Source: Pseudomonas viciae
Lineage (GTDB): Bacteria; Pseudomonadota; Gammaproteobacteria; Pseudomonadales; Pseudomonadaceae
NCBI RefSeq assembly: GCF_004786035.1
Contig: NZ_CP035088.1
Span: 4,848,001-4,912,000 of the forward strand
Direction: 5' to 3'
DNA length: 64,000 nucleotides
This document shows, piece after piece, positions 1 to 64,000 of the stretch (within the stretch, counting starts at the first letter, position 1; every line of letters begins with the position of its first letter). The notes under the pieces were generated by a model. The model was not told the origin of the DNA. It searched no databases and saw only the letters and a program-made list of their open reading frames with translations. A program made the translations under genes and the position numbers.

Positions 1-485
1 TTGAAGTAGTACGGCTGCGCGTTCGGCTCCAGGGGCTGCATGATCAGCAGGTGCGGGAACGGCTTCACCGCCTCGGCCGCAGGTGTCAGCTGTGGCGCAA
101 ATGACCCCGTGGGCATGATGTTGCTCAGTGATGGGTTCACCTGGCCGGCAATGCGATTAATCGCGGCCCCCGCCTTGCCTGCCTGTTCCTTGAGCGAACC
201 CAGCCGCTCTTGGACTTGGCCGGCGGCGGTGACGGCTTGGTTGTACTTCGCCGCCACCTGGCCCACGGTGGACTGCGCCGCGTTGATTGCCCGCATGGTC
301 CGTTGCACCTTGGCGCCGATGGCAGGCCCAATGAAGGGCACCCCCTCCAGCTCCGAGGCGGCGCCCGTCATGTCGCTGATTGCACCATTGAGCGGGCCCA
401 GCATGCCATCGAGACTGGTACGGCCAGCCTCCCCCGCTGCAAGCAGTGATTTGAACACCGATTGCAGTTGCTCCATGTAGGCCAT
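1..485 (-). CDS. phage tail protein, GpU-like (5' part only)
   Basis: Only the first 161 codons are inside the window; the stop lies beyond the left edge. The ATG at 485 directly follows a strong AAGGAGGTG ribosome binding site and the gene starts 9 bases after the tape-measure stop. The first ~145 residues are an Ala/Gly-rich, probably helical region with a hydrophobic stretch (VPFIGPAIGAKV). From about residue 146 the text becomes LLIMQPLEPNAQPYYF, which resembles the opening of P2-type GpU. In P2 relatives gpU follows the tape-measure gene and acts in tail completion. The long N-terminal extension is unlike P2 GpU. The assignment rests mainly on position and this short stretch. Confidence 0.55.
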   Translation of the reverse strand, partial: MAYMEQLQSVFKSLLAAGEAGRTSLDGMLGPLNGAISDMTGAASELEGVPFIGPAIGAKVQRTMRAINAAQSTVGQVAAKYNQAVTAAGQVQERLGSLKEQAGKAGAAINRIAGQVNPSLSNIMPTGSFAPQLTPAAEAVKPFPHLLIMQPLEPNAQPYYF

Positions 486-494
486 GGCACCTCC

Positions 495-3074
495 TTATAC
501 GTGAGGGGAATCGAACAACTGACTCGACGCTTGGCGGGCGGCCACGTCCCGGGAGAAGGACTCCATTAACTGGCGCAGATGCGGCTCCAGATCCCGAGCC
601 AACTGCGCCGGATCTTTTACATCGCCTTGCACGGTGATGGACACTTGCGGCGAAAAGCTGAAAGCCTGCTCAACCTTGGGTGGCACCGACGGAGTTGGCT
701 CAGCTGGTTTGGCAACTTCGGGAGGCTTGGCCTCCTCGGTCTTACCATCACTGCCGAACCAGGACTTACCCAAGAAGCCGCCGATACTTTCGCCACCCAG
801 GCCACCCAAAGCGGCACCAATTAAGCCCCCGATTGCAGTACCGATGACCGGCACCACCGAACCAATAGCGGCACCTGCTGCGCCGCCGGCCAGTGCGCCC
901 GCCAAACCACCAGCGGCACCGCCATAACCCTCGGCTTTTTCGTCTTGGGTCGTGGCGTTGAGCGCGGTATCCAAGACCCCCACCCCTGCATCAAGTACGT
1001 TACCGCCGGGGATACGTTTGGTGGCTCGGGTGACGCCCCTGATCGACTGAACCGCACGGCCGAGCGAGCCACCGGACGCTGCCTCCGCCGCAGCAGCCAT
1101 AGGCGCAGCAGCCAACAGCCCCACCTTTGGCATGACAGACATAGCGGCAGGGGGTGACACGGCCGGAGGACTGGGCACCCGGGCGGTTAATCGCCGACGC
1201 GGGGTGGTCCCAATACCGGTACGCCGACCTCGTCGGCCACGCTGACGCCTGCCGGAACCACCGCCAGGATCTGCACCTGGACCAGAACCAGCCCGGCCTA
1301 TTGCATCAGCGTTGACGACAAACACACGTTGCGGCTCATTGCTGCTCCCTGCTGCAGGATCGTTGCCGGCCCCCATCAACTTACCGAGGACTCCCAGCCC
1401 CTTATCCACCGTCTTGATACCGGTTTTAGGAGCCTTGGCGACGGCGTCACCCAGGGCGCCCGCGCCTCGTTCCATCGCCCGGCCGCGACTGATGTTGTAC
1501 AGACCCTTGCCGATCTTGACCGCGCTGGCGGCGGTCTTGAGTGCCAGCAGGCCGGCGGTGATGCCAGCGATCCCAAGCACCACCGGTTGCGAGCCATCCG
1601 AAAGCTTGGTCAGCCCACGCACAATTGAAGTCAGGCCCTGGGCGACCGCGTCGGTCGCCGGGCGGATGGCGTCCCCCACGCTGCGCATGCCATCGCTAAC
1701 CGCCTGGCCCAGCTCGTCCCACATCTGTTTCGACGTTTCGCGCCGCTCGGCCAGGTTCTTATCGAGGATCCCGCCAGAGGACTGCGAATCCTTTTTCAAC
1801 TGCTCGTACAGCGACTTGTTTTGCGAGTAGGCCGTGAGCGCCGCCTTGACCTGCATGTCTGCGAACAAGTCACCGGTACGCAGGGATTTCTCCAGCGCAT
1901 CGAGCGCCGCCTTGGCCTTCTCCGGATCCGTCTCCTTGCTGATCTTGGCCTGGGCCTCGGCCATCTTCGCGGCTTTCGCCGGGTCGGTGGCCTGGATGTA
2001 TTTCATCGCCAGGGCGAAGCTGGATTCCAGGGTCGACATGCCCTTCTGAATGCCAGTGTTCAGGGAGCCTTGATAGTCGATACCGGCGTCCTTGTACGCC
2101 TTGACCACGTCGCCCGAACCGATTTTCTCCATCCAGTTTTTCAGGTTGTTGGCCGCTTCGTCCGAGCCGCCGGCCGTTTTCATCTGGACTTGAAGCATCG
2201 CGCCCAGGGAGCTGACCGCTTCCATGCCGGTGCTACCGTTTTTCTCCATGCTCGCCAACAGTTGAGGGAACCACCGGGCCATGTCGCTGGCCTCGAAGCT
2301 CCCCGCCTGTCCCTGATAGGCGATGGCCTCCAGGGCCTGCTGCATCACCTTCGGGTCGTTGATCTTGGCGTTCTGCTGCAGCGCCATGATCATGCTGGCC
2401 GTGTCGACGCCGGATGCGCCCTGGCCGATGGCAAACTTCGCGGCCGTCGGTGCGTAGGCCATGGCCTGCTTAAGGTCCATACCTGCACCGACCAGCTGAT
2501 TCACCAGGTCCGCTACGTCGTTACGGGCCATACCCGTATCACGGGAGGTCTGGATCACCGTCTGGCTAAGCTGTGTTTCTTGCGGCTTGTTGACCACATC
2601 CGCCTTGATCGCGATGTCACGGATGATCGCCTGATAATCCGCGCTGACCTTGGTCGGAATCGCCGCCAGGCCTGTGGCTACAACACCCTGACCAATGCTC
2701 GACGTGAGTCCTTTCTTGCCGGCATCAAGCTGCTGGTGTCCCTTGAGCTGCAGATCGGCGGCTTTGGCTGCGCGGCCGAGGCGCTGGTACTCCTGCCCGA
2801 GCCTGCCTACTTCCACGCCCTGCTTGCGCAGGGCATCAAGGTTGCCGTTGAGTTTGCGCAACAGGCCATCGGCCGAAGCAGCGCCGCTATCGTGCGCCCG
2901 CTTCCATTCATCGCGCAGGCGGATGGTTTCGCCAATGGTGCTCTTGAGCACCTTGGCCTTGTTGCCTTTGTCCTCCAGCTTTTTGATGTGGCCTTCGACC
3001 GTGCGGAAGGCAGACGCCATCGTCGAACTGACGGCGCCGCCAATCACCAGCGATAACGCCAGTTTGCTAGCCAT
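495..3074 (-). CDS. phage tail tape measure protein
   Basis: An 859-residue protein that sets tail length and occupies the tail lumen. Residues ~30-120 are charged and helical. Residues ~110-330 look like the TP901-type tape-measure core (DYQAIIRDIAIKADV, then TSRDTGMARNDVADLVNQLV). Residues ~505-540 are hydrophobic, a basic Arg/Pro/Gly-rich linker lies at ~600-640, and a long Gly/Ala hydrophobic stretch at ~735-790 (GAAIGSVVPVIGTAIGGLIG) could be the membrane-active part. The place between the E/E' chaperone and GpU is that of P2 gpT. The gene is intact and the longest in the tail module. Confidence 0.93.
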   Translation of the reverse strand: MASKLALSLVIGGAVSSTMASAFRTVEGHIKKLEDKGNKAKVLKSTIGETIRLRDEWKRAHDSGAASADGLLRKLNGNLDALRKQGVEVGRLGQEYQRLGRAAKAADLQLKGHQQLDAGKKGLTSSIGQGVVATGLAAIPTKVSADYQAIIRDIAIKADVVNKPQETQLSQTVIQTSRDTGMARNDVADLVNQLVGAGMDLKQAMAYAPTAAKFAIGQGASGVDTASMIMALQQNAKINDPKVMQQALEAIAYQGQAGSFEASDMARWFPQLLASMEKNGSTGMEAVSSLGAMLQVQMKTAGGSDEAANNLKNWMEKIGSGDVVKAYKDAGIDYQGSLNTGIQKGMSTLESSFALAMKYIQATDPAKAAKMAEAQAKISKETDPEKAKAALDALEKSLRTGDLFADMQVKAALTAYSQNKSLYEQLKKDSQSSGGILDKNLAERRETSKQMWDELGQAVSDGMRSVGDAIRPATDAVAQGLTSIVRGLTKLSDGSQPVVLGIAGITAGLLALKTAASAVKIGKGLYNISRGRAMERGAGALGDAVAKAPKTGIKTVDKGLGVLGKLMGAGNDPAAGSSNEPQRVFVVNADAIGRAGSGPGADPGGGSGRRQRGRRGRRTGIGTTPRRRLTARVPSPPAVSPPAAMSVMPKVGLLAAAPMAAAAEAASGGSLGRAVQSIRGVTRATKRIPGGNVLDAGVGVLDTALNATTQDEKAEGYGGAAGGLAGALAGGAAGAAIGSVVPVIGTAIGGLIGAALGGLGGESIGGFLGKSWFGSDGKTEEAKPPEVAKPAEPTPSVPPKVEQAFSFSPQVSITVQGDVKDPAQLARDLEPHLRQLMESFSRDVAARQASSQLFDSPHV

Positions 3075-3089
3075 CGTCTACCCCTTGTT

Positions 3090-3212
3090 TCAGTCTGAGA
3101 GCCACCAGACCATGTCGGAGAACGGCATGGCGAGAATTTCAGCGGCGGAAAAATTCAGCTCGGTGGCTAGACGCTTAGCCAGTTGCTTCTGCACCTTGGG
3201 GTTGAAGTTCAT
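3090..3212 (-). CDS. GpE'-like tail chaperone extension, probably made by frameshift
   Basis: A 40-codon frame ending AAEILAMPFSDMVWWLSD, lying between gpE and the tape-measure gene and overlapping the 3' end of gpE in the +1 frame. It could start at the ATG at 3212, but the ribosome binding site there is poor. The frame is open further upstream and reads into gpE without a stop, so it may be fused to gpE by frameshifting, as in P2 E/E' and lambda G/GT. A candidate site is TTT-C at 3231-3228, where tRNA-Phe could slip +1 from UUU onto UUC. The WW-L-D ending suits tail-assembly chaperone extensions. It is seen as an open frame only; frameshifting is inferred. Confidence 0.6.
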   Translation of the reverse strand: MNFNPKVQKQLAKRLATELNFSAAEILAMPFSDMVWWLSD

Positions 3213-3501
3213 CTTCTCGCACCAGGCGAAAATAGCCGGCCTGTATGCGGTTGAAGTCCTTCAGCGTCAAGCCATCCAGATCCTTGGTACCGACTTCGGC
3301 CAGGGAGGCGAACAAGTTCAGATCTTGTTGTTCCTCATCATTGGGCGCTGTTTGGCGGGCAATGCGAAGGTCACGCACGGTCGGTGTCCGGAGGCTCAGC
3401 GTATCGACACGCACGCCGTTGGCTTCAGATGGCACAGTCAGTTTCACGGTGACGCGGTCAGCGGCCAGGGTCATCCAGCTTGGGATTGCAGTGCTGCTCA
3501 T
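3175..3501 (-). CDS. phage tail assembly chaperone GpE-like
   Basis: A 108-residue protein (TVKLTVPSEANGVRVDTLSLR, then LKDFNRIQAGYFRLV) of the kind that lies between tube and tape-measure genes in P2-like and Mu-like phages and chaperones tape-measure assembly. The N-terminal part is predicted beta and the C-terminal part short and helical. The start ATG at 3501 follows AAGGACAC. Its 3' end overlaps the E' frame, which suggests a longer fusion product as well. Family by position and general character (tail assembly chaperone, Pfam Phage_TAC_7 type). Confidence 0.75.
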   Translation of the reverse strand: MSSTAIPSWMTLAADRVTVKLTVPSEANGVRVDTLSLRTPTVRDLRIARQTAPNDEEQQDLNLFASLAEVGTKDLDGLTLKDFNRIQAGYFRLVREDELQPQGAEATG

Positions 3502-3567
3502 AGAAGTGTGTCCTTAAAAGAGGAACCGCCGCCCCGGGCGACTCGCCAGGCGGGGTATCAAGGGGGA

Positions 3568-4077
3568 TTAGAGGCCCAATGCGGAACGCTGAGCGGCCAG
3601 TTGATCAACACCATTGATGACGCGGCGCATGCCGATGGGGTCGATCTCGTAGACGGTTCGGCCGTCCACTTCGAGCTTGTAGTACGTCAGCCCGATGGAG
3701 TGCTTGATCTCGGCCTTGTCGCCCGGTTTCCAGTCGCCCATGTCGACCTCTTTCAAGGTTCCGCGCAGGGTGACGATGACCGGCGTAACTTTGCCTTTGA
3801 GCCCTTTGTAGGCCCCCCGGAACGTACCGTTAAACGCCGTGCCGTCGGCCAAGCCGAAGAACTTCAACGACTCACGGCGCACCCCCGTGGTGGTGAAGTT
3901 CGCCTCCTGTTTTTCCATGCCCATGTCCAGCTCGACCGGTGCGTCCATGCCACCGCCGCGATGCTCTTCCATCTTGAGCGTGAGCTTGGGGAGCGTCAGG
4001 CTCGGCACATCGCCCTGGAAGCTGACGCCGTCAGCGAACAGGTTCAGGTTCGCCAGGGTTTCGGGAATCATTGACAT
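3568..4077 (-). CDS. phage major tail tube protein (FII)
   Basis: A 169-residue protein that polymerises into the inner tube of the contractile tail. It starts MSMIPETLANLNLFADGVSF, typical of P2 FII proteins, with an internal LPKLTLKMEEHRGGGMDAPV and the C-terminal YKLEVDGRTVYEIDPIGMRR motif region. The start ATG at 4077 follows TAAGGAG and lies 12 bases after the sheath stop. The length matches the family. Confidence 0.93.
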   Translation of the reverse strand: MSMIPETLANLNLFADGVSFQGDVPSLTLPKLTLKMEEHRGGGMDAPVELDMGMEKQEANFTTTGVRRESLKFFGLADGTAFNGTFRGAYKGLKGKVTPVIVTLRGTLKEVDMGDWKPGDKAEIKHSIGLTYYKLEVDGRTVYEIDPIGMRRVINGVDQLAAQRSALGL

Positions 4078-4089
4078 AAAGGTCGCTCC

Positions 4090-5253
4090 TTAAGCGGCGG
4101 TGTCGAGGACTTCGGTCAGCCATTGGTTGGTGACCTCTACGCGGAAGTTGGGGTTTTCTGCCGGCGGAACGTCGGTGAAGCGGATGTTCCAATACACCTT
4201 GCCCTGCTCGAGCTGGCTGGCCGTGTTCAGCTCCGGATCGGCGAACACCTCGAAGTTGATGATCGCGCCTTGGGCTTTGAGGTCGCGCATGAACGCTTGC
4301 AGGCCTTCGGTCACGTCCTTGATGTACGTCGCGGTGATGGAGCGGTCGACAGCCCATTTGTGGCCGTAGAGGATCGCGTCCATGACGATGTCCATCGTCC
4401 GTACGCGAGTGACAAATGCCCACTTCGGATCGCTCGACAGCGTGCGGTTGCCCCACAGACGGAAGCCGTCATCACGGATGATCGTGGTGATGTTCGCGTT
4501 GTTGAGCAGGTTGGCCCGGCAGGTTTCGTCACCGTCCAGAAACTCGATAGGCCGCGTGGTACCAGTGATGCCGACAAACTCCTTGTTCGAAGGCGAAGCC
4601 CAGAAGCCATATTCGCTATCGGTCCAGGCGAACAAACCAGCCACCCAGGCCGAGCCCGGCGCGTCGACCGTGGCGTCCGCCGTGGTGTCCCAATACTGCA
4701 CGCCTGGATCAACCAGAAACGCCCGCTTGGCGCCGAAGTTCTCGGCGTAGGCCATCACCGCTTCATCGGTGGTGTTCGGGCCATCGAGGATGGCGAGCCC
4801 TCGCAACTTGTCGGCCACTGCCACCAGGGCGGTACCGACAGCCTGTGTCGCGCTGTGCTTGGGAGTCACCAACAGCCGCGGCTGCGCGTTGAACCGGCTC
4901 TTGCCGTCCAGCAGCGCCTGCAGGCCGGTACGCTTGCCGTCAGCCAGAACGCCGCCGATGATTGCCGAGGTCTGTGCAGCCGGATCGGCCAACTGGGCCA
5001 CACCACAGGCGACAATCACCGCCTTGGCCCGGGTGTAAATGGCCTTGCAGGCTTTGGTAATCGCCGAGTCGGCACCAAAGGCAGCCACCGCGTCACGCTC
5101 ATTGGTGATCACCACCAGGTCATTCGGCTGCGCGCTGTAGGCCGGCGCCGGTACAAAGGTGTCAACCAGTCCAATGATCGAGGACGAAGGCAACGCAATG
5201 ACACGAGCGCCGGTGTCGACGTTCGTGGTGGTAACGCCGTGAAAGAAGCTCAT
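4090..5253 (-). CDS. phage contractile tail sheath protein (FI)
   Basis: A 387-residue sheath protein that forms the contractile outer layer of the tail. The chosen start is MSFFHGVTTTNVDTG at 5253, behind GGAGAACCT; a longer in-frame reading to 5283 has no ribosome binding site and crosses a hairpin. Motifs typical of P2 FI are seen: SSSIIGLVDTFVPA near the N terminus, a subtilisin-like sheath core with AENFGAKRAFLVDPG, and FRVEVTNQWLTEVLD at the C terminus. It heads the sheath/tube/E/tape-measure unit, downstream of two hairpins. Confidence 0.95.
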   Translation of the reverse strand: MSFFHGVTTTNVDTGARVIALPSSSIIGLVDTFVPAPAYSAQPNDLVVITNERDAVAAFGADSAITKACKAIYTRAKAVIVACGVAQLADPAAQTSAIIGGVLADGKRTGLQALLDGKSRFNAQPRLLVTPKHSATQAVGTALVAVADKLRGLAILDGPNTTDEAVMAYAENFGAKRAFLVDPGVQYWDTTADATVDAPGSAWVAGLFAWTDSEYGFWASPSNKEFVGITGTTRPIEFLDGDETCRANLLNNANITTIIRDDGFRLWGNRTLSSDPKWAFVTRVRTMDIVMDAILYGHKWAVDRSITATYIKDVTEGLQAFMRDLKAQGAIINFEVFADPELNTASQLEQGKVYWNIRFTDVPPAENPNFRVEVTNQWLTEVLDTAA

Positions 5254-5272
5254 AGGTTCTCCAGATACGAAA

Positions 5273-5293
5273 AGGCCCCGCAATGCAGGGCCT
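5273..5293 (-). terminator. hairpin before the tail sheath gene
   Basis: On the minus strand AGGCCC and GGGCCT pair around a nine-base loop and are followed by TTTTC, so this could terminate leftward transcription just before the sheath gene. It comes directly after a stronger hairpin at 5319-5341. It could also be a processing site that keeps sheath mRNA separate. Confidence 0.5.
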
Positions 5294-5318
5294 AGCTTGT
5301 GATGAGGCGGAAAAGAAA

Positions 5319-5341
5319 ACGCCCCGTCGATGCGGGGCGTT
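5319..5341 (-). terminator. rho-independent terminator after tail fibre assembly gene
   Basis: On the minus strand the stop codon TAA of the fibre assembly gene runs straight into CGCCCCG, a six-base loop and CGGGGCG, followed by TTTTCTTTT. This is a strong intrinsic terminator that splits the tail module into a baseplate/fibre unit and a sheath/tube/tape-measure unit. Confidence 0.85.
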
Positions 5342-5760
5342 TATTCGGATTGATGAGGCAGCCAGGCGGGGATTGGAGGCCGATGATCAGCCAATGGAAA
5401 TTCGCCGGCCTCCGGCCAGTTACGCAAGGCCCGTCGGTGGGTTTGAAGTTCCGCGTATTGCTCAGCAGTCAATGTTGTTACGACGCCCTCCTCCAGCTCG
5501 TCGCGATGGCGTGTAATAACCCCATCAGTAAGTGAAAGCTGGTTATCGCGCCAGGCCCGCTCGATGCCAGCTAGTTCCTCTACGGTCGGCGGCGGTGGAT
5601 CCTGCAGCTCCGGTCGGCCATCAGCACCCTTTCCAATGATCTTGACCACCTGGCGCGGCTCAAATAGTGCTGCGTGCTCATCATCAGATATTTCAACGCC
5701 TCCGTTATCAGACAATTCGAAGGCAAATCGACCATCTTCTTCAATCCATTTAGCGAACAT
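5341..5760 (-). CDS. tail fibre assembly protein (GpG-like)
   Basis: A 139-residue putative fibre chaperone. It starts MFAKWIEEDGRFAFELSDNG; the ATG at 5760 follows GAGGG at good distance and is preferred over a TTG 12 bases upstream. The C-terminal half holds LTAEQYAELQTHRRALRNWP, typical of Caudovirales tail-fibre-assembly proteins (a W/R/L-rich helix used to bind the fibre). It lies directly after the fibre gene, as in P2 (H-G), and ends in a terminator. Confidence 0.8.
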   Translation of the reverse strand: MFAKWIEEDGRFAFELSDNGGVEISDDEHAALFEPRQVVKIIGKGADGRPELQDPPPPTVEELAGIERAWRDNQLSLTDGVITRHRDELEEGVVTTLTAEQYAELQTHRRALRNWPEAGEFPLADHRPPIPAWLPHQSE

Positions 5761-5768
5761 AGATACCC

Positions 5769-7739
5769 TCAATAGCCGATGGCTAGCCAGTTGTAACCAC
5801 CAACGGTTACTGCTGGGGCGTTGTTAGTCACGTTAGTTATGAATCCCGTAAAACCTGTACGGGTCGGAATTCCAGACTGACAAACTGCTGGATTCGGTGC
5901 CGTACTGGCCCCAGCATATATAGCGCCCACATACATACAGGCATTAGGGAATGCGACGGGGAACGTTACCGGCACGGTTCCTGTTGCGGTGTCCGTTGAT
6001 GCGTGTCCAATTTTGAATGTCCAACCGCTCGGTAATACCTGATTGGCGGTGCTTCCAAAGATTGCGGCGAATACATTTGAGAACTTCAACAGAGCAGTAC
6101 CACCAACTAATCGCCACTCGCCGGTCAGTCTGGTCAATATCGCAAAATCACCCTGCCCCAGAACAATCGTTATCGCGCTGCTGCTCGCATTTGTAATCTG
6201 CTCGCCATTTGAAGCCTGAAGCGTGACAGCCCCAGCTCCACCACTTAGCACCATGATCATGGCACCGGGCCCCACTGGCCCGGTGGGTGGCAAGATAACG
6301 TTGATTGCCGTAGAAGATGACGCACTAACGATGCCGCCAACGCTCGAATTCCCCAGCACCGTACTTGCGCTGACCGAGGTGAAGCCCGACCACTCGACCC
6401 CCATTCGCTTCACAAACTCAGTAGTCGCGAACGACTTGTCACTTGCGAACTGAGCAGGGCTAGTCCAATTGGGGCCAGACAAAACAGCGGCATACTTGAG
6501 GGCCACAGACCCACCACGCAAACGCCAGGTGTTCGACACCTTAACGAACTCGGCACTATCTCCAACACTCAAGACGACAGTTATCACCCCTGCGACCGGG
6601 GACGCCAACACGTCAAGGCCTGCTGCCAGAACAGTGACAGCACCGACCCCAGAGGCGACCACCTCGACCGTCGCCCCATCCGGCACTCCGGCAGTGGGCG
6701 GCAACGTGATGTTGATCGGAGTAGTAGATGCGCCGACCACCATTCCTCCCACACTGGAGACTCCCAGTGCGGTACTGGCCGTAAGCGGGGCAAAGCCCGA
6801 ATATTCGACGCCCATTCGCTTGGCAAATGCCGTGGTCTGCACTCGCGTACTGCTGTCGAACTGAGGTGGCGTGTTTGCTGTTGGGTTTATCAGTGCCGGC
6901 GAGTTGATGGGCGCAAACCCTTGGGTGATGTTCTGAAAGGTCAAGGCCGTAGTGCCCAGGACAATCGCCCCATCCGTCACCAACTGCCAGCGAGTGTCGG
7001 CCAGCGTAGCGCCTTGTTCGACGGACAGAATCATCGCCGAGGTGACTTCAGCATTGCTGTCAGCATCTGGTGCCCGCTGCCAAGCCGCTACGCCGACAAT
7101 GTAGATGCCGTTATCCTTGGAGACCGTTTGATTCTTCACCAACACCCGGTCGCCTGCGAGCAGGCTGATGCCGTCAACTGTCTGGAGTCCAGTCAACGCG
7201 ATGTTGGCCGTAGTCGCTACGCGCACTGACTGCTTGTTGTCGAGCTTGTACAGTTCTTCCTGGATTCGCCGCTCGACAAACTCCCGCGTTGCCAACACAA
7301 CCGACGGATCGATTTTGAGTGTGATGTTGCCCGTGCTGCTGACGATGATGTTCATCCGCACGATCTGAGTCCGACCCGAGCCCTGCGACATGATCGGCTT
7401 AAAGCTCGGTGGGCAGTTCGCGACCGCCACCAGATCCCGGTCAGCGTCGTACAAGGCAATTTCACGTATCCAACGTCCGCCCTCATCGGCGGGAATTACT
7501 TGCTCCGCGACAATTACCGCCGGGTTGACAGGGTCAATAAAAAGTTGATTCAACGGCCGACGGCGCCATTCATTGATAAGAGACGTTTGCGCCGCGCTTG
7601 GAATCGGGTCGGTGTCGTTGGCGTCTCCCACTCCCATCTCAGTAAGTTTCCAGGGAACGCCAAGGGCATTGGCGTTTGCCAGTTTCGCCGCCCCCACGTT
7701 CGTGAGAATCGCGAAAAATTGCGAGGTCTGATCAATCAT
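5769..7739 (-). CDS. phage tail fibre protein
   Basis: A 656-residue host-recognition fibre. Residues 1-160 match the tail-collar fibre N-terminal domain (SQFFAILTNVGAAKLANA, EGGRWIREIALYDADRDLVA) that docks to GpI. Residues ~170-275 are a linker domain (LLAGDRVLVKNQTVSKDNGI). Two homologous modules follow, ~305-418 and ~442-555, both opening with F(A/V)KRMGVE(Y/W)SGF. The C terminus, ~560-656, ends GGYNWLAIGY, a typical fibre tip of the gp53-like type. It overlaps the GpI stop by one base. The internal duplication and tip suggest modular exchange of host range. Confidence 0.9.
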   Translation of the reverse strand: MIDQTSQFFAILTNVGAAKLANANALGVPWKLTEMGVGDANDTDPIPSAAQTSLINEWRRRPLNQLFIDPVNPAVIVAEQVIPADEGGRWIREIALYDADRDLVAVANCPPSFKPIMSQGSGRTQIVRMNIIVSSTGNITLKIDPSVVLATREFVERRIQEELYKLDNKQSVRVATTANIALTGLQTVDGISLLAGDRVLVKNQTVSKDNGIYIVGVAAWQRAPDADSNAEVTSAMILSVEQGATLADTRWQLVTDGAIVLGTTALTFQNITQGFAPINSPALINPTANTPPQFDSSTRVQTTAFAKRMGVEYSGFAPLTASTALGVSSVGGMVVGASTTPINITLPPTAGVPDGATVEVVASGVGAVTVLAAGLDVLASPVAGVITVVLSVGDSAEFVKVSNTWRLRGGSVALKYAAVLSGPNWTSPAQFASDKSFATTEFVKRMGVEWSGFTSVSASTVLGNSSVGGIVSASSSTAINVILPPTGPVGPGAMIMVLSGGAGAVTLQASNGEQITNASSSAITIVLGQGDFAILTRLTGEWRLVGGTALLKFSNVFAAIFGSTANQVLPSGWTFKIGHASTDTATGTVPVTFPVAFPNACMYVGAIYAGASTAPNPAVCQSGIPTRTGFTGFITNVTNNAPAVTVGGYNWLAIGY

Positions 7740-8341
7740 TAGTAAACGTCCAAGATGTCTATGGTGTGTTCGCGCCCTACCACGCCGAAGGAACCGGTGA
7801 CTTCAATGTCACGCATGGTCGGCGGGTACACGTCGATTTCGTCGCCCTCATAAAGGGCGACACCAATGTTTAGGTTTCCTCGGGTTTCGAGGGTGATCGC
7901 TAGTCCGGTCATGTGGCGACTGACCGGCCGGGCGTCGTCGATCAACCACGTCAGCTCCTGATAGGTCTCTTCGCTGATGCCTTCATCGGAAACGCCGATC
8001 TTCAAGGCAAACGTTCCTGGCACACCCTTGGGCTCGGTCTGAAACCACTCAACTACCTCGATCAGATAGCCGAACGGCTCTACCACCCGGCGCAAGGCGC
8101 CGATGGTGCCCTTATGGGCATGGACGTAGAACGAAGAGCGGATCACCGAGCGCTTGACCTCTTCCGGCCACGCCTCGTCCCAGCGATCCACGGACCAGGC
8201 CCAAGCCAGTTGGTAAAGCAAGTGCGTCGGGCAGGTGTCCGGGTTGTATAGGGTTCTGAGCGGTATCTCCGTTGTTTCGTCGATAGCCGCCTCAATGGCC
8301 CGCTCAAGCTGGGTGCTGTTGAGGGGAAGCAGACTTTTCAT
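7739..8341 (-). CDS. phage tail protein I (GpI)
   Basis: A 200-residue baseplate/tail-fibre connector of the Tail_P2_I family. The start MKSLLPLNSTQLERAIEAAI at 8341 overlaps the gpJ stop by 4 bases (ATGA); an upstream in-frame extension lies wholly inside gpJ. Signature text includes TCPTHLLYQLAWAWSVDRWD and VHAHKGTIGALRRVVEPFGY. It is translationally coupled to gpJ and to the fibre gene. Confidence 0.92.
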   Translation of the reverse strand: MKSLLPLNSTQLERAIEAAIDETTEIPLRTLYNPDTCPTHLLYQLAWAWSVDRWDEAWPEEVKRSVIRSSFYVHAHKGTIGALRRVVEPFGYLIEVVEWFQTEPKGVPGTFALKIGVSDEGISEETYQELTWLIDDARPVSRHMTGLAITLETRGNLNIGVALYEGDEIDVYPPTMRDIEVTGSFGVVGREHTIDILDVY

Positions 8342-9222
8342 TTGCCACCCCGCTTTATGGTGAACCCCGTGCACCACGCTGCCTGGGCCTTGGTTGGACG
8401 GATGTCCACCCATCCAGGGATCTCGACTCGGGCCACGCCGCTGACGTGGATCTGTGCATCAATCGCCGAACGGGCCACCTCAACGCCTAAGCGGCGCCGT
8501 GGGTTGATCCAGGCCTGCAATCGCGCATTACACTCGGCCAGCGCTGCCTCGTTTTCCGGGCCATTACCGGCCATGTACACCACGGCGTCGATTCGATAGG
8601 GCAGGATCTGGGCGCCCTGCACCGTCAGCCGATCAGCAACAGGACGCCGATCTTCATCGTTGAGGTAAGCGTCCACCTCGGCCAACAGCTCGGGGCTGGC
8701 CGTACCATCTCCTTCCAGGGAAAGCACCGTCACGACCACCTCGGCCGGCGCCGGGCTTTCGGCCGTGGCGTCTGCCACCAGGCCCGAGGCGTTACGGGCA
8801 TGCAGGATGTAGCTGTTCCGTGGCCCAGCAGTGGTCAGCCCTTCGTACCTCAGCTGGATACGCTCGCGCAGTGCGTCGTAACTTTCCAGCACCGCCGCCA
8901 CTGGCGGCACGGCGGTCAAGTCCTCGGCCTGAATGACCAGCCGTTCAAGGTTCACGTTGGCGGCCAACTGCACCAGGTCAGCACCAGTGGCATGAGCCAG
9001 AAACAGTGCCTTGGCCGCGTCGTTGACCCTCGCCAGATTCTGCATACGTCGATAGGCGCCCAGCTCCAGCAGCTTGGTCACCGGGTCGCTTTCAAGGAAA
9101 GCGGTCCAGTTGTCGCCCATGTACTCGCGGAACGTTGTCAGCTCGCCCTGATACAGCTCTTCAAAATCTAGACTCTCCAGCACCTGTGGCGCCGGCAACG
9201 CCGAAAGGTCGTTAGTGCTCAT
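8338..9222 (-). CDS. baseplate assembly protein J
   Basis: A 294-residue baseplate wedge protein of the Baseplate_J family. Features include the N-terminal VLESLDFEELYQGELTTFRE, a central NLERLVIQAEDLTAVPPVAA and the C-terminal NPRRRLGVEVARSAIDAQIH. It overlaps gpW upstream and gpI downstream by 4 bases each, as in other P2-like baseplate operons. Confidence 0.93.
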   Translation of the reverse strand: MSTNDLSALPAPQVLESLDFEELYQGELTTFREYMGDNWTAFLESDPVTKLLELGAYRRMQNLARVNDAAKALFLAHATGADLVQLAANVNLERLVIQAEDLTAVPPVAAVLESYDALRERIQLRYEGLTTAGPRNSYILHARNASGLVADATAESPAPAEVVVTVLSLEGDGTASPELLAEVDAYLNDEDRRPVADRLTVQGAQILPYRIDAVVYMAGNGPENEAALAECNARLQAWINPRRRLGVEVARSAIDAQIHVSGVARVEIPGWVDIRPTKAQAAWCTGFTIKRGGK

Positions 9223-9545
9223 GCGTTCACCTCCAGCACCACGCCATCGCCAATATATGAGCCCGTCAGTTGCAAGGTGATTTGTCCCTCCACCACCGCA
9301 ATGACCCGGACACGCTCAAGCTTCAAACGAGGCTCCCAGCGCCCGAGGGCACGAGCCACCTCGGCCTGTACTGCGCTTTTCCAGCCCTCGTTAACTGGCA
9401 GGTCGACATAGCGACGCAGTTGGCTGCCGTACTCTGGGCGCATGCGGCGGCTGCCGACAGGCGTGCTCAGAATGTCCTCGATGGACTGCCGCAAATGCGC
9501 CTGCCCGGACAGCGGCTGCCCCGTGCGACGGTCCACTCCGATCAT
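9219..9545 (-). CDS. baseplate protein W (GPW/gp25 family)
   Basis: A 108-residue baseplate wedge protein of the T4 gp25 / P2 W family. LRQSIEDILSTPVGSRRMRP is the family hallmark and is followed by EYGSQLRRYVDLPVNEGWKS. The order V-W-J-I is the standard contractile-tail order. It starts 4 bases after the small upstream gene and overlaps gpJ. Confidence 0.93.
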   Translation of the reverse strand: MIGVDRRTGQPLSGQAHLRQSIEDILSTPVGSRRMRPEYGSQLRRYVDLPVNEGWKSAVQAEVARALGRWEPRLKLERVRVIAVVEGQITLQLTGSYIGDGVVLEVNA

Positions 9546-9549
9546 GGAA

Positions 9550-9798
9550 TTACTCCGTCAGCAGTTGCATATCCGGGTGTGCCTTGAGAAAGGCGTATTG
9601 ATCATCGCCGCAGGCCGTGACCTGGCCGGCGATGACCGGCAAGGTGCTGCCGTCGGGCATGATCAGGGTGCGTGAGGTAAAGCGCGTGTCGCGAAACACG
9701 CGTGCCGGTCCGATGGGCGCTGGCGACTCGGTTTGGACGGGCTCAGGCAACGCCGCGTCGGCAGTTGTACGCCCGGTCTCTGTTCGCTTTTTGCTCAT
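9550..9798 (-). CDS. small conserved phage protein, unknown function
   Basis: An 82-residue protein lying between gpV and gpW. The first ~30 residues are low-complexity (Thr/Ala/Pro); the rest reads VFRDTRFTSRTLIMPDGSTL then DDQYAFLKAHPDMQLL, a compact basic-to-acidic domain. The ATG at 9798 follows TGGAGC. I do not recognise a family; the position suggests a minor baseplate or tail component. A hairpin separates it from gpV. Confidence 0.6.
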   Translation of the reverse strand: MSKKRTETGRTTADAALPEPVQTESPAPIGPARVFRDTRFTSRTLIMPDGSTLPVIAGQVTACGDDQYAFLKAHPDMQLLTE

Positions 9799-9821
9799 AT
9801 AGGTTGCTCCAGAAATGCGAA

Positions 9822-9840
9822 AGCCCGCACGTGGCGGGCT
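9822..9840 (-). terminator. hairpin between gpV and the next gene
   Basis: AGCCCGC and GCGGGCT pair around CACGT; on the minus strand the hairpin is followed by TTCGCATTT. It may be a weak terminator or a transcript-stability element within the tail operon. Confidence 0.55.
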
Positions 9841-9857
9841 GTGGATAAATGTCGGAG

Positions 9858-10421
9858 TCAGTGTTTGTGGTTCGGCGTGTTGCCACTCGTATCGATGATT
9901 TTTCCGCCGCCGTTGATATCACCCGTGACCTGTAATGGGCCGTTGATCAGCACATTGCCGGTCAGGGTGATATCGCCTGCCATGGCGTTGATCTCGCTGT
10001 CCGTTACGATCACTTCGGTTCCGCCGACTTTGATGGTCACGGTACCGCTTGGCACGGCAATGGTGTAAGTGCTGGCCTGCCAGTCGTAGACCAGCGAGCC
10101 ACCATCATCGAAACGCCACACCTCGACGTGCTCACGATTGTCCGGCGGCGCTCCGGCACTGCCATACAGTCCGGGAATAAACGTGCCCTGCGCCACCTCG
10201 CCGCTGGCACTTACCAGCGTTCCCTGCTCGCCCATGCTGGGCGCTCGCCAATGGCGGGCTTTGCCGGCCGCGATACTGTGCCAACGCACCCAGGCACTGA
10301 CCCAGTCCCCATCCGACACCCGGCATACAGGCGGCGAAGCGGTCAGGTCCAGCGCGACCACATAACAATCCTTGACCAGGCCGGCCAGCATGCGGTCATG
10401 CTGCGCACTGGGATAGCTCAT
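9858..10421 (-). CDS. baseplate assembly protein V (tail spike)
   Basis: A 187-residue central spike protein of the Phage_base_V family. An N-terminal OB-fold-like domain (VRWHSIAAGKARHWRAPSMG, EQGTLVSASGEVAQG) is followed from ~125 by a repetitive beta-helical spike (GDITLTGNVLINGPLQVTGD). The end NTPNHKH carries the HxH seen in metal-binding spike apices. The start overlaps the upstream gene by 4 bases. Confidence 0.92.
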   Translation of the reverse strand: MSYPSAQHDRMLAGLVKDCYVVALDLTASPPVCRVSDGDWVSAWVRWHSIAAGKARHWRAPSMGEQGTLVSASGEVAQGTFIPGLYGSAGAPPDNREHVEVWRFDDGGSLVYDWQASTYTIAVPSGTVTIKVGGTEVIVTDSEINAMAGDITLTGNVLINGPLQVTGDINGGGKIIDTSGNTPNHKH

Positions 10422-10948
10422 GCCATATTCTCCGGTGGCTGGTAGTTACCTTCGCTACCAGGTCCGGTGTTAGGGCTGAAACCCCAGAGCAAGGTACCCG
10501 GGGGCTGACTCGGCCACGGCCACTCTTCTTTGCCTAAGTAAATGCCCTGGGTCCACTCGACGACCCACACCGCATAGCTGTCGAGCTCCGGCCGGGTCCA
10601 GTCCTGTGATGCCTGGATGAACTCTGCAGGCTCGACCGCCAATCCCCACGTCTGCATGCGCAGCAAAATAATCAGCTGAGCCGCGATGAATGCCGCTACC
10701 TGCTGACAGCGTTCGTGATCGCTGCCGACAATGATGCGTGCTTCGAATCGCGCCTCGACACCGACTTCGCCAGTGCCGGGGTCCCGACCGGGCTCCAGTT
10801 CGACCAGTTCGAGCACCACAGCGGGAATGGGTACGTGCTGCAACATGTCAGGCATGGTGCAGATGTATGCCAAGCCGGGGATAGCCTGGGCGATCTGTTC
10901 TTCGATGGCTGAGTAAAGATGGTCGAGAGGAATGATGGGATCAGACAT
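10418..10948 (-). CDS. phage structural protein, possible tail terminator/completion
   Basis: A 176-residue protein between the GpZ-like gene and gpV, overlapping both. It begins MSDPIIPLDHLYSAIEEQIA and has a mixed alpha/beta core (PAVVLELVELEPGRDPGTGE). A tail-terminator or tail-completion role is suggested only by position, the place of gpR/S in P2 or gp37 in Mu. The C terminus is Trp/Pro/Gly-rich and probably flexible. Confidence 0.55.
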   Translation of the reverse strand: MSDPIIPLDHLYSAIEEQIAQAIPGLAYICTMPDMLQHVPIPAVVLELVELEPGRDPGTGEVGVEARFEARIIVGSDHERCQQVAAFIAAQLIILLRMQTWGLAVEPAEFIQASQDWTRPELDSYAVWVVEWTQGIYLGKEEWPWPSQPPGTLLWGFSPNTGPGSEGNYQPPENMA

Positions 10949-11603
10949 GGGCTGATTTCCTCAAGTATTTTTGCAGCTCGAAATTCATCTCCTGCTCCAG
11001 GATCTCAAGCAGTCGCTGATGCGCACGACGCGACCATTCCTCAAAGTGAGGCCGCACGTCTTCGAGCGATATCTTGGCCTTGGCCAGTGGATAGCGGCTA
11101 CCATTCTCGGCAATCCAGCCCGAACTTGGCCCACCGCCGCCTGACACATCACTGTCGGGATAGTCGCTTGCTCTGAAGTGTTTACTGGCGGTACGAATCC
11201 ATATGTCAGGCGCGCCGCCATAAACGGTCTTATGGAACGCCCCCTGATACTTGCGACCCGCGACAGAGACGCCAGAGCGGCCCTGTCGTACCCGGCCTGC
11301 GCGACTGGCCTCAATGGGATTGACGCCAAACCACAACTTAGCTTGCTCGTTGGAGTTGACTGGGTAAGCCTTTAGTCGCTGACGCACAGCGGCGATGGCG
11401 ATTCGAGCTTGCCGGCCTACCGCTCGTGCCATGTGAGTGCGCAACCAACGCAGCGTCTTATTCAGGGCTCGCCGTTGAGCTGCACGGGCGGCTTGTGGAA
11501 CAAGAGCGGCAAAGTCGGAGAACGCATCCTTATCGGCTTGAGCCAGTTGCACCGTGAACAGACCGGAGCTGGCCGAGGATTTGACATGACTGCCGACGCT
11601 CAT
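10941..11603 (-). CDS. minor tail protein Z-like
   Basis: A 220-residue protein resembling the lambda GpZ / tail-completion family: AAQRRALNKTLRWLRTHMAR followed by AVGRQARIAIAAVRQRLKAY is the basic helical signature. The start MSVGSHVKSSASSG at 11603 overlaps the upstream stop (ATGA). GpZ-like proteins act at the head-tail junction end of the tail. It completes the neck module before the baseplate genes. Confidence 0.75.
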   Translation of the reverse strand: MSVGSHVKSSASSGLFTVQLAQADKDAFSDFAALVPQAARAAQRRALNKTLRWLRTHMARAVGRQARIAIAAVRQRLKAYPVNSNEQAKLWFGVNPIEASRAGRVRQGRSGVSVAGRKYQGAFHKTVYGGAPDIWIRTASKHFRASDYPDSDVSGGGGPSSGWIAENGSRYPLAKAKISLEDVRPHFEEWSRRAHQRLLEILEQEMNFELQKYLRKSAHV

Positions 11604-11920
11604 CGCACCTCCCGAAGAATCAAGTTGACCCAACCGGTGCCATCCGGCTCACGTTTGACGATGACATAACGCCCGCCGCCGTCTTCTGGCATCAGCTGGA
11701 CAGTGATTAGCTGGCCATCCGAAATGAGGTGGGCATCAACAATACGGACGGCGAACACTGGCTCGCGTATACCGGTGTTGATCCTTCCCACCTTTGGTTG
11801 CAACCAGGGCGCCGAGAAGAATCCCGGCACCGGTAAGTCACGACCGTCGACCAGAGCCTCGTCGCCCAGGACATCCAGCAACTGCGTATCCATCGCTGCA
11901 ACCTGGTCACGGAAAGCCAT
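11600..11920 (-). CDS. head-tail attachment protein (FII of lambda-like)
   Basis: A 106-residue neck protein. It starts MAFRDQVAAMDTQLLDVLGD and continues with an SH3-like beta domain (GREPVFAVRI-type text, then YVIVKREPDGTGWVNLIL). In lambda-type head modules this place, after the capsid and FI-like genes, holds gpFII, which binds the connector. It overlaps the genes on both sides. Confidence 0.72.
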   Translation of the reverse strand: MAFRDQVAAMDTQLLDVLGDEALVDGRDLPVPGFFSAPWLQPKVGRINTGIREPVFAVRIVDAHLISDGQLITVQLMPEDGGGRYVIVKREPDGTGWVNLILREVR

Positions 11921-12108
11921 CAGCTGTCTCCGTCATCCGAGGTAGAGGATCCAGAATCCAGCTTGCCGCGCTTGGCAATGACGCCTTCTTCGAGCAACAG
12001 ATCCCGTATCTCAGTGCTGGGCGGAACGTACACTTCGCCTTTTCGCACCAGCTTGGCACCGTCCTGCACACAGCCTTCGATCACTACGTACTCAACTTTG
12101 GCAGCCAT
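11920..12108 (-). CDS. small head/packaging protein, unknown
   Basis: A 62-residue protein starting MAAKVEYVVIEGCVQDGAKL at 12108, behind AAGGTGG; an in-frame ATG 18 bases upstream lies in the capsid gene and is less likely. The text GEVYVPPSTEIRDLLLEEGV then KRGKLDSGSS with an acidic Ser/Asp tail resembles small proteins that follow the capsid gene in lambda-type head modules, the position of gpFI. Function unknown. Confidence 0.6.
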   Translation of the reverse strand: MAAKVEYVVIEGCVQDGAKLVRKGEVYVPPSTEIRDLLLEEGVIAKRGKLDSGSSTSDDGDS

Positions 12109-12109
12109 A

Positions 12110-13141
12110 TCACACCACCTTTGCAAAGACGAAAGCGTTAGGCTCCAGCATCCCGGCCAGGGCAGCGCTTTGCAGCTTCAACCACCGGGCGCTCGGATCC
12201 TGGGTGACCCAGCTTTTGGGGAAACGGGCCGCTTCGACCAGGCCACTTTCAATGGCTTCGATGTCCTTGATCGCGCCATACAGCATCGCGTTTCGAGTCG
12301 AGGTCGAACCCAGCATCAAGCCGCCGCTTGGCACCATCTGCTGTTCGTCACCGTCATCGTCCAGGTACCACTCGTCGTAGACGTACAGGTCGATGCCGGG
12401 GTCGTTCAGATAGCCAAGATAGGTCACGCCATCTGGCAGCTCTTCAGGCTTGATCACGCCCATGTCCACCCGGCGAGAGTTGAGCTGCTTCAACACTGTC
12501 TCGTTGCGCTGGAAAGCATCCTGGGCTTCGCCACTGAGCACAGCGACGTTGCCGGTACGCCCGGAGTCCTTGGCAATCTGGCGCTTCCACTGGCGCAAAT
12601 TGGCAATGGGGTCCGAGTCCGCCGTGTTCCAACGCCCGGCCCCCAGCACGATTTTGTGGCTGTCCTCCATCAGAAAATCGATGGTGTCATCGACGCCATC
12701 GCCCAGCACCCGAACGCGCCCAGTGCTCAGCGCCTGAGCGCACATCCACTCTTCACGACGAGTGATCTCGTCGTCCAGGTCGATCAGGTCGCGCCCCAAC
12801 TGCTCGCCCGCTCGCTCCAGGGGAGTCCGCGAGGAGAATGGGTTATCGCCGGCAGCACGCTTGAGGATTTGTTCTGCCCGCGTCTCCCGCTTGGGCTGGA
12901 TGTAGGGCGGCTTGTACGTTTCGGAACTGAAGCCGTTACGCAGCGAGACACTGCCGGGCAACGACGGGTTTACGAAAGGCGCCATCTTGCGCTGGCCCTT
13001 GATGATGTCGATGGTCACAGTCTCGGTGCCGAAGGTAACGGGGTTACCGGCGTTGAAGAAAGTGTTCATTAAGAAGCGACGAGGCGTATTCATCTGCTCA
13101 ACGGCTTCGAGCATAGTGAGGGTGTCAAAAATATCAGTCAT
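12110..13141 (-). CDS. major capsid protein (lambda GpE family)
   Basis: A 343-residue capsid subunit of the Phage_cap_E family. It opens MTDIFDTLTMLEAVEQMNTP, with ETVTIDIIKGQRKMAPFVNP and later DEITRREEWMCAQALSTGRV, all typical. The length equals lambda gpE (341). It lies directly after the decoration protein gene, as in lambda D-E. Confidence 0.95.
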   Translation of the reverse strand: MTDIFDTLTMLEAVEQMNTPRRFLMNTFFNAGNPVTFGTETVTIDIIKGQRKMAPFVNPSLPGSVSLRNGFSSETYKPPYIQPKRETRAEQILKRAAGDNPFSSRTPLERAGEQLGRDLIDLDDEITRREEWMCAQALSTGRVRVLGDGVDDTIDFLMEDSHKIVLGAGRWNTADSDPIANLRQWKRQIAKDSGRTGNVAVLSGEAQDAFQRNETVLKQLNSRRVDMGVIKPEELPDGVTYLGYLNDPGIDLYVYDEWYLDDDGDEQQMVPSGGLMLGSTSTRNAMLYGAIKDIEAIESGLVEAARFPKSWVTQDPSARWLKLQSAALAGMLEPNAFVFAKVV

Positions 13142-13153
13142 CAGGTGCTCCGG

Positions 13154-13504
13154 TCAGCGGATGAAAATGCAGAAAGGTCGAAGGGCGGCTTTGGCCGCAG
13201 CCAAGGTCAGGCCCTCACCGAGGTGGAGCTGGGTGCCCAGCACTTGGCCTGTCAAACGAATGGGCGCGCTCTTGGCCCCGCCCGTGGTGTCTACGTCCTC
13301 GTCGAGGACGGCCGAAGGTACCTGAGAGCCGTCTTCAGCAGCGGTTTTGCACAGCACGAACTCTTTCGAACTGGTTACCTGCCCCAGGACAGATCCCCGC
13401 AGGAGCGTCTGGCCAGCGGCGATCAAACCGGTGTCCATTGCAATGGGAAAGTCACCGGCAGAAAGGTGGCTCGGCTGGTAGGTTTTACGTTCCGGGTTGC
13501 TCAT
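13154..13504 (-). CDS. head decoration protein (GpD-like)
   Basis: A 116-residue capsid-stabilising trimer protein of the lambda GpD family: YQPSHLSAGDFPIAMDTGLI, then ASKEFVL-type text and LDEDVDTTGGAKSAPIRLTG. The start ATG at 13504 follows AGGAGA. It sits between the protease/scaffold and major capsid genes. Confidence 0.9.
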   Translation of the reverse strand: MSNPERKTYQPSHLSAGDFPIAMDTGLIAAGQTLLRGSVLGQVTSSKEFVLCKTAAEDGSQVPSAVLDEDVDTTGGAKSAPIRLTGQVLGTQLHLGEGLTLAAAKAALRPFCIFIR

Positions 13505-13516
13505 GAATGTCTCCTG

Positions 13517-13906
13517 TCAGCGGCGCGAAGCGCCCGCAACGATTGCACTGACGGCTGCCTGGCGTTCGCCCTGCTTGCCATCACCGCTTGGGGTTGTAGC
13601 CGTCACGCCCTGCGCATCGCTCTTGATCGCAGACAGAGAGATCCCGCGATCCTGAGCCGCCTTGAACAATTGCAAGGCAGTAGCCTCGACCGTGGTGCCA
13701 GCATCGATAGCCGCTTCGATTTCCTTCTCGAAGCCTTTGCTGGCCAGGGCGTTAATGCCCTTGATGCGATCACGTTCTGCAGCGGCGCCTTCGGCTCGAA
13801 TGGCGCCGAGGTCGGGCTGCTGGGCCTGGGCGATTTCGATGGAGTTCGGATCAGTGCCGGCGGCCAGCGCAGTACGCAGCTCCGCCGTGGTATGTACGGT
13901 GGTCAT
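13517..13906 (-). CDS. nested scaffold protein (Nu3-like internal start)
   Basis: An in-frame internal start inside the S49 protease gene. ATG at 13906 is preceded by AAGGAAA at 13913-13919, ideal spacing, and gives a 129-residue protein beginning MTTVHTTAELRTALAAGTD. In lambda the 3' part of gene C is also translated separately as the Nu3 scaffold. What is seen is the ribosome binding site, the domain boundary and the acidic helical composition; separate translation is inferred. Confidence 0.65.
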   Translation of the reverse strand: MTTVHTTAELRTALAAGTDPNSIEIAQAQQPDLGAIRAEGAAAERDRIKGINALASKGFEKEIEAAIDAGTTVEATALQLFKAAQDRGISLSAIKSDAQGVTATTPSGDGKQGERQAAVSAIVAGASRR

Positions 13907-14737
13907 GGTGGTTTTCCTTGGGACAGTGATGGCCGGTTTGGCCAGTTCGGTGATGAGGGATTCAAGCGAGCCCAACCGATGGGCCAGACCCGACTCAACA
14001 GCGGCGGCTCCGACGCGTAATCCGCCGAAGTCACCCATTGCGGGGACCTTGGCGGCGTCGGTGCTCAGGTTTCGCGCCACCTTGCCGACGAAGACTTCAC
14101 CGAGGGCATTCACGGTTTCACCGATCTTGGCGCGCCCTTCTTCGGTTGCGAGATCGGGCCGCTTGTTCGGGGCGTTGCTGCTAACGATCTGATAGCGTTT
14201 GCGACCGTTGGCAGCGTCACTTTCAACGACAGCCTCAACGACAACGCCGATGCTCCCGGCCAAACTGGCTTCGTCGATGACGATCTCGTGCGCTGCCGAG
14301 GCGATCCAGTACGCAGCGCTCGCCCCGATGCCACCGATGTACGCGACGATCCGCTTGCGCTCTCGACCAGCGAATATCATCTCGGCCAGTTCATTGATGC
14401 CGGAGGCGACACCGCCAGGGCTGTCGATGTTGAGCACAATCGAACGGACTTTGGGATCGTCCAGCGCTCGCTGGATGTCCGTGCCCAGGACCTGAGTGCT
14501 GGTAGCACCGCTGATTTCAGTGAACATATTTGCGTAGCGAAAGATCGGCCCAGTTACGGGGATCACTGCAACGCCGTTTCGCATTGTTACTTTTCGGGTA
14601 TCTTCCAACCGCTCGCCGCGCCGGGTCGCCAGGGCCATCGGATCGCCCATACGGTCGGCGATGGTCAGCAAGTTGTCCAAGGCGTCAGGCAGCATTAGCC
14701 AAGGCTGCGACGCAGCCAGCTCAAGTGCTCGAGGCAT
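13517..14737 (-). CDS. S49-family capsid maturation protease (GpC-like)
   Basis: A 406-residue prohead protease. Residues ~50-235 form an SppA/ClpP-fold domain with LNIDSPGGVASGINELAEMI, the likely nucleophile Ser140 in GGIGASAAYW and the likely general base Lys192 in SNAPNKRPD. Residues ~278-406 are a separate helical, charged, Ala-rich region starting at an internal Met with its own ribosome binding site, matching the lambda C/Nu3 arrangement of protease plus nested scaffold. The start ATG at 14737 overlaps the portal stop region (TAAATATG). Confidence 0.92.
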   Translation of the reverse strand: MPRALELAASQPWLMLPDALDNLLTIADRMGDPMALATRRGERLEDTRKVTMRNGVAVIPVTGPIFRYANMFTEISGATSTQVLGTDIQRALDDPKVRSIVLNIDSPGGVASGINELAEMIFAGRERKRIVAYIGGIGASAAYWIASAAHEIVIDEASLAGSIGVVVEAVVESDAANGRKRYQIVSSNAPNKRPDLATEEGRAKIGETVNALGEVFVGKVARNLSTDAAKVPAMGDFGGLRVGAAAVESGLAHRLGSLESLITELAKPAITVPRKTTMTTVHTTAELRTALAAGTDPNSIEIAQAQQPDLGAIRAEGAAAERDRIKGINALASKGFEKEIEAAIDAGTTVEATALQLFKAAQDRGISLSAIKSDAQGVTATTPSGDGKQGERQAAVSAIVAGASRR

Positions 14738-14739
14738 AT

Positions 14740-16347
14740 TTAGTCCTCTTCGGATTTGGGGTCGGGCGGGTTCTCCAGCCCACCCTTGGGCAGGGCCTGC
14801 AGGTTTTTAGCGCGGCGTTGCTCAACCTCCCGTACGCGCTGACGGAATACCTGCTGCCAGGGCTCGCCGGTCATTGCCGCTGTTTCGAGGGTCTCGTTGC
14901 TCACGCCGATTTCAATGCGCTTACCGGCCGCGTTGGCTTCCTTCAGCTCATCAATCGCCCCACGGGCCGGGCCGATCCAAATGGCCTGACAGTAGGCCTT
15001 GCGCTTGGCTGGGTCGCCGTAGCCCGGTAGGTCGATCAGGCCCCTAGCCACAGCCTCGTCGATGATCAGCTCACGACTTGGCTGGCAGAAATCACAGGCG
15101 AGCCACCAACGACGCAGACTGTAAAAACGCCAAGCCTGCAGCATGGCGGCGCGGGCAGCGCTGTAGCTGCTGCTGTAATGGAGTAAGAGCTCTTCAAGTG
15201 GCAGCTCCAGGGCAGCGCCGATCTCTTTCACCACGGCGGTGAAGAAGGGATCGAATTGGGCGTTAGGTCGGCCAGGGTTGGCCACGACTGGTTCTTCACC
15301 GACGCCGAGGTCAATCACGGCCCCCTCGCCAAGGGCCAGCTCGCCATCGGTGGTGTCATCGCCTTCAGGACGCTCGTCCGCCAGCGCCGTCATCGGCAAG
15401 TTGCCGGTTGGGAAATCAGAGCTCTTTTTGATGAACACCGTGAACATTGCGGAGATCACAGCGGCCATAAGCTCCGCGCTGCTGTAGCGCTCCAGCTTTT
15501 GCAGTGGCTCCAGCACAGGCGCCAGATAGGGAGCTCCGCGCTTCTGGCCTGGACGTTCCTTGTCCGCCAGAACGTGCAACACCCGCCGTCGGCCCGTCTC
15601 CGCACCGAACGCGGTAAGTCGCTCCCAGCTCAGTGGCTTGCCGGCCAGATGCTCGCCGGGGTAGCCGGTGCAGACGTGATAGGCCACGGGCGCGCCCAGC
15701 GAATCGAACTCAACGCCGTCAACCAGGTCGACCCGGTCCATACCGCCGTTCGGATTGCCGACCCGATCCGACTCGATCAACTGCAGTCGCGTGCTGAAGA
15801 CACAGCCCGGGCGTTCCTGATCCGGGCTGGCAACCAACACATCGCCAGCGACCAGCGACGACACCAAGACCAGGGCTTGCAACTGGTAATGATTGAGGGT
15901 CGCTTCGGCATCACACTCCCTCGGATCATCGGCATACAACGACCAGAGCCGGTCCAACCGGCCGTTCAGTTCGTCTGCCTGCTCTTCGGTAAGGCCCAGG
16001 GCCTCATGGTCCACCTGGGCGCGGCATACCAGCCCAGTGCCCACGACGTTGGTGCGCAACCGGTTGATGGCTGCGCGGGCTATCAGGTGGTTACGCATGG
16101 CGTCCCTGGACCTGGCCACCAGCATTCGCCGCTCGCCCTGATTGAAATCTCGTCGCGGGCTACCGAGGCCAGGAATCCAGCTGGCCATGCTGCGCAGCAT
16201 GCGCGAAGCGCCCCGCCAGCGAGTTTCGACACCGCCGCCACCGCCCTGAGCCACAATCTGCTGGCCGTCCACCGAAGCCCTGGCCACCCTGATGGCCTCG
16301 CGCATCAGTAGATCTGCCGGGCCTTCACGCTTACTGAATGGCCACAT
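14740..16347 (-). CDS. phage portal protein (lambda family)
   Basis: A 535-residue portal that forms the dodecameric DNA gate. It matches the lambda portal family: ARSRDAMRNHLIARAAINRL, TNVVGTGLVCRAQVDHEALG, and LPLEELLLHYSSSYSAARAA with MLQAWRFYSLRRWWLACDF. The start MWPFSKREGP is 3 bases after the gpW stop. The length is close to lambda gpB (533). Confidence 0.95.
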   Translation of the reverse strand: MWPFSKREGPADLLMREAIRVARASVDGQQIVAQGGGGGVETRWRGASRMLRSMASWIPGLGSPRRDFNQGERRMLVARSRDAMRNHLIARAAINRLRTNVVGTGLVCRAQVDHEALGLTEEQADELNGRLDRLWSLYADDPRECDAEATLNHYQLQALVLVSSLVAGDVLVASPDQERPGCVFSTRLQLIESDRVGNPNGGMDRVDLVDGVEFDSLGAPVAYHVCTGYPGEHLAGKPLSWERLTAFGAETGRRRVLHVLADKERPGQKRGAPYLAPVLEPLQKLERYSSAELMAAVISAMFTVFIKKSSDFPTGNLPMTALADERPEGDDTTDGELALGEGAVIDLGVGEEPVVANPGRPNAQFDPFFTAVVKEIGAALELPLEELLLHYSSSYSAARAAMLQAWRFYSLRRWWLACDFCQPSRELIIDEAVARGLIDLPGYGDPAKRKAYCQAIWIGPARGAIDELKEANAAGKRIEIGVSNETLETAAMTGEPWQQVFRQRVREVEQRRAKNLQALPKGGLENPPDPKSEED

Positions 16348-16349
16348 GA

Positions 16350-16565
16350 TCAGATCCCCAGGTACGAGACGCGATTGCGGCCTCGCCCACGTAGCGCCGC
16401 CTGTTCGTTGGCGACTTCCTGGGCATACTGTTTCTCCAGCAGGCGCAAGCTGTTGAGCTCTGCCAGCTGTACCTCACGATCAGCCCGGCGCAGGCGCTGA
16501 CCTTTTTTCAGGACGTCAGAAATTGCCGCTCTAACTTCAGCTAGGCGCTGTTGTGCGTCAGTCAT
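16350..16565 (-). CDS. head-tail joining protein gpW-like
   Basis: A 71-residue protein starting MTDAQQRLAEVRAAISDVLK at 16565 and continuing LRRADREVQLAELNSLRLLE. Helix-rich, it lies between the large terminase and portal genes, exactly where lambda W sits (68 residues); gpW seals the portal after packaging. A longer in-frame reading upstream overlaps the terminase gene and is not needed. Confidence 0.88.
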   Translation of the reverse strand: MTDAQQRLAEVRAAISDVLKKGQRLRRADREVQLAELNSLRLLEKQYAQEVANEQAALRGRGRNRVSYLGI

Positions 16566-16576
16566 GGTTGATTTCC

Positions 16577-18589
16577 TTAGTAGCCCGCTCGACTGCGGGT
16601 GCCCCGCCCACGAGCGACTACTCGGCGCGGTACCGGTGCGACCGGTTGTTCGGTGTTGAACAGCGTCGGCTGCATCAGTTGCTGTTCCAACTGGTCCCAC
16701 TCGTGGTCACGTAGCAGATGCGTTTTCAGGCTACGTGCGGCGTGCAAGGCATACACCTCACAGTCCAGGGCTTCGTTGCAACGCCCGGCTTTTTTCTGCC
16801 AGACCATCTTGCTGGGGTTACGCGCATGCGGCGCTAACACTTCATTGGTGAGCTGTTCGTAGTAATCCGAACGGATCTCGCTGTACCAGTGCATGCGCCC
16901 CGGCCCGACACCCTTCAAGCGAAGACGGCCATCGATCAGCGTCTTGGCCTTGTGCGTGCCGACGATGTGCACCCGCAGGCCATATTTCGCCGCTTTGGTG
17001 TTGTCCTGCGAGGTGTCCACAGACTGCGGTGGCTTGGTGAAGATTTCCTTATCGCGGCTGTCAATCGACGCGCCCTTGATCGCCATGATATTGAAGCGCT
17101 GCCGATCACGGACATAGCTGTAAACGGCATCGCTGGTATTACCGTCCGAGCTGTCGATGCTGACCGCCGACACAGCGAGGTGCGCGCCGCCCTCGGTGGG
17201 GATTGGCTGAGCGATAACCCTATCCAGCTCCTGCCATACGCTGTCGTGGGGGTCAATTGGGTTGCCGTGTAACTCGCCCCAATAGAGCCGCCAGGACTCT
17301 TCGCCGCGACCCCATCCGGTGATGACCAACGCCAGACGATCACCTTGCACGTCCACACCCACGGTGACCAACAACACGCCCCTAGGCGCTGTTAGTTCGG
17401 CGTATGGCTCGGCCCGTTTCTCCAGCTCATCAGTTTTCGGGGCGTCGCTCTGATACTCGTAGCTTTCGCCCTTGGAGCTGTTCACAAAGGCAATCATCGG
17501 ACCGATGTTGCCTTGAGCCGCAGCATGTTCGGCCTGGAGCTTTTTCTCCATCAGCGCTTGGAAGCGCGACCCCCAAAAGGTGGCATACAGCTCGTTGAGG
17601 ATGTAACCGGCGATACCGCGAAATTCAGCCGTGGCCTGCCAGCGCCCGTGCTTAAGGTTCGCGTTCTTCTGGTTGTCGTCCCAAATCGCGCCGCAATGTG
17701 GGCACGAATAGAACGCCTTCTCAGGCCGCTTTTTGCCGTAGACCTCGTGGTGATACTCGGGGTCTTCATCGCAGTGAAGGTTGTCGAAGCTCAGCGCATG
17801 TTCCTGGCCACATTCGTGGCACGTCACCAAACCGATGCGCTTGTCTGAAAGTTCCAGCTCCGCATCAATGGCCGACAAGCCTTTGATCGTTGGGGTGCCG
17901 CCGATGATGATCTTGGAACGGCGAAAGGTTTTCAGACGCTCCTTGGCCAGCTTGATGCTATCGCCCTGCCCGCGCAGGTTGAGGTTGCAGTCGTCTGGCT
18001 CCTCGATGGCTACACGCGGTACCGGCGTAGATTTCACACTGGCCGGGCTGTTGGAACCCACCATCTTGAGAAAACCGCCGGGGAAACGCTTAAAGTCCTG
18101 ACGCTGTTGCAGCTTGCGACTGCGTAGATCGACCTTCTTGCGAAGCCGTGGCGTCGCCTCGATCATCGGTTCGAGCTTCTCACCCACATACTGCTTGGCG
18201 GCTTCGGCCTTGGGAAACAGCACCAGAATCGGCGACGGATCGATGTCGATCCACTTGCCCAGGGCGTTACCGAGAACGCCCGACGTCCAGGCTACCTGAG
18301 CCGATTTGCGGCCGACGATCTCGGTGACCGTCGGATCGTCCAGCGCCTCCAGAGGGCCGCCGGGCCAGGTCAGGTGAGGCGTGACGTTGAAGCGATATTT
18401 GCCGGGGCGGGCTGACTCTTCTGGCGCCAGCCAACGGTATTTTTCCGCCCATTCGATAATGCTCATGCGCGGCGGCGGTGCCCACTTCCGGCAGGCGCCG
18501 CGCAGCGCGTTAATCGCCGTCTTTTTCAAGGCCCTCCGGATCGTCCGGTTCGTCAGAATCTCCATCTGACTGGGCATCATCCTTGTCAT
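16577..18589 (-). CDS. terminase large subunit (GpA family)
   Basis: A 670-residue packaging motor with ATPase and cos-cleaving endonuclease, lambda GpA type. The opening region NALRGACRKWAPPPRMSIIE and WLAPEESARPGKYRF matches the family. An adenine/ATPase-like stretch (EIVGRKSAQVAWTSGVLGNA) lies near 95. A zinc-ribbon-like pair is seen (VTCHECGQ ... YSCPHCG, ~260-300), and the nuclease acid region VGVDVQGDRLALVITGWGRG at ~415. The start is uncertain among ATGs at 18589, 18577 and 18565; all lie within the small terminase gene. GpA-type terminases use cos sites. Confidence 0.95.
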   Translation of the reverse strand: MTRMMPSQMEILTNRTIRRALKKTAINALRGACRKWAPPPRMSIIEWAEKYRWLAPEESARPGKYRFNVTPHLTWPGGPLEALDDPTVTEIVGRKSAQVAWTSGVLGNALGKWIDIDPSPILVLFPKAEAAKQYVGEKLEPMIEATPRLRKKVDLRSRKLQQRQDFKRFPGGFLKMVGSNSPASVKSTPVPRVAIEEPDDCNLNLRGQGDSIKLAKERLKTFRRSKIIIGGTPTIKGLSAIDAELELSDKRIGLVTCHECGQEHALSFDNLHCDEDPEYHHEVYGKKRPEKAFYSCPHCGAIWDDNQKNANLKHGRWQATAEFRGIAGYILNELYATFWGSRFQALMEKKLQAEHAAAQGNIGPMIAFVNSSKGESYEYQSDAPKTDELEKRAEPYAELTAPRGVLLVTVGVDVQGDRLALVITGWGRGEESWRLYWGELHGNPIDPHDSVWQELDRVIAQPIPTEGGAHLAVSAVSIDSSDGNTSDAVYSYVRDRQRFNIMAIKGASIDSRDKEIFTKPPQSVDTSQDNTKAAKYGLRVHIVGTHKAKTLIDGRLRLKGVGPGRMHWYSEIRSDYYEQLTNEVLAPHARNPSKMVWQKKAGRCNEALDCEVYALHAARSLKTHLLRDHEWDQLEQQLMQPTLFNTEQPVAPVPRRVVARGRGTRSRAGY

Positions 18590-19034
18590 AGTTTGACAGC
18601 CTCCTCAGGATGGTTTCGATGGGGTCGGCGATCAGGCGCTCGTCAACTTCAACGCCGTAGCGCGCTGACAGTTGTTCCGCCAACTCATCCGGAAATGAAT
18701 TGAGCAGCTCGACTTTGGCTGCCGTGATCATTGCCTCGAAGCGTCCGATCAGATCCGCCGCGATTACGACCTCGCCCAAATCCTTGGCCAGCGCCAGCTC
18801 TTCACGATTGGCTCTGACCCGGTCGAGCCGGTCACGGGAGGATTCTTTTTTGCCGTTGAGGGCGGCCTGTTGCATCAACCACTGGATCACCGCCTCGGTG
18901 TCGTATTGGTTTTCGTTACCCCGGCCCAGGCCGAACTCGATTACCGGCATGCCGTCGTTCTGCCAACGGGTCAGCGTGCGTTCATCACGGCCGACGATCT
19001 CGCTCAAATCGGCTTTGCTGACTGTTCTTCCCAT
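18510..19034 (-). CDS. terminase small subunit (Nu1-like)
   Basis: A 174-residue DNA-recognition subunit. The N-terminal winged-helix text VSKADLSEIVGRDERTLTRW then QNDGMPVIEFGLGRGNENQY is typical of Nu1/DNA-packaging proteins, followed by a coiled region (RDRLDRVRANREELALAKDL) and an acidic C terminus. It overlaps the large subunit by ~80 bases. The cos site should lie just upstream. Confidence 0.88.
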   Translation of the reverse strand: MGRTVSKADLSEIVGRDERTLTRWQNDGMPVIEFGLGRGNENQYDTEAVIQWLMQQAALNGKKESSRDRLDRVRANREELALAKDLGEVVIAADLIGRFEAMITAAKVELLNSFPDELAEQLSARYGVEVDERLIADPIETILRRLSNYDKDDAQSDGDSDEPDDPEGLEKDGD

Positions 19035-19152
19035 CGCTAACCCCTTGAAAAGACGGACATCCCTGCAAAAAACTCAGCTGCAGGGAATCCGCGAGTTCGG
19101 TAACCCGTGTAGGGGGCGGGCCAAGGGGAGGACCCAGAAAATCCCCCTCCCC
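19035..19152. other. candidate cos/packaging region
   Basis: A noncoding strip between holin and small terminase, the place where lambda-type phages keep cos. It holds an inverted repeat (CCCTGCA at 19061-19067 with TGCAGGG at 19079-19085) and a G/C-skewed segment around 19110-19140. A four-run G-tract begins at its edge (19143-19165). Nothing here proves cleavage; the assignment rests on position and on GpA-type terminase being cos-specific. Confidence 0.4.
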
Positions 19153-19165
19153 CTACCCCTGCCCC
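19143..19165 (-). other. potential G-quadruplex
   Basis: On the minus strand four G runs of 4, 4, 5 and 5 bases are separated by loops of two, two and one bases. It spans the holin stop codon at 19153-19155 and faces the candidate cos region. Such short loops give very stable quadruplexes in vitro in general; any function here is inferred. Confidence 0.6.
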
Positions 19166-19494
19166 GCGTTGCTTGATGCCTCGGTGACACCCAATCGTTT
19201 CGCTACCCAGCGTTCGTACAGGCCAATCGCAACGTCGGCGCCGGCCATCGCCGTCAAACATCCCAAGGCGCCCGCCGTCCATATCGACATGCCGGCGGCG
19301 ATCATCAACATCATCGCCGTCACCCCGCAGGCGATACAGGCACCGGATCGAAGGGCGAGGCGCCGCAGCAATGCCCAGCCCCGCGCCCCGTCCTTGTCGG
19401 CCCGCCACATCTCCCCCGATACGCCGCCAACCAAGGCCAGGAGAATCACTAACCAGATCGGCATCTCTGCCAGTGCTTGCTGTTCGTTCGTCAT
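19153..19494 (-). CDS. phage holin
   Basis: A 113-residue membrane protein starting MTNEQQALAEMPIWLVILLA at 19494, behind AAGGGGCGG; an upstream in-frame extension lacks a ribosome binding site. There are three likely transmembrane segments: ~10-28 (IWLVILLALVGGVSG), ~45-65 (ACIACGVTAMMLMIAAGM) and ~68-88 (TAGALGCLTAMAGADVAIGL). It is the first gene of the late transcript, upstream of packaging genes, as in several Pseudomonas prophages. No endolysin is seen in the window; it probably lies left of the edge. Confidence 0.82.
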   Translation of the reverse strand: MTNEQQALAEMPIWLVILLALVGGVSGEMWRADKDGARGWALLRRLALRSGACIACGVTAMMLMIAAGMSIWTAGALGCLTAMAGADVAIGLYERWVAKRLGVTEASSNAGQG

Positions 19495-19515
19495 TGTCCC
19501 GCCCCTTAAACGCAA

Positions 19516-19539
19516 AAACCCGGCGCAAGGGCCGGGTTT
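19516..19539 (-). terminator. terminator between Q-like gene and holin (tR'-like)
   Basis: AAACCCGGC and GCCGGGTTT pair around a six-base loop; on the minus strand five T residues end the stem. It sits 20 bases before the holin start, downstream of the Q-like gene, matching lambda tR' between Q and S. It would stop transcription unless an antiterminator acts. Confidence 0.75.
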
Positions 19540-20030
19540 GGTGTGTAGTGCCTGCCGCTTTATGCGGTCGCACCTATCGAAGATGAGTACTTTTTACAGG
19601 TCGATTCCGGTGGCAGCAAGCCGGTTTTAATGCCACCCCATCAATAAGGGGTCAACGCAAGGTCAATGTGTGGGTAATGCACGGGTAATGCGCGGCGGGG
19701 CATAGTTATGGCGGCTTCCAGCGCCTTTGGCGCTGTCCTTCCTGTCCCACTATCCATTGTCGAAGTAGGACAGCTACAGGCGCCTAGAATCGGGGCCTGC
19801 CCCACTGTCCTACCTTATTTCCTCTTCTCTCCCGTAAAGAGAAAAAGCTAAGAGCACGCGTGCGCGCCATGGGCGCGTATGCGCTCCCGCTACGCTCACA
19901 CATGGGCGGGACATGCGGGAAGGTTGGACAGTAGGACAGCTCAACAACAGCGCGGCCCGCGCTCGTCCAACTGCATCAAACAACAGTGGGACAAGGCGAG
20001 CCGGTTGGACAGCCACAGACGCAGAAAGGA
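19540..20030. other. noncoding leader with repeated GGACAG words
   Basis: About 490 bases without a convincing gene. The word GGACAG or its complement recurs at 19733, 19742, 19768, 19805, 19926 and 20007, often as GTAGGACAG or TTGGACAG, with weaker variants near 19965 and 19988. Palindromes such as GCACGCGTGC (19855) are also present. The region lies between the Q-like gene and holin and probably contains the late promoter and antitermination signals. The repeats could also be replication iterons. Confidence 0.5.
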
Positions 20031-20390
20031 TCAAGCAGCGATCCCCATCAACAGCCCATATATGCACAGGTGCGCGTCGTGCAGGCGCTGGTAGTAGGTG
20101 TCGCGCCCGCAGCCGCAGTGGGCATACTTCAAGCGCATGTCGGAGTCCTGGTTGCAGTAATGCTCCCGCACGATCTGTTCATGCACCGTATCGAGATGCT
20201 TGGTCACGATCAGCTCAATATCCAGCGAACCCTCCAAGGGTGCCCGGAACGCACGTCGACCTCGAATCAATTGCCCATTGCTCTCCATCATCATGGCAAC
20301 CATGTTCCCTCCGGCAAGCCCGCCGGCACTTAGGTCGCTGTGCAACTCTTCGGCCCATTTGCGCAGCAGTGCATCGATCTCCTTAATCAT
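20031..20390 (-). CDS. putative late antiterminator (Q-like)
   Basis: A 119-residue protein. The C-terminal part, IVREHYCNQDSDMRLKYAHC then GCGRDTYYQRLHDAHLCIYG, looks like the sigma-like helix-turn-helix with the STYYRRLxEAH-type pattern found in phage antitermination Q/ArpU-type proteins. It overlaps the primase stop by 8 bases, is the last early gene, and is followed by a terminator and then holin. That arrangement fits a Q role. The N-terminal 45 residues are not recognised. Confidence 0.55.
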   Translation of the reverse strand: MIKEIDALLRKWAEELHSDLSAGGLAGGNMVAMMMESNGQLIRGRRAFRAPLEGSLDIELIVTKHLDTVHEQIVREHYCNQDSDMRLKYAHCGCGRDTYYQRLHDAHLCIYGLLMGIAA

Positions 20391-22602
20391 CGAAACAAGG
20401 CTCCTCGACCGGCCGCACTTTCAGGTTCGATGCACTGCCCCAATCTTGTGGTTTCTTGTAACCCCAGGGCCGCACGCCACTCTTAGGCAATGCTGATAGC
20501 CGGACCTTGCGCCAACCCAACCGGTGCATGATCGCTCCAACGCGCATCTGTTCAGGTTTGCCCCAATGTCCGTAGTCCAGCTTCAAAGCGCCCAATAGAA
20601 TGTCGGTGCCGGTCGCCGTCTCTCCAACCTGATAATCCTCGAGCCAAGTCAGGATGGGGCCTTCCCACTCGTCCACCACAAAGCGCTCTTCCTGGGCCTC
20701 AGCGAACAATGGCGCCTCCTCCCGGTTGACCCACCAGATATCGCCGGACTGATAGCAAAACATCGCCTCGGCCCACAGCTGGTCGCGGATCTCGCGCAGT
20801 TGCTCCAGGTCGACCTTGGTACATGCCACCGGCCAATAACGCCGGTTGCCCGTGGCATCCTTCAGGTACTCGTCCTGGTTCGTCGTACCCACGAAAACAC
20901 ACTGGCGTGGCACGTCCATCGTTCTGCGGCCATAGCTCTCGCGGTAGGTATCCGTCGAAGCCGAGAAGAACTGCTTCGCCTTGGTGGACTCGGCCTTGTT
21001 GAAACTGTCCAGCTCACCCAGCTCAACGATCCACTTGCCGCGAATCGCCTGGAACCCGTCCTTGTCGCCCAAGGCGAAGGGGGTATCCATAAACCAGGCA
21101 CCTCCCAGCACCGACATGGCCGTGGACTTACCGGCACCCTGCGCGCCTTCGAGGATCATCACCGAGTCAGCCTTGCAGCCCGGCTGCATCACCCGGCCGA
21201 CCGCCGAGACCATCCAGCGCTTACCCACCTTGGAACTGTAATCCGTCGGGGCCACGCCCATGATGTCTGTCAACCAGGTGTCGAGCCGGGGTACCCGATC
21301 CCACTCCAGGCCACTGAGGTAATCACGAACAGGGTGAAAGGCATGGTCATGTGCAACAACACTTACAGCCTCGATAACGCTGCTCGCCTTGACCCGCAGG
21401 TTGTACTGTTGCGCGAGCCACTTCATGACCAGCATGTCATCAATGTCAGCCCAATCGCCGACACCGCCGCCATACGGGGCAGCACGCAGCTTGACGATCT
21501 TTGAGCTGAACGCACTGAAGCCAATCACACCGGCCCAGCGTTCGTCGTTGCCCAGGATCAGCTCTACGTTTTGCATGTGCGCGATCAACATGCCGTTTTC
21601 CGTGCGAGCCAACTGGTCTTTCCAGCCACCCGCTGCAGGTGGCTTGACCACCGCCAGAACCTGGCGGCGCACCGCCTCCAATCCTTCAGCACAGTGCAGG
21701 TCGTTGAAGTCAGTCCACTTGTCCTCTCGCTCCCCAGAAAAGATAGGGCCGACTACCTGACCACCTACAACCGTTGCCGCGTTGTTGGCTTTCTCTTCAC
21801 CTGGGTTCCAGGGCTCGCCATTTGGGCGCTTGGTTTTCCAGTCATCATCCCGGCAGATGATTAGTGGACGCCCCGGGAACCGCTCGCGCATTGCCTTGGA
21901 GACCGTCATGAGGTTGCCCGCATCAAAGGCAATGGCTACCGTCAACGAGGTCGCCATGTGCAGGCTTGCACCGGTGGCGTAGCCCTCACACACCAACACT
22001 GGCTCGCCCGGTTCAGGGTGCGGACCAATGAGGTGGAAGGCGCCCTCCTTCGCCATCCCATAGGGCCAGTAAGACTTGTCGCGGCCAGTGTCTTCTTGCT
22101 TCTCGGGGAATATCACTTGCAGTCCGACGATCTGGTCCCGAGCGTTTTGCATGGGCACCAAAACCGCGCCGGAGCGCGGGGCATAACGAACGCCGAGGCC
22201 TACGATCTGCTTTCGATCCAGATAGGCGCTACGGCCCTTCTCGGGCATCCGCTTGAATAAACCAGCAGCACGGTTAGCCGCTCGACTGGCAGCGTTGGCA
22301 GCCTTCTCGGCGGCCTTGCGCTTGGCCTCCTCCTGACGAGCGCGCATGACTTCACGCTCTTCAGGTGTCATCCGGCCGGGTTTCACCTTGATCTTGTGCG
22401 TTTCCCCTGTACGCCAGTCGCCGAACGCACCGAAGATCAAGGTTTCGCCCTTCTCGGTGTGGTGCTCGTGCAGAACGTACCAGCCGTTTTTCTCTTTGCC
22501 CTTATCCAGAGCGGTCTTGCATCGAGTCAGCTTGCCGTAAATCAGCGGCTGCGCGGGCTCCAGACCGAAGTCCGCAAATTGATTCAGCACGTCATCGAGC
22601 AT
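20383..22602 (-). CDS. phage replication primase-helicase (TOPRIM + VapE-like ATPase)
   Basis: A 739-residue fusion protein. The start MLDDVLNQFADFGLEP at 22602 follows GGGAGG. Residues ~80-115 are a charged, Ala/Arg-rich coil. The TOPRIM domain shows VLVCEGYATGASLHM (~202-216) and ICRDDDW (~250). The C-terminal virulence-associated-E type P-loop domain carries Walker A GAQGAGKST (~486-494), a Walker B-like WIVELGELDSF and the arginine region TGNRRYWPV. It would prime and unwind phage DNA. It is intact and the only replication gene seen. Confidence 0.92.
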   Translation of the reverse strand: MLDDVLNQFADFGLEPAQPLIYGKLTRCKTALDKGKEKNGWYVLHEHHTEKGETLIFGAFGDWRTGETHKIKVKPGRMTPEEREVMRARQEEAKRKAAEKAANAASRAANRAAGLFKRMPEKGRSAYLDRKQIVGLGVRYAPRSGAVLVPMQNARDQIVGLQVIFPEKQEDTGRDKSYWPYGMAKEGAFHLIGPHPEPGEPVLVCEGYATGASLHMATSLTVAIAFDAGNLMTVSKAMRERFPGRPLIICRDDDWKTKRPNGEPWNPGEEKANNAATVVGGQVVGPIFSGEREDKWTDFNDLHCAEGLEAVRRQVLAVVKPPAAGGWKDQLARTENGMLIAHMQNVELILGNDERWAGVIGFSAFSSKIVKLRAAPYGGGVGDWADIDDMLVMKWLAQQYNLRVKASSVIEAVSVVAHDHAFHPVRDYLSGLEWDRVPRLDTWLTDIMGVAPTDYSSKVGKRWMVSAVGRVMQPGCKADSVMILEGAQGAGKSTAMSVLGGAWFMDTPFALGDKDGFQAIRGKWIVELGELDSFNKAESTKAKQFFSASTDTYRESYGRRTMDVPRQCVFVGTTNQDEYLKDATGNRRYWPVACTKVDLEQLREIRDQLWAEAMFCYQSGDIWWVNREEAPLFAEAQEERFVVDEWEGPILTWLEDYQVGETATGTDILLGALKLDYGHWGKPEQMRVGAIMHRLGWRKVRLSALPKSGVRPWGYKKPQDWGSASNLKVRPVEEPCFDD

Positions 22603-22819
22603 GACGAGCCTCCCGCATCTCATCGATGGACTGACAGTTCACACACTGCGTGCAGCCCTGCTGTGCCAGTCGCCGTGCCTCGGGGATCGGATCGTCACAG
22701 CTTTCACAGAACAACAACGAATGCCCAGGCAACGCCGGCTTGAACGCACTGCGCGCAGCAAGCGCCTGATCGATGCGCTCCTGCACCAAGTCATTGGCAA
22801 AATCAGCAATATCAGCCAC
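22592..22819 (-). CDS. TraR/DksA-type zinc finger protein
   Basis: A 75-residue protein. A DksA/TraR-like C4 zinc finger is visible: FCESCDDPIPEARR with CTQCVNCQ (CxxC-n-CxxC). The N-terminal helix reads ADIADFANDLVQERIDQALA, typical of phage TraR-like proteins. The start is taken as GTG at 22819, overlapping the CII-like stop; no ATG is available. Small phage DksA-like proteins bind the RNA polymerase secondary channel; here this is family knowledge, not shown. Confidence 0.85.
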   Translation of the reverse strand: MADIADFANDLVQERIDQALAARSAFKPALPGHSLLFCESCDDPIPEARRLAQQGCTQCVNCQSIDEMREARHAR

Positions 22820-23330
22820 GGCCGTCACCCCGCGTTGTCTGGTTGACGTACGTGGCGCGGTTGAACAAGCCCAGCAGCCCCTGGATACCTCGAAACACCT
22901 GCAGGCGGATCGCGGCCAGCTCGTGATCGCTGACCACCCCATCGCCAATGCTCTTGGCCCAGGTGTCGGCCAGATCGGCCACCTGCCGAAAATACTCGGC
23001 AAGACCGATGGTCAGGGTTTCGGGCATGTCAGTGGTGTACACCTCAGACAGCTCATGCCAGATCGTATCGCCGACCAAGGCATGCACCGCATCCAGAATG
23101 CGCCTGTCCTTTGTCAGCTCGAGGATCTCGCCAAACTCTTGAATGTTTACCGAGTGGCTGGGATGCGTGGGGGACAGTTTGTGCTGCAGCGTGGTGGGGT
23201 TTCGGCCGGTGGTGGCGGCGATTGCAGCGGCGCCGCCTGGGTAGTCCCGTGCGGCATGGTAAAGCGCCAGATCGAGCGGCAGGACTTCCCGCTGTGCTCG
23301 TTCAACGCAACTCAGAGCGATTCGGCTCAT
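22812..23330 (-). CDS. phage regulatory protein CII/CP76 family
   Basis: A 172-residue DNA-binding regulator. LYHAARDYPGGAAAIAATTG then RNPTTLQHKLSPTHPSH is the family's helix-turn-helix opening, followed by a conserved helical region (NIQEFGEILELTKDRRILDA). The start ATG at 23330 follows AAGGATT. It is the second gene of the leftward lytic transcript after cro. In P2 relatives such proteins activate or repress early genes; the exact role here is unknown. Confidence 0.85.
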   Translation of the reverse strand: MSRIALSCVERAQREVLPLDLALYHAARDYPGGAAAIAATTGRNPTTLQHKLSPTHPSHSVNIQEFGEILELTKDRRILDAVHALVGDTIWHELSEVYTTDMPETLTIGLAEYFRQVADLADTWAKSIGDGVVSDHELAAIRLQVFRGIQGLLGLFNRATYVNQTTRGDGRG

Positions 23331-23566
23331 GGCATTAATCCTTAAAAGTTGCCAGTGCCGCGCGACATGCAGTGGTGATACATTTGCCGCGTGGCTTGAA
23401 AGGGCCCAAACGCCGGCTAGATCTTAGGGATCGATACCGGCACCGTGCCGGGGCGAACAATCCGTTGTTCACCCCTGGCGCAACAGCTGCCCAATCTGTG
23501 GTGGAAAAGGCAGCAACACCAAGGCTTCCGAGCCTTGGGAAAGCGCGATAAAGAGAGGTGGTTTGC

Positions 23567-23662
23567 ATGTGGTGTGCCCGCCTATCTTTATCGCGACCCG
23601 ACAGCGCTGTGGTGGTGCGTGCCGGGAGGAACTGGGCGACCTTTGGGTCGCCTTTTTTCTAA
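23567..23662 (+). CDS. micro-ORF inside the structured RNA
   Basis: 31 codons, ATG at 23567 to TAA at 23662. The peptide begins MWCARLSLSRPDSAVVVRAG and ends NWATFGSPFF. A plausible ribosome binding site, GAGAGG (23553-23558), lies in the 5' arm of the large hairpin and the ATG lies in its loop, so initiation would be structure-controlled. Its last codons are encoded by the terminator stem and T tract. The layout recalls small Ash-type phage ORFs that also end in a hairpin, a weak resemblance. It may be translated or only part of the RNA. Confidence 0.35.
   Translation: MWCARLSLSRPDSAVVVRAGRNWATFGSPFF
23635..23658 (+). terminator. rho-independent terminator, plus strand
   Basis: GGCGACC and GGTCGCC pair around a four-base loop and are followed by TTTTTT. 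It points rightward, toward the 3' end of cro, and has no T tract on the minus strand. It therefore marks the end of a plus-strand transcript from the cro-cII interval. Confidence 0.8.
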
Positions 23663-23883
23663 GCTGCGCGGGCCAGGACAGGCTCCGGAGGAAACACATC
23701 ATCGAGCGTGCAGGTAGCCCCGAGTCGATTCAGTGCAGCCGTTATGGCGCGACAATCACTCAACCCAGGCATCCGATTACCTGACTCGTAGTTACTCAAT
23801 CGAGCCTGCGTCCAACCCAGCACCTGCCCCAGATCTCTTTGCTTTATTTGTGCCTCTTTCCTGAGGCGAGCGATGTTATTCAT
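23659..23883 (-). CDS. Cro-like helix-turn-helix repressor
   Basis: A 74-residue XRE-family DNA-binding protein. The start ATG at 23883 follows AGAGGAG. The helix-turn-helix is LRKEAQIKQRDLGQVLGWTQ with ARLSNYESGNRMPGLSD. It is divergent from cI, first gene of the leftward transcript and under the operator cluster at 23916-23974, so it is the cro equivalent. Confidence 0.88.
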   Translation of the reverse strand: MNNIARLRKEAQIKQRDLGQVLGWTQARLSNYESGNRMPGLSDCRAITAALNRLGATCTLDDVFPPEPVLARAA

Positions 23884-23909
23884 GGAATTGACTCCTCTAG
23901 TCAGCGCAG

Positions 23910-23938
23910 AGAATAAACACATTACGTGATTTATTCAA
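23910..23938 (-). promoter_or_regulatory. leftward early promoter (PR-like) for cro
   Basis: On the minus strand TTGAAT (23933-23938) and TATTCT (23910-23915) are spaced by 17 bases. The spacer is almost exactly the operator at 23916-23930, so repressor binding would block RNA polymerase directly. The cro start lies 27 bases further on. Confidence 0.7.
23916..23930 (+). promoter_or_regulatory. repressor operator 1 (AACACATTACGTGAT)
   Basis: A perfect copy of AACAC-N5-GTGAT, in the spacer of the cro promoter. One of three sites between cro and cI, at 21- and 23-base centre spacing, about two helical turns each, as expected for cooperative repressor dimers. Confidence 0.7.
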
Positions 23939-23962
23939 CACGATAAGTGAGAAAATTATATT
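23934..23962 (+). promoter_or_regulatory. candidate cI maintenance promoter (PRM-like)
   Basis: TTCAAC (23934-23939) and TATATT (23957-23962) with a 17-base spacer point rightward to cI. Operator 2 covers the -35 side and operator 3 begins at the -10, so binding could both activate and repress. The match to sigma70 consensus is only fair. Confidence 0.45.
23937..23951 (+). promoter_or_regulatory. repressor operator 2 (AACACGATAAGTGAG)
   Basis: Matches AACAC-N5-GTGAT with one change (last base G). It overlaps the -35 elements of both divergent promoters. Confidence 0.65.
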
Positions 23963-23974
23963 TCATTACGTGAT
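23960..23974 (+). promoter_or_regulatory. repressor operator 3 (ATTTCATTACGTGAT)
   Basis: The right half ATTACGTGAT is identical to operator 1 and the left half is degenerate, so it is probably the weakest site. It lies just before the cI start, where occupancy would limit cI expression. Confidence 0.5.
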
Positions 23975-23985
23975 AAAAAATCCCC

Positions 23986-24696
23986 ATGGATACTTTAGGC
24001 TCACGCATCAAGCGACTTAGGAAACAGAAACGCATCAGCCAGAAGGCCTTAGCGGAGGTCTGCGGCTGGTCGTCTCAATCCCGAATAGGTAACTATGAGA
24101 GCGATCTCAGGGAGCCAAACCTGATGGACCTTGCCCTTTTAGCCCCTGCATTGGGGGTGACGGTGGCAGAACTCATTAGCGGCACGAACTCAACACAGTC
24201 GGCTTTAGCAGGACATGAAGATGCGTCGATAGCTGTATCGAACTCTTCAGATGGGGCGGCAAGGCTGATAGGCCCCGCCAAAACAGGAGTCGTGCCAGTG
24301 GTAGGCACAGCGAAACTAGGGATGGACGGCTATTTTGAAGCCTTGGACTTCCCGGTAGGCCACGGTGATGGCTACCTGCACATTTTCAGCGATGACCCAA
24401 ATGCTTATGGCTTGAGGGTCATCGGCGACAGCATGCATCCGCGAATCAAAAGCGGAGAATACGTCCTGATAGAACCGAATAAGGCCTATGTTACCGGTGA
24501 TGAAGTCATGGTTCAGACTTATGACGGCCGCTCGATGATCAAGGAGTTCATCTATCTACGAGAAGGCGTGTATCGGTTCGATAGCGTCAATCAGGACCAT
24601 AGTCCATTGCACCTGGACCAGCACGAAGTGATGAAGGTCCATCTGGTTGGCGGCATCCTTAAATCATCACGGTTCACGCATGAGCCTCAAAAATAA
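23986..24696 (+). CDS. CI-type repressor, XRE + S24 peptidase
   Basis: A 236-residue lysogeny repressor. Residues 1-65 are an XRE helix-turn-helix (RIKRLRKQKRISQKALAEVC, SRIGNYESDLREPNL). Residues ~100-230 form a LexA/UmuD-like S24 domain with likely nucleophile Ser149 in RVIGDSMHP and general base Lys186 in GRSMIKEF. The cleavage site is not obvious: no Ala-Gly appears in the GTAKLG region. The domains predict inactivation through RecA-stimulated self-cleavage. Operators lie on both sides of the gene, and the stop overlaps operator 4. Confidence 0.93.
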   Translation: MDTLGSRIKRLRKQKRISQKALAEVCGWSSQSRIGNYESDLREPNLMDLALLAPALGVTVAELISGTNSTQSALAGHEDASIAVSNSSDGAARLIGPAKTGVVPVVGTAKLGMDGYFEALDFPVGHGDGYLHIFSDDPNAYGLRVIGDSMHPRIKSGEYVLIEPNKAYVTGDEVMVQTYDGRSMIKEFIYLREGVYRFDSVNQDHSPLHLDQHEVMKVHLVGGILKSSRFTHEPQK

Positions 24697-24710
24697 TCAC
24701 AGTTCGTGTT
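24696..24710 (+). promoter_or_regulatory. repressor operator 4 (ATCACAGTTCGTGTT)
   Basis: The complement reads AACAC-N5-GTGAT, a perfect half-site match. It overlaps the cI stop codon and touches the -35 of the rightward operon promoter. Confidence 0.7.
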
Positions 24711-24737
24711 GACTTAATCAACACAACGCGTGATATT
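24709..24737 (+). promoter_or_regulatory. rightward operon promoter under CI control
   Basis: TTGACT (24709-24714) and GATATT (24732-24737) with a 17-base spacer, 35 bases before the first gene of the operon. Operators 4 and 5 flank or cover it at 24-base centre spacing, so this promoter should be silent in the lysogen and open after induction. Confidence 0.65.
24720..24734 (+). promoter_or_regulatory. repressor operator 5 (AACACAACGCGTGAT)
   Basis: A perfect AACAC-N5-GTGAT copy covering the spacer and -10 of the rightward promoter. With operator 4 it forms a larger inverted repeat across 24696-24734. Confidence 0.7.
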
Positions 24738-24772
24738 TGCCTCACTCTTCCACCACAGAGCGAGGCAAAATC

Positions 24773-24949
24773 ATGCACACCACAGCATCCCTGCACGTCC
24801 ATCCGGCCGTTGCCGACCTATCCCGCATCTTCGAAGTAAGGCGCCTGGCCCGCATTTACGGCTGCACCTTCATCCCTTCTAAACCTAAGCAACACGCCCG
24901 TACCGAACCGACTTCCTTCGATCCAAACGACGGAGGCCGGGCGGCATGA
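24773..24949 (+). CDS. small phage protein, unknown
   Basis: A 58-residue protein, first of the rightward operon. The start MHTTASLHVHPAVADLSRIF at 24773 follows GAGG; an in-frame ATG 36 bases upstream lies too close to the promoter. The core VRRLARIYGCTFIPSKPK is basic. It overlaps the next gene by 4 bases. No family recognised. Confidence 0.65.
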   Translation: MHTTASLHVHPAVADLSRIFEVRRLARIYGCTFIPSKPKQHARTEPTSFDPNDGGRAA

Positions 24950-25530
24950 GCAAATTCCTGATCGACAATCGCACACTGACATTGCTCAGCGCCCAGGTGA
25001 ACCTGAGCGGAACTTTCAATCACACCCTTCGGCGACTGTATCGACGCGATGTGTTGGCGTTTCGGCTAAAAGTTGAACGCAACAAGACCGACAGCACCTT
25101 CACCGTTGAGCTGGGCTCAGAGCGCCACACGCTGACCGTGCCCAACACCAAAAAAACTCACCTGAAGCTCGCCGACTTCATTGAGGAGGTCATCAACGGC
25201 CCTTCTGATCTGACGGGCGAACCTCAGCCGAACCGACATGCTGAACGCGAGTACGGCGCTTTCAGTAGCCAGCAGCGGGAACAGGTTTACAGACTAGTTT
25301 CCACAGGTGGGTTTATCGACCTGGACCTGGGCTTTGAACTGCCGATCCGACTCGCCGTGCACAGGACTCGTACACGCTCGGGCATCACCGTAGTCATGAG
25401 CATCGGCGTCAAAAGCCCGCGTACCAAGTGCTTCACCGTGTACGGCACCGACGCCGAGATGTACGAGCAGGTTTGCGAATCCATCAACCACCTGGCTGCG
25501 CTGGCGACACCCGCCGCGCACGCAGCTTAG
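24946..25530 (+). CDS. phage protein, unknown function
   Basis: A 194-residue protein, coupled to the previous gene by overlap. The sequence is mixed alpha/beta, basic in the first half (RRLYRRDVLAFRLKVERNKT) and hydrophobic beta in the second (RSGITVVMSIGVKSPRTK). There are no transmembrane segments or catalytic motifs I recognise. It sits in an early operon after the repressor-controlled promoter, so a host-takeover or regulatory role is possible but unsupported. Confidence 0.65.
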   Translation: MSKFLIDNRTLTLLSAQVNLSGTFNHTLRRLYRRDVLAFRLKVERNKTDSTFTVELGSERHTLTVPNTKKTHLKLADFIEEVINGPSDLTGEPQPNRHAEREYGAFSSQQREQVYRLVSTGGFIDLDLGFELPIRLAVHRTRTRSGITVVMSIGVKSPRTKCFTVYGTDAEMYEQVCESINHLAALATPAAHAA

Positions 25531-25540
25531 GAGGTTTGAC

Positions 25541-25825
25541 ATGGAGCGCAATCTCGAAAAGACCGCCAAACACTTCGGCCTGACCCGCCCCGCCCTAATC
25601 AAGCTCATGCGTGAGAAAGGCCTGCTCACCGACCGCAACCTGCCGGCGTTCCCCGTTCGTGACCGTGAATACCTGCGGGTCAAGGACAGTAATTGGTACC
25701 ACGACACGCTGGGCATGCAGTACAGCCAATCGACCCGCGTCCGGCAGGCCGGCATCCCCTGGCTAGCAGAGCAACTGGGCCTCGACCTTCCTGCCATCCC
25801 GGCAGAAAGCCGTGACGTGGCCTAG
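25541..25825 (+). CDS. KilAC-domain antirepressor-like protein
   Basis: A 94-residue protein matching the C-terminal KilAC domain of phage antirepressors: AKHFGLTRPALIKLMREKGL and then MQYSQSTRVRQAGIPWLAEQ. The start ATG at 25541 follows TAGGAGG. There is no N-terminal ANT/Bro domain, so it is a stand-alone DNA-binding module. It is placed in the repressor-controlled operon, where an antirepressor or early regulator would make sense. Confidence 0.78.
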   Translation: MERNLEKTAKHFGLTRPALIKLMREKGLLTDRNLPAFPVRDREYLRVKDSNWYHDTLGMQYSQSTRVRQAGIPWLAEQLGLDLPAIPAESRDVA

Positions 25826-25991
25826 GGAATACGCCCGCCAGATCATCGCCCTACGCACTCGAGAGGAGCGCAACGCCGCGCTTCTTGAGGTGCCGGAGCA
25901 TCTGCGCGAGCTAACCAAACGCCACTGCCTGAATGCCTGGAACCACCCGGCCCGACACAAACACATGGAGAGCCAAAAACCTCATGAGTAA
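25812..25991 (+). CDS. small phage protein (WPREYA type)
   Basis: 59 codons with a GTG start at 25812 overlapping the KilAC gene and ending inside the PrtN start (8-base overlap). The text TWPREYARQIIALRTREERN then LLEVPEHLRELTKRHCLNAW is like a small protein common in Pseudomonas prophages that starts with a WPREYA motif. Charged and helical, function unknown. Compact overlaps on both sides support that it is real. Confidence 0.65.
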   Translation: MTWPREYARQIIALRTREERNAALLEVPEHLRELTKRHCLNAWNHPARHKHMESQKPHE

Positions 25992-26313
25992 CCAGCCTCA
26001 AAATCCGCTGCGCCTGATGCCGGCACCAGAGACGGCCACCATCGAGCTGCTGTATCGCACCTTCGGCGACGTGCTTATCCCCCTCGAAAAGCTGCGCGTG
26101 CAGTACTTCCGCAATATCAACGCTGAGCGATTTTCAGCGGAGATCAACAGCGGACGCATACAGCTTCCAGTTACGACCCTGGACGGTAGTCGTAAGGCCT
26201 TGAGGTACGCACACATCCGCCACGTCGCTGCACTCATCGACATCCAGGCGTACAAGGCCGACGAAGTCCACGCGAAGACCCACGCCGACGCAACTGAAGA
26301 AACCCAACCGTAA
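25984..26313 (+). CDS. PrtN-like pyocin activator family protein
   Basis: A 109-residue protein matching the PrtN family: TIELLYRTFGDVLIPLEKLR, NAERFSAEINSGRIQLPVTT, RYAHIRHVAALIDIQAYKAD. In P. aeruginosa PrtN activates R/F-pyocin promoters after DNA damage. The start ATG at 25984 overlaps the previous gene; an upstream in-frame extension is not needed. Being inside a phage operon under CI, it may activate late phage genes or interfere with host tailocin control. Confidence 0.88.
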   Translation: MSNQPQNPLRLMPAPETATIELLYRTFGDVLIPLEKLRVQYFRNINAERFSAEINSGRIQLPVTTLDGSRKALRYAHIRHVAALIDIQAYKADEVHAKTHADATEETQP

Positions 26314-26357
26314 AGGCTGCCACCACCAGCCACCCAAAACCACCTGGAGCACACCAC

Positions 26358-26786
26358 ATGACTGCAATTCAAATCTGCGCATTGATCGGCCTGATCCTAG
26401 GCTACGGTCTCATCTACTGGACCGGCTATCGAGGCGGCCTTCTTGACGGCCGCGTTGAAGGTCACATGGCAGGTATCGTAGAGGGCACCAACGACGAACG
26501 CGCCGCCAACGCCAAAACCATCCGCGAACTGGAGGCATCCCTCCAGTTCATCCGCGCCGATCACAAGCACCTCGCTGCCCACGCGAAACAGCTGGGTGAA
26601 AACAAAGCCTTCGGCCCTCAAGAGCGCCAAACGCTTATACAGATCGCCGAAAAACTCAGGCTAGCCTCTGACACTTTCCGCGCCATGAGTTCGAAAGCAC
26701 AGGCACAGCAGGCGCTCGACCTGCGCGAAAAAGCACTGGGCATGGCCGCTTTGCTGGATCAGGTCAAAGTGGAGGACGCAGCATGA
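26358..26786 (+). CDS. membrane-anchored coiled phage protein
   Basis: A 142-residue protein. One N-terminal transmembrane segment (ICALIGLILGYGLIYWTGY, residues 5-23) is followed by a long soluble helix rich in Ala/Glu/Lys (TIRELEASLQFIRADHKHLA). The layout resembles spanin-like or anchored scaffold proteins, but it is in the early operon, so lysis is unlikely. It overlaps the next gene by 4 bases. Unrecognised. Confidence 0.65.
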   Translation: MTAIQICALIGLILGYGLIYWTGYRGGLLDGRVEGHMAGIVEGTNDERAANAKTIRELEASLQFIRADHKHLAAHAKQLGENKAFGPQERQTLIQIAEKLRLASDTFRAMSSKAQAQQALDLREKALGMAALLDQVKVEDAA

Positions 26787-27004
26787 GCCGTCATTGCCCG
26801 ATGCTACGCCTCTCACCTCAAGATGCCGGCGTGCTGCACCAGCAACACGCCAAAGCCACCGCCGAACTGCGCGAAATGACTCGATTCCGCAAAGAGTTCG
26901 AACGGCAACTGTCGCTGCTGATCGGCTACGACGCCCTGCGCAAGTTGCACAAGGACACCCAGAACGCCCTGCTCCTCGTCGACCTGGTAAAGGAGGCAGC
27001 ATGA
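26783..27004 (+). CDS. small helical phage protein, unknown
   Basis: A 73-residue, mostly helical and charged protein (HAKATAELREMTRFRKEFER, IGYDALRKLHKDTQNALLLV). It overlaps both neighbours by 4 bases, which supports translation. No family recognised. Confidence 0.6.
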   Translation: MSRHCPMLRLSPQDAGVLHQQHAKATAELREMTRFRKEFERQLSLLIGYDALRKLHKDTQNALLLVDLVKEAA

Positions 27005-27543
27005 ACTGGATCCTTACCCGAACCGGCAAACGCTTTGACCTGTTCGAGCCGGACGCCGACATGATCGACCCACGAGACATTGCGCACTCGCTCGCTCATT
27101 TGTGCCGCTTCAACGGCCACACCCGCGAGTTCTACAGCGTGGCCCAGCATAGTTGCTTGGTTGCGGATCTGGTGCCGGCCGAGCACAAGCTCGCCGCCTT
27201 GCTCCACGACGCCACCGAAGCCTACATCGGCGACATGGTGCGGCCGCTCAAACAGTGGATGCACGCCTACCAGGACGTCGAGACTTGGATCTGGGACCGC
27301 ATTTGCACCCGCTTCAGCCTCGATCAGGACCTGCCGGTATCCGTCACCCAAGCCGACCTGATCGCCCTGGCCACCGAACGCCGCGACCTGATGCCACCCG
27401 ACCCGGGCACCTGGGATTGCCTTGTCGGCATCGAACCCGCGCCCGAACGCATCCGGCCGTGGTCACCCACCGAAGCCCGGCTCACCTACCACCAGCGTCT
27501 GATGGACCAACTCGCCATTGAGCACCGGAGGAAAGCGGCATGA
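27001..27543 (+). CDS. HD-domain phosphohydrolase
   Basis: A 180-residue enzyme of the HD/YfbR-like superfamily. Metal-binding motifs are seen: His/Asp in LAALLHDATEAYIGDMVRPL and an upstream His in YSVAQHSCLVADL. The start MNWILTRTGKRFDLFEPD at 27001 overlaps the previous stop; a longer reading from 26794 is a different gene's frame. Such proteins often dephosphorylate deoxynucleotides; here they could adjust nucleotide pools during infection. Substrate unknown. Confidence 0.85.
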   Translation: MNWILTRTGKRFDLFEPDADMIDPRDIAHSLAHLCRFNGHTREFYSVAQHSCLVADLVPAEHKLAALLHDATEAYIGDMVRPLKQWMHAYQDVETWIWDRICTRFSLDQDLPVSVTQADLIALATERRDLMPPDPGTWDCLVGIEPAPERIRPWSPTEARLTYHQRLMDQLAIEHRRKAA

Positions 27544-28124
27544 AGCACGAACAGAACAACACCCAAACCCAGTCCGCTTTGCTCCGCAGCGCCAGTTGGG
27601 TCGACGCGCCTGTAAACAACAGTCTCTGCTGCGCAGCAGCAGGCATTACTGCTTCTTTCCAAGCCTCCGCCGAGGCACTTATACCCCACGAAAGGCTGCG
27701 CCGGGCAGCAGCATCTGAAGCCACGCTGATAGCTCAGAACCGCCCGCCCGCGCAGCCTGCCTTGGGGTATACGCACTTCGACACCGCAGCGGATCCGCCA
27801 CCGCTGCAGTACCAAGTGGACAAGATTCCCGAGGACAAAATGGCCGAGTTGGTCGGTACGACCCGCCGAGCATTGCAGGGCAAACGCGCCAGAGGGGTCA
27901 TCCCTAAAGGGGTCTGGAACACCATCGACAATCGCATCTATTACAGCATCAGGAGATATGAGGCATGGCTCGAAAGCCAATGGGATTGCCCACCGGAGTT
28001 GAATTTGTCGGCCAGTCCGTCAGGATTCGCTTCACCTGGAACGGGCAACGCCGTTGCGAAACCCTCCCCTATCCCCAGACACCGAAAGGCATTAAAGCGG
28101 CATCCGATCTACGCGCTAACGTAA
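27540..28124 (+). CDS. excisionase-like protein overlapping integrase
   Basis: A 194-residue protein. The ATG at 27540 has a good AGGA site and overlaps the HD gene stop. Residues ~93-145 (VDKIPEDKMAELVGTTRRAL, WNTIDNRIYYSIRRYEAWLE) resemble excisionase-type winged-helix proteins that sit before integrases. The N-terminal ~90 residues are low-complexity and contain an inverted repeat in DNA. The 3' end overlaps the integrase gene by 160 bases in another frame. The role is inferred from position and the central motif. Confidence 0.55.
   Translation: MKHEQNNTQTQSALLRSASWVDAPVNNSLCCAAAGITASFQASAEALIPHERLRRAAASEATLIAQNRPPAQPALGYTHFDTAADPPPLQYQVDKIPEDKMAELVGTTRRALQGKRARGVIPKGVWNTIDNRIYYSIRRYEAWLESQWDCPPELNLSASPSGFASPGTGNAVAKPSPIPRHRKALKRHPIYALT
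27680..27771. repeat. inverted repeat within the excisionase-like gene
   Basis: A 20-base arm at 27680-27699 (beginning TATACCCCA and ending AGGCTGC) pairs with 27752-27771 at 16 of 20 positions, with a 52-base loop. It could be an integrase/excisionase arm site or a folded mRNA element controlling downstream translation. Confidence 0.5.
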
Positions 28125-29155
28125 CCAGCCTGATCAAGCATGGCGTTCTCGACGACCAACGCTATGCCGAGCTGTTTCCCAACTCCACTTATGCCACCTA
28201 CTCGGCTACTCCCCGCTTCGGGGAGTATGCCCAAGAGTGGTTAAACAGTCGGGAGGTCGTAGCAGGCACACGCAAGAACTACCGGGCATCCCTCAATCTG
28301 TACTGGATGCCTCACCTAGCCCTGCTACCCGTCGACGGCATTACCTCGGTGCTGCTGCGCAAAATCGTAGCCAGCACTGAATGGAAATCGCCGGGCGTTA
28401 AGCGCTCGGCAATCCAGCGACTGACTACGGTGTTCAGCACCGCCGTCAAAGATGGCCTGATCAATCGCAATCCAGTCGAGTCCATTGAGCTTCCCGTGAA
28501 AACGAAAAAGCCCATCGACCCCTTCACGATGGCAGAAGCCAACGCCATCATCGAGCACCTCTATAAAACGCTGACTCATTCGATGCGGGTCTACGCTGCT
28601 TACTTCGAGTTCGCCTTCTATACCGGAATGCGCCCTAGCGAAATAGCGGCCCTGCGCTGGGACGAGGTAGACAAGCAGAAACGCTTAGCCACCGTGTGTC
28701 GGATCGTCGCGGACTATAAGATCGAGGAGCGCACCAAAACCCGCAATGAACGGCAAGTGATGCTCAATAGCCGGGCCATGCACGCCATTGAGGTCGCCGA
28801 GCAAATCGCCGAACAACGTGCGAAACAGAGCCGTAGAAAGCACGCGAAGTCTCCCTATGTGTTCCCACCCACGAAGAATTTTGAGTTCATCCAGCAGTCC
28901 AGCGTCACCGACAAGCATTTTCAGGCGGCTCTGACCGAATTAGAGATTCGCGCCCGTCGGCAATACAACTGCCGACACACATACGCCACCATGTGCCTCA
29001 TGGCGGGGATGAATCCCGCATTTATTGCCACTCAGTTGGGTCACAGTGTTCAGATGTTACTTACAACCTATGCACGATGGATAAACTCCAATACCGACTG
29101 GAGTGAGCTTAGTAAATTGGAGAACAATATTAATAGCTTTAATGCTCAGCAATAG
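27965..29155 (+). CDS. tyrosine recombinase integrase
   Basis: A 396-residue phage integrase. The N-terminal arm-binding domain is of the DUF3596 kind (GVEFVGQSVRIRFTWNGQRR). Catalytic residues are visible: Arg223 (TGMRPSEIAALRW), Arg347 (YNCRHTY, with Tyr at the usual first-His place), His370 (QLGHSV) and nucleophile Tyr379 (TTYARWI). The start at 27965 follows AGGAG. The last ~12 residues (ENNINSFNAQQ) are AT-rich in DNA and differ from the relic copy downstream, so the tail may have been replaced by recombination. Confidence 0.95.
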   Translation: MARKPMGLPTGVEFVGQSVRIRFTWNGQRRCETLPYPQTPKGIKAASDLRANVTSLIKHGVLDDQRYAELFPNSTYATYSATPRFGEYAQEWLNSREVVAGTRKNYRASLNLYWMPHLALLPVDGITSVLLRKIVASTEWKSPGVKRSAIQRLTTVFSTAVKDGLINRNPVESIELPVKTKKPIDPFTMAEANAIIEHLYKTLTHSMRVYAAYFEFAFYTGMRPSEIAALRWDEVDKQKRLATVCRIVADYKIEERTKTRNERQVMLNSRAMHAIEVAEQIAEQRAKQSRRKHAKSPYVFPPTKNFEFIQQSSVTDKHFQAALTELEIRARRQYNCRHTYATMCLMAGMNPAFIATQLGHSVQMLLTTYARWINSNTDWSELSKLENNINSFNAQQ

Positions 29156-29166
29156 AATCAGCTAAT

Positions 29167-29694
29167 TTAACCCTTAAAGGCCTCAACCGCTTCACACCAA
29201 GGTCCGCTTGAAAGCGCTGGGACAGTAGCCGCTGGCTGCCTTGAATTTAGTTTGACTTTCTGGATCAAGAAGGCCGAGGCGGTTAAAACATCCCTTCGCA
29301 CCTCAACATCACAATTATTATAAACATTCTCTAATATAACAGTGTAGGCATCTGATTCATCTGCTCTAAACGTATACGACGTGCTACAGCTACGGGGATG
29401 AAAGTTCGCTCCATCAAAGGTGCTACCGACGTATTTTATATAAATAGTCTGATACGGCTTTTTTTCCAATGACACCGTAATATTTCTTTGGGAAGAATTT
29501 ACCACAATAGATTTAATGCCAAAGCAATCATAACTTTCTTCAAAATAGACAGCTGTAAGCTTATCCTGAGAGGAGCGATTTATTATGTCTAAGGTAATAC
29601 TAGCTTGAGGTTTTTGTTCTGTTTTAACATTAACAGCACAACCACCCAAGCAAACAACAGTGCACAACGTAAGCGCAGCAATTTTTTTCAACAT
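29167..29694 (-). CDS. AT-rich lipoprotein (prophage moron)
   Basis: A 175-residue protein starting MLKKIAALTLCTVVCLGGCA at 29694, behind TTTAGGAAC; LGGC is a clear lipobox, so it should be lipidated at Cys19. The mature part is beta-rich (ITLDIINRSSQDKLTAVYF) with several Cys. Its GC content is well below its neighbours, and it is transcribed against the integrase, features of an acquired cargo gene expressed in lysogeny. A surface-exclusion role is possible but unsupported. Confidence 0.8.
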   Translation of the reverse strand: MLKKIAALTLCTVVCLGGCAVNVKTEQKPQASITLDIINRSSQDKLTAVYFEESYDCFGIKSIVVNSSQRNITVSLEKKPYQTIYIKYVGSTFDGANFHPRSCSTSYTFRADESDAYTVILENVYNNCDVEVRRDVLTASAFLIQKVKLNSRQPAATVPALSSGPWCEAVEAFKG

Positions 29695-29835
29695 GGATTC
29701 CGTTCCTAAAGGGACTGGCATGGATGGCTATAGGCTATCAGCCTCCCCCCTCTCTGTCTCTATCGATACGAACAGACCGGATCGCGCAGACAGAGGAGCC
29801 TCATCACCCGATGAGATTGGATGAATAGCACCGGC

Positions 29836-30051
29836 CGGGAATACAACTGCCGACACACATACGCTACCATGTGCCTCATGGCGGGTATGAACCCTGCGTT
29901 TATTGCCACTCAGCTGGGTCTCAGCGTTCAGATGTTGCTCTCGACCTATGCCCGATGGATCAACTCCAGCACCGACTGGGGCGAACTCGGGAAGCTCGAA
30001 AACAGCTTGATTGGTACAAAATTGGTACAGACAGAACAAGTACCCTCCTGA
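29836..30051 (+). pseudogene. integrase C-terminal relic
   Basis: A fragment of a second integrase beginning abruptly in REYNCRHTYATMCLMAGM and reading to a TGA at 30051. It aligns to the C terminus of the live integrase (28960-29130), diverged at many third positions. The active-site His is changed to Leu (QLGLSV), though the Tyr remains. It has the longer tail ([14 protein letters not shown]) that the live integrase lacks. It is probably left by an earlier related prophage at the same site. Confidence 0.85.
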
Positions 30052-30073
30052 AACCCTTATGGAATCAGCCTCT

Positions 30074-30619
30074 GTGACACTGGAACAGAACTACACCGCG
30101 ATTCTCGGCCAACTCGGCGAGGACGTTTCCCGCGAGGGCCTGCTCGACACGCCCAAGCGCGCTGCCAAGGCCATGCAGTACCTCTGCCGCGGTTATGAAC
30201 AGACCCTGGAAGAAGTCACCAACGGTGCCTTGTTCAGCTCCGACAACAGCGAAATGGTGCTGGTCAAGGACATCGAGTTGTACTCGCTGTGCGAACACCA
30301 TCTGCTGCCATTCATCGGCAAGGCCCATGTGGCCTACATCCCGAGTGGCAAGGTGCTGGGGTTGTCGAAAGTCGCGCGCATCGTCGATATGTATGCACGT
30401 CGCCTGCAGATCCAGGAAAACCTCAGCCGCCAGATCGCCGACGCGGTCCAGCAGGTGACCGGCGCCCTGGGCGTGGCGGTGGTGATCGAGGCCAAGCACA
30501 TGTGCATGATGATGCGCGGTGTGGAAAAGCAGAATTCCTCGATGATCACCTCGGTGATGCTCGGTGAGTTCCGGGAAAACGCCGCGACCCGCAGCGAATT
30601 CCTCAGCCTCATCAAGTAA
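30074..30619 (+). CDS. folE: GTP cyclohydrolase I
   Basis: A 181-residue enzyme converting GTP to dihydroneopterin triphosphate for folate synthesis, cytosolic. Zinc ligands are in [18 protein letters not shown] and [11 protein letters not shown]. The start is taken as GTG at 30074 (then [16 protein letters not shown]), matching the usual N terminus; an ATG 15 bases upstream is also in frame. Neither has a good ribosome binding site, probably because the upstream DNA was replaced by the prophage relic. It is followed by a strong terminator. Confidence 0.95.
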
Positions 30620-30630
30620 CCCGTCGCATG

Positions 30631-30661
30631 AAAAAACCGGCATTGATCGCCGGTTTTTTTT
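30631..30661 (+). terminator. terminator after folE
   Basis: AAAAAACCGGC and GCCGGTTTTTTTT pair around ATTGATC, a strong intrinsic terminator that would work in both directions. Confidence 0.9.
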
Positions 30662-30722
30662 CGCCTGTGAAAAATCAGGTAAGCTGCGCGCCCTCTTCTT
30701 CCCTGCCGCGAGGCTTAATACC

Positions 30723-31094
30723 GTGATTGTCAAAGCGCTTCGAGTTGGCCTGGGCCAGCTGATTATCTTCATCGACTTCATCACCCGCCCCGGCAAGAAA
30801 CAACGCCCGGCCGAGGCCCAGGCGCAGGTTGAACAAGACGCCCGCGGCCTGACGCTGTATCAGTTCCACGCCTGCCCGTTTTGCGTGAAAACCCGCCGCA
30901 CCCTGCGCCGCCTCAACGTCCCAGTGGCCCTGCGCGATGCGAAAAACAATGAGCAGGATCGTCAGACGCTGCTGGAACACGGCGGCAAGATCAAAGTGCC
31001 GTGCCTGCGTATTGAAGAGGATGGCAAGACCACCTGGATGTATGAGTCCAAGGTGATCATTGATTATCTGGATAAGCGGTTTTCTGCGGTCTGA
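30723..31094 (+). CDS. glutaredoxin-like protein with N-terminal extension
   Basis: A 123-residue protein with a GTG start at 30723. A hydrophobic N-terminal stretch (VGLGQLIIFIDFITRPG) precedes a thioredoxin-fold domain with the redox motif CPFC (YQFHACPFCVKTRRTLRRL), the cis-Pro region KVPCLRIEE and the C-terminal YESKVIIDYLDKRF. It is probably a membrane-associated glutathione-dependent reductase. Monocistronic; its 3' side is a REP pair. Confidence 0.88.
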   Translation: MIVKALRVGLGQLIIFIDFITRPGKKQRPAEAQAQVEQDARGLTLYQFHACPFCVKTRRTLRRLNVPVALRDAKNNEQDRQTLLEHGGKIKVPCLRIEEDGKTTWMYESKVIIDYLDKRFSAV

Positions 31095-31116
31095 TGGTTT
31101 TGTGGTGTGTTTTTTC

Positions 31117-31222
31117 GGCCCCATCGCGAGCAAGCTCGGCTCCCACAGTGGGCCTTGGTGAACGCTAGATTTGTATTCACCATCGTCCCCTGTGGGAGCC
31201 GAGCTTGCTCGCGATGGGGCCC
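31117..31222. repeat. REP pair (REPIN)
   Basis: Two inverted copies of the palindrome GCGAGCAAGCTCGGCTCCCA at the two ends of a ~105-base unit, after the glutaredoxin gene. Typical of Pseudomonas REP doublets. Confidence 0.85.
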
Positions 31223-31248
31223 GGACAGCCACCACAAAGCCCCTGATA

Positions 31249-32415
31249 TCAAGCCGCTTTTACCGCCAACGCCTCCCGCACCACTCCCGCCAACCGCTTG
31301 AGCCCTTCATCCAGCCGCGCCGGATCAATGTGGCTGAAGTTCAGCCGCAAGTGCCCCGGATGCTTGTCCGGCTCCGGGAAGAACGGCTCCCCCGGCATGA
31401 ACGCAACGTCAGCAGCCAACGCGGCGGCGAGCAAGGTGCGGGTGTCCAGCGGTTGCTTGAGGGTCAGCCAGAAAAACAGCCCGCCCTGGGGCACGTTCCA
31501 GTCGGCGATGTCGGAAAAATGCGTTTGCAGTGCGACCTGGAAGCGGTCACGACGATCCCGGTAGAAATCCCGCAACTCACTCAAGTGGTGGCGGTACTGC
31601 TCGGTGCCGATCCACTGCAGGGCCTGCCATTGGCCGATGCGATTGGTGTGCAGGTCCGCTGACTGCTTGAGCCGCAGCAGGTGCGGGAACAAATCCGGGC
31701 TGGCGATCAGGTAACCCACCCGTAGTCCCGGCAACAGAGTCTTCGACACAGTGCCGGTGTAGATCCAACTGGCCTTCTTCAGCCGACTGACAATTGGCGT
31801 GGCGCTGCCGCCGTCGAATGTCAGCTCGCGATAAGGTTCGTCCTCAACCAGGGTTACGCCGAACTCATCCAGCAGCGCCGCCACCGCATCGCGCTTGGCT
31901 TCGCTGTAACGCACCGCCGACGGGTTCTGGAAGGTGGGAATCAGGTAGATGAACGCCGGCCGATGCCGCTCCAGGCGGGCCCGCAACTGGTGCAGGTCCG
32001 GGCCGTCGGCCTCCAGCGGCACGGTGATGCAGTCGGCGCCAAACAGTTGAAAAATCTGCAACGCCGCCAGATAGGTGGGCGCTTCCAGCATCACTTCAGT
32101 GCCGACATCGATGTGCAGCTTGGCCGCCAGGTCGAGGGTTTGCTGGGAACCGCTGACCACCAGTACCTGACTAGCCTCGCAGGCCAGGCCCAACGAGCGC
32201 GCCTGCGCCGCCAAGGCTTCGCGCAGCGCAGGCTCACCTTCGCTCATGCCGTATTGGCCCATGGACACCGGCATGGCCTCCCACTCCACCTTCGGCAACA
32301 TGGCTTCGGCCGGCAAGCCGCCGGCGAACGACATCACTTCCGGGCGCTGCGCCGCCGCGAGGATTTCTCGAATCAAAGAACTTTTGAGGCGCGAGACACG
32401 TTCGGAAAAAGCCAT
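31249..32415 (-). CDS. PLP-dependent aminotransferase, class I/II
   Basis: A 388-residue fold-type I aminotransferase. The start MAFSERVSRLKSSLIREILA at 32415 follows AGGTGA; the frame is open much further upstream but without a start signal. PLP-binding text is seen: the Asn/Asp/Tyr region (PTFQNPSAVRYSEAKR, VEDEPYRELTF) and the Schiff-base Lys in TGTVSKTLLPGLRVGYL. It resembles MocR-type or aminoadipate transaminases without the DNA-binding domain. Divergent from a MarR regulator, its likely controller. Substrate unknown. Confidence 0.88.
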   Translation of the reverse strand: MAFSERVSRLKSSLIREILAAAQRPEVMSFAGGLPAEAMLPKVEWEAMPVSMGQYGMSEGEPALREALAAQARSLGLACEASQVLVVSGSQQTLDLAAKLHIDVGTEVMLEAPTYLAALQIFQLFGADCITVPLEADGPDLHQLRARLERHRPAFIYLIPTFQNPSAVRYSEAKRDAVAALLDEFGVTLVEDEPYRELTFDGGSATPIVSRLKKASWIYTGTVSKTLLPGLRVGYLIASPDLFPHLLRLKQSADLHTNRIGQWQALQWIGTEQYRHHLSELRDFYRDRRDRFQVALQTHFSDIADWNVPQGGLFFWLTLKQPLDTRTLLAAALAADVAFMPGEPFFPEPDKHPGHLRLNFSHIDPARLDEGLKRLAGVVREALAVKAA

Positions 32416-32496
32416 GGGATCACCTGTAGCGGGTCGCTGGAATAATGAGTCAAACTGGTTGACCGAAATTACTCCGACCCCTGTGGATACGTCAAT

Positions 32497-32928
32497 ATGC
32501 TTGACCTTAAAAACCCGACTTCCCAACAAATGGCCATGGAAGCGTTTTTCTTCGGTTACCAGGCGTTCACCGCCAAGGCCGATGAAATGCTCGAGCGTCG
32601 CGGCTTGAGCCGGGTGCACCAACGCATCGTTTTTTTCATCGCCCGCTACCCGTCTTTGAGCGTGAAGGAACTGCTGGCCCTGCTCGGCGTGAGCAAACAG
32701 GCGCTGAATATGCCGTTGCGCCAGTTGATGGAAATGCATCTGGTGAACAGCGTCGCGTCTGAGACAGACAAGCGTAAGCGGCTGTTGGAACTGACCGCCG
32801 AGGGCGAGCGGTTCGAGCAGGCGTTGCGGCGCGAGCAGGTGAAATTGCTGGAGCGGGTGTTTGCCGAGGCTGGGGAGGAGGCGGTGGATGGGTGGTTGGC
32901 GGTGAATCTGGCACTGGGCAAGGCCTAG
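32497..32928 (+). CDS. MarR family transcriptional regulator
   Basis: A 143-residue winged-helix dimeric regulator: VHQRIVFFIARYPSLSVKEL, LALLGVSKQALNMPLRQLME and the wing NSVASETDKRKRLLELTAEG. It is divergent from the aminotransferase gene with an 81-base gap holding both promoters, so it probably controls that gene and itself. Confidence 0.88.
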   Translation: MLDLKNPTSQQMAMEAFFFGYQAFTAKADEMLERRGLSRVHQRIVFFIARYPSLSVKELLALLGVSKQALNMPLRQLMEMHLVNSVASETDKRKRLLELTAEGERFEQALRREQVKLLERVFAEAGEEAVDGWLAVNLALGKA

Positions 32929-32952
32929 GCTCAGATTGGCTTTGCCTGGACT

Positions 32953-32984
32953 GGCGCTATCGCGAGCTTGCTCGCGATAGCGCC
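32953..32984. repeat. single palindromic REP
   Basis: A 15-bp perfect inverted repeat around TT (GGCGCTATCGCGAGC and its complement), directly after the marR-like stop. It may act as terminator. Confidence 0.8.
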
Positions 32985-33051
32985 CGCATGGGGGATATAT
33001 CCCTATCGCCAGACATTTCGTCGACAGCTCATAAAACATTATTTGCTTTAT

Positions 33052-33061
33052 TTGTATACAA
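33052..33061. promoter_or_regulatory. TTGTATACAA box upstream of purine permease
   Basis: A perfect palindrome in an AT-rich stretch 140 bases before the permease start. The same box is at 36073 and a variant at 35878, both in the uraH-puuE promoter region; this suggests one regulator for purine use. Confidence 0.6.
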
Positions 33062-33198
33062 AAGCATAATTCGCTTCGTGCGAGTTCCTGACCAACAGGT
33101 CAATAAACATCGCCAGCCTTACCTGCCTCAAAGCCTCGCACCCCGCTCAGGGCGTGCGGGGCTGGAAATAACAATAAAACTCTTGAGGAGTACTCGCT

Positions 33199-34548
33199 GT
33201 GGAAAGCCGCAAACCCGAAGCCCAGACGCTGGACCTTTCGCCGCCACTACGCAGTGGCTGGCTGGAACGCCTCTTCAAACTCAGCTTGCATGGCACCACG
33301 GTGAAGACCGAGCTGATCGCCGGCCTGACCACCTTCATCACCATGGCCTACATCATTTTCGTCAACCCCAACATCATGGCCGACGCCGGTATCGATCACG
33401 GCGCCGCGTTCGTCGCCACCTGCATCGCCGCCGCCCTGGGTTGCCTGTTGATGGGCTTGTACGCCAACTGGCCGGTCGGCCTGGCGCCGGGCATGGGCCT
33501 GAATGCCTTCTTCACCTACACCGTGGTTGGCACCATGGGCTACAACTGGGAAACCGCGTTGGGCGCGGTGTTTGTTTCCGGCGTGCTGTTCATGGTCCTG
33601 ACCTTGTCGCGGGTACGTGAGTGGCTGCTCAACAGCATTCCGGTGAGCCTGCGGTTCGCCATGGGCGCGGGGGTCGGATTGTTCCTCGGGCTGATCGGCC
33701 TGAAAACCGCCGGGATCATCGTCGACAGCCCCGCGACCCTGATCAAGCTCGGCTCGTTGCGCGAACCCGGTCCGCTGTTGGCCGCGGTGTGCTTTTTGAT
33801 GATCGCCGTACTCAGCTACCACCGCGTGTTCGGCGCGATCCTGATCAGCATCATCGCCGTGACCCTGGCTGGTTGGGGCCTGGGGTTGGTGCAGTACAAC
33901 GGCGTCATGTCGACGCCACCCAGCCTGGCACCGACCTGGATGGCAATGGACGTCGCCGGCGTGTTCAACGTCAGCATGATCAGCGTGGTGCTGGCCTTCC
34001 TGTTCGTGCACATGTTCGACACCGCCGGCACACTGATGGGCGTCGCCCAGCGAGCCGGGCTGGTGAAAGCCGATGGCAAGATCGAGAACCTGTCCCGCGC
34101 CTTGAAAGCCGACAGCGCCTCCAGCGTATTCGGCGCGATGGTCGGTGTGCCGCCAGTGACCAGCTACGTGGAAAGCGCGGCCGGTGTCGCGGCAGGTGGC
34201 CGGACGGGGCTTACCGCCGTGACGGTCGGTGTGCTATTTATTGCCGCGATGTTCTTCGCGCCGCTGGCCGGGATGATCCCGGCCTACGCCACCGCGGGGG
34301 CTTTGATCTACGTCGCCATGTTGATGATGGGCGGTATGGCTCACATCGAATGGGACGACGCGACCGACAGCATCCCAGCCATCGTCACGGCCATCATGAT
34401 GCCCCTGACCTTTTCAGTGGCCGATGGCATTGCGCTGGGTTTCATCACCTATGTCGTACTCAAGGCCGGCACGGGGAAACACAAGGAAATTTCTGTCAGC
34501 CTGTGGGTGCTCTGCGCGATCTTCATCGCCAAGTTCATCTTCTTGTAG
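33199..34548 (+). CDS. NCS2-family purine permease (AzgA/GhxP-like)
   Basis: A 449-residue inner-membrane transporter with about 12-14 hydrophobic segments. Signature text: TTVKTELIAGLTTFITMAY, PVGLAPGMGLNAFFTYTVV, FLFVHMFDTAGTLMGVAQRA and VPPVTSYVESAAGVAAGGRT, typical of the adenine/guanine/hypoxanthine branch. The GTG start at 33199 follows GAGGAG. Position next to urate catabolism genes and the TTGTATACAA box supports import of purine bases for degradation. Confidence 0.92.
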   Translation: MESRKPEAQTLDLSPPLRSGWLERLFKLSLHGTTVKTELIAGLTTFITMAYIIFVNPNIMADAGIDHGAAFVATCIAAALGCLLMGLYANWPVGLAPGMGLNAFFTYTVVGTMGYNWETALGAVFVSGVLFMVLTLSRVREWLLNSIPVSLRFAMGAGVGLFLGLIGLKTAGIIVDSPATLIKLGSLREPGPLLAAVCFLMIAVLSYHRVFGAILISIIAVTLAGWGLGLVQYNGVMSTPPSLAPTWMAMDVAGVFNVSMISVVLAFLFVHMFDTAGTLMGVAQRAGLVKADGKIENLSRALKADSASSVFGAMVGVPPVTSYVESAAGVAAGGRTGLTAVTVGVLFIAAMFFAPLAGMIPAYATAGALIYVAMLMMGGMAHIEWDDATDSIPAIVTAIMMPLTFSVADGIALGFITYVVLKAGTGKHKEISVSLWVLCAIFIAKFIFL

Positions 34549-34565
34549 GCGCCACATGTTTATCA

Positions 34566-34592
34566 GCCTCACCCCCGTCGGGTGAGGCTTTC
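34566..34592 (+). terminator. terminator after purine permease
   Basis: GCCTCACCC and GGGTGAGGC pair around a five-base loop, followed by TTTCGT. It partly separates the permease from the LysE-like gene. Confidence 0.8.
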
Positions 34593-34611
34593 GTGCATCA
34601 GGAGCAAAGCA

Positions 34612-35238
34612 ATGAATCTGGAAACCTGGCTGTTGTTCAGCGGCGCCGCCTTGGTGGTGATCCTCATCCCCGGCCCGTTGTCGTTGCTGATGATCGGCAA
34701 CAGCCTGAACTACGGCCTGCGCCGTTCGTACCCGGCGTTCCTGGGTGGGGTGATCGCTTCGATCTGCCTGTTGAGCGCCTCGGCGTTGGGACTTGGCGCG
34801 TTGTTGATGGCGTCGGAACAACTGTTCAGCGCCCTGAAGATTGTCGGTGCGCTGTACCTGTTTTACCTGGCCTGGCAGAGCTGGCAGCAATCGCGTCAAC
34901 CTGCCCAAGGCGCCGAAGTGCCCCAGACTGCCACCGTCCCGCGTTTTCGCGCGCTGTTTGGGCGGGCGTTCGTGCTGGGCGCCAGCAACCCGAAAGACAT
35001 CCTGTTCTTTGCCGCTTTCCTGCCGCAGTTCCTGAGCGCCGAGCAAGCGTTCCTGCCACAACTGTTAATCATGATCGCCACCTGGACCGTGCTCGACCTG
35101 CTCTGCAAGCTGGCCTACGGCCTCAGCGCCCATGGCGCTGCGCGGTATTTGCGCACGGGCAAGGGACAGAGCTGGTTCAATCGGGTCAGCGCCGGATTGT
35201 TCAGTGGGGCGGGCGCGGCTTCGTTGTTGAGCCGCTGA
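34612..35238 (+). CDS. LysE/RhtB family exporter
   Basis: A 208-residue inner-membrane exporter with about six transmembrane segments. The start MNLETWLLFSGAALVVILIP at 34612 follows AGGAG. The family motif PGPLSLLMIGNSLNYGLRR near the N terminus and GASNPKDILFFAAFLPQF in the middle are clear. Exports amino acids or related metabolites in characterised members; substrate unknown here. Confidence 0.9.
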   Translation: MNLETWLLFSGAALVVILIPGPLSLLMIGNSLNYGLRRSYPAFLGGVIASICLLSASALGLGALLMASEQLFSALKIVGALYLFYLAWQSWQQSRQPAQGAEVPQTATVPRFRALFGRAFVLGASNPKDILFFAAFLPQFLSAEQAFLPQLLIMIATWTVLDLLCKLAYGLSAHGAARYLRTGKGQSWFNRVSAGLFSGAGAASLLSR

Positions 35239-35310
35239 AGCAAGATCAAAAGCTTCGCGATCCGACTTGCTCGCGAAGGCGCCCTCCCGGGCGCCACCTA
35301 TCCATGGGCG

Positions 35311-35336
35311 AAAAAAAGCCCGCAGTGTGAGCGGGC
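35311..35336 (-). terminator. terminator after uraH
   Basis: On the minus strand GCCCGC, a seven-base loop and GCGGGC are followed by seven T residues. It lies 60 bases after the uraH stop. Confidence 0.85.
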
Positions 35337-35395
35337 GAAAAACCAAAGAAGCTTTATGCGCAGTGGCTTCCAGGATCAGGCAGTTGCTTGGGGGC

Positions 35396-35749
35396 TCAAC
35401 TGCCTCGATAGGTTGAATAGGCGTAAGGCGAAAGCAGTAGGGGCACGTGGTAATGCTCCTGCTCGGCTGAAATACCGAAGCGCAGCACCACCACATCCAG
35501 GAACGCCGGCTCGGACAACTGGACGCCACGGGCGCGGTAATAGTCGCCGGCGTGGAATTGAATCTGGTAGACCCCGCTACGGTAGTCATCCCCTTGCAAC
35601 AGCGGTGCATCGCAACGGCCGTCACTGTTGGTCAGCGCGCTGGCGACCAGCTGCAGTTGCGAGCCTTCTACACGGTACAACTCGACCTTGATCGAGCTGC
35701 CCGGGCAGCCATGTGCGGCATCCAAAACGTGAGTAGTCAAACGTCCCAT
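35396..35749 (-). CDS. uraH: 5-hydroxyisourate hydrolase
   Basis: A 117-residue transthyretin-like enzyme that opens 5-hydroxyisourate to OHCU. The start MGRLTTHVLDAAHGCPGSS at 35749 is the usual one; the frame extends upstream without reason. The catalytic His region THVLDAAHG, the Arg/His text HYHVPLLLSPYAYSTY and the signature end YRGS are present. It is divergent from puuE, with two boxes between them. Confidence 0.94.
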   Translation of the reverse strand: MGRLTTHVLDAAHGCPGSSIKVELYRVEGSQLQLVASALTNSDGRCDAPLLQGDDYRSGVYQIQFHAGDYYRARGVQLSEPAFLDVVVLRFGISAEQEHYHVPLLLSPYAYSTYRGS

Positions 35750-35877
35750 TGCTTGTGCGCGCCTCGCTGCAGAACAGTCCGGCCCGACGCCTCCTGAATC
35801 AGTTGAAAGACAGACCGCACCGTTTCGGAGCACGAAACGCCACGGCGACGAGCGAATTAAGACACTTTAAAAGAAAA

Positions 35878-35887
35878 TTGTACACAA
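35878..35887. promoter_or_regulatory. TTGTACACAA box (uraH side)
   Basis: Variant of the TTGTATACAA palindrome, within ATTGTACACAAT, 129 bases before the uraH start. Confidence 0.55.
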
Positions 35888-36072
35888 TAAAAAACACATA
35901 TTTAGGTCACGAGCATTTGAACAATGCTTCATGACCAATCTGAAGCCAAACCAACAGATACGCTACCCTTCCACGGATTAATTGACCAACTGGGCAGGTT
36001 TCTTGCAGTGTAGACGAACCCAGGGCAGCGATGAAAAATGCAAAAAATCAGGCTTACAAACCACACATAAAG

Positions 36073-36082
36073 TTGTATACAA
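36073..36082. promoter_or_regulatory. TTGTATACAA box (puuE side)
   Basis: A perfect palindrome 81 bases before the puuE start; identical to the box before the purine permease. Confidence 0.6.
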
Positions 36083-36162
36083 TCAGCCCATCGTCGTGAC
36101 GCCAGCCTGTGATCCATCGCCAGGGCGCCACCTACATGGTTCGAACAAGAAGGAAGACTGCA

Positions 36163-37104
36163 GTGAGCGCTGACTACCCACGCGACCTGATCGGTTACGG
36201 CAGTAACCCTCCCCACCCCCAGTGGCCGGGCAATGCCCGCATCGCCCTGTCCTTCGTGCTCAACTACGAGGAAGGCGGCGAGCGCAACATCCTGCATGGC
36301 GACAAGGAGTCCGAAGCGTTCCTCTCGGAGATGGTCGCGGCGCAACCGCTGCAAGGCGAGCGCAACATGAGCATGGAATCGCTGTACGAGTATGGCAGCC
36401 GCGCCGGCGTGTGGCGGGTCCTCAAGCTGTTCAAGGAATTCGATATTCCCCTGACCATCTTCGCCGTGGCCATGGCCGCCCAGCGCCATCCTGACCTCAT
36501 CCGCGCCATGGTCGCCGCCGGTCACGAAATCTGCAGCCACGGCTATCGCTGGATCGACTATCAATACATGGATGAGGCCCAGGAACGCGAGCACATGCTC
36601 GAGGCGATCCGCATCCTCACCGAGATCACCGGCGAACGTCCGCTGGGTTGGTACACCGGCCGCACCGGCCCCAACACCCGTCGGCTGGTGATGGAAGAAG
36701 GTGGTTTCCTCTACGACAGCGACACCTACGACGACGACCTGCCCTACTGGGAACCGAACACCCCCACCGGCAAGCCGCACCTGGTGATCCCCTACACCCT
36801 CGACACCAATGACATGCGTTTCACCCAGGTGCAGGGTTTCAACAAGGGCGACGATTTTTTCCAATACCTCAAGGACGCCTTCGACGTGTTGTATGCCGAA
36901 GGCAGCGACGCGCCGAAGATGCTTTCCATCGGCCTGCATTGCCGCCTGATCGGTCGGCCTGCGCGCCTTGCCGCCCTCAAGCGTTTCCTCGAATACGCCA
37001 AGGGTCATGAGCACGTCTGGTTCAGCCGCCGGGTCGACATCGCCCGCCACTGGCAGCAGACCCATCCCTGCCCACAGGCGTTGAAATCAGGGGCTTCGAA
37101 ATGA
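36163..37104 (+). CDS. puuE: allantoinase, cofactor-independent PuuE type
   Basis: A 313-residue NodB-fold hydrolase opening allantoin to allantoate. The GTG start at 36163 (then SADYPRDLIGYGSNPPHP) follows AAGGAA; longer in-frame ATG starts exist upstream but would add an unusual basic leader. Motifs include ALSFVLNYEEGGERN, GHEICSHGYRWIDYQ and PLGWYTGRTGPNTRRL. It overlaps uraD by 4 bases, heading the urate operon. Confidence 0.94.
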   Translation: MSADYPRDLIGYGSNPPHPQWPGNARIALSFVLNYEEGGERNILHGDKESEAFLSEMVAAQPLQGERNMSMESLYEYGSRAGVWRVLKLFKEFDIPLTIFAVAMAAQRHPDLIRAMVAAGHEICSHGYRWIDYQYMDEAQEREHMLEAIRILTEITGERPLGWYTGRTGPNTRRLVMEEGGFLYDSDTYDDDLPYWEPNTPTGKPHLVIPYTLDTNDMRFTQVQGFNKGDDFFQYLKDAFDVLYAEGSDAPKMLSIGLHCRLIGRPARLAALKRFLEYAKGHEHVWFSRRVDIARHWQQTHPCPQALKSGASK

Positions 37105-37616
37105 CCGCGTTCCAGACCCTCAAGCCTTCCACCTTGAGCCGCGAAGCGTTCGTCAAAGCCTTCGCCGACATCTACGAACATTCGCCATGGGTGGCCGAAA
37201 AGGCTTTCGACCTGGGCCAGGACTCGTCCATCGACCAGATCGAAACCCTGCACCAGCGCATGAGCGACATCCTGTTGAGTGCCGATCACGCCAGCCAACT
37301 GGCCCTGATCAACGCTCACCCGGACCTGGCCGGCAAAGCCGCCGTCCAGGGCCAACTGACCGAAGCCAGCACCAACGAACAGGCCGGCGCCGGTATTCAC
37401 CAATGCTCGAGCGACGAGTTTGCGCGCTTTACCGAGCTGAACGACGCCTACAAGGCCAAGTTCAAGTTTCCCTTCATCATGGCGGTAAAAGGCAGCAACC
37501 GGCATCAGATCCTGGCGGCGTTCGAAACGCGCATCCATCACTCGGTAGACACCGAATTCAAATGCGCGCTGGCAGAGATCAACAAGATTGCGTTGTTCCG
37601 ATTACTGACCCTTTAG
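37101..37616 (+). CDS. uraD: OHCU decarboxylase
   Basis: A 171-residue enzyme that decarboxylates OHCU to S-allantoin. The catalytic His is in LALINAHPDLAGKAAVQGQL, with the supporting EASTNEQAGAGIHQCSSDE and FIMAVKGSNRHQILAAFETR motifs. Coupled to puuE by overlap. Confidence 0.95.
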   Translation: MTAFQTLKPSTLSREAFVKAFADIYEHSPWVAEKAFDLGQDSSIDQIETLHQRMSDILLSADHASQLALINAHPDLAGKAAVQGQLTEASTNEQAGAGIHQCSSDEFARFTELNDAYKAKFKFPFIMAVKGSNRHQILAAFETRIHHSVDTEFKCALAEINKIALFRLLTL

Positions 37617-37683
37617 CGAGCAGCCCTGAGCCCCAGGCCCCTGCAAGCATCCCCAGCCAACTTATTAAAGGCAGACAAGAAGA

Positions 37684-38679
37684 ATGAAAGCTTACGCCGT
37701 ACCTTTCGAGAAGTTCGTCAACCTGGCCGACGCCCGCCTCGGCACCAAAATCATCTCGGTCACCGATGACTGGTTCGCCGACGCCAACCGTTTGTTCCAA
37801 CCGACCCCGGCCGTCTGGAAGGAGGGCGTGTTCGATGACAACGGCAAGTGGATGGACGGTTGGGAATCGCGGCGCAAGCGCTTCGAAGGCTACGACAGCG
37901 CGGTGATCCGCCTGGGCGTGGCAGGTTCGATCAAAGGCGTGGACATCGACACCTCGTTCTTCACCGGTAACTACCCACCGTCGGCCTCCCTGGAAGCCTG
38001 TTTCCTGACTGAAGGCGAGCCGGACGAAAACACCCAGTGGACTGAAGTGCTGTCGGCGGTAGAGCTGCAAGGCAACAGCCACCACTACCATGAAATCAGT
38101 AACGACCAGGCCTTCAGCCACCTGCGCTTCAACATCTACCCAGATGGTGGTGTGGCCCGGCTGCGGGTCTACGGCATTCCGTACCGCGACTGGTCGGCCG
38201 TGGGCGACAACGAACAGATCGACCTGGTTGCGGCCCTCAACGGTGGCCGTGCCCTGGCTTGTTCCGACGAACATTTCGGCCGCATGAGCAACATCCTCAA
38301 CCCTGGCCGTGGCGTGAACATGGGCGACGGCTGGGAAACCGCTCGGCGTCGTACCCCGGGCAATGACTGGGTCATCGTCGCCCTCGGCCATGCCGGCGTC
38401 GTTGAAAAAGTCGTCGTCGACACCCTGCACTTCAAGGGCAACTACCCGGACAGCTGCTCGATCCAAGGCGCATTCGTCAAGGGCGGCACCGACAGCCAGA
38501 TCGAAACCCAGTCGCTGTTCTGGCGCGAACTGCTGCCGAGCCAGAAACTGGAAATGCACGCCGAACACACCTTCGCCGAACAGATCAAAGCCCTGGGGCC
38601 GATCACCCACATCCGCTTGAATGTGTTTCCGGATGGCGGGGTGAGTCGCCTGCGGGTACTCGGCAAGGTCTCGAAATAA
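37684..38679 (+). CDS. alc: allantoicase
   Basis: A 331-residue enzyme converting allantoate to ureidoglycolate and urea. Two homologous beta-sandwich repeats are seen, ~1-165 and ~175-330; compare [20 protein letters not shown] with [20 protein letters not shown], and the repeated [11 protein letters not shown] / [11 protein letters not shown]. Third gene of the operon, 68 bases after uraD, followed by a REP pair. Confidence 0.95.
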
Positions 38680-38690
38680 GGTTGAACCCA

Positions 38691-38757
38691 ATCGCGAGCA
38701 AGCTCGCTCCCACATTTGAAATGCATTCCCCTGTGGGAGCGAGCTTGCTCGCAATGG
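38691..38757. repeat. REP pair
   Basis: Inverted copies of GCGAGCAAGCTCGCTCCCAC at both ends of a 67-base unit between alc and the ureidoglycolate lyase gene, inside the operon. Confidence 0.85.
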
Positions 38758-38799
38758 CGACACAACAAACAACACAGAATTCAAGGTAAGAAGACCCGC

Positions 38800-39303
38800 A
38801 TGCGCACACTCAAGATCGAACCGTTGACCAAAGAAGCCTTCGCCCCATTCGGTGACGTGATCGAAACCGATGGCAGCGATCACTTCATGATCAACAACGG
38901 TTCGACCATGCGTTTCCATCGCCTGGCAACGGTGGAAACCGCCACGCCGGACGACAAGGCGATCATCAGCATCTTCCGCGCCGACGCGTTGGAGATGCCG
39001 CTGACCGTACGCATGCTGGAGCGCCACCCGCTGGGCAGCCAAGCCTTCATCCCGCTGCTCGGCAACCCCTTTCTGATCGTGGTCGCGCCACTTGGCGATG
39101 CACCTGTATCAGGCTTGGTCCGCGCCTTCGTCACCAACGGCAGGCAGGGCATTAATTACCATCGCGGCGTCTGGCACCACCCGGTGCTGACGATCGAAAA
39201 GCGGGATGACTTCCTGGTGGTTGATCGCAGTGGCACAGGCAATAACTGCGATGAGCATTTTTTCCAAGAGGATGAGTGTTTGATCCTCGCCCCCCACCAA
39301 TAA
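38800..39303 (+). CDS. allA: ureidoglycolate lyase
   Basis: A 167-residue cupin-like enzyme giving glyoxylate and urea. It starts MRTLKIEPLTKEAFAPFGDV, with RMLERHPLGSQAFIPLLGNP and GINYHRGVWHHPVLTIEK, typical of AllA. The ATG at 38800 is the natural start; the frame extends upstream across the REP pair. Confidence 0.94.
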   Translation: MRTLKIEPLTKEAFAPFGDVIETDGSDHFMINNGSTMRFHRLATVETATPDDKAIISIFRADALEMPLTVRMLERHPLGSQAFIPLLGNPFLIVVAPLGDAPVSGLVRAFVTNGRQGINYHRGVWHHPVLTIEKRDDFLVVDRSGTGNNCDEHFFQEDECLILAPHQ

Positions 39304-39355
39304 GAGAAGCGTCCGATCACGCGAAAACAAGCGGGACGGGCGAGAGGTAAAGACT

Positions 39356-40657
39356 GTGGAAGCACATATGCTGGAATGGCTGAACCTGAGCGTGCGCTGG
39401 GTTCATATGATCACTGGCGTGGCCTGGATCGGCGCGTCGTTCTACTTCGTCTGGCTGGAAAACAACCTCAATCGCGTCAATCCAAAAAGTGGTCTGGCTG
39501 GTGACTTGTGGGCCATCCACGGTGGTGGCATCTACCACCTGGAAAAATACAAACTCGCGCCACCGTCCATGCCGGACAACCTGCACTGGTTCAAGTGGGA
39601 AGCGTATTTCACCTGGATGTCGGGTGTCGCGCTGCTGTGCGTGGTGTTCTATTGGAACCCGACCCTATACCTGCTGGCCCCCGGCAGCAGCCTCAGCGGC
39701 CCCGAAGGCGTGGCACTGGGCATCGGCTCGTTGTTCGTCGGTTGGTTCGTCTATTCCTTTCTCTGCGACTCGGCCCTGGGCAAGCGCCCCGCCCTGCTCG
39801 GTTTGATCCTGTTTGTGCTGTTGATCGCCGCGGCCTACGGGTTCAGCAAGGTGTTCAGCGGCCGCGGTGCCTACCTGCACGTGGGTGCTGTCATCGGCAC
39901 GATCATGGTCGGCAACGTGTTCCGCATCATCATGCCGGCCCAACGTGCGCTGGTGGCGGCCATCGCCGAGAACCGCACGCCCGATCCGGCGCTGCCGGCC
40001 AAGGGTTTGCTGCGTTCGCGCCACAACAACTACTTCACCCTGCCGGTGCTGTTCATCATGATCAGCAACCACTTCCCGAGTACCTACGGCAGCCAATACA
40101 ACTGGTTGATCCTGGCCGGTATCGCCGTGGCGGCGGTGTTGGTGCGGCATTACTTCAACACGCGCCATGACAGCAACCGGTTTGCCTGGACGCTGCCGGT
40201 CGGTGCTCTGGCGATGATCTGCCTGGCTTATGTCACAGGGCCCAAGCCCATGCCCACCGCACCGGAAGTAGCCAAGGCACCTGGCGTGATCGAGTACCAA
40301 CCGTTGCCGGAAACGGCAGTGGGCGGCGGTGCAAAACCGGCAACAGCCACGGCCGCACCGGCATCGACACCCACCCAGGCCGCCAACGCCCAGGGCCCAT
40401 CGTTCGAGAAGGTCCATAGCGTGATCCAGGAGCGCTGCTCGGTCTGCCATTCGGCCAAACCCACCAGCCCGTTGTTCAGCGCCGCGCCGGGCGGGGTGAT
40501 GTTCGATACGCCGCAGCAGATCCAGCAACAGGCCGCGCGCATCCAGGCTCAGGCCGTGACCACCCAGATCATGCCCTTGGGCAACATCACCCAGATGACC
40601 CAACAGGAACGCGACCTGATCGGTGCCTGGATCAACCAGGGCGCGCGGACCAACTGA
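39356..40657 (+). CDS. puuD: urate hydroxylase PuuD with C-terminal cytochrome c
   Basis: A 433-residue inner-membrane enzyme for the first step, urate to 5-hydroxyisourate. About eight transmembrane segments (WVHMITGVAWIGASFYFVW, SLFVGWFVYSFLCDSALG, LPVLFIMISNHFPSTYGS) are followed by a Pro/Ala/Thr linker and a c-type haem domain with CSVCH (~362-366) and a later Met (QIMPLGNITQM). Electrons should pass from urate to the respiratory chain rather than to oxygen as in soluble UOX. The GTG start at 39356 follows GAGAGG. Confidence 0.93.
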   Translation: MEAHMLEWLNLSVRWVHMITGVAWIGASFYFVWLENNLNRVNPKSGLAGDLWAIHGGGIYHLEKYKLAPPSMPDNLHWFKWEAYFTWMSGVALLCVVFYWNPTLYLLAPGSSLSGPEGVALGIGSLFVGWFVYSFLCDSALGKRPALLGLILFVLLIAAAYGFSKVFSGRGAYLHVGAVIGTIMVGNVFRIIMPAQRALVAAIAENRTPDPALPAKGLLRSRHNNYFTLPVLFIMISNHFPSTYGSQYNWLILAGIAVAAVLVRHYFNTRHDSNRFAWTLPVGALAMICLAYVTGPKPMPTAPEVAKAPGVIEYQPLPETAVGGGAKPATATAAPASTPTQAANAQGPSFEKVHSVIQERCSVCHSAKPTSPLFSAAPGGVMFDTPQQIQQQAARIQAQAVTTQIMPLGNITQMTQQERDLIGAWINQGARTN

Positions 40658-41019
40658 GCCGCGCCCCAAATTCGCCATGAATGCGCCGTTGCAGGGCACT
40701 TGAACCCGTCAGGGCAAGCCCGTACCCTGCGCGGCCGTTCACATCCGGGCACCGTAAAAAAACCATCGAATCCTGACCGAGGCGCCAGCTTATCCCGGCA
40801 TCACGGGGGATATCGGGCGTCCCTGGAAAACACCTTTTTTCGACTGTTCCAAATAGCTGGACGAGCTTTTTTTCAGGCTTGGCTCAGCTCTTGCTATCAG
40901 CATCTGCCACGAGCAAAAAGCTGACCGAACGGATGTTTTTCTCCGTAGAAAAAAGCGCCACACCAAGAGCGCTGATCTGAAAAAAATGGCGGTACCACTT
41001 ACCTTTGGGAGCAAACCGA
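40658..41019. other. intergenic region upstream of tsx-like gene
   Basis: About 360 bases with no gene. A hairpin TTTTTCT/AGAAAAA with a CCGT loop lies at 40936-40953, shortly before the porin start. No TTGTATACAA box is seen here. Confidence 0.6.
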
Positions 41020-41805
41020 ATGAAACGTACATGCACCAGCCTGATACTCGCAGGCTCCTTATTGGTCGCAGGCCAGGCGATGGCCGATGACCTGTTCCAA
41101 TGGCAGAACAACAGCCTGACCTACCTGTACGGCAAGGATTTCCAGGTCAACCCGCGCATCCAGCAGACCGTGACCTTCGAGCACGCCGACGCCTGGAAAT
41201 ACGGCGACAATTTCTTCTTCCTCGATCGGATCTTCTACAACGGCCAGGACGACAGCCAGTCCGGCCCGAACACCTACTACGGTGAGTTCAGCCCGCGCCT
41301 GTCGTTTGGCAAGATCTTCGACCAGAAGCTGGAACTGGGCCCGATCAAGGATGTGCTTCTGGCCATGACCTATGAGTTCGGCGAAGGCGACAACGAGTCC
41401 TACCTGATCGGTCCGGGCTTCGACCTGGCGATCCCCGGCTTCGATTACTTCCAGTTGAACTTCTACAACCGTCAGACCGAAGGCCCGCGCGCTGGCGACA
41501 ACGTCTGGCAGATCACCCCGACCTGGGCCTACACCCTCCCGGTGGGTTCATCCGACATTCTGATCGACGGCTTCATCGACTGGGTCGTGGACAACGACAC
41601 CAGTTCCAAGGGCACCTACCACGCCAACCTGCACATCAACCCGCAGGTCAAATATGACCTGGGCAAAGCGCTGAAGCTGGGCGCCAAGCAGTTGTATGTG
41701 GGTGTGGAGTATGACTACTGGAAGAACAAGTACGGGATCGAAGACAGCGACGGTTTCAAGACCAACCAGAGCAACACCAGCTTCTTGCTCAAGTATCACT
41801 TCTGA
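41020..41805 (+). CDS. Tsx-like nucleoside-specific outer membrane channel
   Basis: A 261-residue outer-membrane beta-barrel. The start MKRTCTSLILAGSLLVAGQA at 41020 gives a signal peptide, cleavage likely after AMA. The mature part is aromatic-rich with alternating strands (SLTYLYGKDFQVNPRIQQ, YYGEFSPRLSFGKIFD) and ends FLLKYHF, a typical C-terminal Phe for BAM insertion. Channel_Tsx family proteins admit nucleosides, which suits the adjacent purine cluster. Confidence 0.9.
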   Translation: MKRTCTSLILAGSLLVAGQAMADDLFQWQNNSLTYLYGKDFQVNPRIQQTVTFEHADAWKYGDNFFFLDRIFYNGQDDSQSGPNTYYGEFSPRLSFGKIFDQKLELGPIKDVLLAMTYEFGEGDNESYLIGPGFDLAIPGFDYFQLNFYNRQTEGPRAGDNVWQITPTWAYTLPVGSSDILIDGFIDWVVDNDTSSKGTYHANLHINPQVKYDLGKALKLGAKQLYVGVEYDYWKNKYGIEDSDGFKTNQSNTSFLLKYHF

Positions 41806-41852
41806 TCTGACTCAGTCTCAGGTTAATCCCAGACTTGAAGCCCTGCACACAT

Positions 41853-41951
41853 CCCTTGTGGGAGCGGGCTTGCTCGCGAAGGCGACTGCACATTCAACAT
41901 CAGTGCAAGCTGACTCACCGCTTTCGCGAGCAAGCCCGCTCCCACAAGGGG
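41853..41951. repeat. REP pair (REPIN) with conserved spacer
   Basis: Inverted GTGGGAGCGGGCTTGCTCGC copies with the spacer text TTCAACATCAGTGCAAGCTG, shared with the copy at 57092. Confidence 0.88.
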
Positions 41952-41968
41952 CTCGGCTCGGGTTGGGC

Positions 41969-43129
41969 TCAACCCTGAGACAACCCCAAAAACCGGGTCA
42001 GTTCCTCGCGCTGCGCCAACGCATCCTGACGCCCCAACTCGATCAGTTCGCTGCAATACCCCGCCTCGAACAACAAATAACTCAGCACCCCAGCGCCGCT
42101 GGTCTTGGTCGCGCCCGGCCCTCGCAGAAACAGCCGTAGCGCGCGGGGCAGCTCCTGGCGATGGCGAGCGGCGATTTCGTCGATGGGCTGGCTTGGCGAA
42201 ATCACCAGCACCTCCACCGGCGCCGCGCCCAGGGCATGGGCCGGTACATCATCGGGCAGCAGGTGACTGAAGCCGTTCAGGCGCTGAAGCAACTCGATGT
42301 CGCTTTCCAGGCTGTCAATGAACGTGCTGTTGAGCATATGGCCGCCAATCTGCGCCAGAGTCGGTTGCAGACCGGTGTAGCTGCGTTCCAAAGGATCTTG
42401 CCCGCCGGCAGCACGCGGGTTGCCACTGACACCGATGACCAGTACGCGATTGGCTCCCAGGTGCAAGGCCGGGCTGATGGGCGCCGATTGCCGCACGGCG
42501 CCGTCACCGAAGTACTGCGGGCCGATCTTGACCGGCGCGAACAACAAAGGAATCGCCGAACTGGCCAGCAGGTGCTCCACCGACAACTGCGTCGGCACCC
42601 CAATGCGACGGTGGCGCAGCCAGGCATCGATGGTGCCGCGCCCCTGGTAAAAGGTTACAGCCTGGCCAGACTCATAACCGAACGCCGTCACCGCCACCGC
42701 CCGCAGTTGCTGCTTAATAATGGCCAGCTCGATACCCGAGGCATGGAACTGTGCCTGGAGCAGTTCGCGCAACGGCGAACTGTCAATCAGCGCCACCGGC
42801 AACTTGGCCCCCAGGCCCAATAGGCTATGGCTGATGAAGCGCATTGCCTGGCCCACCACGCCCCGCCAATCGCTGCGCATCACCTGATGACTGCGCACCG
42901 CTTGCCAGAATGCCGTCAGCCGTTCGACGGCGGTCTTGAAGTCCATCGCCCCGCTCGCCAGGCTGACCGCGTTGATCGCCCCAGCCGAAGTGCCGACGAT
43001 CACCGGGAACGGATTGCGCGCCCCATCGGGCAACAACTCGGCAATCGCCGCCAACACCCCCACTTGATACGCTGCCCGAGCCCCGCCGCCGGAAAGAATC
43101 AAACCTGTAACCGGTTCAGCTGGGGTCAT
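41969..43129 (-). CDS. patatin-like phospholipase
   Basis: A 386-residue serine lipase-fold protein. The oxyanion motif GLILSGGGARAAYQVGV, the nucleophile Ser in VGTSAGAINAVS and the catalytic Asp in YFGDGAVRQ are all visible, so it should be active. No signal peptide; cytosolic or membrane-associated (RssA-like). Tail-to-tail with the tsx-like gene and downstream of htrB-like gene on the same strand, 37 bases apart. Confidence 0.9.
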   Translation of the reverse strand: MTPAEPVTGLILSGGGARAAYQVGVLAAIAELLPDGARNPFPVIVGTSAGAINAVSLASGAMDFKTAVERLTAFWQAVRSHQVMRSDWRGVVGQAMRFISHSLLGLGAKLPVALIDSSPLRELLQAQFHASGIELAIIKQQLRAVAVTAFGYESGQAVTFYQGRGTIDAWLRHRRIGVPTQLSVEHLLASSAIPLLFAPVKIGPQYFGDGAVRQSAPISPALHLGANRVLVIGVSGNPRAAGGQDPLERSYTGLQPTLAQIGGHMLNSTFIDSLESDIELLQRLNGFSHLLPDDVPAHALGAAPVEVLVISPSQPIDEIAARHRQELPRALRLFLRGPGATKTSGAGVLSYLLFEAGYCSELIELGRQDALAQREELTRFLGLSQG

Positions 43130-43166
43130 CGCAACACTCCGTGCTCAAGGTGATACTCAAAAAAGC

Positions 43167-44099
43167 TCAACCGCGCTTGTCGTACAGCTTCGGCTCGCCC
43201 GGCGGACGGGTCTTGAAACGCCGGTGGGCCCAGAGGTATTGCTCAGGGCAATCGCGCACCGACTGCTCCACCCATTGATTGATGCGGATGCAATCGGCTT
43301 CCTCGGTCTCGCCCGGAAACGCTTCCAGCGGCGCCTGGATCACCAGGCGATAGCCGCTGCCATCGGCCAGGCGCTCCTGAACGAAGGGCACCACCAGCGC
43401 CTTGCCCAGGCGGGCGAACTTGCTGGTAGCCGTGACTGTCGCCGCCTGGATACCGAACAATGGCACAAACACGCTTTGCTTGGCGCCGTAATCCTGATCC
43501 GGCGCATACCAGATCGCCCGACCGGCGCGCAGCAACTTGAGCATGCCACGCACGTCGTCACGCTCCACCGCCAGGGAGTCGAGGTTATGCCGCTCGCGGC
43601 CCCGACGCTGAATGTAGTCAAACAGCGGGTTCTTGTGTTCGCGGTACATGCCATCGATGGTGTGCTGCTGGCCCAGCAACGCCGCGCCGATTTCCAGCGT
43701 GGTGAAATGCAGCGCCATCAGGATCACGCCCTTGCCTTCGCGCTGGGCCTGCTTGAGATGCTCCAACCCTTCGACATGGGCCAGCTTCGCCAGGCGCGAA
43801 CGCGACCACCACCAACTCATGGCCATTTCGAAAAAGGCGATACCGGTGGAAGCAAAGTTTTCCTTGTGCAAGCGCTTGCGCTCGGCAACGGACTTTTCCG
43901 GAAAACACAGTTCCAGGTTGCGCCAGGCGATGCGCCGTCGGTCGCCTGCCACCCGGTACATCAGCGCACCGAGCGCACGACCGATCCGCAGCAGCACCGG
44001 ATAAGGCAACTGAACGATCAGCCACAACAGCCCAAGGCCGCACCACAGCAGCCAGAAACGCGGATGAAAAAAAGCAGCTCGAAAACGCGGGCGATCCAT
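43167..44099 (-). CDS. htrB: lipid A lauroyl/acyl acyltransferase (HtrB/LpxL)
   Basis: A 310-residue inner-membrane late acyltransferase of lipid A synthesis. The start MDRPRFRAAFFHPRFWLLWC at 44099 follows GGAAG; the frame runs further up through the minC region without cause. An N-terminal membrane anchor and the HxxxxE catalytic motif (HFTTLE in VILMALHFTTLEIGAALL) are seen, and YAPDQDYG is typical. Divergent from minC. Confidence 0.93.
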   Translation of the reverse strand: MDRPRFRAAFFHPRFWLLWCGLGLLWLIVQLPYPVLLRIGRALGALMYRVAGDRRRIAWRNLELCFPEKSVAERKRLHKENFASTGIAFFEMAMSWWWSRSRLAKLAHVEGLEHLKQAQREGKGVILMALHFTTLEIGAALLGQQHTIDGMYREHKNPLFDYIQRRGRERHNLDSLAVERDDVRGMLKLLRAGRAIWYAPDQDYGAKQSVFVPLFGIQAATVTATSKFARLGKALVVPFVQERLADGSGYRLVIQAPLEAFPGETEEADCIRINQWVEQSVRDCPEQYLWAHRRFKTRPPGEPKLYDKRG

Positions 44100-44217
44100 T
44101 ACAGCTTCCACAAAGACATGGGTCGCGCATTCTACATTGTTCGACCCGGGTTGCGGCTGGCGAACGATCTCGTTATAAGTCTCGGCACTTTTAGTGACAA
44201 GCCGTTGTACGCCGACC

Positions 44218-44955
44218 ATGAGCCAAACCGAACCGCTAGACCAAGATCCCGTGTTCCAGCTGAAGGGCAGCATGCTCGCCATTACGGTGCTGGAGCTGGC
44301 CCGCAATGACCTGGAAAGCCTTGACCGGCAGTTGGCGGCCAAAGTCGCCCAGGCGCCGAACTTTTTCAGCAACGCCCCGCTGGTGCTGGCCCTGGACAAG
44401 CTACCGGCCAGCGAAGGCGCGGTGGATCTGCCGGGCCTGATGCGTGTTTGCCGCCAGCACGGCCTGCGCACCCTGGCGATCCGCGCCAGCCGCATCGAAG
44501 ACATCGCTGCCGCCATCGCCGTGGACATTCCGGTGCTGCCGCCATCCGGCGCCCGTGAGCGGGTGCTGGAACTGAGCCCGGTGGAAGCGAAGAAAACCCC
44601 GGAAAAACCAGCGGAACCCACCATCAAGCCGACCCGAGTCATCACCTCGCCAGTACGCGGTGGGCAGCAGATTTATGCCCAGGGTGGCGATCTGGTGGTG
44701 GTGTCCTCGGTCAGCCCGGGCGCGGAACTTCTGGCCGATGGCAACATCCATGTATACGGCCCGATGCGCGGTCGCGCGCTGGCCGGCGTCAAGGGCGACA
44801 CGAAGGCCAGGATTTTCTGTCAGCAATTGAGCGCTGAACTGGTCTCCATCGCCGGGCAGTACAAGGTCTCCGAAGATTTACGCCGTGACCCACTGTGGGG
44901 GGCCAGCGTCCAGGTCAGCCTGTCGGGCGACGTGTTGAACATCATTCGGCTTTAA
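44218..44955 (+). CDS. minC: septum site-determining protein MinC
   Basis: A 245-residue FtsZ inhibitor. The start [20 protein letters not shown] at 44218. An N-terminal FtsZ-interaction domain (~1-105), a Pro/Lys-rich linker, and a C-terminal beta-helix with [20 protein letters not shown] and the MinD-binding stretch [17 protein letters not shown]. First of minCDE, with a 201-base gap to minD. Confidence 0.95.
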
Positions 44956-45156
44956 CGGATACTGCCGCATTTTCCAAGCATCTCTAAAACGTAGCGAAAA
45001 CGGCTTAAACGACGTAGGAAAAAGGATCAGGCAGTGTTTACCGGAGGTAGACCCCGCCCAGCATCCGATTCCAGCCAAGCCTGTCCAATTGCAGCAGTTT
45101 TCCAGAGATGTTTTTCAGGGGCTGACAAAGTCCTTTTTCCTTAGGGGTGAAACACC

Positions 45157-45969
45157 TTGGCCAAGATTCTCGTGGTTACATCCGGCAAGGGTGGTGTGGG
45201 TAAGACCACCACCAGCGCCGCTATCGGTACCGGCCTCGCTCTGCGCGGCCACAAAACAGTCATCGTCGATTTCGACGTCGGCCTGCGTAACCTGGACCTG
45301 ATCATGGGTTGTGAGCGTCGCGTGGTCTACGACTTCGTCAACGTGGTCAACGGTGAAGCCAACCTGCAGCAGGCCCTGATCAAGGACAAGCGCCTTGAGA
45401 ACCTCTACGTGCTGGCCGCCAGCCAGACCCGTGACAAAGACGCGCTGACCCAGGAAGGCGTGGAAAAAGTCCTGATGCAGCTCAAGGAAGACTTCGAGTT
45501 CGTGGTCTGCGACTCCCCGGCCGGTATCGAAAAGGGTGCCCACCTGGCCATGTACTTCGCTGACGAAGCGATTGTCGTGACCAACCCGGAAGTGTCCTCG
45601 GTACGTGACTCCGACCGCATGCTGGGCCTGCTGGCGAGCAAATCCCGTCGCGCCGAGAAGGGCGAAGAGCCGATCAAGGAACACCTGCTGTTGACCCGCT
45701 ATAACCCACAACGGGTCAGCGACGGTGAAATGCTCGGCGTCGAAGACGTCAAGGAAATCCTCGCCGTCACCCTGCTGGGTGTGATTCCCGAATCCCAAGC
45801 GGTACTCAAGGCCTCTAACTCCGGCGTGCCGGTGATTCTCGACGACCAGAGCGACGCCGGCCAGGCGTACAGCGATGCCGTCGATCGCCTGCTGGGCAAA
45901 ACCGTAGAGCATCGTTTCCTCGATGTAACGAAGAAAGGTTTCTTCGAGCGCCTGTTTGGAGGTAGGTAA
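45157..45969 (+). CDS. minD: septum site-determining ATPase MinD
   Basis: A 270-residue membrane-cycling ATPase. The deviant Walker A KGGVGKTT, switch [10 protein letters not shown] and [10 protein letters not shown] motifs are present; the C-terminal amphipathic membrane helix is [12 protein letters not shown]. Translation must start at TTG 45157 (then [10 protein letters not shown]) behind AGGGGTG, since no ATG or GTG fits; this is shared by Pseudomonas minD genes in my memory. Confidence 0.97.
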
Positions 45970-46223
45970 TGAACCTTTTTGACTTCTTTCGTGCCAACAA
46001 AAAGCCCAGTACCGCCTCGGTCGCGAAAGAGCGTCTACAGATCATCGTGGCGCACGAACGCGGCCAACGCAGTACCCCTGACTACCTGCCAGCCTTGCAG
46101 AAGGAACTGGTGGAAGTGATCCGCAAGTACGTCAACATCGGTAGCGATGACGTGCATGTGGCACTGGAAAGCCAGGGCAGTTGCTCGATTCTGGAACTCA
46201 ATATCACCCTGCCGGATCGCTGA
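45969..46223 (+). CDS. minE: MinE topological specificity factor
   Basis: An 84-residue protein: membrane-targeting [11 protein letters not shown], the anti-MinCD helix [15 protein letters not shown] and a C-terminal dimerisation domain. The start ATG shares one base with the minD stop region. Completes the Min oscillator. Confidence 0.96.
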
Positions 46224-46270
46224 TAGATCCTGCGGGAGCCACGGCGGCTCGGGTCCCCACAGCCCTTTTT

Positions 46271-46360
46271 TGTGGGAGCGGGCTTGCTCGCGAAGACGGT
46301 GACACATCCAATATCAATGTGTCTGAGACACCGCTTTCGTGAGCAAGCCCGCTCCCACAA
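46271..46360. repeat. REP pair (REPIN)
   Basis: Inverted GTGGGAGCGGGCTTGCTCGC copies between minE and the pseudouridine synthase gene; inner spacer TATCAATGTGTCTGAGACAC. Confidence 0.88.
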
Positions 46361-46406
46361 GGGCCGGGCCCGCGCCGCCGTTGGCGTTTGTTACGAGACT
46401 GCTTTA

Positions 46407-47042
46407 ATGCCCCTGTCCAACATCCGCATCATCTATCAGGACGCCGCCGTCCTGGTGGTCGACAAGCCGACCCTGCTGCTGTCGGTGCCCGGCCGGGCCG
46501 ACGACAACAAAGACTGCCTGATCACCCGCCTGCAGGAAAACGGCTACCCGGAAGCGCGGATCGTGCACCGACTGGACTGGGAAACCTCCGGCATCATTCT
46601 GTTGGCCCGCGACCCGGACACTCATCGCGAACTGTCTCGGCAGTTTCATGATCGAGAAACCGAAAAAGCCTACACCGCGTTGTGCTGGGGCCAGCCGGCG
46701 CTGGACAGCGGCAGCATCGACTTGCCGTTGCGCTACGACCCGCCGACCAAACCTCGCCATGTGGTGGACCATGAACATGGCAAACACGCCCTGACTTTCT
46801 GGCGGGTGCTGGAACGTTGCGGCGATTGGTGCCGGGTCGAACTGACGCCGATCACCGGGCGTTCACACCAATTGCGCGTGCACATGCTGTCCATCGGCCA
46901 CCCGCTGCTGGGCGACGGGCTCTACGCCCACCCGCAAGCGCTCGCCGCCTGGCCACGGCTGTGCCTGCACGCCAGCATGCTCAGCTTCACCCATCCGCAA
47001 AGCGGCGAACGCCTGCGCTTCGAGTGCCCTGCACCGTTCTAA
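46407..47042 (+). CDS. RluA-family pseudouridine synthase
   Basis: A 211-residue RNA-modifying enzyme. The start MPLSNIRIIYQDAAVLVVDK at 46407; the catalytic Asp is in RIVHRLDWETSGIILLARD. The C-terminal text TPITGRSHQLRVHMLSIGHP fits the RluA group (23S rRNA 746 / tRNA 32 type). Short compared with RluC/D, with no S4 domain. The upstream frame crosses the REP and is excluded. Confidence 0.9.
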   Translation: MPLSNIRIIYQDAAVLVVDKPTLLLSVPGRADDNKDCLITRLQENGYPEARIVHRLDWETSGIILLARDPDTHRELSRQFHDRETEKAYTALCWGQPALDSGSIDLPLRYDPPTKPRHVVDHEHGKHALTFWRVLERCGDWCRVELTPITGRSHQLRVHMLSIGHPLLGDGLYAHPQALAAWPRLCLHASMLSFTHPQSGERLRFECPAPF

Positions 47043-47057
47043 GAGACACCACTGACA

Positions 47058-47089
47058 CTGTGGCGAGGGAGCAAGCTCCCTCGCCACAG
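47058..47089. repeat. palindromic REP, second type
   Basis: A 15-bp perfect inverted repeat around AA (CTGTGGCGAGGGAGC and its complement), 15 bases after the pseudouridine synthase stop. Possibly serves as terminator. Confidence 0.8.
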
Positions 47090-47184
47090 GTTCAACAACT
47101 CAAGTTCCCCATATACATACCCTCTCCCCTCCCCATCGACCACCAATACGGTAAACTCCCGCCCATTGCTGTCTGGAGCTATTT

Positions 47185-48474
47185 ATGCGCGCAGAGTTGA
47201 ACCAGGGCCTGATCGACTTTCTCAAGGCCTCTCCCACCCCGTTCCATGCCACCGCCACCCTTGCCCAGCGTCTGGAAGCGGCGGGTTATCAGCGTCTTGA
47301 CGAGCGCGAAACCTGGGCCACCGAGGCCAACGGTCGTTATTACGTCACGCGCAACGACTCCTCGATCATCGCCTTCAAACTGGGCCGCAATTCCCCGCTG
47401 CACGACGGCATCCGCCTGGTCGGCGCCCACACCGACAGCCCGTGCCTGCGGGTCAAGCCGCAGCCGGAACTGCAACGCCACGGGTTCTGGCAACTGGGCG
47501 TGGAGGTCTACGGCGGTGCGCTGCTGGCGCCGTGGTTTGACCGCGACCTGTCCCTGGCCGGGCGGGTGACCTTCCGCCGCGACGGCAAGGTCGAAAGCCA
47601 GCTGATCGATTTCAAGGCGCCGATCGCCACGATTCCAAACCTGGCCATCCACCTCAATCGCGAGGCCAACCAGGGCTGGGCGATTAACCCGCAGAATGAG
47701 CTTCCACCGATCCTTGCCCAGTTCGCCGGCGACGAGCGCGTCGACTTCCGTGCCGTGCTCACCGATCAACTGGCCCGCGAACACGGCTTGAACGCTGACG
47801 TGGTGCTCGATTACGAGCTGAGCTTCTACGATACCCAAAGCGCCGCGGTCATTGGTTTGCACGGCGATTTCATTGCCGGCGCGCGCCTGGACAACCTGCT
47901 GTCGTGCTACGCCGGCCTGCAAGCTTTACTGAACACCGACACCGACGAAACCTGCGTACTGGTGTGCAACGATCACGAGGAAGTTGGTTCTTGCTCGGCC
48001 TGTGGCGCCGATGGCCCGATGCTGGAACAGACCCTGCGGCGCTTATTGCCCGAAGGTGAAGAGTTCGTACGGACCATTCAGAAATCCCTGCTGGTTTCGG
48101 CAGACAACGCCCACGGCGTGCACCCCAACTACGCCGACAAACACGACGCCAACCATGGCCCCAAGCTCAATGCCGGGCCGGTGATCAAGGTCAACAGCAA
48201 CCAGCGCTACGCCACCAACAGCGAAACCGCCGGGTTCTTCCGCCACCTGTGCATGGCCGAAGAAGTGCCGGTGCAGAGCTTCGTGGTGCGCAGCGACATG
48301 GGCTGTGGTTCGACCATCGGCCCGATCACCGCCAGTCAGTTGGGCGTGCGCACCGTGGACATCGGTTTGCCGACCTTCGCCATGCATTCGATCCGCGAGC
48401 TGTGCGGCAGCCATGACCTGGCGCATTTGGTGAAGGTGTTGAGCGCGTTTTATGCCAGTCGCGAGTTGCCATAG
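47185..48474 (+). CDS. apeB: M18 family aminopeptidase
   Basis: A 429-residue aspartyl-type aminopeptidase. Zinc-binding and catalytic motifs: [12 protein letters not shown] (HxD), [18 protein letters not shown] and [12 protein letters not shown]; the C-terminal His lies in [16 protein letters not shown]. Cytosolic, dodecameric in the family. Length typical of bacterial ApeB. Confidence 0.95.
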
Positions 48475-48485
48475 CAGCTAAAAAC

Positions 48486-48598
48486 CCTGTGGCGAGGGAG
48501 CTTGCTCCCGCTGGGCTGCGCAGCAGCCCCAAAATCTGCAACTGAATGCACATTTGCCAGTGCTGCGCACTGGAGCGGGAGCAAGCTCCCTCGCCACA
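48486..48598. repeat. REP pair, second type
   Basis: Outer inverted repeats TGTGGCGAGGGAGCTTGCTC at both ends with an inner hairpin-rich spacer. Same core word as the copy at 47058. Confidence 0.82.
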
Positions 48599-48702
48599 AT
48601 GAGGCCCACCTCAAGATTCGAGGTGGCGATGACATACATCATCACACCCCAGCCAAACCCCAACTAGACTGCCCTTATCCTCCCCCGACAAGGCTGTCTC
48701 AC

Positions 48703-48885
48703 ATGATTTCCATGTCTGCATTCAACGCCATGCTGGTGCCCATCATCGCCGGCATGATCCTGCTGGCCATCGGCTTCAACTTCCGGGACAAGAACGTCGG
48801 GGTCTTTGCCATGTGGATCGGCATGTTGCTGATCCTCGCCACGGTGTTGTTCCGCATCCTGGCCAAGCTCAACGAGTCGACCTGA
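48703..48885 (+). CDS. small two-segment membrane protein
   Basis: A 60-residue protein starting MISMSAFNAMLVPIIAGMIL with two hydrophobic helices (residues ~8-26 and ~36-52) separated by NFRDKNVGVF. Start chosen by an AAGG site and by exclusion of the REP unit upstream. Function unknown; convergent with the GntR gene, 7 bases apart. Confidence 0.7.
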   Translation: MISMSAFNAMLVPIIAGMILLAIGFNFRDKNVGVFAMWIGMLLILATVLFRILAKLNEST

Positions 48886-48892
48886 TCTCGCC

Positions 48893-49624
48893 TCAGGCGC
48901 CAGGCGGTTGCTCCGGCACATCCACCCCGACATGAATCGCATCGTGGCGCCAGAATTCCAGGTCACAGTCGATCAACCGCTGGTGCTGGTCATAGTTGAC
49001 CCGGGCGATCCGCAGCCCGGGGCTGCCCACCGAGACCTTCAGCGCCGCCGCTGCTTCGGGCTGTAAAGAGGTGGGCACGATTTCGAACTTCACCCGACCG
49101 TAATGCAAGTCGTAATGGCGGGCATACAGCTCGGTGATGGACTGGTTAAGGTCGAACTCAAGGATGTCCGGAAAGTACTGCGGGTTCAGGTAGTGCTCGA
49201 CGTACAGCACCAGGCGCTCGTCGATACGCCGCACGCGACAGATCTGGATCACGCTGGACAGCGCCGGCAGCTGCAACCAGGCACACACCGCCGCCGAGGC
49301 CGGTTGCAGGCGCGCCGAAATCACTTGGGTAGAAGGCACCCGCCCCTGAGCGGCGACCATGGCGTGGAAATGGCTGCGCTGCATCAGGTTGTAGGCCAGG
49401 CGTGGCGGCGAGACAAACCAGCCCCGGCGCTCCTCCCGATAAATCTGCCCCTGGGCTTCAAGCTGCAACAAGGCTTCACGCACGGTGATGCGCGTGGTGC
49501 CGAACAACTCACTGAGCTTGCGCTCGGCCGGCAACTTGCTGCCGGGTGCCAGTAACCCATGGTCGAGCTGCTCTTGCAGGACTTGGCCAATGGTTGTCAC
49601 CGCTTTGGTTGTCTCGATGCGCAT
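48893..49624 (-). CDS. GntR/UTRA transcriptional regulator
   Basis: A 243-residue HutC-type regulator. The winged helix is LPAERKLSELFGTTRITVRE then ALLQLEAQGQIYREERRGW; the UTRA ligand domain occupies ~95-240 (VLYVEHYLNPQYFPDILEFD). The start ATG at 49624. It is divergent from the ABC/phosphatase operon with a shared box on each side of the intergenic region, so it most likely represses that operon until a phosphorylated or similar ligand binds. Confidence 0.9.
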   Translation of the reverse strand: MRIETTKAVTTIGQVLQEQLDHGLLAPGSKLPAERKLSELFGTTRITVREALLQLEAQGQIYREERRGWFVSPPRLAYNLMQRSHFHAMVAAQGRVPSTQVISARLQPASAAVCAWLQLPALSSVIQICRVRRIDERLVLYVEHYLNPQYFPDILEFDLNQSITELYARHYDLHYGRVKFEIVPTSLQPEAAAALKVSVGSPGLRIARVNYDQHQRLIDCDLEFWRHDAIHVGVDVPEQPPGA

Positions 49625-49637
49625 CAACGTTACCTAT

Positions 49638-49651
49638 CTGGACTAGACCAG
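49638..49651. promoter_or_regulatory. candidate GntR/HutC operator 1
   Basis: CTGGACTAGACCAG, a near-palindrome fitting the GT-N-TA-N-AC style of HutC-family operators in relaxed form. It lies 13 bases before the regulator start, suiting autoregulation. Confidence 0.5.
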
Positions 49652-49915
49652 CACTGTTTCAGGGCGAAATCGATGGCGCATCGATCCGCTTCCCGTTCCC
49701 GCAAGCCTAGGCACTGCACATGACTGGCAGATGACAGAACCGCCGAACGGTTGTTGCCCAAGCCTGCAAATTAACGGCCAAGTCCTTTCAGATCAGCTGT
49801 TTATGCATGGTCTACGCTTAATTCTCAGCCCCTGCGCCCGAGCTTGGCATTTCCTCACACCGCCAACACCGACATCAAAATGTCACAGGGCTTGCCTACA
49901 TTGGCTCAGGTATTG

Positions 49916-49929
49916 CTGACCTAGACCAA
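49916..49929. promoter_or_regulatory. candidate GntR/HutC operator 2
   Basis: CTGACCTAGACCAA, similar to operator 1, 44 bases before the substrate-binding protein start. Confidence 0.5.
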
Positions 49930-49973
49930 CACAACCGCAATCGCAGCGTTGAAAACGCCCATAGGAGCTTCGG

Positions 49974-51041
49974 ATGAAACAGCTTTTCCTGGCATCACTG
50001 TTAGGCTCGACTATCGCCATGTGCACCGCCGCCATGGCTGCTGACACCGATCTGAAAACGTTGGAAGCCGCTGCGAAAGCGGAAGGCGCCGTCAACAGCG
50101 TCGGCATGCCCGATGACTGGGCAAACTGGAAAGGCACCTGGGACGACCTGGCCAAACTCTACGGTTTGAAACACATCGACACCGACATGAGCTCGGCCCA
50201 GGAAATCGCCAAGTTCGCCGCCGAGAAAGACAACGCCAGCGCCGACATCGGCGACGTCGGCGCGGCTTTCGGCCCGATCGCAGTCAAGCAGGGCGTGGTT
50301 CAACCCTACAAGCCAAGCACCTGGGAACAGGTTCCAGCCTGGGCCAAGGATAAGGACGGCAACTGGGCCCTGGCCTACACCGGCACCATCGCGTTCATCG
50401 TCAACAAGAAGCTGCTGCACGGCTCCGACGTACCGACCAAATGGGCCGACCTGAAAACCGGTAAATACAAAGTCTCCATTGGTGACGTCAGCACCGCGGC
50501 CCAGGCTGCCAACGGCGTGCTGGCAGCCGCGTTGGCCAACGGCGGCGATGAGAAAAACGTCCAACCAGCCCTGTTGATGTTTGCCGAGATCGCCAAGCAA
50601 GGGCGCCTGTCCATGGCCAACCCGACCATCGCCACCATGGAAAAGGGTGAAGTCGAAGTGGGTGTGGTCTGGGACTTCAACGGCCTGAGCTACAAGGCCA
50701 AGATGGCCAACCCGGATGACTACGTCGTGCTGATTCCGTCCGACGGCTCGGTGATCTCCGGCTACACCACCATCATCAACAAATACGCCAAGCACCCGAA
50801 CGCCGCCAAACTGGCGCGTGAGTACATCTTCAGCGACGCCGGCCAGATCAACCTGGCCAAGGGCAACGCCCGTCCGATCCGCGCCGAGCACCTGACCCTG
50901 CCGGAAGAGGTCAAGGCCAAGCTGCTGCCGAACGAGCAGTACAAAGGCGTGACCCCGATCAAGGACGCGGATGCGTGGGAGAAGACCTCCAAGGCACTGC
51001 CGCAGAAGTGGCAGGAAGAAGTGATCATCAATATGCAGTAA
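49974..51041 (+). CDS. ABC importer periplasmic substrate-binding protein
   Basis: A 355-residue class II binding protein with a clear signal peptide (FLASLLGSTIAMCTAAMA). Text such as VPAWAKDKDGNWALAYTGTI and KGEVEVGVVWDFNGLSYKAK resembles the Fe3+/spermidine/2-AEP-type binding proteins. First gene of the operon, ATG at 49974 behind TAGGAG. The ligand is unknown; the phosphatase-fold partners suggest a phosphorylated or phosphonate compound. Confidence 0.9.
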   Translation: MKQLFLASLLGSTIAMCTAAMAADTDLKTLEAAAKAEGAVNSVGMPDDWANWKGTWDDLAKLYGLKHIDTDMSSAQEIAKFAAEKDNASADIGDVGAAFGPIAVKQGVVQPYKPSTWEQVPAWAKDKDGNWALAYTGTIAFIVNKKLLHGSDVPTKWADLKTGKYKVSIGDVSTAAQAANGVLAAALANGGDEKNVQPALLMFAEIAKQGRLSMANPTIATMEKGEVEVGVVWDFNGLSYKAKMANPDDYVVLIPSDGSVISGYTTIINKYAKHPNAAKLAREYIFSDAGQINLAKGNARPIRAEHLTLPEEVKAKLLPNEQYKGVTPIKDADAWEKTSKALPQKWQEEVIINMQ

Positions 51042-51079
51042 GGCGTTAGCTCCCGCTCGGATATCCACTGAGGATCCCT

Positions 51080-51199
51080 TGTGGGAGCAAGCACTGTGGG
51101 AGCAAAGCTTGCTCGCGATAAACGATGACACGGTCTCACAGTTGCACCGTGTCGCCAGCATCGCGAACAAGCTTTGCTCCCACAGGCTCGCTCCCACAT
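51080..51199. repeat. REP cluster inside the ABC operon
   Basis: Several direct and inverted copies of GTGGGAGCAAAGCTTGCTCG-type words between the binding protein and phosphatase genes. It may stabilise the upstream mRNA and lower downstream expression. Confidence 0.82.
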
Positions 51200-51250
51200 T
51201 GGCCGAGGTGAATCCGAGTTTCCTGGTATCTGTCCGGAGTCCCGCTACCC

Positions 51251-52057
51251 ATGAAGCACAACGTCATCCTGGTGGTGCTCGACGGCCTCAATTATGAAGT
51301 CGCCCGGCATGCCATGGGGCATTTGCAGGCTTACGTCGGCGCAGGACGCGCGGCCCTCTACAAACTGGAATGTGAGTTGCCCGCCCTGTCCCGTCCGCTC
51401 TATGAATGCATCCTCACCGGCGTCGTGCCCCTCGACAGCGGGATCGTGCACAACAACGTCACGCGCCTGTCGAACCAGCGCAGCATTTTCCACTATGCCA
51501 CCCAAGCCGGCTTGAGTACCGCCGCCGCTGCCTATCATTGGGTCAGCGAGCTGTACAACGTATCCCCATTCATCGCCGGCCGGGATCGGCATACCAACAA
51601 CCCCGACCTGCCGATCCAGCACGGGCATTTCTACTGGAATGACCACTACCCCGATTCCCACTTGTTCGCCGACGCCGAACACCTGCGCCAGCGCTACCTG
51701 CCGAACTTTTTGCTGGTGCACCCGATGAACATCGACGATGCCGGCCACCAGCACGGCCTGGACACCCCGCAATACCGCAACAGCGCCCGCTCGGCCGACA
51801 TCAACCTGGCGGTCTACCTGCAAGCCTGGCTCGACGCCGGCTATCAGGTGCTGGTGACGTCCGACCACGGCATGAACAACGACCGCTCCCACAACGGCCT
51901 GCTGGCCGAAGAACGGGAAGTACCGCTGTTTGTCCTCGGCGACGGCTTCAGCCTCGATCCGGCTGCCACGCCCCGGCAGACCGAACTGTGCGGCACCATT
52001 TGCCAGTTGCTCGGCGTTGACCACGACAAACCCTACTGCCAGGAGTTACTCAAGTGA
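51251..52057 (+). CDS. alkaline-phosphatase-superfamily phosphodiesterase
   Basis: A 268-residue enzyme of the type I phosphodiesterase/nucleotide pyrophosphatase group. Metal ligands are seen in VILVVLDGLNYE, in MNIDDAGHQHGLDT and in VTSDHGMNNDRSHNGL; the nucleophile position holds Ser or Thr in LPALSRPLYECILTG. No signal peptide, so probably cytosolic: it would cleave the imported compound. Coupled to the first permease by overlap. Confidence 0.85.
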   Translation: MKHNVILVVLDGLNYEVARHAMGHLQAYVGAGRAALYKLECELPALSRPLYECILTGVVPLDSGIVHNNVTRLSNQRSIFHYATQAGLSTAAAAYHWVSELYNVSPFIAGRDRHTNNPDLPIQHGHFYWNDHYPDSHLFADAEHLRQRYLPNFLLVHPMNIDDAGHQHGLDTPQYRNSARSADINLAVYLQAWLDAGYQVLVTSDHGMNNDRSHNGLLAEEREVPLFVLGDGFSLDPAATPRQTELCGTICQLLGVDHDKPYCQELLK

Positions 52058-52899
52058 ACGCCATGACGCGCGGCAAATGGCTGGCAGCGTTGTGCCTGGT
52101 GCCCTTCGCGATTTTCTTCATCGTGTTCCAGATCGCCCCGCTGCTCTGGGTGCTGATCAACAGCCTGGAATCGGAAGAGTTCGGCTGGGGCCTGGCCAAC
52201 TTCAGCAAGATCTTCAGCTCCAAGTTCTACCTGCAAGCGATCCAGCACAGCCTGGAAATAAGCTTCTGGTCCAGCGTGTTCGGTATCGTCATCGCCGTGC
52301 TCGGCAGCTACTCCCTACGCCGGGTCGATTCGCGGCTGCGCAACTTCGTCAACGCCTTCGCCAACATGACCAGCAACTTTGCCGGCGTGCCCCTGGCCTT
52401 CGCCTTCATCATCTTGCTGGGGTTCAACGGCAGCATCACGATCATGCTCAAGCAGGCGGGGATCATCGAGGATTTCAACCTGTACTCGAAAACCGGGTTG
52501 ATCATCCTCTACACCTACTTCCAGATTCCCTTGGGTGTACTGCTGCTCTATCCGGCCTTCGACGCCCTGCGCGAAGACTGGCGTGAATCCGCCGCGCTGT
52601 TGGGGGCCAACGGCTGGCAGTTCTGGCGGCACATCGGCTTGCCGGTGCTGACCCCGGCGCTGCTGGGCACCTTCGTGATCCTGCTGGCCAACGCCCTGGG
52701 GGCCTATGCCACGGTCTATGCGCTGACCACCGGTAACTTCAACGTCCTGCCGATTCGCATCGCCGCCATGGTCTCCGGCGACATCTCCCTCGACCCGAAC
52801 ATGGCCAGCGCCCTGGCCGTGGTGCTGGTGGCGTTGATGACCGTGGTGACCATCGTCCATCAGTTGCTGCTCAAGAGGAGCTACCATGTCTCGCGCTGA
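52054..52899 (+). CDS. ABC importer permease 1
   Basis: A 281-residue inner-membrane permease with six transmembrane segments and the EAA motif (DWRESAALLGANGWQFWRHI). The GTG start at 52054 overlaps the previous stop (GTGA); an ATG 9 bases later is also possible. Confidence 0.93.
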   Translation: MNAMTRGKWLAALCLVPFAIFFIVFQIAPLLWVLINSLESEEFGWGLANFSKIFSSKFYLQAIQHSLEISFWSSVFGIVIAVLGSYSLRRVDSRLRNFVNAFANMTSNFAGVPLAFAFIILLGFNGSITIMLKQAGIIEDFNLYSKTGLIILYTYFQIPLGVLLLYPAFDALREDWRESAALLGANGWQFWRHIGLPVLTPALLGTFVILLANALGAYATVYALTTGNFNVLPIRIAAMVSGDISLDPNMASALAVVLVALMTVVTIVHQLLLKRSYHVSR

Positions 52900-53686
52900 A
52901 TCGGGCTCCGTCGGGCTCTATCATCGAGTGGTGGTGTACCTGCTGTTCGCCATCCTCCTGCTGCCCCTGGCCGGCACGCTGGTCTACTCCATCGCCAGCA
53001 GTTGGTCGGCCACCGTGCTGCCCAGTGGTTTCACCTTCAAATGGTATGTGCAGTTGTGGAGCGATCCGCGCTTTCTCCACGCCTTCGGTCAATCGCTGAT
53101 CGTCTGCGTCGGCGCGCTGGTGCTCTCGGTGGTGCTGATCCTGCCGCTGCTGTTCGTGGTGCATTACCACTTCCCCAGACTCGACGCGCTGATGAACATC
53201 CTCATCCTGCTGCCCTTCGCGGTGCCGCCGGTGGTGTCGTCGGTGGGGCTGCTGCAACTCTACGGGTCCGGGCCACTGGCGATGGTGGGCACGCCGTGGA
53301 TCCTGATCGGCTGCTACTTCACCGTCGCCCTGCCGTTCATGTACCGGGCGATCACCAACAACCTGCAAGCCATCAACCTGCGCGACCTGATGGACGCCGC
53401 CCAACTGCTCGGCGCCAACACCTTCCAGGCCGCCGTGCTGGTGGTGCTGCCGAACCTGCGCAAGGGCTTGATGGTGGCGTTGCTACTGTCGTTCTCGTTC
53501 CTGTTCGGCGAATTCGTGTTTGCCAACATCCTCGTCGGCACCCGCTATGAAACCCTGCAGGTGTACCTCAACAACATGCGCAACAGCAGCGGCCACTTCA
53601 CCAGTGCCCTGGTGATTTCCTACTTCTTCTTCGTACTGGTCCTGACCTGGGCGGCCAACATCTTGAACAAGGACAAAAGCCAATGA
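52886..53686 (+). CDS. ABC importer permease 2
   Basis: A 266-residue inner-membrane permease, six segments, EAA motif in DLMDAAQLLGANTFQAAVLV. It overlaps permease 1 by 14 bases and the ATPase gene by 4. Confidence 0.93.
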   Translation: MSRAESGSVGLYHRVVVYLLFAILLLPLAGTLVYSIASSWSATVLPSGFTFKWYVQLWSDPRFLHAFGQSLIVCVGALVLSVVLILPLLFVVHYHFPRLDALMNILILLPFAVPPVVSSVGLLQLYGSGPLAMVGTPWILIGCYFTVALPFMYRAITNNLQAINLRDLMDAAQLLGANTFQAAVLVVLPNLRKGLMVALLLSFSFLFGEFVFANILVGTRYETLQVYLNNMRNSSGHFTSALVISYFFFVLVLTWAANILNKDKSQ

Positions 53687-54672
53687 GCTACGTCAGCGTC
53701 CAACACCTGCAAAAAAGCTACGCCGGCACCCCGGTATTCAGCGACATCAACTGCGAGATCCGCAAGGGCGAATTCGTCACCCTCCTCGGCCCTTCCGGCT
53801 GCGGCAAGTCCACGCTGTTGCGCTGCATCGCCGGCCTGACCGCGGTGGATGCCGGTCAGATCCTGCTGGACGGCCAAGACATCGTCCCGCTAAGCCCGCA
53901 GAAGCGCGGGATCGGCATGGTGTTCCAGAGTTATGCGTTGTTCCCCAACATGACCGTGGAGCAGAACGTCGCCTTCGGCCTGCGCATGCAAAAAGTCGAC
54001 GCCTCGGACAGCCACAAGCGGGTGCTGGAGATTTTGCGCCTGGTGGAGCTGCATGATTTTGCCACCCGCTATCCCCATCAACTCTCTGGCGGTCAATGCC
54101 AGCGTGTAGCCCTGGCCCGCTCACTGGTGACCCGCCCGCGCCTATTGCTGCTGGATGAACCGCTGTCGGCCCTGGATGCACGGATTCGCAAACACCTGCG
54201 CGAACAGATCCGTCAGATCCAGCGCGAGCTGGGCCTGACCACGATCTTCGTCACACACGATCAGGAAGAGGCCCTGACCATGTCTGACCGGATTTTCCTG
54301 ATGAACCAGGGAAGAATCGTACAAAGCGGCGATGCCGAAACCCTTTACACTGCGCCAGTCGATGTCTTTGCCGCCGGCTTCATCGGCAACTACAACCTGC
54401 TGGACGCCGACAGCGCCAGCAAACTGCTGCAACGTCCGGTGAACGGCCGCATCGCCATTCGCCCAGAAGCCATCGAGCTGAGCCACGACGGCCAGGCCGA
54501 GGCGCTGATCCGCAGCCACAGCCTGCTGGGCAACGTGATCCGCTACCGGGTGGAAGCACGCGGCGTGGAGTTGGTGGTGGATGTGCTCAATCGCTCGGCG
54601 GCCGACCTGCATCCTGACGGCACACGCCTGTCACTTTCCATCGATCCTTCGGCGCTGTGTGAGGTAGCCTGA
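53683..54672 (+). CDS. ABC importer ATPase
   Basis: A 329-residue ATPase. Walker A GPSGCGKST, signature LSGGQCQRVALARSL, Walker B LLLLDEPLSALD, switch His in VTHDQEEA, and a C-terminal TOBE-like domain (RIAIRPEAIELSHDGQAEA). PotA/FbpC-type, energising the importer. Confidence 0.95.
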   Translation: MSYVSVQHLQKSYAGTPVFSDINCEIRKGEFVTLLGPSGCGKSTLLRCIAGLTAVDAGQILLDGQDIVPLSPQKRGIGMVFQSYALFPNMTVEQNVAFGLRMQKVDASDSHKRVLEILRLVELHDFATRYPHQLSGGQCQRVALARSLVTRPRLLLLDEPLSALDARIRKHLREQIRQIQRELGLTTIFVTHDQEEALTMSDRIFLMNQGRIVQSGDAETLYTAPVDVFAAGFIGNYNLLDADSASKLLQRPVNGRIAIRPEAIELSHDGQAEALIRSHSLLGNVIRYRVEARGVELVVDVLNRSAADLHPDGTRLSLSIDPSALCEVA

Positions 54673-54718
54673 TGGCTTTATTGATTTTGAAGCTGATTTT
54701 GAAAAGGGAAACGCACTG

Positions 54719-55372
54719 ATGGCCCTGGCAATTTTTGATCTGGACGAAACCCTGATCCACGGCGACTGCGCCACCCTCTGGAGCGAGCAGATGGGGCGCC
54801 TGGGCTGGGTCGATCCCGAGTCATTCATGCAGCGCAACAACGCACTGATGGACGCCTACAGCCACGGCAAGCTGAGCATGGAAGAGTACATGGACTTCAG
54901 CCTGGAGCCGATGATCGGCCGCACACCAGAAGAAATCGAGCACCTGGTGGCGCCGTGGGTGGAAGACTTTATCGAACCGATCATCTTCAGCGACGCCACC
55001 AAGACCCTCGCCGAACACCGCAAGGCCGGCGACCGGATCCTGGTGATCTCGGCCTCAGGCACGCACCTGGTCAAGCCGATTGCCGAACGCCTGGGCATCG
55101 ATGAAATCCTGGCGATCAATCTCGAAGTGACCCATGGGGTGTACAGCGGCAAGACCGAGGGTACCCTCACCTACCGCGAAGGCAAGATCGCGCGGCTGCT
55201 GGATTGGCTGGATGCCGAGGAAGAGAACCTGGAGGGCGCGAGTTTCTACTCCGACTCGCGCAACGACCTGCCGCTGTTGCTGCGGGTGGACTTCCCCCAC
55301 GTGGTCAACCCGGATCCGGTGCTGAAGGCCCATGCCGAATCGGCCGGGTGGCCGATCCATACCTGGAAATAA
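54719..55372 (+). CDS. HAD-superfamily phosphatase
   Basis: A 217-residue HAD-IB hydrolase (SerB-like). Motif I FDLDETLIHGD, motif II VISASGTHL, and motif III/IV Lys and Asp in YREGKIARLLDWL and FYSDSRNDLPLL. Last gene of the operon, 46 bases after the ATPase. It would remove phosphate from the product of the importer/phosphodiesterase route, though a separate housekeeping role is possible. Confidence 0.9.
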   Translation: MALAIFDLDETLIHGDCATLWSEQMGRLGWVDPESFMQRNNALMDAYSHGKLSMEEYMDFSLEPMIGRTPEEIEHLVAPWVEDFIEPIIFSDATKTLAEHRKAGDRILVISASGTHLVKPIAERLGIDEILAINLEVTHGVYSGKTEGTLTYREGKIARLLDWLDAEEENLEGASFYSDSRNDLPLLLRVDFPHVVNPDPVLKAHAESAGWPIHTWK

Positions 55373-55380
55373 GCCCTCCT

Positions 55381-55472
55381 CTGTGGGAGCGAGCTTGCTC
55401 GCGATAGCGGTGGATCGGCCGGCATTGATTTGGCTGACACACCGCAATCGCGAGCACGCTCAGCTCCCACAG
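55381..55472. repeat. REP pair (REPIN)
   Basis: Inverted GTGGGAGCGAGCTTGCTCGC copies between the convergent HAD and DUF2182 genes. Confidence 0.87.
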
Positions 55473-55481
55473 GTTCAGCCC

Positions 55482-56270
55482 CTAGCCCAGCAGCAGCCAC
55501 AGGCCCCAGCCGAGCAACAACACACCGCAGGTACGACTGAGCCAAAGTCCCTGCGGCAGGTTTTTCTCCAGCAGGATGAAGGCACCGATCACTGCCACCC
55601 AGAGCAGGTTCATCACGCCGACCACGAACAACAGGCCCATCAGGGCCCAGCAGCAGCCCAGGCAGTAAGCGCCATGGGCCAGGCCCATGCGCCAGCCGCC
55701 GAGCACGTCGGGGCGCCAGTAGCTGAGAAGAAAATGCAGCGGCCCGCGACAATGCTCAAGGCAGGCCGCCTTGCTTGGCAACCACTGATAGACGCCTGCG
55801 ACCAGCAGCAGGCCGGCGCCCAACGCGGTACTGCTGACGCGCATCCCCGGACTGAGCACGGCGAGCTGCTCGAGCGCCCATTGCAGCACCGTGGCACCCA
55901 GGGCGAAGCCAGCCCAGACCAGGCCATAGGCGCTGCAGAACAGCAGCAGGGCCAGGTGCCGCTGCGGTGCCGGCATGCGCTTGCGCAACATCTGCTGGTA
56001 GATCAGCAGCATGGGCAGGGCGCTGGGCAGCATCATGCCGATCATCATCACCACCCACATGGCGAACATCAGCAGAGCATCGGCCAGGCTCCAGGGCATG
56101 ACCATGCCGGCCATTGCCGCATCAGCCATGCCGCCCGGCGCACTCATGTCACGGGCCATATGCAGCAGCACCAGCCAGGCCAGGGCGGTCAGCGCAAGCA
56201 GGCAGAGCAGGAACAGCAACTGCTCGCCTGTCAGTCGCTTGCTCTGCGTCACCGCCTGAGGTTCTGCCAT
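55482..56270 (-). CDS. DUF2182 integral membrane protein
   Basis: A 262-residue protein with about seven transmembrane segments. The Met/His/Cys-rich stretches (MWVVMMIGMMLPSALPMLLI, GAYCLGCCWALMGLLFVVGV, ACLEHCRGPLHFLLSYW) are typical of DUF2182, predicted metal-binding membrane proteins. It starts 2 bases after the DUF1326 stop, so the two are co-translated. Confidence 0.9.
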   Translation of the reverse strand: MAEPQAVTQSKRLTGEQLLFLLCLLALTALAWLVLLHMARDMSAPGGMADAAMAGMVMPWSLADALLMFAMWVVMMIGMMLPSALPMLLIYQQMLRKRMPAPQRHLALLLFCSAYGLVWAGFALGATVLQWALEQLAVLSPGMRVSSTALGAGLLLVAGVYQWLPSKAACLEHCRGPLHFLLSYWRPDVLGGWRMGLAHGAYCLGCCWALMGLLFVVGVMNLLWVAVIGAFILLEKNLPQGLWLSRTCGVLLLGWGLWLLLG

Positions 56271-56272
56271 AT

Positions 56273-56908
56273 TTACGGCTCTATGCCATGGCCGGTGAAA
56301 TGCACGTGGGCGAGGTGGCTATGACTGTCCCGGGATTGTAGCTTGAGGGCTGAATGCGTCTGGTAGCTGCCGCTGGCAACTTCGGCCTCAAGGAACTCGA
56401 AGCCGTTGGGCAGGGACAGGCGGACTCGATGAGGTGAGCCGTCTATCGGGCTGCGAATTGGCTCGCCGCTGGCCTGCAGCACGCCTGGAATGTCCAGGTG
56501 CGCCAAGCGTTGATCGACATCGATGGACAGGGTGATGGGCACGAACAGCGGTTCGAACGCTTCACTCATGGTGCTACTGAACACCTGAAACACGTTGGCC
56601 CCGGGGTCGCTCTCCAGGCCAGAGAGAATGGTCAGCAGGGCCTGGCGTTGCGCCTCGTCGGCGCGTTCATCGATGAACACCTGACAACTGCCGTTGCCCT
56701 CATGGATGGCGCCCGGCCAAGCGAAGGTGGCGGCCCAGCACAAGCCTTCCAGCTTCACCTGATTGAAATACCCATGCTCCACCCGCATCGACGCCACCGC
56801 CTGGCAGTGGCCATGGGTCGGTGGTGCATTGAATTGACAGGGGCAGCCCCAATTGCAGTTGCAGGCAATGAATTCGACGCCCTGCATGCGCCATTCGGCG
56901 ATGGCCAT
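56273..56908 (-). CDS. DUF1326 protein
   Basis: A 211-residue protein. The start MAIAEWRMQGVEFIACNCNW at 56908 follows AAGAGG; a longer reading lacks a start signal. The N-terminal Cys pattern ACNCNWGCPCQF is the DUF1326 signature and could bind metal. Commonly paired with DUF2182; the pair's function is undescribed. Confidence 0.9.
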   Translation of the reverse strand: MAIAEWRMQGVEFIACNCNWGCPCQFNAPPTHGHCQAVASMRVEHGYFNQVKLEGLCWAATFAWPGAIHEGNGSCQVFIDERADEAQRQALLTILSGLESDPGANVFQVFSSTMSEAFEPLFVPITLSIDVDQRLAHLDIPGVLQASGEPIRSPIDGSPHRVRLSLPNGFEFLEAEVASGSYQTHSALKLQSRDSHSHLAHVHFTGHGIEP

Positions 56909-57091
56909 GATCAACCTCTTCACCTGGCGGGTGAAATGAAAGCTGCGGTTACCCCATCCCTCCATTAATTAACGCTAGCAGGACGCGCGCATCGGATACC
57001 GGCTGCCGACCAAAGGTCGGCCTGCCCGTGGTCGCCGGTCAAAGGTGAACATTGGGGGTGAATACCAGTTCTGTGAGCACCCGAAGATTCA

Positions 57092-57184
57092 TGTGGGAAC
57101 AAGGCTTGCCCGCGATGGCGGTCGGCCATTCAACATCATTGCAAGCTGACCCACCGCTTTCGCGAGCAAGCTTTGCTCCCACAG
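57092..57184. repeat. REP pair (REPIN) with conserved spacer
   Basis: Imperfect inverted GTGGGA...CTTGC copies with the inner text TTCAACATCATTGCAAGCTG, nearly the same as in the copy at 41853. Confidence 0.82.
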
Positions 57185-57193
57185 CTCCGGGAG

Positions 57194-58156
57194 TCAGCTC
57201 AGGCTCTCATCGATCACCAACACCAACTTCCCAGACACCTTATTGGTCGCCAGTTCCGCGAACGCCGCTTCGGCATCCTTGATCGCAAAGGTCCTGGCCA
57301 GTTGCGGGCTCAGCCGTTTGTCGGTAAACAGCGGCCACACCTGGTGCCCCAGCTCACTGAGCAGGTCGGCCTTGAACTGATCGTCACGACTGCGCAAGGT
57401 CGAGCCGAGCAATTGGATACGCTTGCCCAGCACCTGCGCCAGATCGAGTTCGGTCGAGCGTCCGCCCATCAGGCCAATCAACACCCAGCGCCCGTCAACT
57501 GACAAAAGTTTCACGTTGAGTTTGGCGTAATTGGCGCCCACCGGATCGAGGATCACGTCGAAGGGGCCGAAGTCGTCCAGGCTCTCCAGGCCATCGGTGC
57601 GCACCACGCCCCCCTGGGCCCCCAGCGCTTCGCAATAACTCAGACGATCAGCCGAACCGACGCTGACCCAGCACGGGTTGCCGAACGCCTTGCAGAGCTG
57701 GATCGCGGCCGAGCCGACGCCACTGGCCCCGGCGTGCAGCAGGACTTTTTCACCCGGTTTAAGCCCGGCAAGCTGAAACAAATTCAGCCACGCGGTGCTG
57801 TAAACCTCAGGCAGCGCAGCCGCTTGAGCCAATGACAAACCCTCGGGCACCGGCAGGACATGCCGGCCATCGACCACCACTTCTTCGGCCATCCCGCCGC
57901 CGGCGAGCAAGGCGCAAACACGGTCGCCCACCTGCCAGGACGAGCCCGCCCCGACTTCGCTGATCACTCCGGAACACTCCAGCCCCAGCACCTGGCTGGC
58001 ACCGGGTGGCGGTGGATAAAGCCCGGCTTTTTGTAACAAATCGGCCCGATTCAGGCCGGCGGCCGCCACACGGATGCGAACTTGCCCGACATCACACGCT
58101 GGACTCGGCTCATCTGCCCATACCACTTGGCCTTCAACGCCTTGCAATGCTTTCAC
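57194..58156 (-). CDS. quinone oxidoreductase (zeta-crystallin type MDR)
   Basis: A 320-residue NADPH-dependent quinone reductase. The GTG start at 58156 (then KALQGVEGQVVWADEPSP) follows GGAGGCACC. A GroES-like N-terminal domain (NRADLLQKAGLYPPPPGASQ) precedes the Rossmann region with LLHAGASGVGSAAIQLCKAF. No catalytic-zinc Cys pattern is seen. Divergent from prc. Confidence 0.92.
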   Translation of the reverse strand: MKALQGVEGQVVWADEPSPACDVGQVRIRVAAAGLNRADLLQKAGLYPPPPGASQVLGLECSGVISEVGAGSSWQVGDRVCALLAGGGMAEEVVVDGRHVLPVPEGLSLAQAAALPEVYSTAWLNLFQLAGLKPGEKVLLHAGASGVGSAAIQLCKAFGNPCWVSVGSADRLSYCEALGAQGGVVRTDGLESLDDFGPFDVILDPVGANYAKLNVKLLSVDGRWVLIGLMGGRSTELDLAQVLGKRIQLLGSTLRSRDDQFKADLLSELGHQVWPLFTDKRLSPQLARTFAIKDAEAAFAELATNKVSGKLVLVIDESLS

Positions 58157-58262
58157 GGTGCCTCCATAGTGAGTCTCGACTGGGCCCGCTGCTGTAACGC
58201 CGGGCTTTCTTGCATTATGCGCCCGGGCCACATGGAACCGGCGACTTCAAAGACGGCCTAAT

Positions 58263-60374
58263 ATGCGTTATCAATTGTCCCTGCGTCGAATCAGCATGAA
58301 GCATCTGTTCCCCAGTACCGCCCTCGCGCTTGTCATTGGCCTCGGCTTGTTGCCGCTATCGAGCGATACGTTCGCCGCCAACAGCTGGGACAAGCTTCAG
58401 CCCGATCGTGACGAAGTGATTGCCAGCCTTAACGTCGTTGAGTTGCTCAAGCGCCATCACTACAGCAAACCGCCGCTCGATGACGCGCGTTCGCTCATCA
58501 TCTATGACAGCTACCTGAAGCTGCTTGATCCTTCGCGCAGTTATTTCCTGGCCAGCGACATCAGCGAATTCGACAAGTGGAAAACCCAGTTCGACGACTT
58601 TCTCAAGAGCGGCGACCTGAACGCCGGGTTCACCATCTACAAGCGCTACCTGGACCGCGTAAAAGCGCGTCTGGATTTCGCCATTGCCGAATTGAACAAA
58701 GGCGTCGACAAGATCGACTTCAATGCCAAGGAAACCTTGCTGGTCGATCGCAAGGACGCCCCTTGGCTTAAAAGCACAGCCGACCTCGATGACCTGTGGC
58801 GCAAACGCGTCAAGGACGAAGTGCTGCGCATGAAGATCGCCGGCAAGGACTCCAAGCAGATCCAGGAAACCCTGACCAAACGTTACAAAAACCAATTGGC
58901 TCGCCTGGACCAGACCCGCGCCGAAGACATCTTCCAGGCGTACATCAACACCTTCGCCATGTCCTACGACCCGCACACCAACTATCTGTCGCCGGATAAC
59001 GCGGAAAACTTCGACATCAACATGAGCCTGTCCCTGGAAGGCATCGGCGCGGTGCTACAGAGCGACAACGACCAAGTGAAGATCGTGCGCCTGGTACCGG
59101 CCGGGCCTGCCGACAAGACCAAGCAGGTCAGCCCGGCGGACAAGATCATCGGCGTCGCCCAAGGCAACAAGGAAATGGTCGACGTGGTCGGCTGGCGCCT
59201 GGACGAAGTGGTCAAGCTGATCCGTGGCCCGAAAGGTTCGGTGGTGCGCCTGGAAGTCATCCCGGCCAGCAATGCGCCGAACGACCAGACCAGCAAGATC
59301 GTGTCCATTACCCGTGAAGCGGTGAAACTGGAAGAACAGGCAGCGAAGAAATCCGTCCTCAACCTGAAACAGGATGGCAAGGATTACAAGCTGGGCGTCA
59401 TCGAGATCCCGGCCTTCTACCTCGACTTCAAGGCGTTCCGCGCCGGCGATCCGGATTACAAGAGCACCACCCGCGACGTCAAGAAGCTGCTGACCGAGCT
59501 GCAGAAGGAAAAGGTCGACGGCGTCGTCATCGACTTGCGCAACAACGGCGGCGGTTCCCTGCAGGAAGCCACCGAGTTGACCAGCCTGTTCATCGACAAG
59601 GGCCCCACCGTGCTGGTGCGTAACGCCGATGGCCGCGTGGATGTACTGGAAGACGAAAACCCGGGCGCGTTCTACAAAGGCCCAATGGCCTTGCTGGTCA
59701 ATCGCCTGTCGGCTTCGGCCTCGGAAATTTTCGCCGGCGCCATGCAGGACTACCACCGTGCCCTGATCATCGGCGGCCAGACCTTCGGCAAAGGCACCGT
59801 GCAGACCATCCAGCCGCTCAACCATGGCGAACTGAAGCTGACCCTGGCCAAGTTCTACCGGGTATCCGGCCAGAGCACCCAGCACCAGGGTGTACTGCCT
59901 GACATCGATTACCCGTCGATCATCGACACCAAGGAAATCGGTGAAAGCGCCCTGCCCGAAGCCATGCCGTGGGACACCATCCGACCGGCGATCAAACCGG
60001 CCATGGACCCGTTCAAACCGTTCCTGGCGCAGCTCAAGTCCGACCACGACGCCCGCTCGTCCCAAGACGCGGAGTTCGTGTTCATCCGCGACAAGCTGGC
60101 CCTGGCGCAGAAGCTGATGCTGGAGAAAACCGTCACCCTCAATGAAGCTGAGCGCCGCGCACAGCATGCCGACATTGAGGCCAAGCAACTGACCATGGAA
60201 AACCTGCGTCGCAAGGCCAAGGGCGAAGAGCCGCTCAAAGAGCTGAAGAAAGAAGACGAAGACCTGATCACCGAACCGGAAAAAACCAAACCGGAAGACG
60301 ATGCCTACTTGAGCGAGACCGGGCGAATCCTGCTCGATTACCTGAAACTCAACACGGCCGTCGCCAAGCACTAA
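58263..60374 (+). CDS. prc: carboxy-terminal processing protease Prc/Tsp
   Basis: A 703-residue periplasmic tail-specific protease, involved in envelope protein turnover and, in P. aeruginosa (AlgO), in alginate control. A signal peptide follows MKHLFPSTALALVIGL; the start may be 58263 or 58296. A PDZ domain lies at ~240-330 (EGIGAVLQSDNDQVKIVRLV) and an S41 peptidase domain with nucleophile Ser in RLSASASEIFAGAMQDYH and Lys in TFGKGTVQT. The C-terminal DUF3340-like tail is charged. Full length. Confidence 0.96.
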   Translation: MRYQLSLRRISMKHLFPSTALALVIGLGLLPLSSDTFAANSWDKLQPDRDEVIASLNVVELLKRHHYSKPPLDDARSLIIYDSYLKLLDPSRSYFLASDISEFDKWKTQFDDFLKSGDLNAGFTIYKRYLDRVKARLDFAIAELNKGVDKIDFNAKETLLVDRKDAPWLKSTADLDDLWRKRVKDEVLRMKIAGKDSKQIQETLTKRYKNQLARLDQTRAEDIFQAYINTFAMSYDPHTNYLSPDNAENFDINMSLSLEGIGAVLQSDNDQVKIVRLVPAGPADKTKQVSPADKIIGVAQGNKEMVDVVGWRLDEVVKLIRGPKGSVVRLEVIPASNAPNDQTSKIVSITREAVKLEEQAAKKSVLNLKQDGKDYKLGVIEIPAFYLDFKAFRAGDPDYKSTTRDVKKLLTELQKEKVDGVVIDLRNNGGGSLQEATELTSLFIDKGPTVLVRNADGRVDVLEDENPGAFYKGPMALLVNRLSASASEIFAGAMQDYHRALIIGGQTFGKGTVQTIQPLNHGELKLTLAKFYRVSGQSTQHQGVLPDIDYPSIIDTKEIGESALPEAMPWDTIRPAIKPAMDPFKPFLAQLKSDHDARSSQDAEFVFIRDKLALAQKLMLEKTVTLNEAERRAQHADIEAKQLTMENLRRKAKGEEPLKELKKEDEDLITEPEKTKPEDDAYLSETGRILLDYLKLNTAVAKH

Positions 60375-60443
60375 GATGATGGCCATTTAATGGTGATGCT
60401 CGTCGGAGCGTCATCAAACTGACATCATTCTGTCGTGAAATAC

Positions 60444-60489
60444 AGGACTGGGCGCCCCCCTTGAACGGGTCGCGCCCAGTCCTTTTTTT
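60444..60489 (+). terminator. strong terminator after prc
   Basis: A 12-bp perfect stem (AGGACTGGGCGC and complement) around a 16-base loop, followed by seven T residues, 70 bases after the prc stop. It defines the following gene's start as downstream of it. Confidence 0.92.
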
Positions 60490-60505
60490 ATCGCCAGAGA
60501 CTGCC

Positions 60506-62293
60506 ATGACCACGACAGAACAGCTGAGTGCATTGAGTTCAATCCTGGCTCAAAGCGGCTTGCACAGCCTGTTCCAACCGATCATTTGTCTCTCTGAACG
60601 GCGCATCGTGGGCTACGAAGCCTTGACTCGCGGCCCCTCCAACAGCCCGTTGCATTCCCCCATCGCCCTGCTCTCCGTGGCCCGCCAGGCCGGACGCCTC
60701 AGTGAACTGGAACTGGCCTGCCGCCGCAGTGCCTGCCAACGCTTCAATGAGCAAAAACTGCCCGGCAAACTGTTTCTCAACGTCTCGCCCGAGTCCCTGC
60801 TGGAATCCTCGCACCAGACCGGGCGCACGCTGCAACTGCTGCAGGACTTCGGCATTGCGCCCAGTCAGGTCGTGATTGAACTGACCGAACAAACCCCGAT
60901 CGATGACTTCCAACTCCTGCAGACCGCCCTGCATCACTACCGGGCCATGGGTTTCTCGATTGCCTTGGACGACCTGGGCGCCGGTTATTCGAGCCTTCGG
61001 CTCTGGTCTGAGTTGCGCCCCGATTATGTGAAGATCGACCGGCACTTCATCGACGGCATCCACCAGGACGCGCTCAAGCGCGAGTTCGTCGGCTCGATCC
61101 TGAAAATCGCCCGGGCTTCCCGGGCCCAGGTCATTGCAGAAGGTATCGAGCTGCCGGAAGAACTCGCGGTGCTGATAGAAATGGGCGTCGATCTGGTCCA
61201 AGGTTACCTACTCGCCCGGCCCCAGGAGCAACCCTCCAAGGACGCCAGGGCGCTGATGCCCCGGCAGGACAGCGGCGTGGTGGCATTGACCGATGAGGTC
61301 AGTGACCTCGGGGCTCTGCTCAACGAACAGCCGGCAGTGACTCACAACACGCCGACCGCCACTGTACTGGAGGCGTTTCGGCGCCAGGCCAACCTCAACT
61401 CCCTGGCGGTGCTGGACGATCAGGAACAACCCTGCGGCATCGTCCATCGCCATTCACTCTCGGACGCCCTGCTCAAGCCCTTCGCCACCGACCTGTTCGC
61501 CCGCAAGCCCATCAGCCGCCTGATGAGCGATGATTTCCTCGCGGTGGAGCTGAACCAGTCGCTGCAACAAGTCAGCCGCCTGATCACCAGCCGCGCCCGC
61601 CAACGCATCGAAGAAGACTTCATCATCACCCTCAATGGCGGCTACCTGGGTTTGGGCCGGGTCATCGACGTACTCAAGCTCATTACCGAACTGAAAATTC
61701 AACAGGCCCGCTACGCCAATCCACTGACCCTGCTGCCGGGCAACGTCCCGATCCAGCAATGCCTCACGCGTCTGCTCCAGCAACGCCAGGAATCGGTGAT
61801 CTGCTACGTGGACATCGACAGTTTCAAACCCTTCAACGACATCTACGGCTACGGCCGCGGCGACGAAGTCCTGCTGTGTCTGGCCCAATGCCTGAACGAA
61901 CGCATCGACCCCAGCCGCGACTTCGTCGGCCACATCGGCGGCGACGACTTCCTGCTGGTCCTCGGCCCGGAAGACTGGCGCAAGCGCCTGAACCAACTGC
62001 TCAGCGACTTCCAGAACCACTGCCGCCGCTTCTACCGCCCCGAACATCTGGAAGCCGGGTGCTTTACCGCGCTGAATCGCCAGGGGGTTCGGCAGGAATT
62101 TGCGTTGCTGTCACTGTCGATTGGGGTGGTGCATTTGCGGCCGGAGGCTTGCGAGGAGTTGGATGCCAGCCAGTTGGCTGAACTGGCTTCGCAGGCAAAG
62201 CATCATGCCAAGGAGATTTTGGGGGGGAGCGTGTATTTGGTGGATGGATTGGCTGGGCGAGAGCCTGTGGTGGAGTTGGGGTTGTCGGTGTGA
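60506..62293 (+). CDS. EAL-CBS-GGDEF signalling protein
   Basis: A 595-residue cyclic-di-GMP protein. The start MTTTEQLSALSSILAQSGLH at 60506; a reading from 60461 would span the terminator and is rejected. EAL domain ~10-245 keeps YEALTRG, NVSPESL, DDLGAGYSS and KIDRHFIDG. A CBS pair lies at ~280-395. The GGDEF domain ~410-590 has VDIDSFKPFNDIYGYGRGDE and GHIGGDDFLLV, an active-type signature. No transmembrane segment, so cytosolic. Both catalytic domains look competent. Its place after prc matches P. aeruginosa in my memory. Confidence 0.92.
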   Translation: MTTTEQLSALSSILAQSGLHSLFQPIICLSERRIVGYEALTRGPSNSPLHSPIALLSVARQAGRLSELELACRRSACQRFNEQKLPGKLFLNVSPESLLESSHQTGRTLQLLQDFGIAPSQVVIELTEQTPIDDFQLLQTALHHYRAMGFSIALDDLGAGYSSLRLWSELRPDYVKIDRHFIDGIHQDALKREFVGSILKIARASRAQVIAEGIELPEELAVLIEMGVDLVQGYLLARPQEQPSKDARALMPRQDSGVVALTDEVSDLGALLNEQPAVTHNTPTATVLEAFRRQANLNSLAVLDDQEQPCGIVHRHSLSDALLKPFATDLFARKPISRLMSDDFLAVELNQSLQQVSRLITSRARQRIEEDFIITLNGGYLGLGRVIDVLKLITELKIQQARYANPLTLLPGNVPIQQCLTRLLQQRQESVICYVDIDSFKPFNDIYGYGRGDEVLLCLAQCLNERIDPSRDFVGHIGGDDFLLVLGPEDWRKRLNQLLSDFQNHCRRFYRPEHLEAGCFTALNRQGVRQEFALLSLSIGVVHLRPEACEELDASQLAELASQAKHHAKEILGGSVYLVDGLAGREPVVELGLSV

Positions 62294-62414
62294 GGATGGG
62301 TTACCCCGGCCCGAACGCCTGGCGCTCCCTCGCCACGAAAGCAGTTCGGTGGTGTGGTGAGTAAGCAGTAGAAACTCCCATTTTGCGGCAAAGTTTTTTC
62401 CGGGAGATGGGCGC

Positions 62415-62834
62415 CTATATGTAGTACCAAGTAGATCTGTCCTCGGCTTCAGCCTTGCGGAGGTCATCTGCCCATACTTTACTTGCTAATTTATATATAT
62501 CTTCAAAAAAAATTCGCGGATTTTCCATTGTATCCCACCCATTGGGGAGCGATGAGCACTCTTGACAGTCATGCTCCAGTAGAGCCTGAAAATCATAAGC
62601 CTCATCCAAAAGCGCGCTTTCTAAACATTTATAAAGTAAAAACTTCTCCCGATAGGATCGCTTTCCTTTCAAGGAGTAATTCGTAATCAACAACTCTCTA
62701 TCAGCCGCGTTATTTGGATCAAACTTTTCCAGCTCTTCGCCTAATGTTTCTTCCCTATCATATATATCAAAGCAACCTAGAAAATAAGAAGGCGTTGGTA
62801 TATATGGAAGCTCCGTGCCTGGATCGATAAACAT
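62415..62834 (-). CDS. candidate Rhs immunity protein
   Basis: A 139-residue, acidic, low-GC protein (EETLGEELEKFDPNNAADRE, LESALLDEAYDFQALLEHD), no signal peptide. It starts 8 bases after the Rhs stop, on the same strand, as expected for a cognate immunity protein that blocks the Rhs C-terminal toxin in the cytosol. No family recognised, so immunity is inferred from position, size, acidity and matching base composition. Confidence 0.65.
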   Translation of the reverse strand: MFIDPGTELPYIPTPSYFLGCFDIYDREETLGEELEKFDPNNAADRELLITNYSLKGKRSYREKFLLYKCLESALLDEAYDFQALLEHDCQECSSLPNGWDTMENPRIFFEDIYKLASKVWADDLRKAEAEDRSTWYYI

Positions 62835-62842
62835 CTACACAC

Positions 62843-64000
62843 CTATTTTATTGGGAACAGCGTAAATGGAATGCCTGTGTCCGGGTCGACTTTCATCTCA
62901 AATCGATCCATAGTTACAAGCGTTGGGTTTGATGGATTTTTTTTGTTCGGAATATAACCCTCACCGGCTCCAGGCAGATCCATTCTGACAATGTTATTAT
63001 TTTTCTGATCTCGCCCCGTAAAAGCTGGGAGACCATTTTCCTTACGACTAATTGCAAGATTGTAAGCTTTAAGCTGCATTTCCCAACTGGAAAATCTTGA
63101 GCTTGGATTTCCTTTTTTATTCTTAGGTGTTTTGCCGGTAATGGGATCTGTACCATCGATTGCTCGCCGCCTCCACACTTGATCTGGAACCGCAGGGCTA
63201 TGCTTACCAACCATATGCATGCCTTGTTCCCGATCTAAACGCCTGACTTCTTTTTCAGCTAACTCAGCAGCGGTTGGCTTAGGCAGCCGCGGCTCACCCT
63301 CACCCACCCCAACCTTAACCGCCGGCCCCTGTTCCCCACCCCCCGGCCTACACCCATCCTTCCCCGGACAATCCACCAACCCCAACGGATCCACCCACCC
63401 CGTCGGGTTCAGGGTGTATCGATACCCATTGAGCCCTCCCGCCAGTTTGCTCGGATCAGGCGTCAGATACCGGCCGGTCCGGGGATTGTAGTAGCGGTGC
63501 CGGTTGTAGTGCAGGCCGCTTTCCGGGTCGAAGTATTGGCCCTGGAAGCGCAAGGGTTGCTCAAGCTGTTCGCCGCCGCCGTGGACCAGTTCGGTGGTTT
63601 TGCCGTAGCCGTTGTAACGCGCTGACCAGACGATCTGGCCGCCGTAGTTGGTCAATTCCTGGGGCGTGCCCAGGTGGTCAAGGTGGTAGTGGAACGGGCA
63701 GGCGTTCAGGCCTTTGCCGTCGAGCATGGCCAGTGGGCGGAAGGTGCCGGGTTCGTAGAGGTAGCTGCGGTGGTGACGCCGGCTGCTTTCGGCAACGAGC
63801 TGGTCGCCCTGCCAGAAAAATTCCGTGGTCAAGCCATCCACGGTCTTGCTGATGCGTCGGCCAAAGGCGTCGTAGCGGTAGGACGCTTCCTGGCCGTCCG
63901 GCATGGTCACGCCGATCAGGCGGTGCTGGCTGTCGTAGCGGCACTCCAGGACCAGGCTGTGGGCCTTGCCGCGGCGTTCGCGGATCAGGTTGCCAAAGGC
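62843..64000 (-). CDS. Rhs-family polymorphic toxin, 3' part
   Basis: The reading frame is open to the right edge, so the N-terminal bulk is outside the window. Typical Rhs/YD core text is seen (YRYDAFGRRISKTVDG, DHLGTPQELTNYGGQIVWSA, YNPRTGRYLTPDPSKLAGG). The core ends at NPTGWVDPLGL (self-cleavage type PxxxxDPxGL). The remaining 177 residues from 63376 down are a variable C-terminal toxin (HMVGKHSPAVPDQVWRRRAI, GNPSSRFSSWEMQLKAYNLA) encoded by AT-richer DNA near its end. It looks like a nuclease-type toxin, class not assigned. Confidence 0.9.
   Translation of the reverse strand, partial: AFGNLIRERRGKAHSLVLECRYDSQHRLIGVTMPDGQEASYRYDAFGRRISKTVDGLTTEFFWQGDQLVAESSRRHHRSYLYEPGTFRPLAMLDGKGLNACPFHYHLDHLGTPQELTNYGGQIVWSARYNGYGKTTELVHGGGEQLEQPLRFQGQYFDPESGLHYNRHRYYNPRTGRYLTPDPSKLAGGLNGYRYTLNPTGWVDPLGLVDCPGKDGCRPGGGEQGPAVKVGVGEGEPRLPKPTAAELAEKEVRRLDREQGMHMVGKHSPAVPDQVWRRRAIDGTDPITGKTPKNKKGNPSSRFSSWEMQLKAYNLAISRKENGLPAFTGRDQKNNNIVRMDLPGAGEGYIPNKKNPSNPTLVTMDRFEMKVDPDTGIPFTLFPIK

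What the first reader, a model, noticed from the sequence alone, without database searches (positions are those of the whole stretch)
23437..23662. Undescribed structured antisense RNA in the immunity region
Five hairpins in a row on the plus strand, two capped by TCCG loops, one an 18-bp stem, and a final terminator. The RNA would run against the cro-cII transcript, a place for lysis-lysogeny control like lambda OOP or C4 RNA, but with its own architecture. The large stem hides the start of a 31-codon ORF.
Basis: partly seen in the sequence, partly recalled or inferred. Interest (0 to 1): 0.7.

Follow-up and report, generated by a model that had tools for sequence, protein, structure and literature searches.

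The report
Phage antisense RNA silencing early genes
A Pseudomonas prophage carries a small folded RNA whose hairpin loops match the start sites of genes elsewhere in the same phage, so it probably switches them off when the phage chooses to stay dormant; the sequence evidence is strong, but the RNA has not yet been shown in cells.

Summary
In detail: 23437-23662 (+) has five hairpins plus a terminator, folds far better than shuffles (z -7.3) and covaries in relatives (34 of 73 pairs changed on both sides, 0/500 shuffles). The RNA probably starts near 23391 and ends at 23658, before cro. Rfam has no match.

The interpretation shifts. Two loops match other mRNAs: one (23495-23506) fits, over 12 nt, the leader hairpin of the first gene after cI; another (23566-23577) fits, over 12 nt, the start of the gene at 26358. 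In 69 phages, 112 of 928 gene starts on that strand match the phage's own RNA over 11 nt or more, 109 of them in these two families; 6 of 1571 do on the other strand. At the second target loop and target change together between three phage groups; Halomonas phages show the same design.

TGGCA-N15-TGCCA upstream has the half-site spacing of phage 186 CII, so CII probably activates the RNA.

Best reading: a CII-activated, multi-loop, trans-acting antisense RNA repressing early genes. It works like P1 C4 RNA but is no C4 family member. The 31-codon ORF is not conserved. Expression and repression are untested.

The parts
23330..23354 (+). Inferred CII operator TGGCA-N15-TGCCA (half-site centres 23332 and 23352, 20 bp apart); overlaps the start of cII
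   Evidence: Spacer 15 found 392 times in 361 (overlapping) loci, any other spacer from 5 to 30 at most 74; exact in 78 of 95 distinct regions chosen by cII alone, with looser letters and spacer 13-16 in 94 of 95; also in Haddon L001, Halomonas L311, L032, L019
23355..23384 (+). Inferred promoter: weak -35 GTGCCG (23355-23360), -10 TACATT (23379-23384)
   Evidence: By eye; -10 at a similar distance in relatives: TAGAGT (Haddon), TACACT (L019), TATAGT (L032), TATATT (L311); no transcript data
23391..23658 (+). The antisense RNA (start inferred, end at the T-run)
   Evidence: Fold and covariation; GCCTTTTTT in 85 of 87 distinct regions chosen by cII alone, 8 divergent ones left out
23412..23441 (+). 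Hairpin H0
   Evidence: Inner stem: 3 of 4 pairs changed on both sides
23445..23481 (+). Hairpin H2, UCCG loop
   Evidence: 5 of 15 pairs changed on both sides
23486..23514 (+). Hairpin HA; loop 23495-23506 TCTGTGGTGGAA complementary to T1
23519..23538 (+). Hairpin HB, UCCG loop
   Evidence: 3 of 8 pairs changed on both sides
23544..23595 (+). Hairpin HC; loop segment 23566-23577 CATGTGGTGTGC complementary to T3 and, over 10 nt, to codons 1-4 of gene 1
23597..23626 (+). Hairpin HD, loop CTGTGGTGG; possible partner of T2
   Evidence: 6 of 9 pairs changed on both sides; T2 pairing inferred
23635..23658 (+). Intrinsic terminator with six T
24739..24766 (+). Target T1: leader hairpin of gene 1 with GAGG (SD) in the stem; loop match 24748-24759
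24773..24949 (+). Gene 1, 58 aa, unknown function; 24775-24784 pairs with HC
   Evidence: PHROG 35204, unknown; 56 homologues, none with a functional name
25541..25825 (+). Downstream gene in the target operon with a match to the antirepressor KilAC (ANT) domain
   Evidence: PF03374 E 4.8e-7; PHROG 63 anti-repressor Ant E 1.3e-6, behind an unknown-function PHROG at E 9.1e-33
26315..26331 (+). Target T2: hairpin GGCTG-CCACCAC-CAGCC before the gene at 26358
   Evidence: Mostly conserved loop, stem letters vary but stay mostly complementary (by eye)
26349..26360 (+). Target T3: GCACACCACATG, from the SD edge through the start codon of the gene at 26358
   Evidence: 84 of 90 distinct target-RNA pairs match over 10 nt or more
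26358..26786 (+). Target gene, 142 aa, hydrophobic N-terminus by eye, function unknown
22812..23330 (-). cII, 186-type CII activator
   Evidence: PF06892 Phage_CP76 E 1.3e-20; PHROG CII-like E 9.4e-28
23659..23922 (-). cro-like gene
   Evidence: HTH_3 E 8.5e-10
23986..24696 (+). cI-like repressor
   Evidence: HTH_3 and Peptidase_S24

Best explanation
The region encodes a noncoding RNA of about 268 nt, transcribed toward cI from a promoter next to cII and ended by an intrinsic terminator just before cro. Its hairpin loops are antisense to translation starts in the operon on the other side of cI. Loop HA pairs with the leader hairpin of gene 1, loop HC pairs with the first codons of gene 1 and with the start codon region of the gene at 26358, and HD may pair with a hairpin before that gene. 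Pairing blocks ribosome binding, so the RNA represses these early genes and, through coupled translation, perhaps the KilAC-domain gene between them. CII made early in infection probably turns the RNA on through the TGGCA-N15-TGCCA site, so the RNA favours lysogeny. Shown by comparison: structure, target complementarity, and co-change of loop and target. Inferred: transcription, CII control, direction of the effect, effect on lysogeny.
For: Structure: (46 sequences; 34 of 73 pairs changed on both sides; 0 of 500 shuffles). Target scan: in 69 phages with distinct type-1 RNAs, 112 of 928 ORF starts on the target strand match the phage's own RNA over 11 nt or more; 60 belong to the gene 1 family, 49 to the 26358 family, 3 to neither. 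On the opposite strand, outside the RNA locus, 6 of 1571 do. T3 swaps: own match 11.7 (type-1, 75 pairs), 12.0 (L236-type, 2 pairs) and 10.9 nt (Haddon-type, 11 pairs); every cross match 6.0-7.1; 0 of 2000 shuffles reach the real mean. Compensatory changes: L236 and L285 have loop CATTTGGTTTGC with target GCAAACCAAATG. Halomonas L311, L314 and L321 have three different gene 1 starts, each matched by its own RNA over 12-13 nt. T1: 153 of 174 distinct pairs match over 10 nt or more, up to 18 nt in L061; own mean 12.3, shuffled 11.6, 0 of 2000. Linkage: 159 of 183 pattern hits sit beside cII; of the other 24, 4 lie on viral-contig slices where cII would fall at the slice end and 20 are in non-Pseudomonas genomes without cII. 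In regions chosen by cII alone, 8 divergent left out, the HA core CTGTGGT is in 87 of 87 and the HC loop in 86 of 87. Operator spacing; 186 CII half-sites at -38 and -58 (passages of PMC6593788).
Against: No transcript data; promoter and start site are read by eye. Pair types do not fix the strand. T1 does not discriminate between type-1 and Haddon groups: type-1 leaders match Haddon RNAs (mean 14.5) better than their own (12.5), and L236-type leaders likewise (12.0 against 11.0); only the Halomonas group, and weakly the GGTAAG group, stand apart there. At the gene 1 start L236-type and GGTAAG pairs are no better than some foreign ones. Of 14 loci listed with the GGTAAG loop only 7 have the perfect T1 partner. 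Halomonas L315-L318 mismatch at codon 2 of gene 1. 6 of 90 T3 pairs fall under 10 nt. L230, L288 and L081 have a changed HC loop, and their T3 was not in the set. The L236 and Haddon groups are small or closely related, so the T3 swap rests on three lineages. T2 matches HD over only 8 nt in most type-1 phages. The Haddon version has no clear terminator before cro (by eye). In T1 the SD is already in a stem, so opening is not excluded. Matches of 12-13 nt also occur elsewhere in the window (33385, 37499). RNA not found for 16 of 254 gene 1 loci by my pattern.
Confidence: 0.83

Rival explanations
1. Simple cis-antisense RNA like lambda OOP: full-length pairing with the cro-cII intergenic RNA, leading to its cleavage and lower CII.
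For: The RNA lies opposite that transcript and both strands fold.
Against: Does not explain the conserved loops, their match to T1 and T3, or the loop-target co-change. It may happen in addition.
Confidence: 0.07
2. Leader or attenuator of a 186 pE-like transcript that runs on into cI; the hairpins set read-through.
For: Position, orientation and operator spacing match pE. The Haddon version shows no clear terminator.
Against: Terminator with six T in 85 of 87 regions chosen by cII alone, 8 divergent left out; a terminator-like end also in the Halomonas version; does not explain target complementarity.
Confidence: 0.05
3. The matching sequences are DNA sites of a regulator, present at both loci in opposite orientation.
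For: A DNA site and its partner would also change together (reasoning; no call).
Against: Several different sequences each match their own partner; they sit in loops of covarying hairpins and across start codons.
Confidence: 0.03
4. A small protein is encoded (31-codon ORF) and the structure controls it.
For: The ATG lies in the HC loop, kept in 86 of 87 regions chosen by cII alone, 8 divergent left out.
Against: ORF length 5-98 codons, 31 in 59 of 173; the loop ATG is lost in L236/L285 together with a matching target change.
Confidence: 0.01

Closest known systems
C4 antisense RNA of phages P1 and P7 (Rfam RF01695)
   Same: One loop pairs with sequence upstream, another at the ribosome-binding region, in an operon linked to an antirepressor (C4 as described in passages of PMC5320573 and PMC12197685).
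   Different: No match to the C4 model; about 268 nt inferred rather than 77; own promoter beside cII; at least two target genes.
Phage 186 pE promoter and CII
   Same: CP76-family CII gene, promoter toward cI next to cII, half-sites 20 bp apart near -38/-58.
   Different: In the window type a terminator precedes cro, while 186 pE makes CI; no such leader RNA is mentioned in the passages I saw.
Lambda OOP RNA
   Same: Small RNA antisense to the cII region of the immunity locus (passage of PMC12197685).
   Different: OOP acts on cII itself; here the conserved loops match other mRNAs.
P22 sar RNA
   Same: Antisense block of antirepressor translation (passage of PMC12197685).
   Different: sar is 68/69 nt and the passage names one target, ant; here several loops and targets.

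Membership tests
C4 antisense RNA (RF01695) | Matches the family covariance model | tested here: not met
   No hit at gathering in the window nor at E up to 10 in 23300-23700
C4 antisense RNA (RF01695) | Loops complementary to the target leader and ribosome-binding site | tested here: met
C4 antisense RNA (RF01695) | About 77 nt, processed by RNase P (passage of PMC5320573) | not testable with these tools
   Needs RNA data
C4 antisense RNA (RF01695) | Represses an antirepressor | tested here: inconclusive
   Target operon holds a KilAC-domain gene; repression not shown
186 pE (CII-activated promoter) | CP76-family CII gene adjacent | tested here: met
186 pE (CII-activated promoter) | CII half-sites 20 bp apart near -38 and -58 | tested here: inconclusive
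   TGGCA-N15-TGCCA has the spacing, about -59/-39 of an inferred start; CII binding not tested
186 pE (CII-activated promoter) | Drives cI | tested here: inconclusive
   A terminator intervenes in 86 of 87 regions chosen by cII alone, 8 divergent left out; read-through unknown
Lambda OOP RNA | Main conserved pairing is with cII mRNA | tested here: not met
   Conserved loops match T1 and T3; pairing with cII mRNA in addition is not excluded
P22 sar RNA | Blocks start of antirepressor translation by pairing | tested here: inconclusive
   Start regions paired are those of gene 1 and the 26358 gene, not of the KilAC gene directly

The most novel reading that the evidence does not exclude
A lysogeny circuit in which CII, instead of or besides making repressor, makes one multi-headed antisense RNA that silences several early genes at once. 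Because the CII-RNA-target set is shared by phages with different Cro proteins, it may give cross-immunity between phages with different repressors; the finding that Haddon-type RNAs match type-1 T1 leaders even better than their own RNAs do would fit such cross-action.
Probability: 0.35. Interest if true: 0.82.

Novelty: new variant of a known kind. Interest (0 to 1): 0.72.

Why it matters
The phage RNAs of this kind that I could compare (C4, sar, OOP) are few and from enteric phages. This one is common (48 of 298 genomes of a genus sample at E 2.3e-16 or better, my count), has a counterpart in Halomonas phages, and offers natural matched and mismatched loop-target pairs that make the mechanism directly testable. 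It would also put a small RNA downstream of a 186-type CII.

Tried and rejected
Coding: no family hits for ORFs in the RNA and unstable ORF length. Rfam: none. Named phages and plasmids: no place covering 80% of the query; phage Haddon gave a 45-nt match that led to the divergent type. Other CP76 genes: 4 of 185 genomes in a class sample had a match; in the three besides the window's own, the fetched slices held no TGTGGTGG or CCACCACA, and two had loose operator-like matches. Strand test by pair type: not decisive. Considered and dropped without a test: protein sponge, tRNA 3'-end binding, G-quadruplex, Chi-like DNA site. Literature searches for a published description; among the papers listed (11 of 11, 20 of 159, 20 of 2491, 10 of 10,744, 10 of 17, none found), no title or abstract opening describes it; the library lacks most subscription journals.

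Redundancy and selection: loci from different calls overlap, so counts by locus are inflated; searches use distinct sequences. The 176-sequence set was gathered by the HA, HC and promoter motifs and a terminator pattern, and 4 of 180 were lost at the terminator and de-duplication step, so loop, ATG and T-run conservation in it is partly by construction; the set chosen by cII alone (95 distinct regions, 8 divergent set aside) is the fair one. One search used 46 of the 176, picked by identity below 94.5% and length of at least 285. The 69 phages all carry the type-1 HC loop by selection. One search kept 174 distinct pairs after dropping L280 and L300 (no CCAC in the leader found). The regular expression missed most loci and was replaced.

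Full report
What is there. It folds at -119.9 kcal/mol, z -7.27 against shuffles; the other strand also folds well, z -5.74. It lies between cro (23659-23922, -) and a CII gene of the 186 type (22812-23330, -; PF06892 E 1.3e-20), with a cI-like repressor beyond (23986-24696, +). Rfam gives nothing at gathering thresholds for the window and only weak matches far under their gathering scores at E up to 10 for the region.

It is conserved and structured. Viral loci were fetched by Cro (46) and by CII (the best 80 of 453); where both genes were found, the cro-cII distance was mostly 313-331 nt, longer in a few divergent loci. Of 183 hits, 159 sit beside a cII gene; of the other 24, 4 are on viral slices where cII would fall at the slice end and 20 are in non-Pseudomonas genomes without cII. 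In a sample of 298 genomes of the genus, 72 match at E 1e-3; 48 match at E 2.3e-16 or better, and the other 24 match only short stretches toward the terminator end (my count from the list). Among 95 distinct regions chosen by cII alone, 8 are divergent; in the other 87 the HA core CTGTGGT is present in 87, the HC loop in 86 and GCCTTTTTT in 85. From 176 motif-selected distinct sequences I chose 46 diverse ones and counted a hand-drawn structure: 94.9% of cells paired, 34 of 73 pairs changed on both sides, 0 of 500 shuffles as good on any measure, slid structures far below.

Which strand. Pair types alone do not decide (135 G-U against 112 A-C cells in pairs shared by both strand folds; by helix HD, HT and HA lean to plus, HB to minus; at H2 the variable pairs pass through A-C). 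The T-run after the last hairpin and the targets below point to plus.

The promoter. An inverted repeat TGGCA-N15-TGCCA lies at 23330-23354. In 361 loci this spacer occurs 392 times, no other spacer from 5 to 30 more than 74 (loci overlap); it is exact in 78 of 95 distinct cII-chosen regions, and a looser form is in 94. It is also in Haddon and Halomonas L311, and in L032 and L019 it sits before a second copy of the hairpin set, away from cII. For phage 186, CII half-sites are centred at -38 and -58 of pE, and CII-activated pE produces CI (passages of PMC6593788). Here the centres would be about -59 and -39 of a start near 23391, itself inferred by eye. CII control is therefore an inference, though a good one.

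The targets. Scanning the window for complements of the RNA gave two 12-nt matches at gene starts of the same prophage: TTCCACCACAGA (24748-24759) for loop HA, and GCACACCACATG (26349-26360) for loop HC; two 13-nt matches lie at 33385 and 37499, beyond the integrase-like ORF at 27965-29155 (integrase named by eye). The first is in the loop of a hairpin that holds the GAGG of gene 1 (24773, 58 aa); the second runs from the SD edge through the start codon of the gene at 26358. HC also matches codons 1-4 of gene 1 over 10 nt (24775-24784). Predicted duplexes of HA-T1, HC-T3, HC-gene 1 and HD-T2 are -21 to -27 kcal/mol.

Conservation of pairing. In 69 phages with distinct type-1 RNAs, 928 ORF starts on the target strand were compared with the phage's own RNA: 112 match over 11 nt or more, 60 in the gene 1 family, 49 in the 26358 family and 3 in neither. 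On the opposite strand, outside the RNA locus, 6 of 1571 do (the first version of this scan had not left the locus out on that strand). At T1, 153 of 174 distinct pairs match over 10 nt or more in the leader, up to 18 nt in L061 and 15 nt in Haddon. At T3, 84 of 90 distinct pairs reach 10 nt or more.

Co-change of loop and target. At T3, type-1 targets match their own RNAs over 11.7 nt on average, L236-type 12.0, Haddon-type 10.9, while every cross-combination gives 6.0-7.1 (75, 2 and 11 pairs). L236 and L285 differ from type 1 at two loop positions, both compensated in the target. In Halomonas phages the gene 1 starts of L311, L314 and L321 differ from each other and each matches its own RNA over 12-13 nt, while L315-L318 have an uncompensated change there; and the leader loop GCCCACCAC matches RNA loops GTGGTGGGC. 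Against this, T1 does not separate all groups: type-1 leaders match Haddon RNAs better (14.5) than their own (12.5), L236-type leaders too (12.0 against 11.0), and at the gene 1 start the L236 and GGTAAG groups are no better with their own RNA than with some foreign ones. In 14 loci listed with the GGTAAG loop, T1 has in no case the usual CCACC, but only 7 of 14 fit perfectly. Shuffling partners over all pairs never reached the real mean at T1, gene 1 start or T3, 0 of 2000 each; related sequences inflate such tests, so I rely on the separate lineages.

How it most likely works. The RNA is trans-acting: T1 and T3 lie over 1 kb away in another operon. At T3 the duplex covers the start codon, which argues for repression. 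At T1 the SD is already in a stem, so repression is likely but opening is not excluded. Genes 1 and 2 overlap by four bases; a gene with a KilAC antirepressor domain match follows (PF03374 E 4.8e-7; PHROG Ant E 1.3e-6, behind an unknown-function PHROG), then a PrtN-like gene (PF11112 E 2e-27), then T2, T3 and the 26358 gene. A CII-activated RNA that holds down this operon would favour lysogeny. T2 (a hairpin with loop CCACCAC) matches HD over only 8 nt in most type-1 phages, but matches the Haddon RNA over 11-12 nt in that group, so I count it as probable.

Comparison with known systems. C4 RNA of P1 and P7 pairs through one loop with upstream sequence and through another with the ribosome-binding site, and controls an antirepressor (passages of PMC5320573, PMC12197685 and PMC8546580). 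The likeness in action is close. Membership is not: no match to the family model, a different inferred size and place, and more than one target gene. OOP acts on cII itself; sar on ant (passages). Six literature searches listed no paper on this RNA in the titles and abstract openings shown.

What remains open. No transcript evidence; the start site and CII binding; direction at T1; function of gene 1 and of the 26358 gene (listed homologues are unnamed, hypothetical or, in two cases, given unrelated names); the missing clear terminator in the Haddon type; and whether the shared loops give immunity between phages with different repressors.

Noticed in passing
L019-L022 and L032, L034, L035 between cro and cII: The cro-cII gap is longer and, in those read (L019, L021, L032, L034, L035), holds two sets of hairpin-like sequences with GTGGTG motifs; the second set has its own promoter-like sequence, with TGGCA-N15-TGCCA checked in L019 and L032.
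   Followed up: partly
L048-L127: CII is 86-100% identical to the window's in these loci while a Cro like the window's was often not found by tblastn, partly because slices end; CII and the RNA may move apart from cro.
   Followed up: no
window 25984-26313: PrtN-like pyocin activator gene (PF11112, E 2e-27) in the target operon; PHROGs calls the family excisionase.
   Followed up: no
window 22592-23002: ORF with a DksA/TraR-like zinc finger between cII and the primase; such a gene is also annotated there in Haddon, U5 and Halomonas H4907.
   Followed up: no
window 23370-23384: CAGTGGTGATACATT inside the promoter is nearly invariant in the motif-selected family, which was not selected for it.
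   Followed up: no
H2 helix, 23445-23481: In this helix variable pairs pass through A-C rather than G-U in the 176-sequence set, as if also constrained on the minus strand.
   Followed up: partly
all loci: TGGCA-N21-TGCCA also occurs 74 times, more than other spacers except 15; origin not examined.
   Followed up: no
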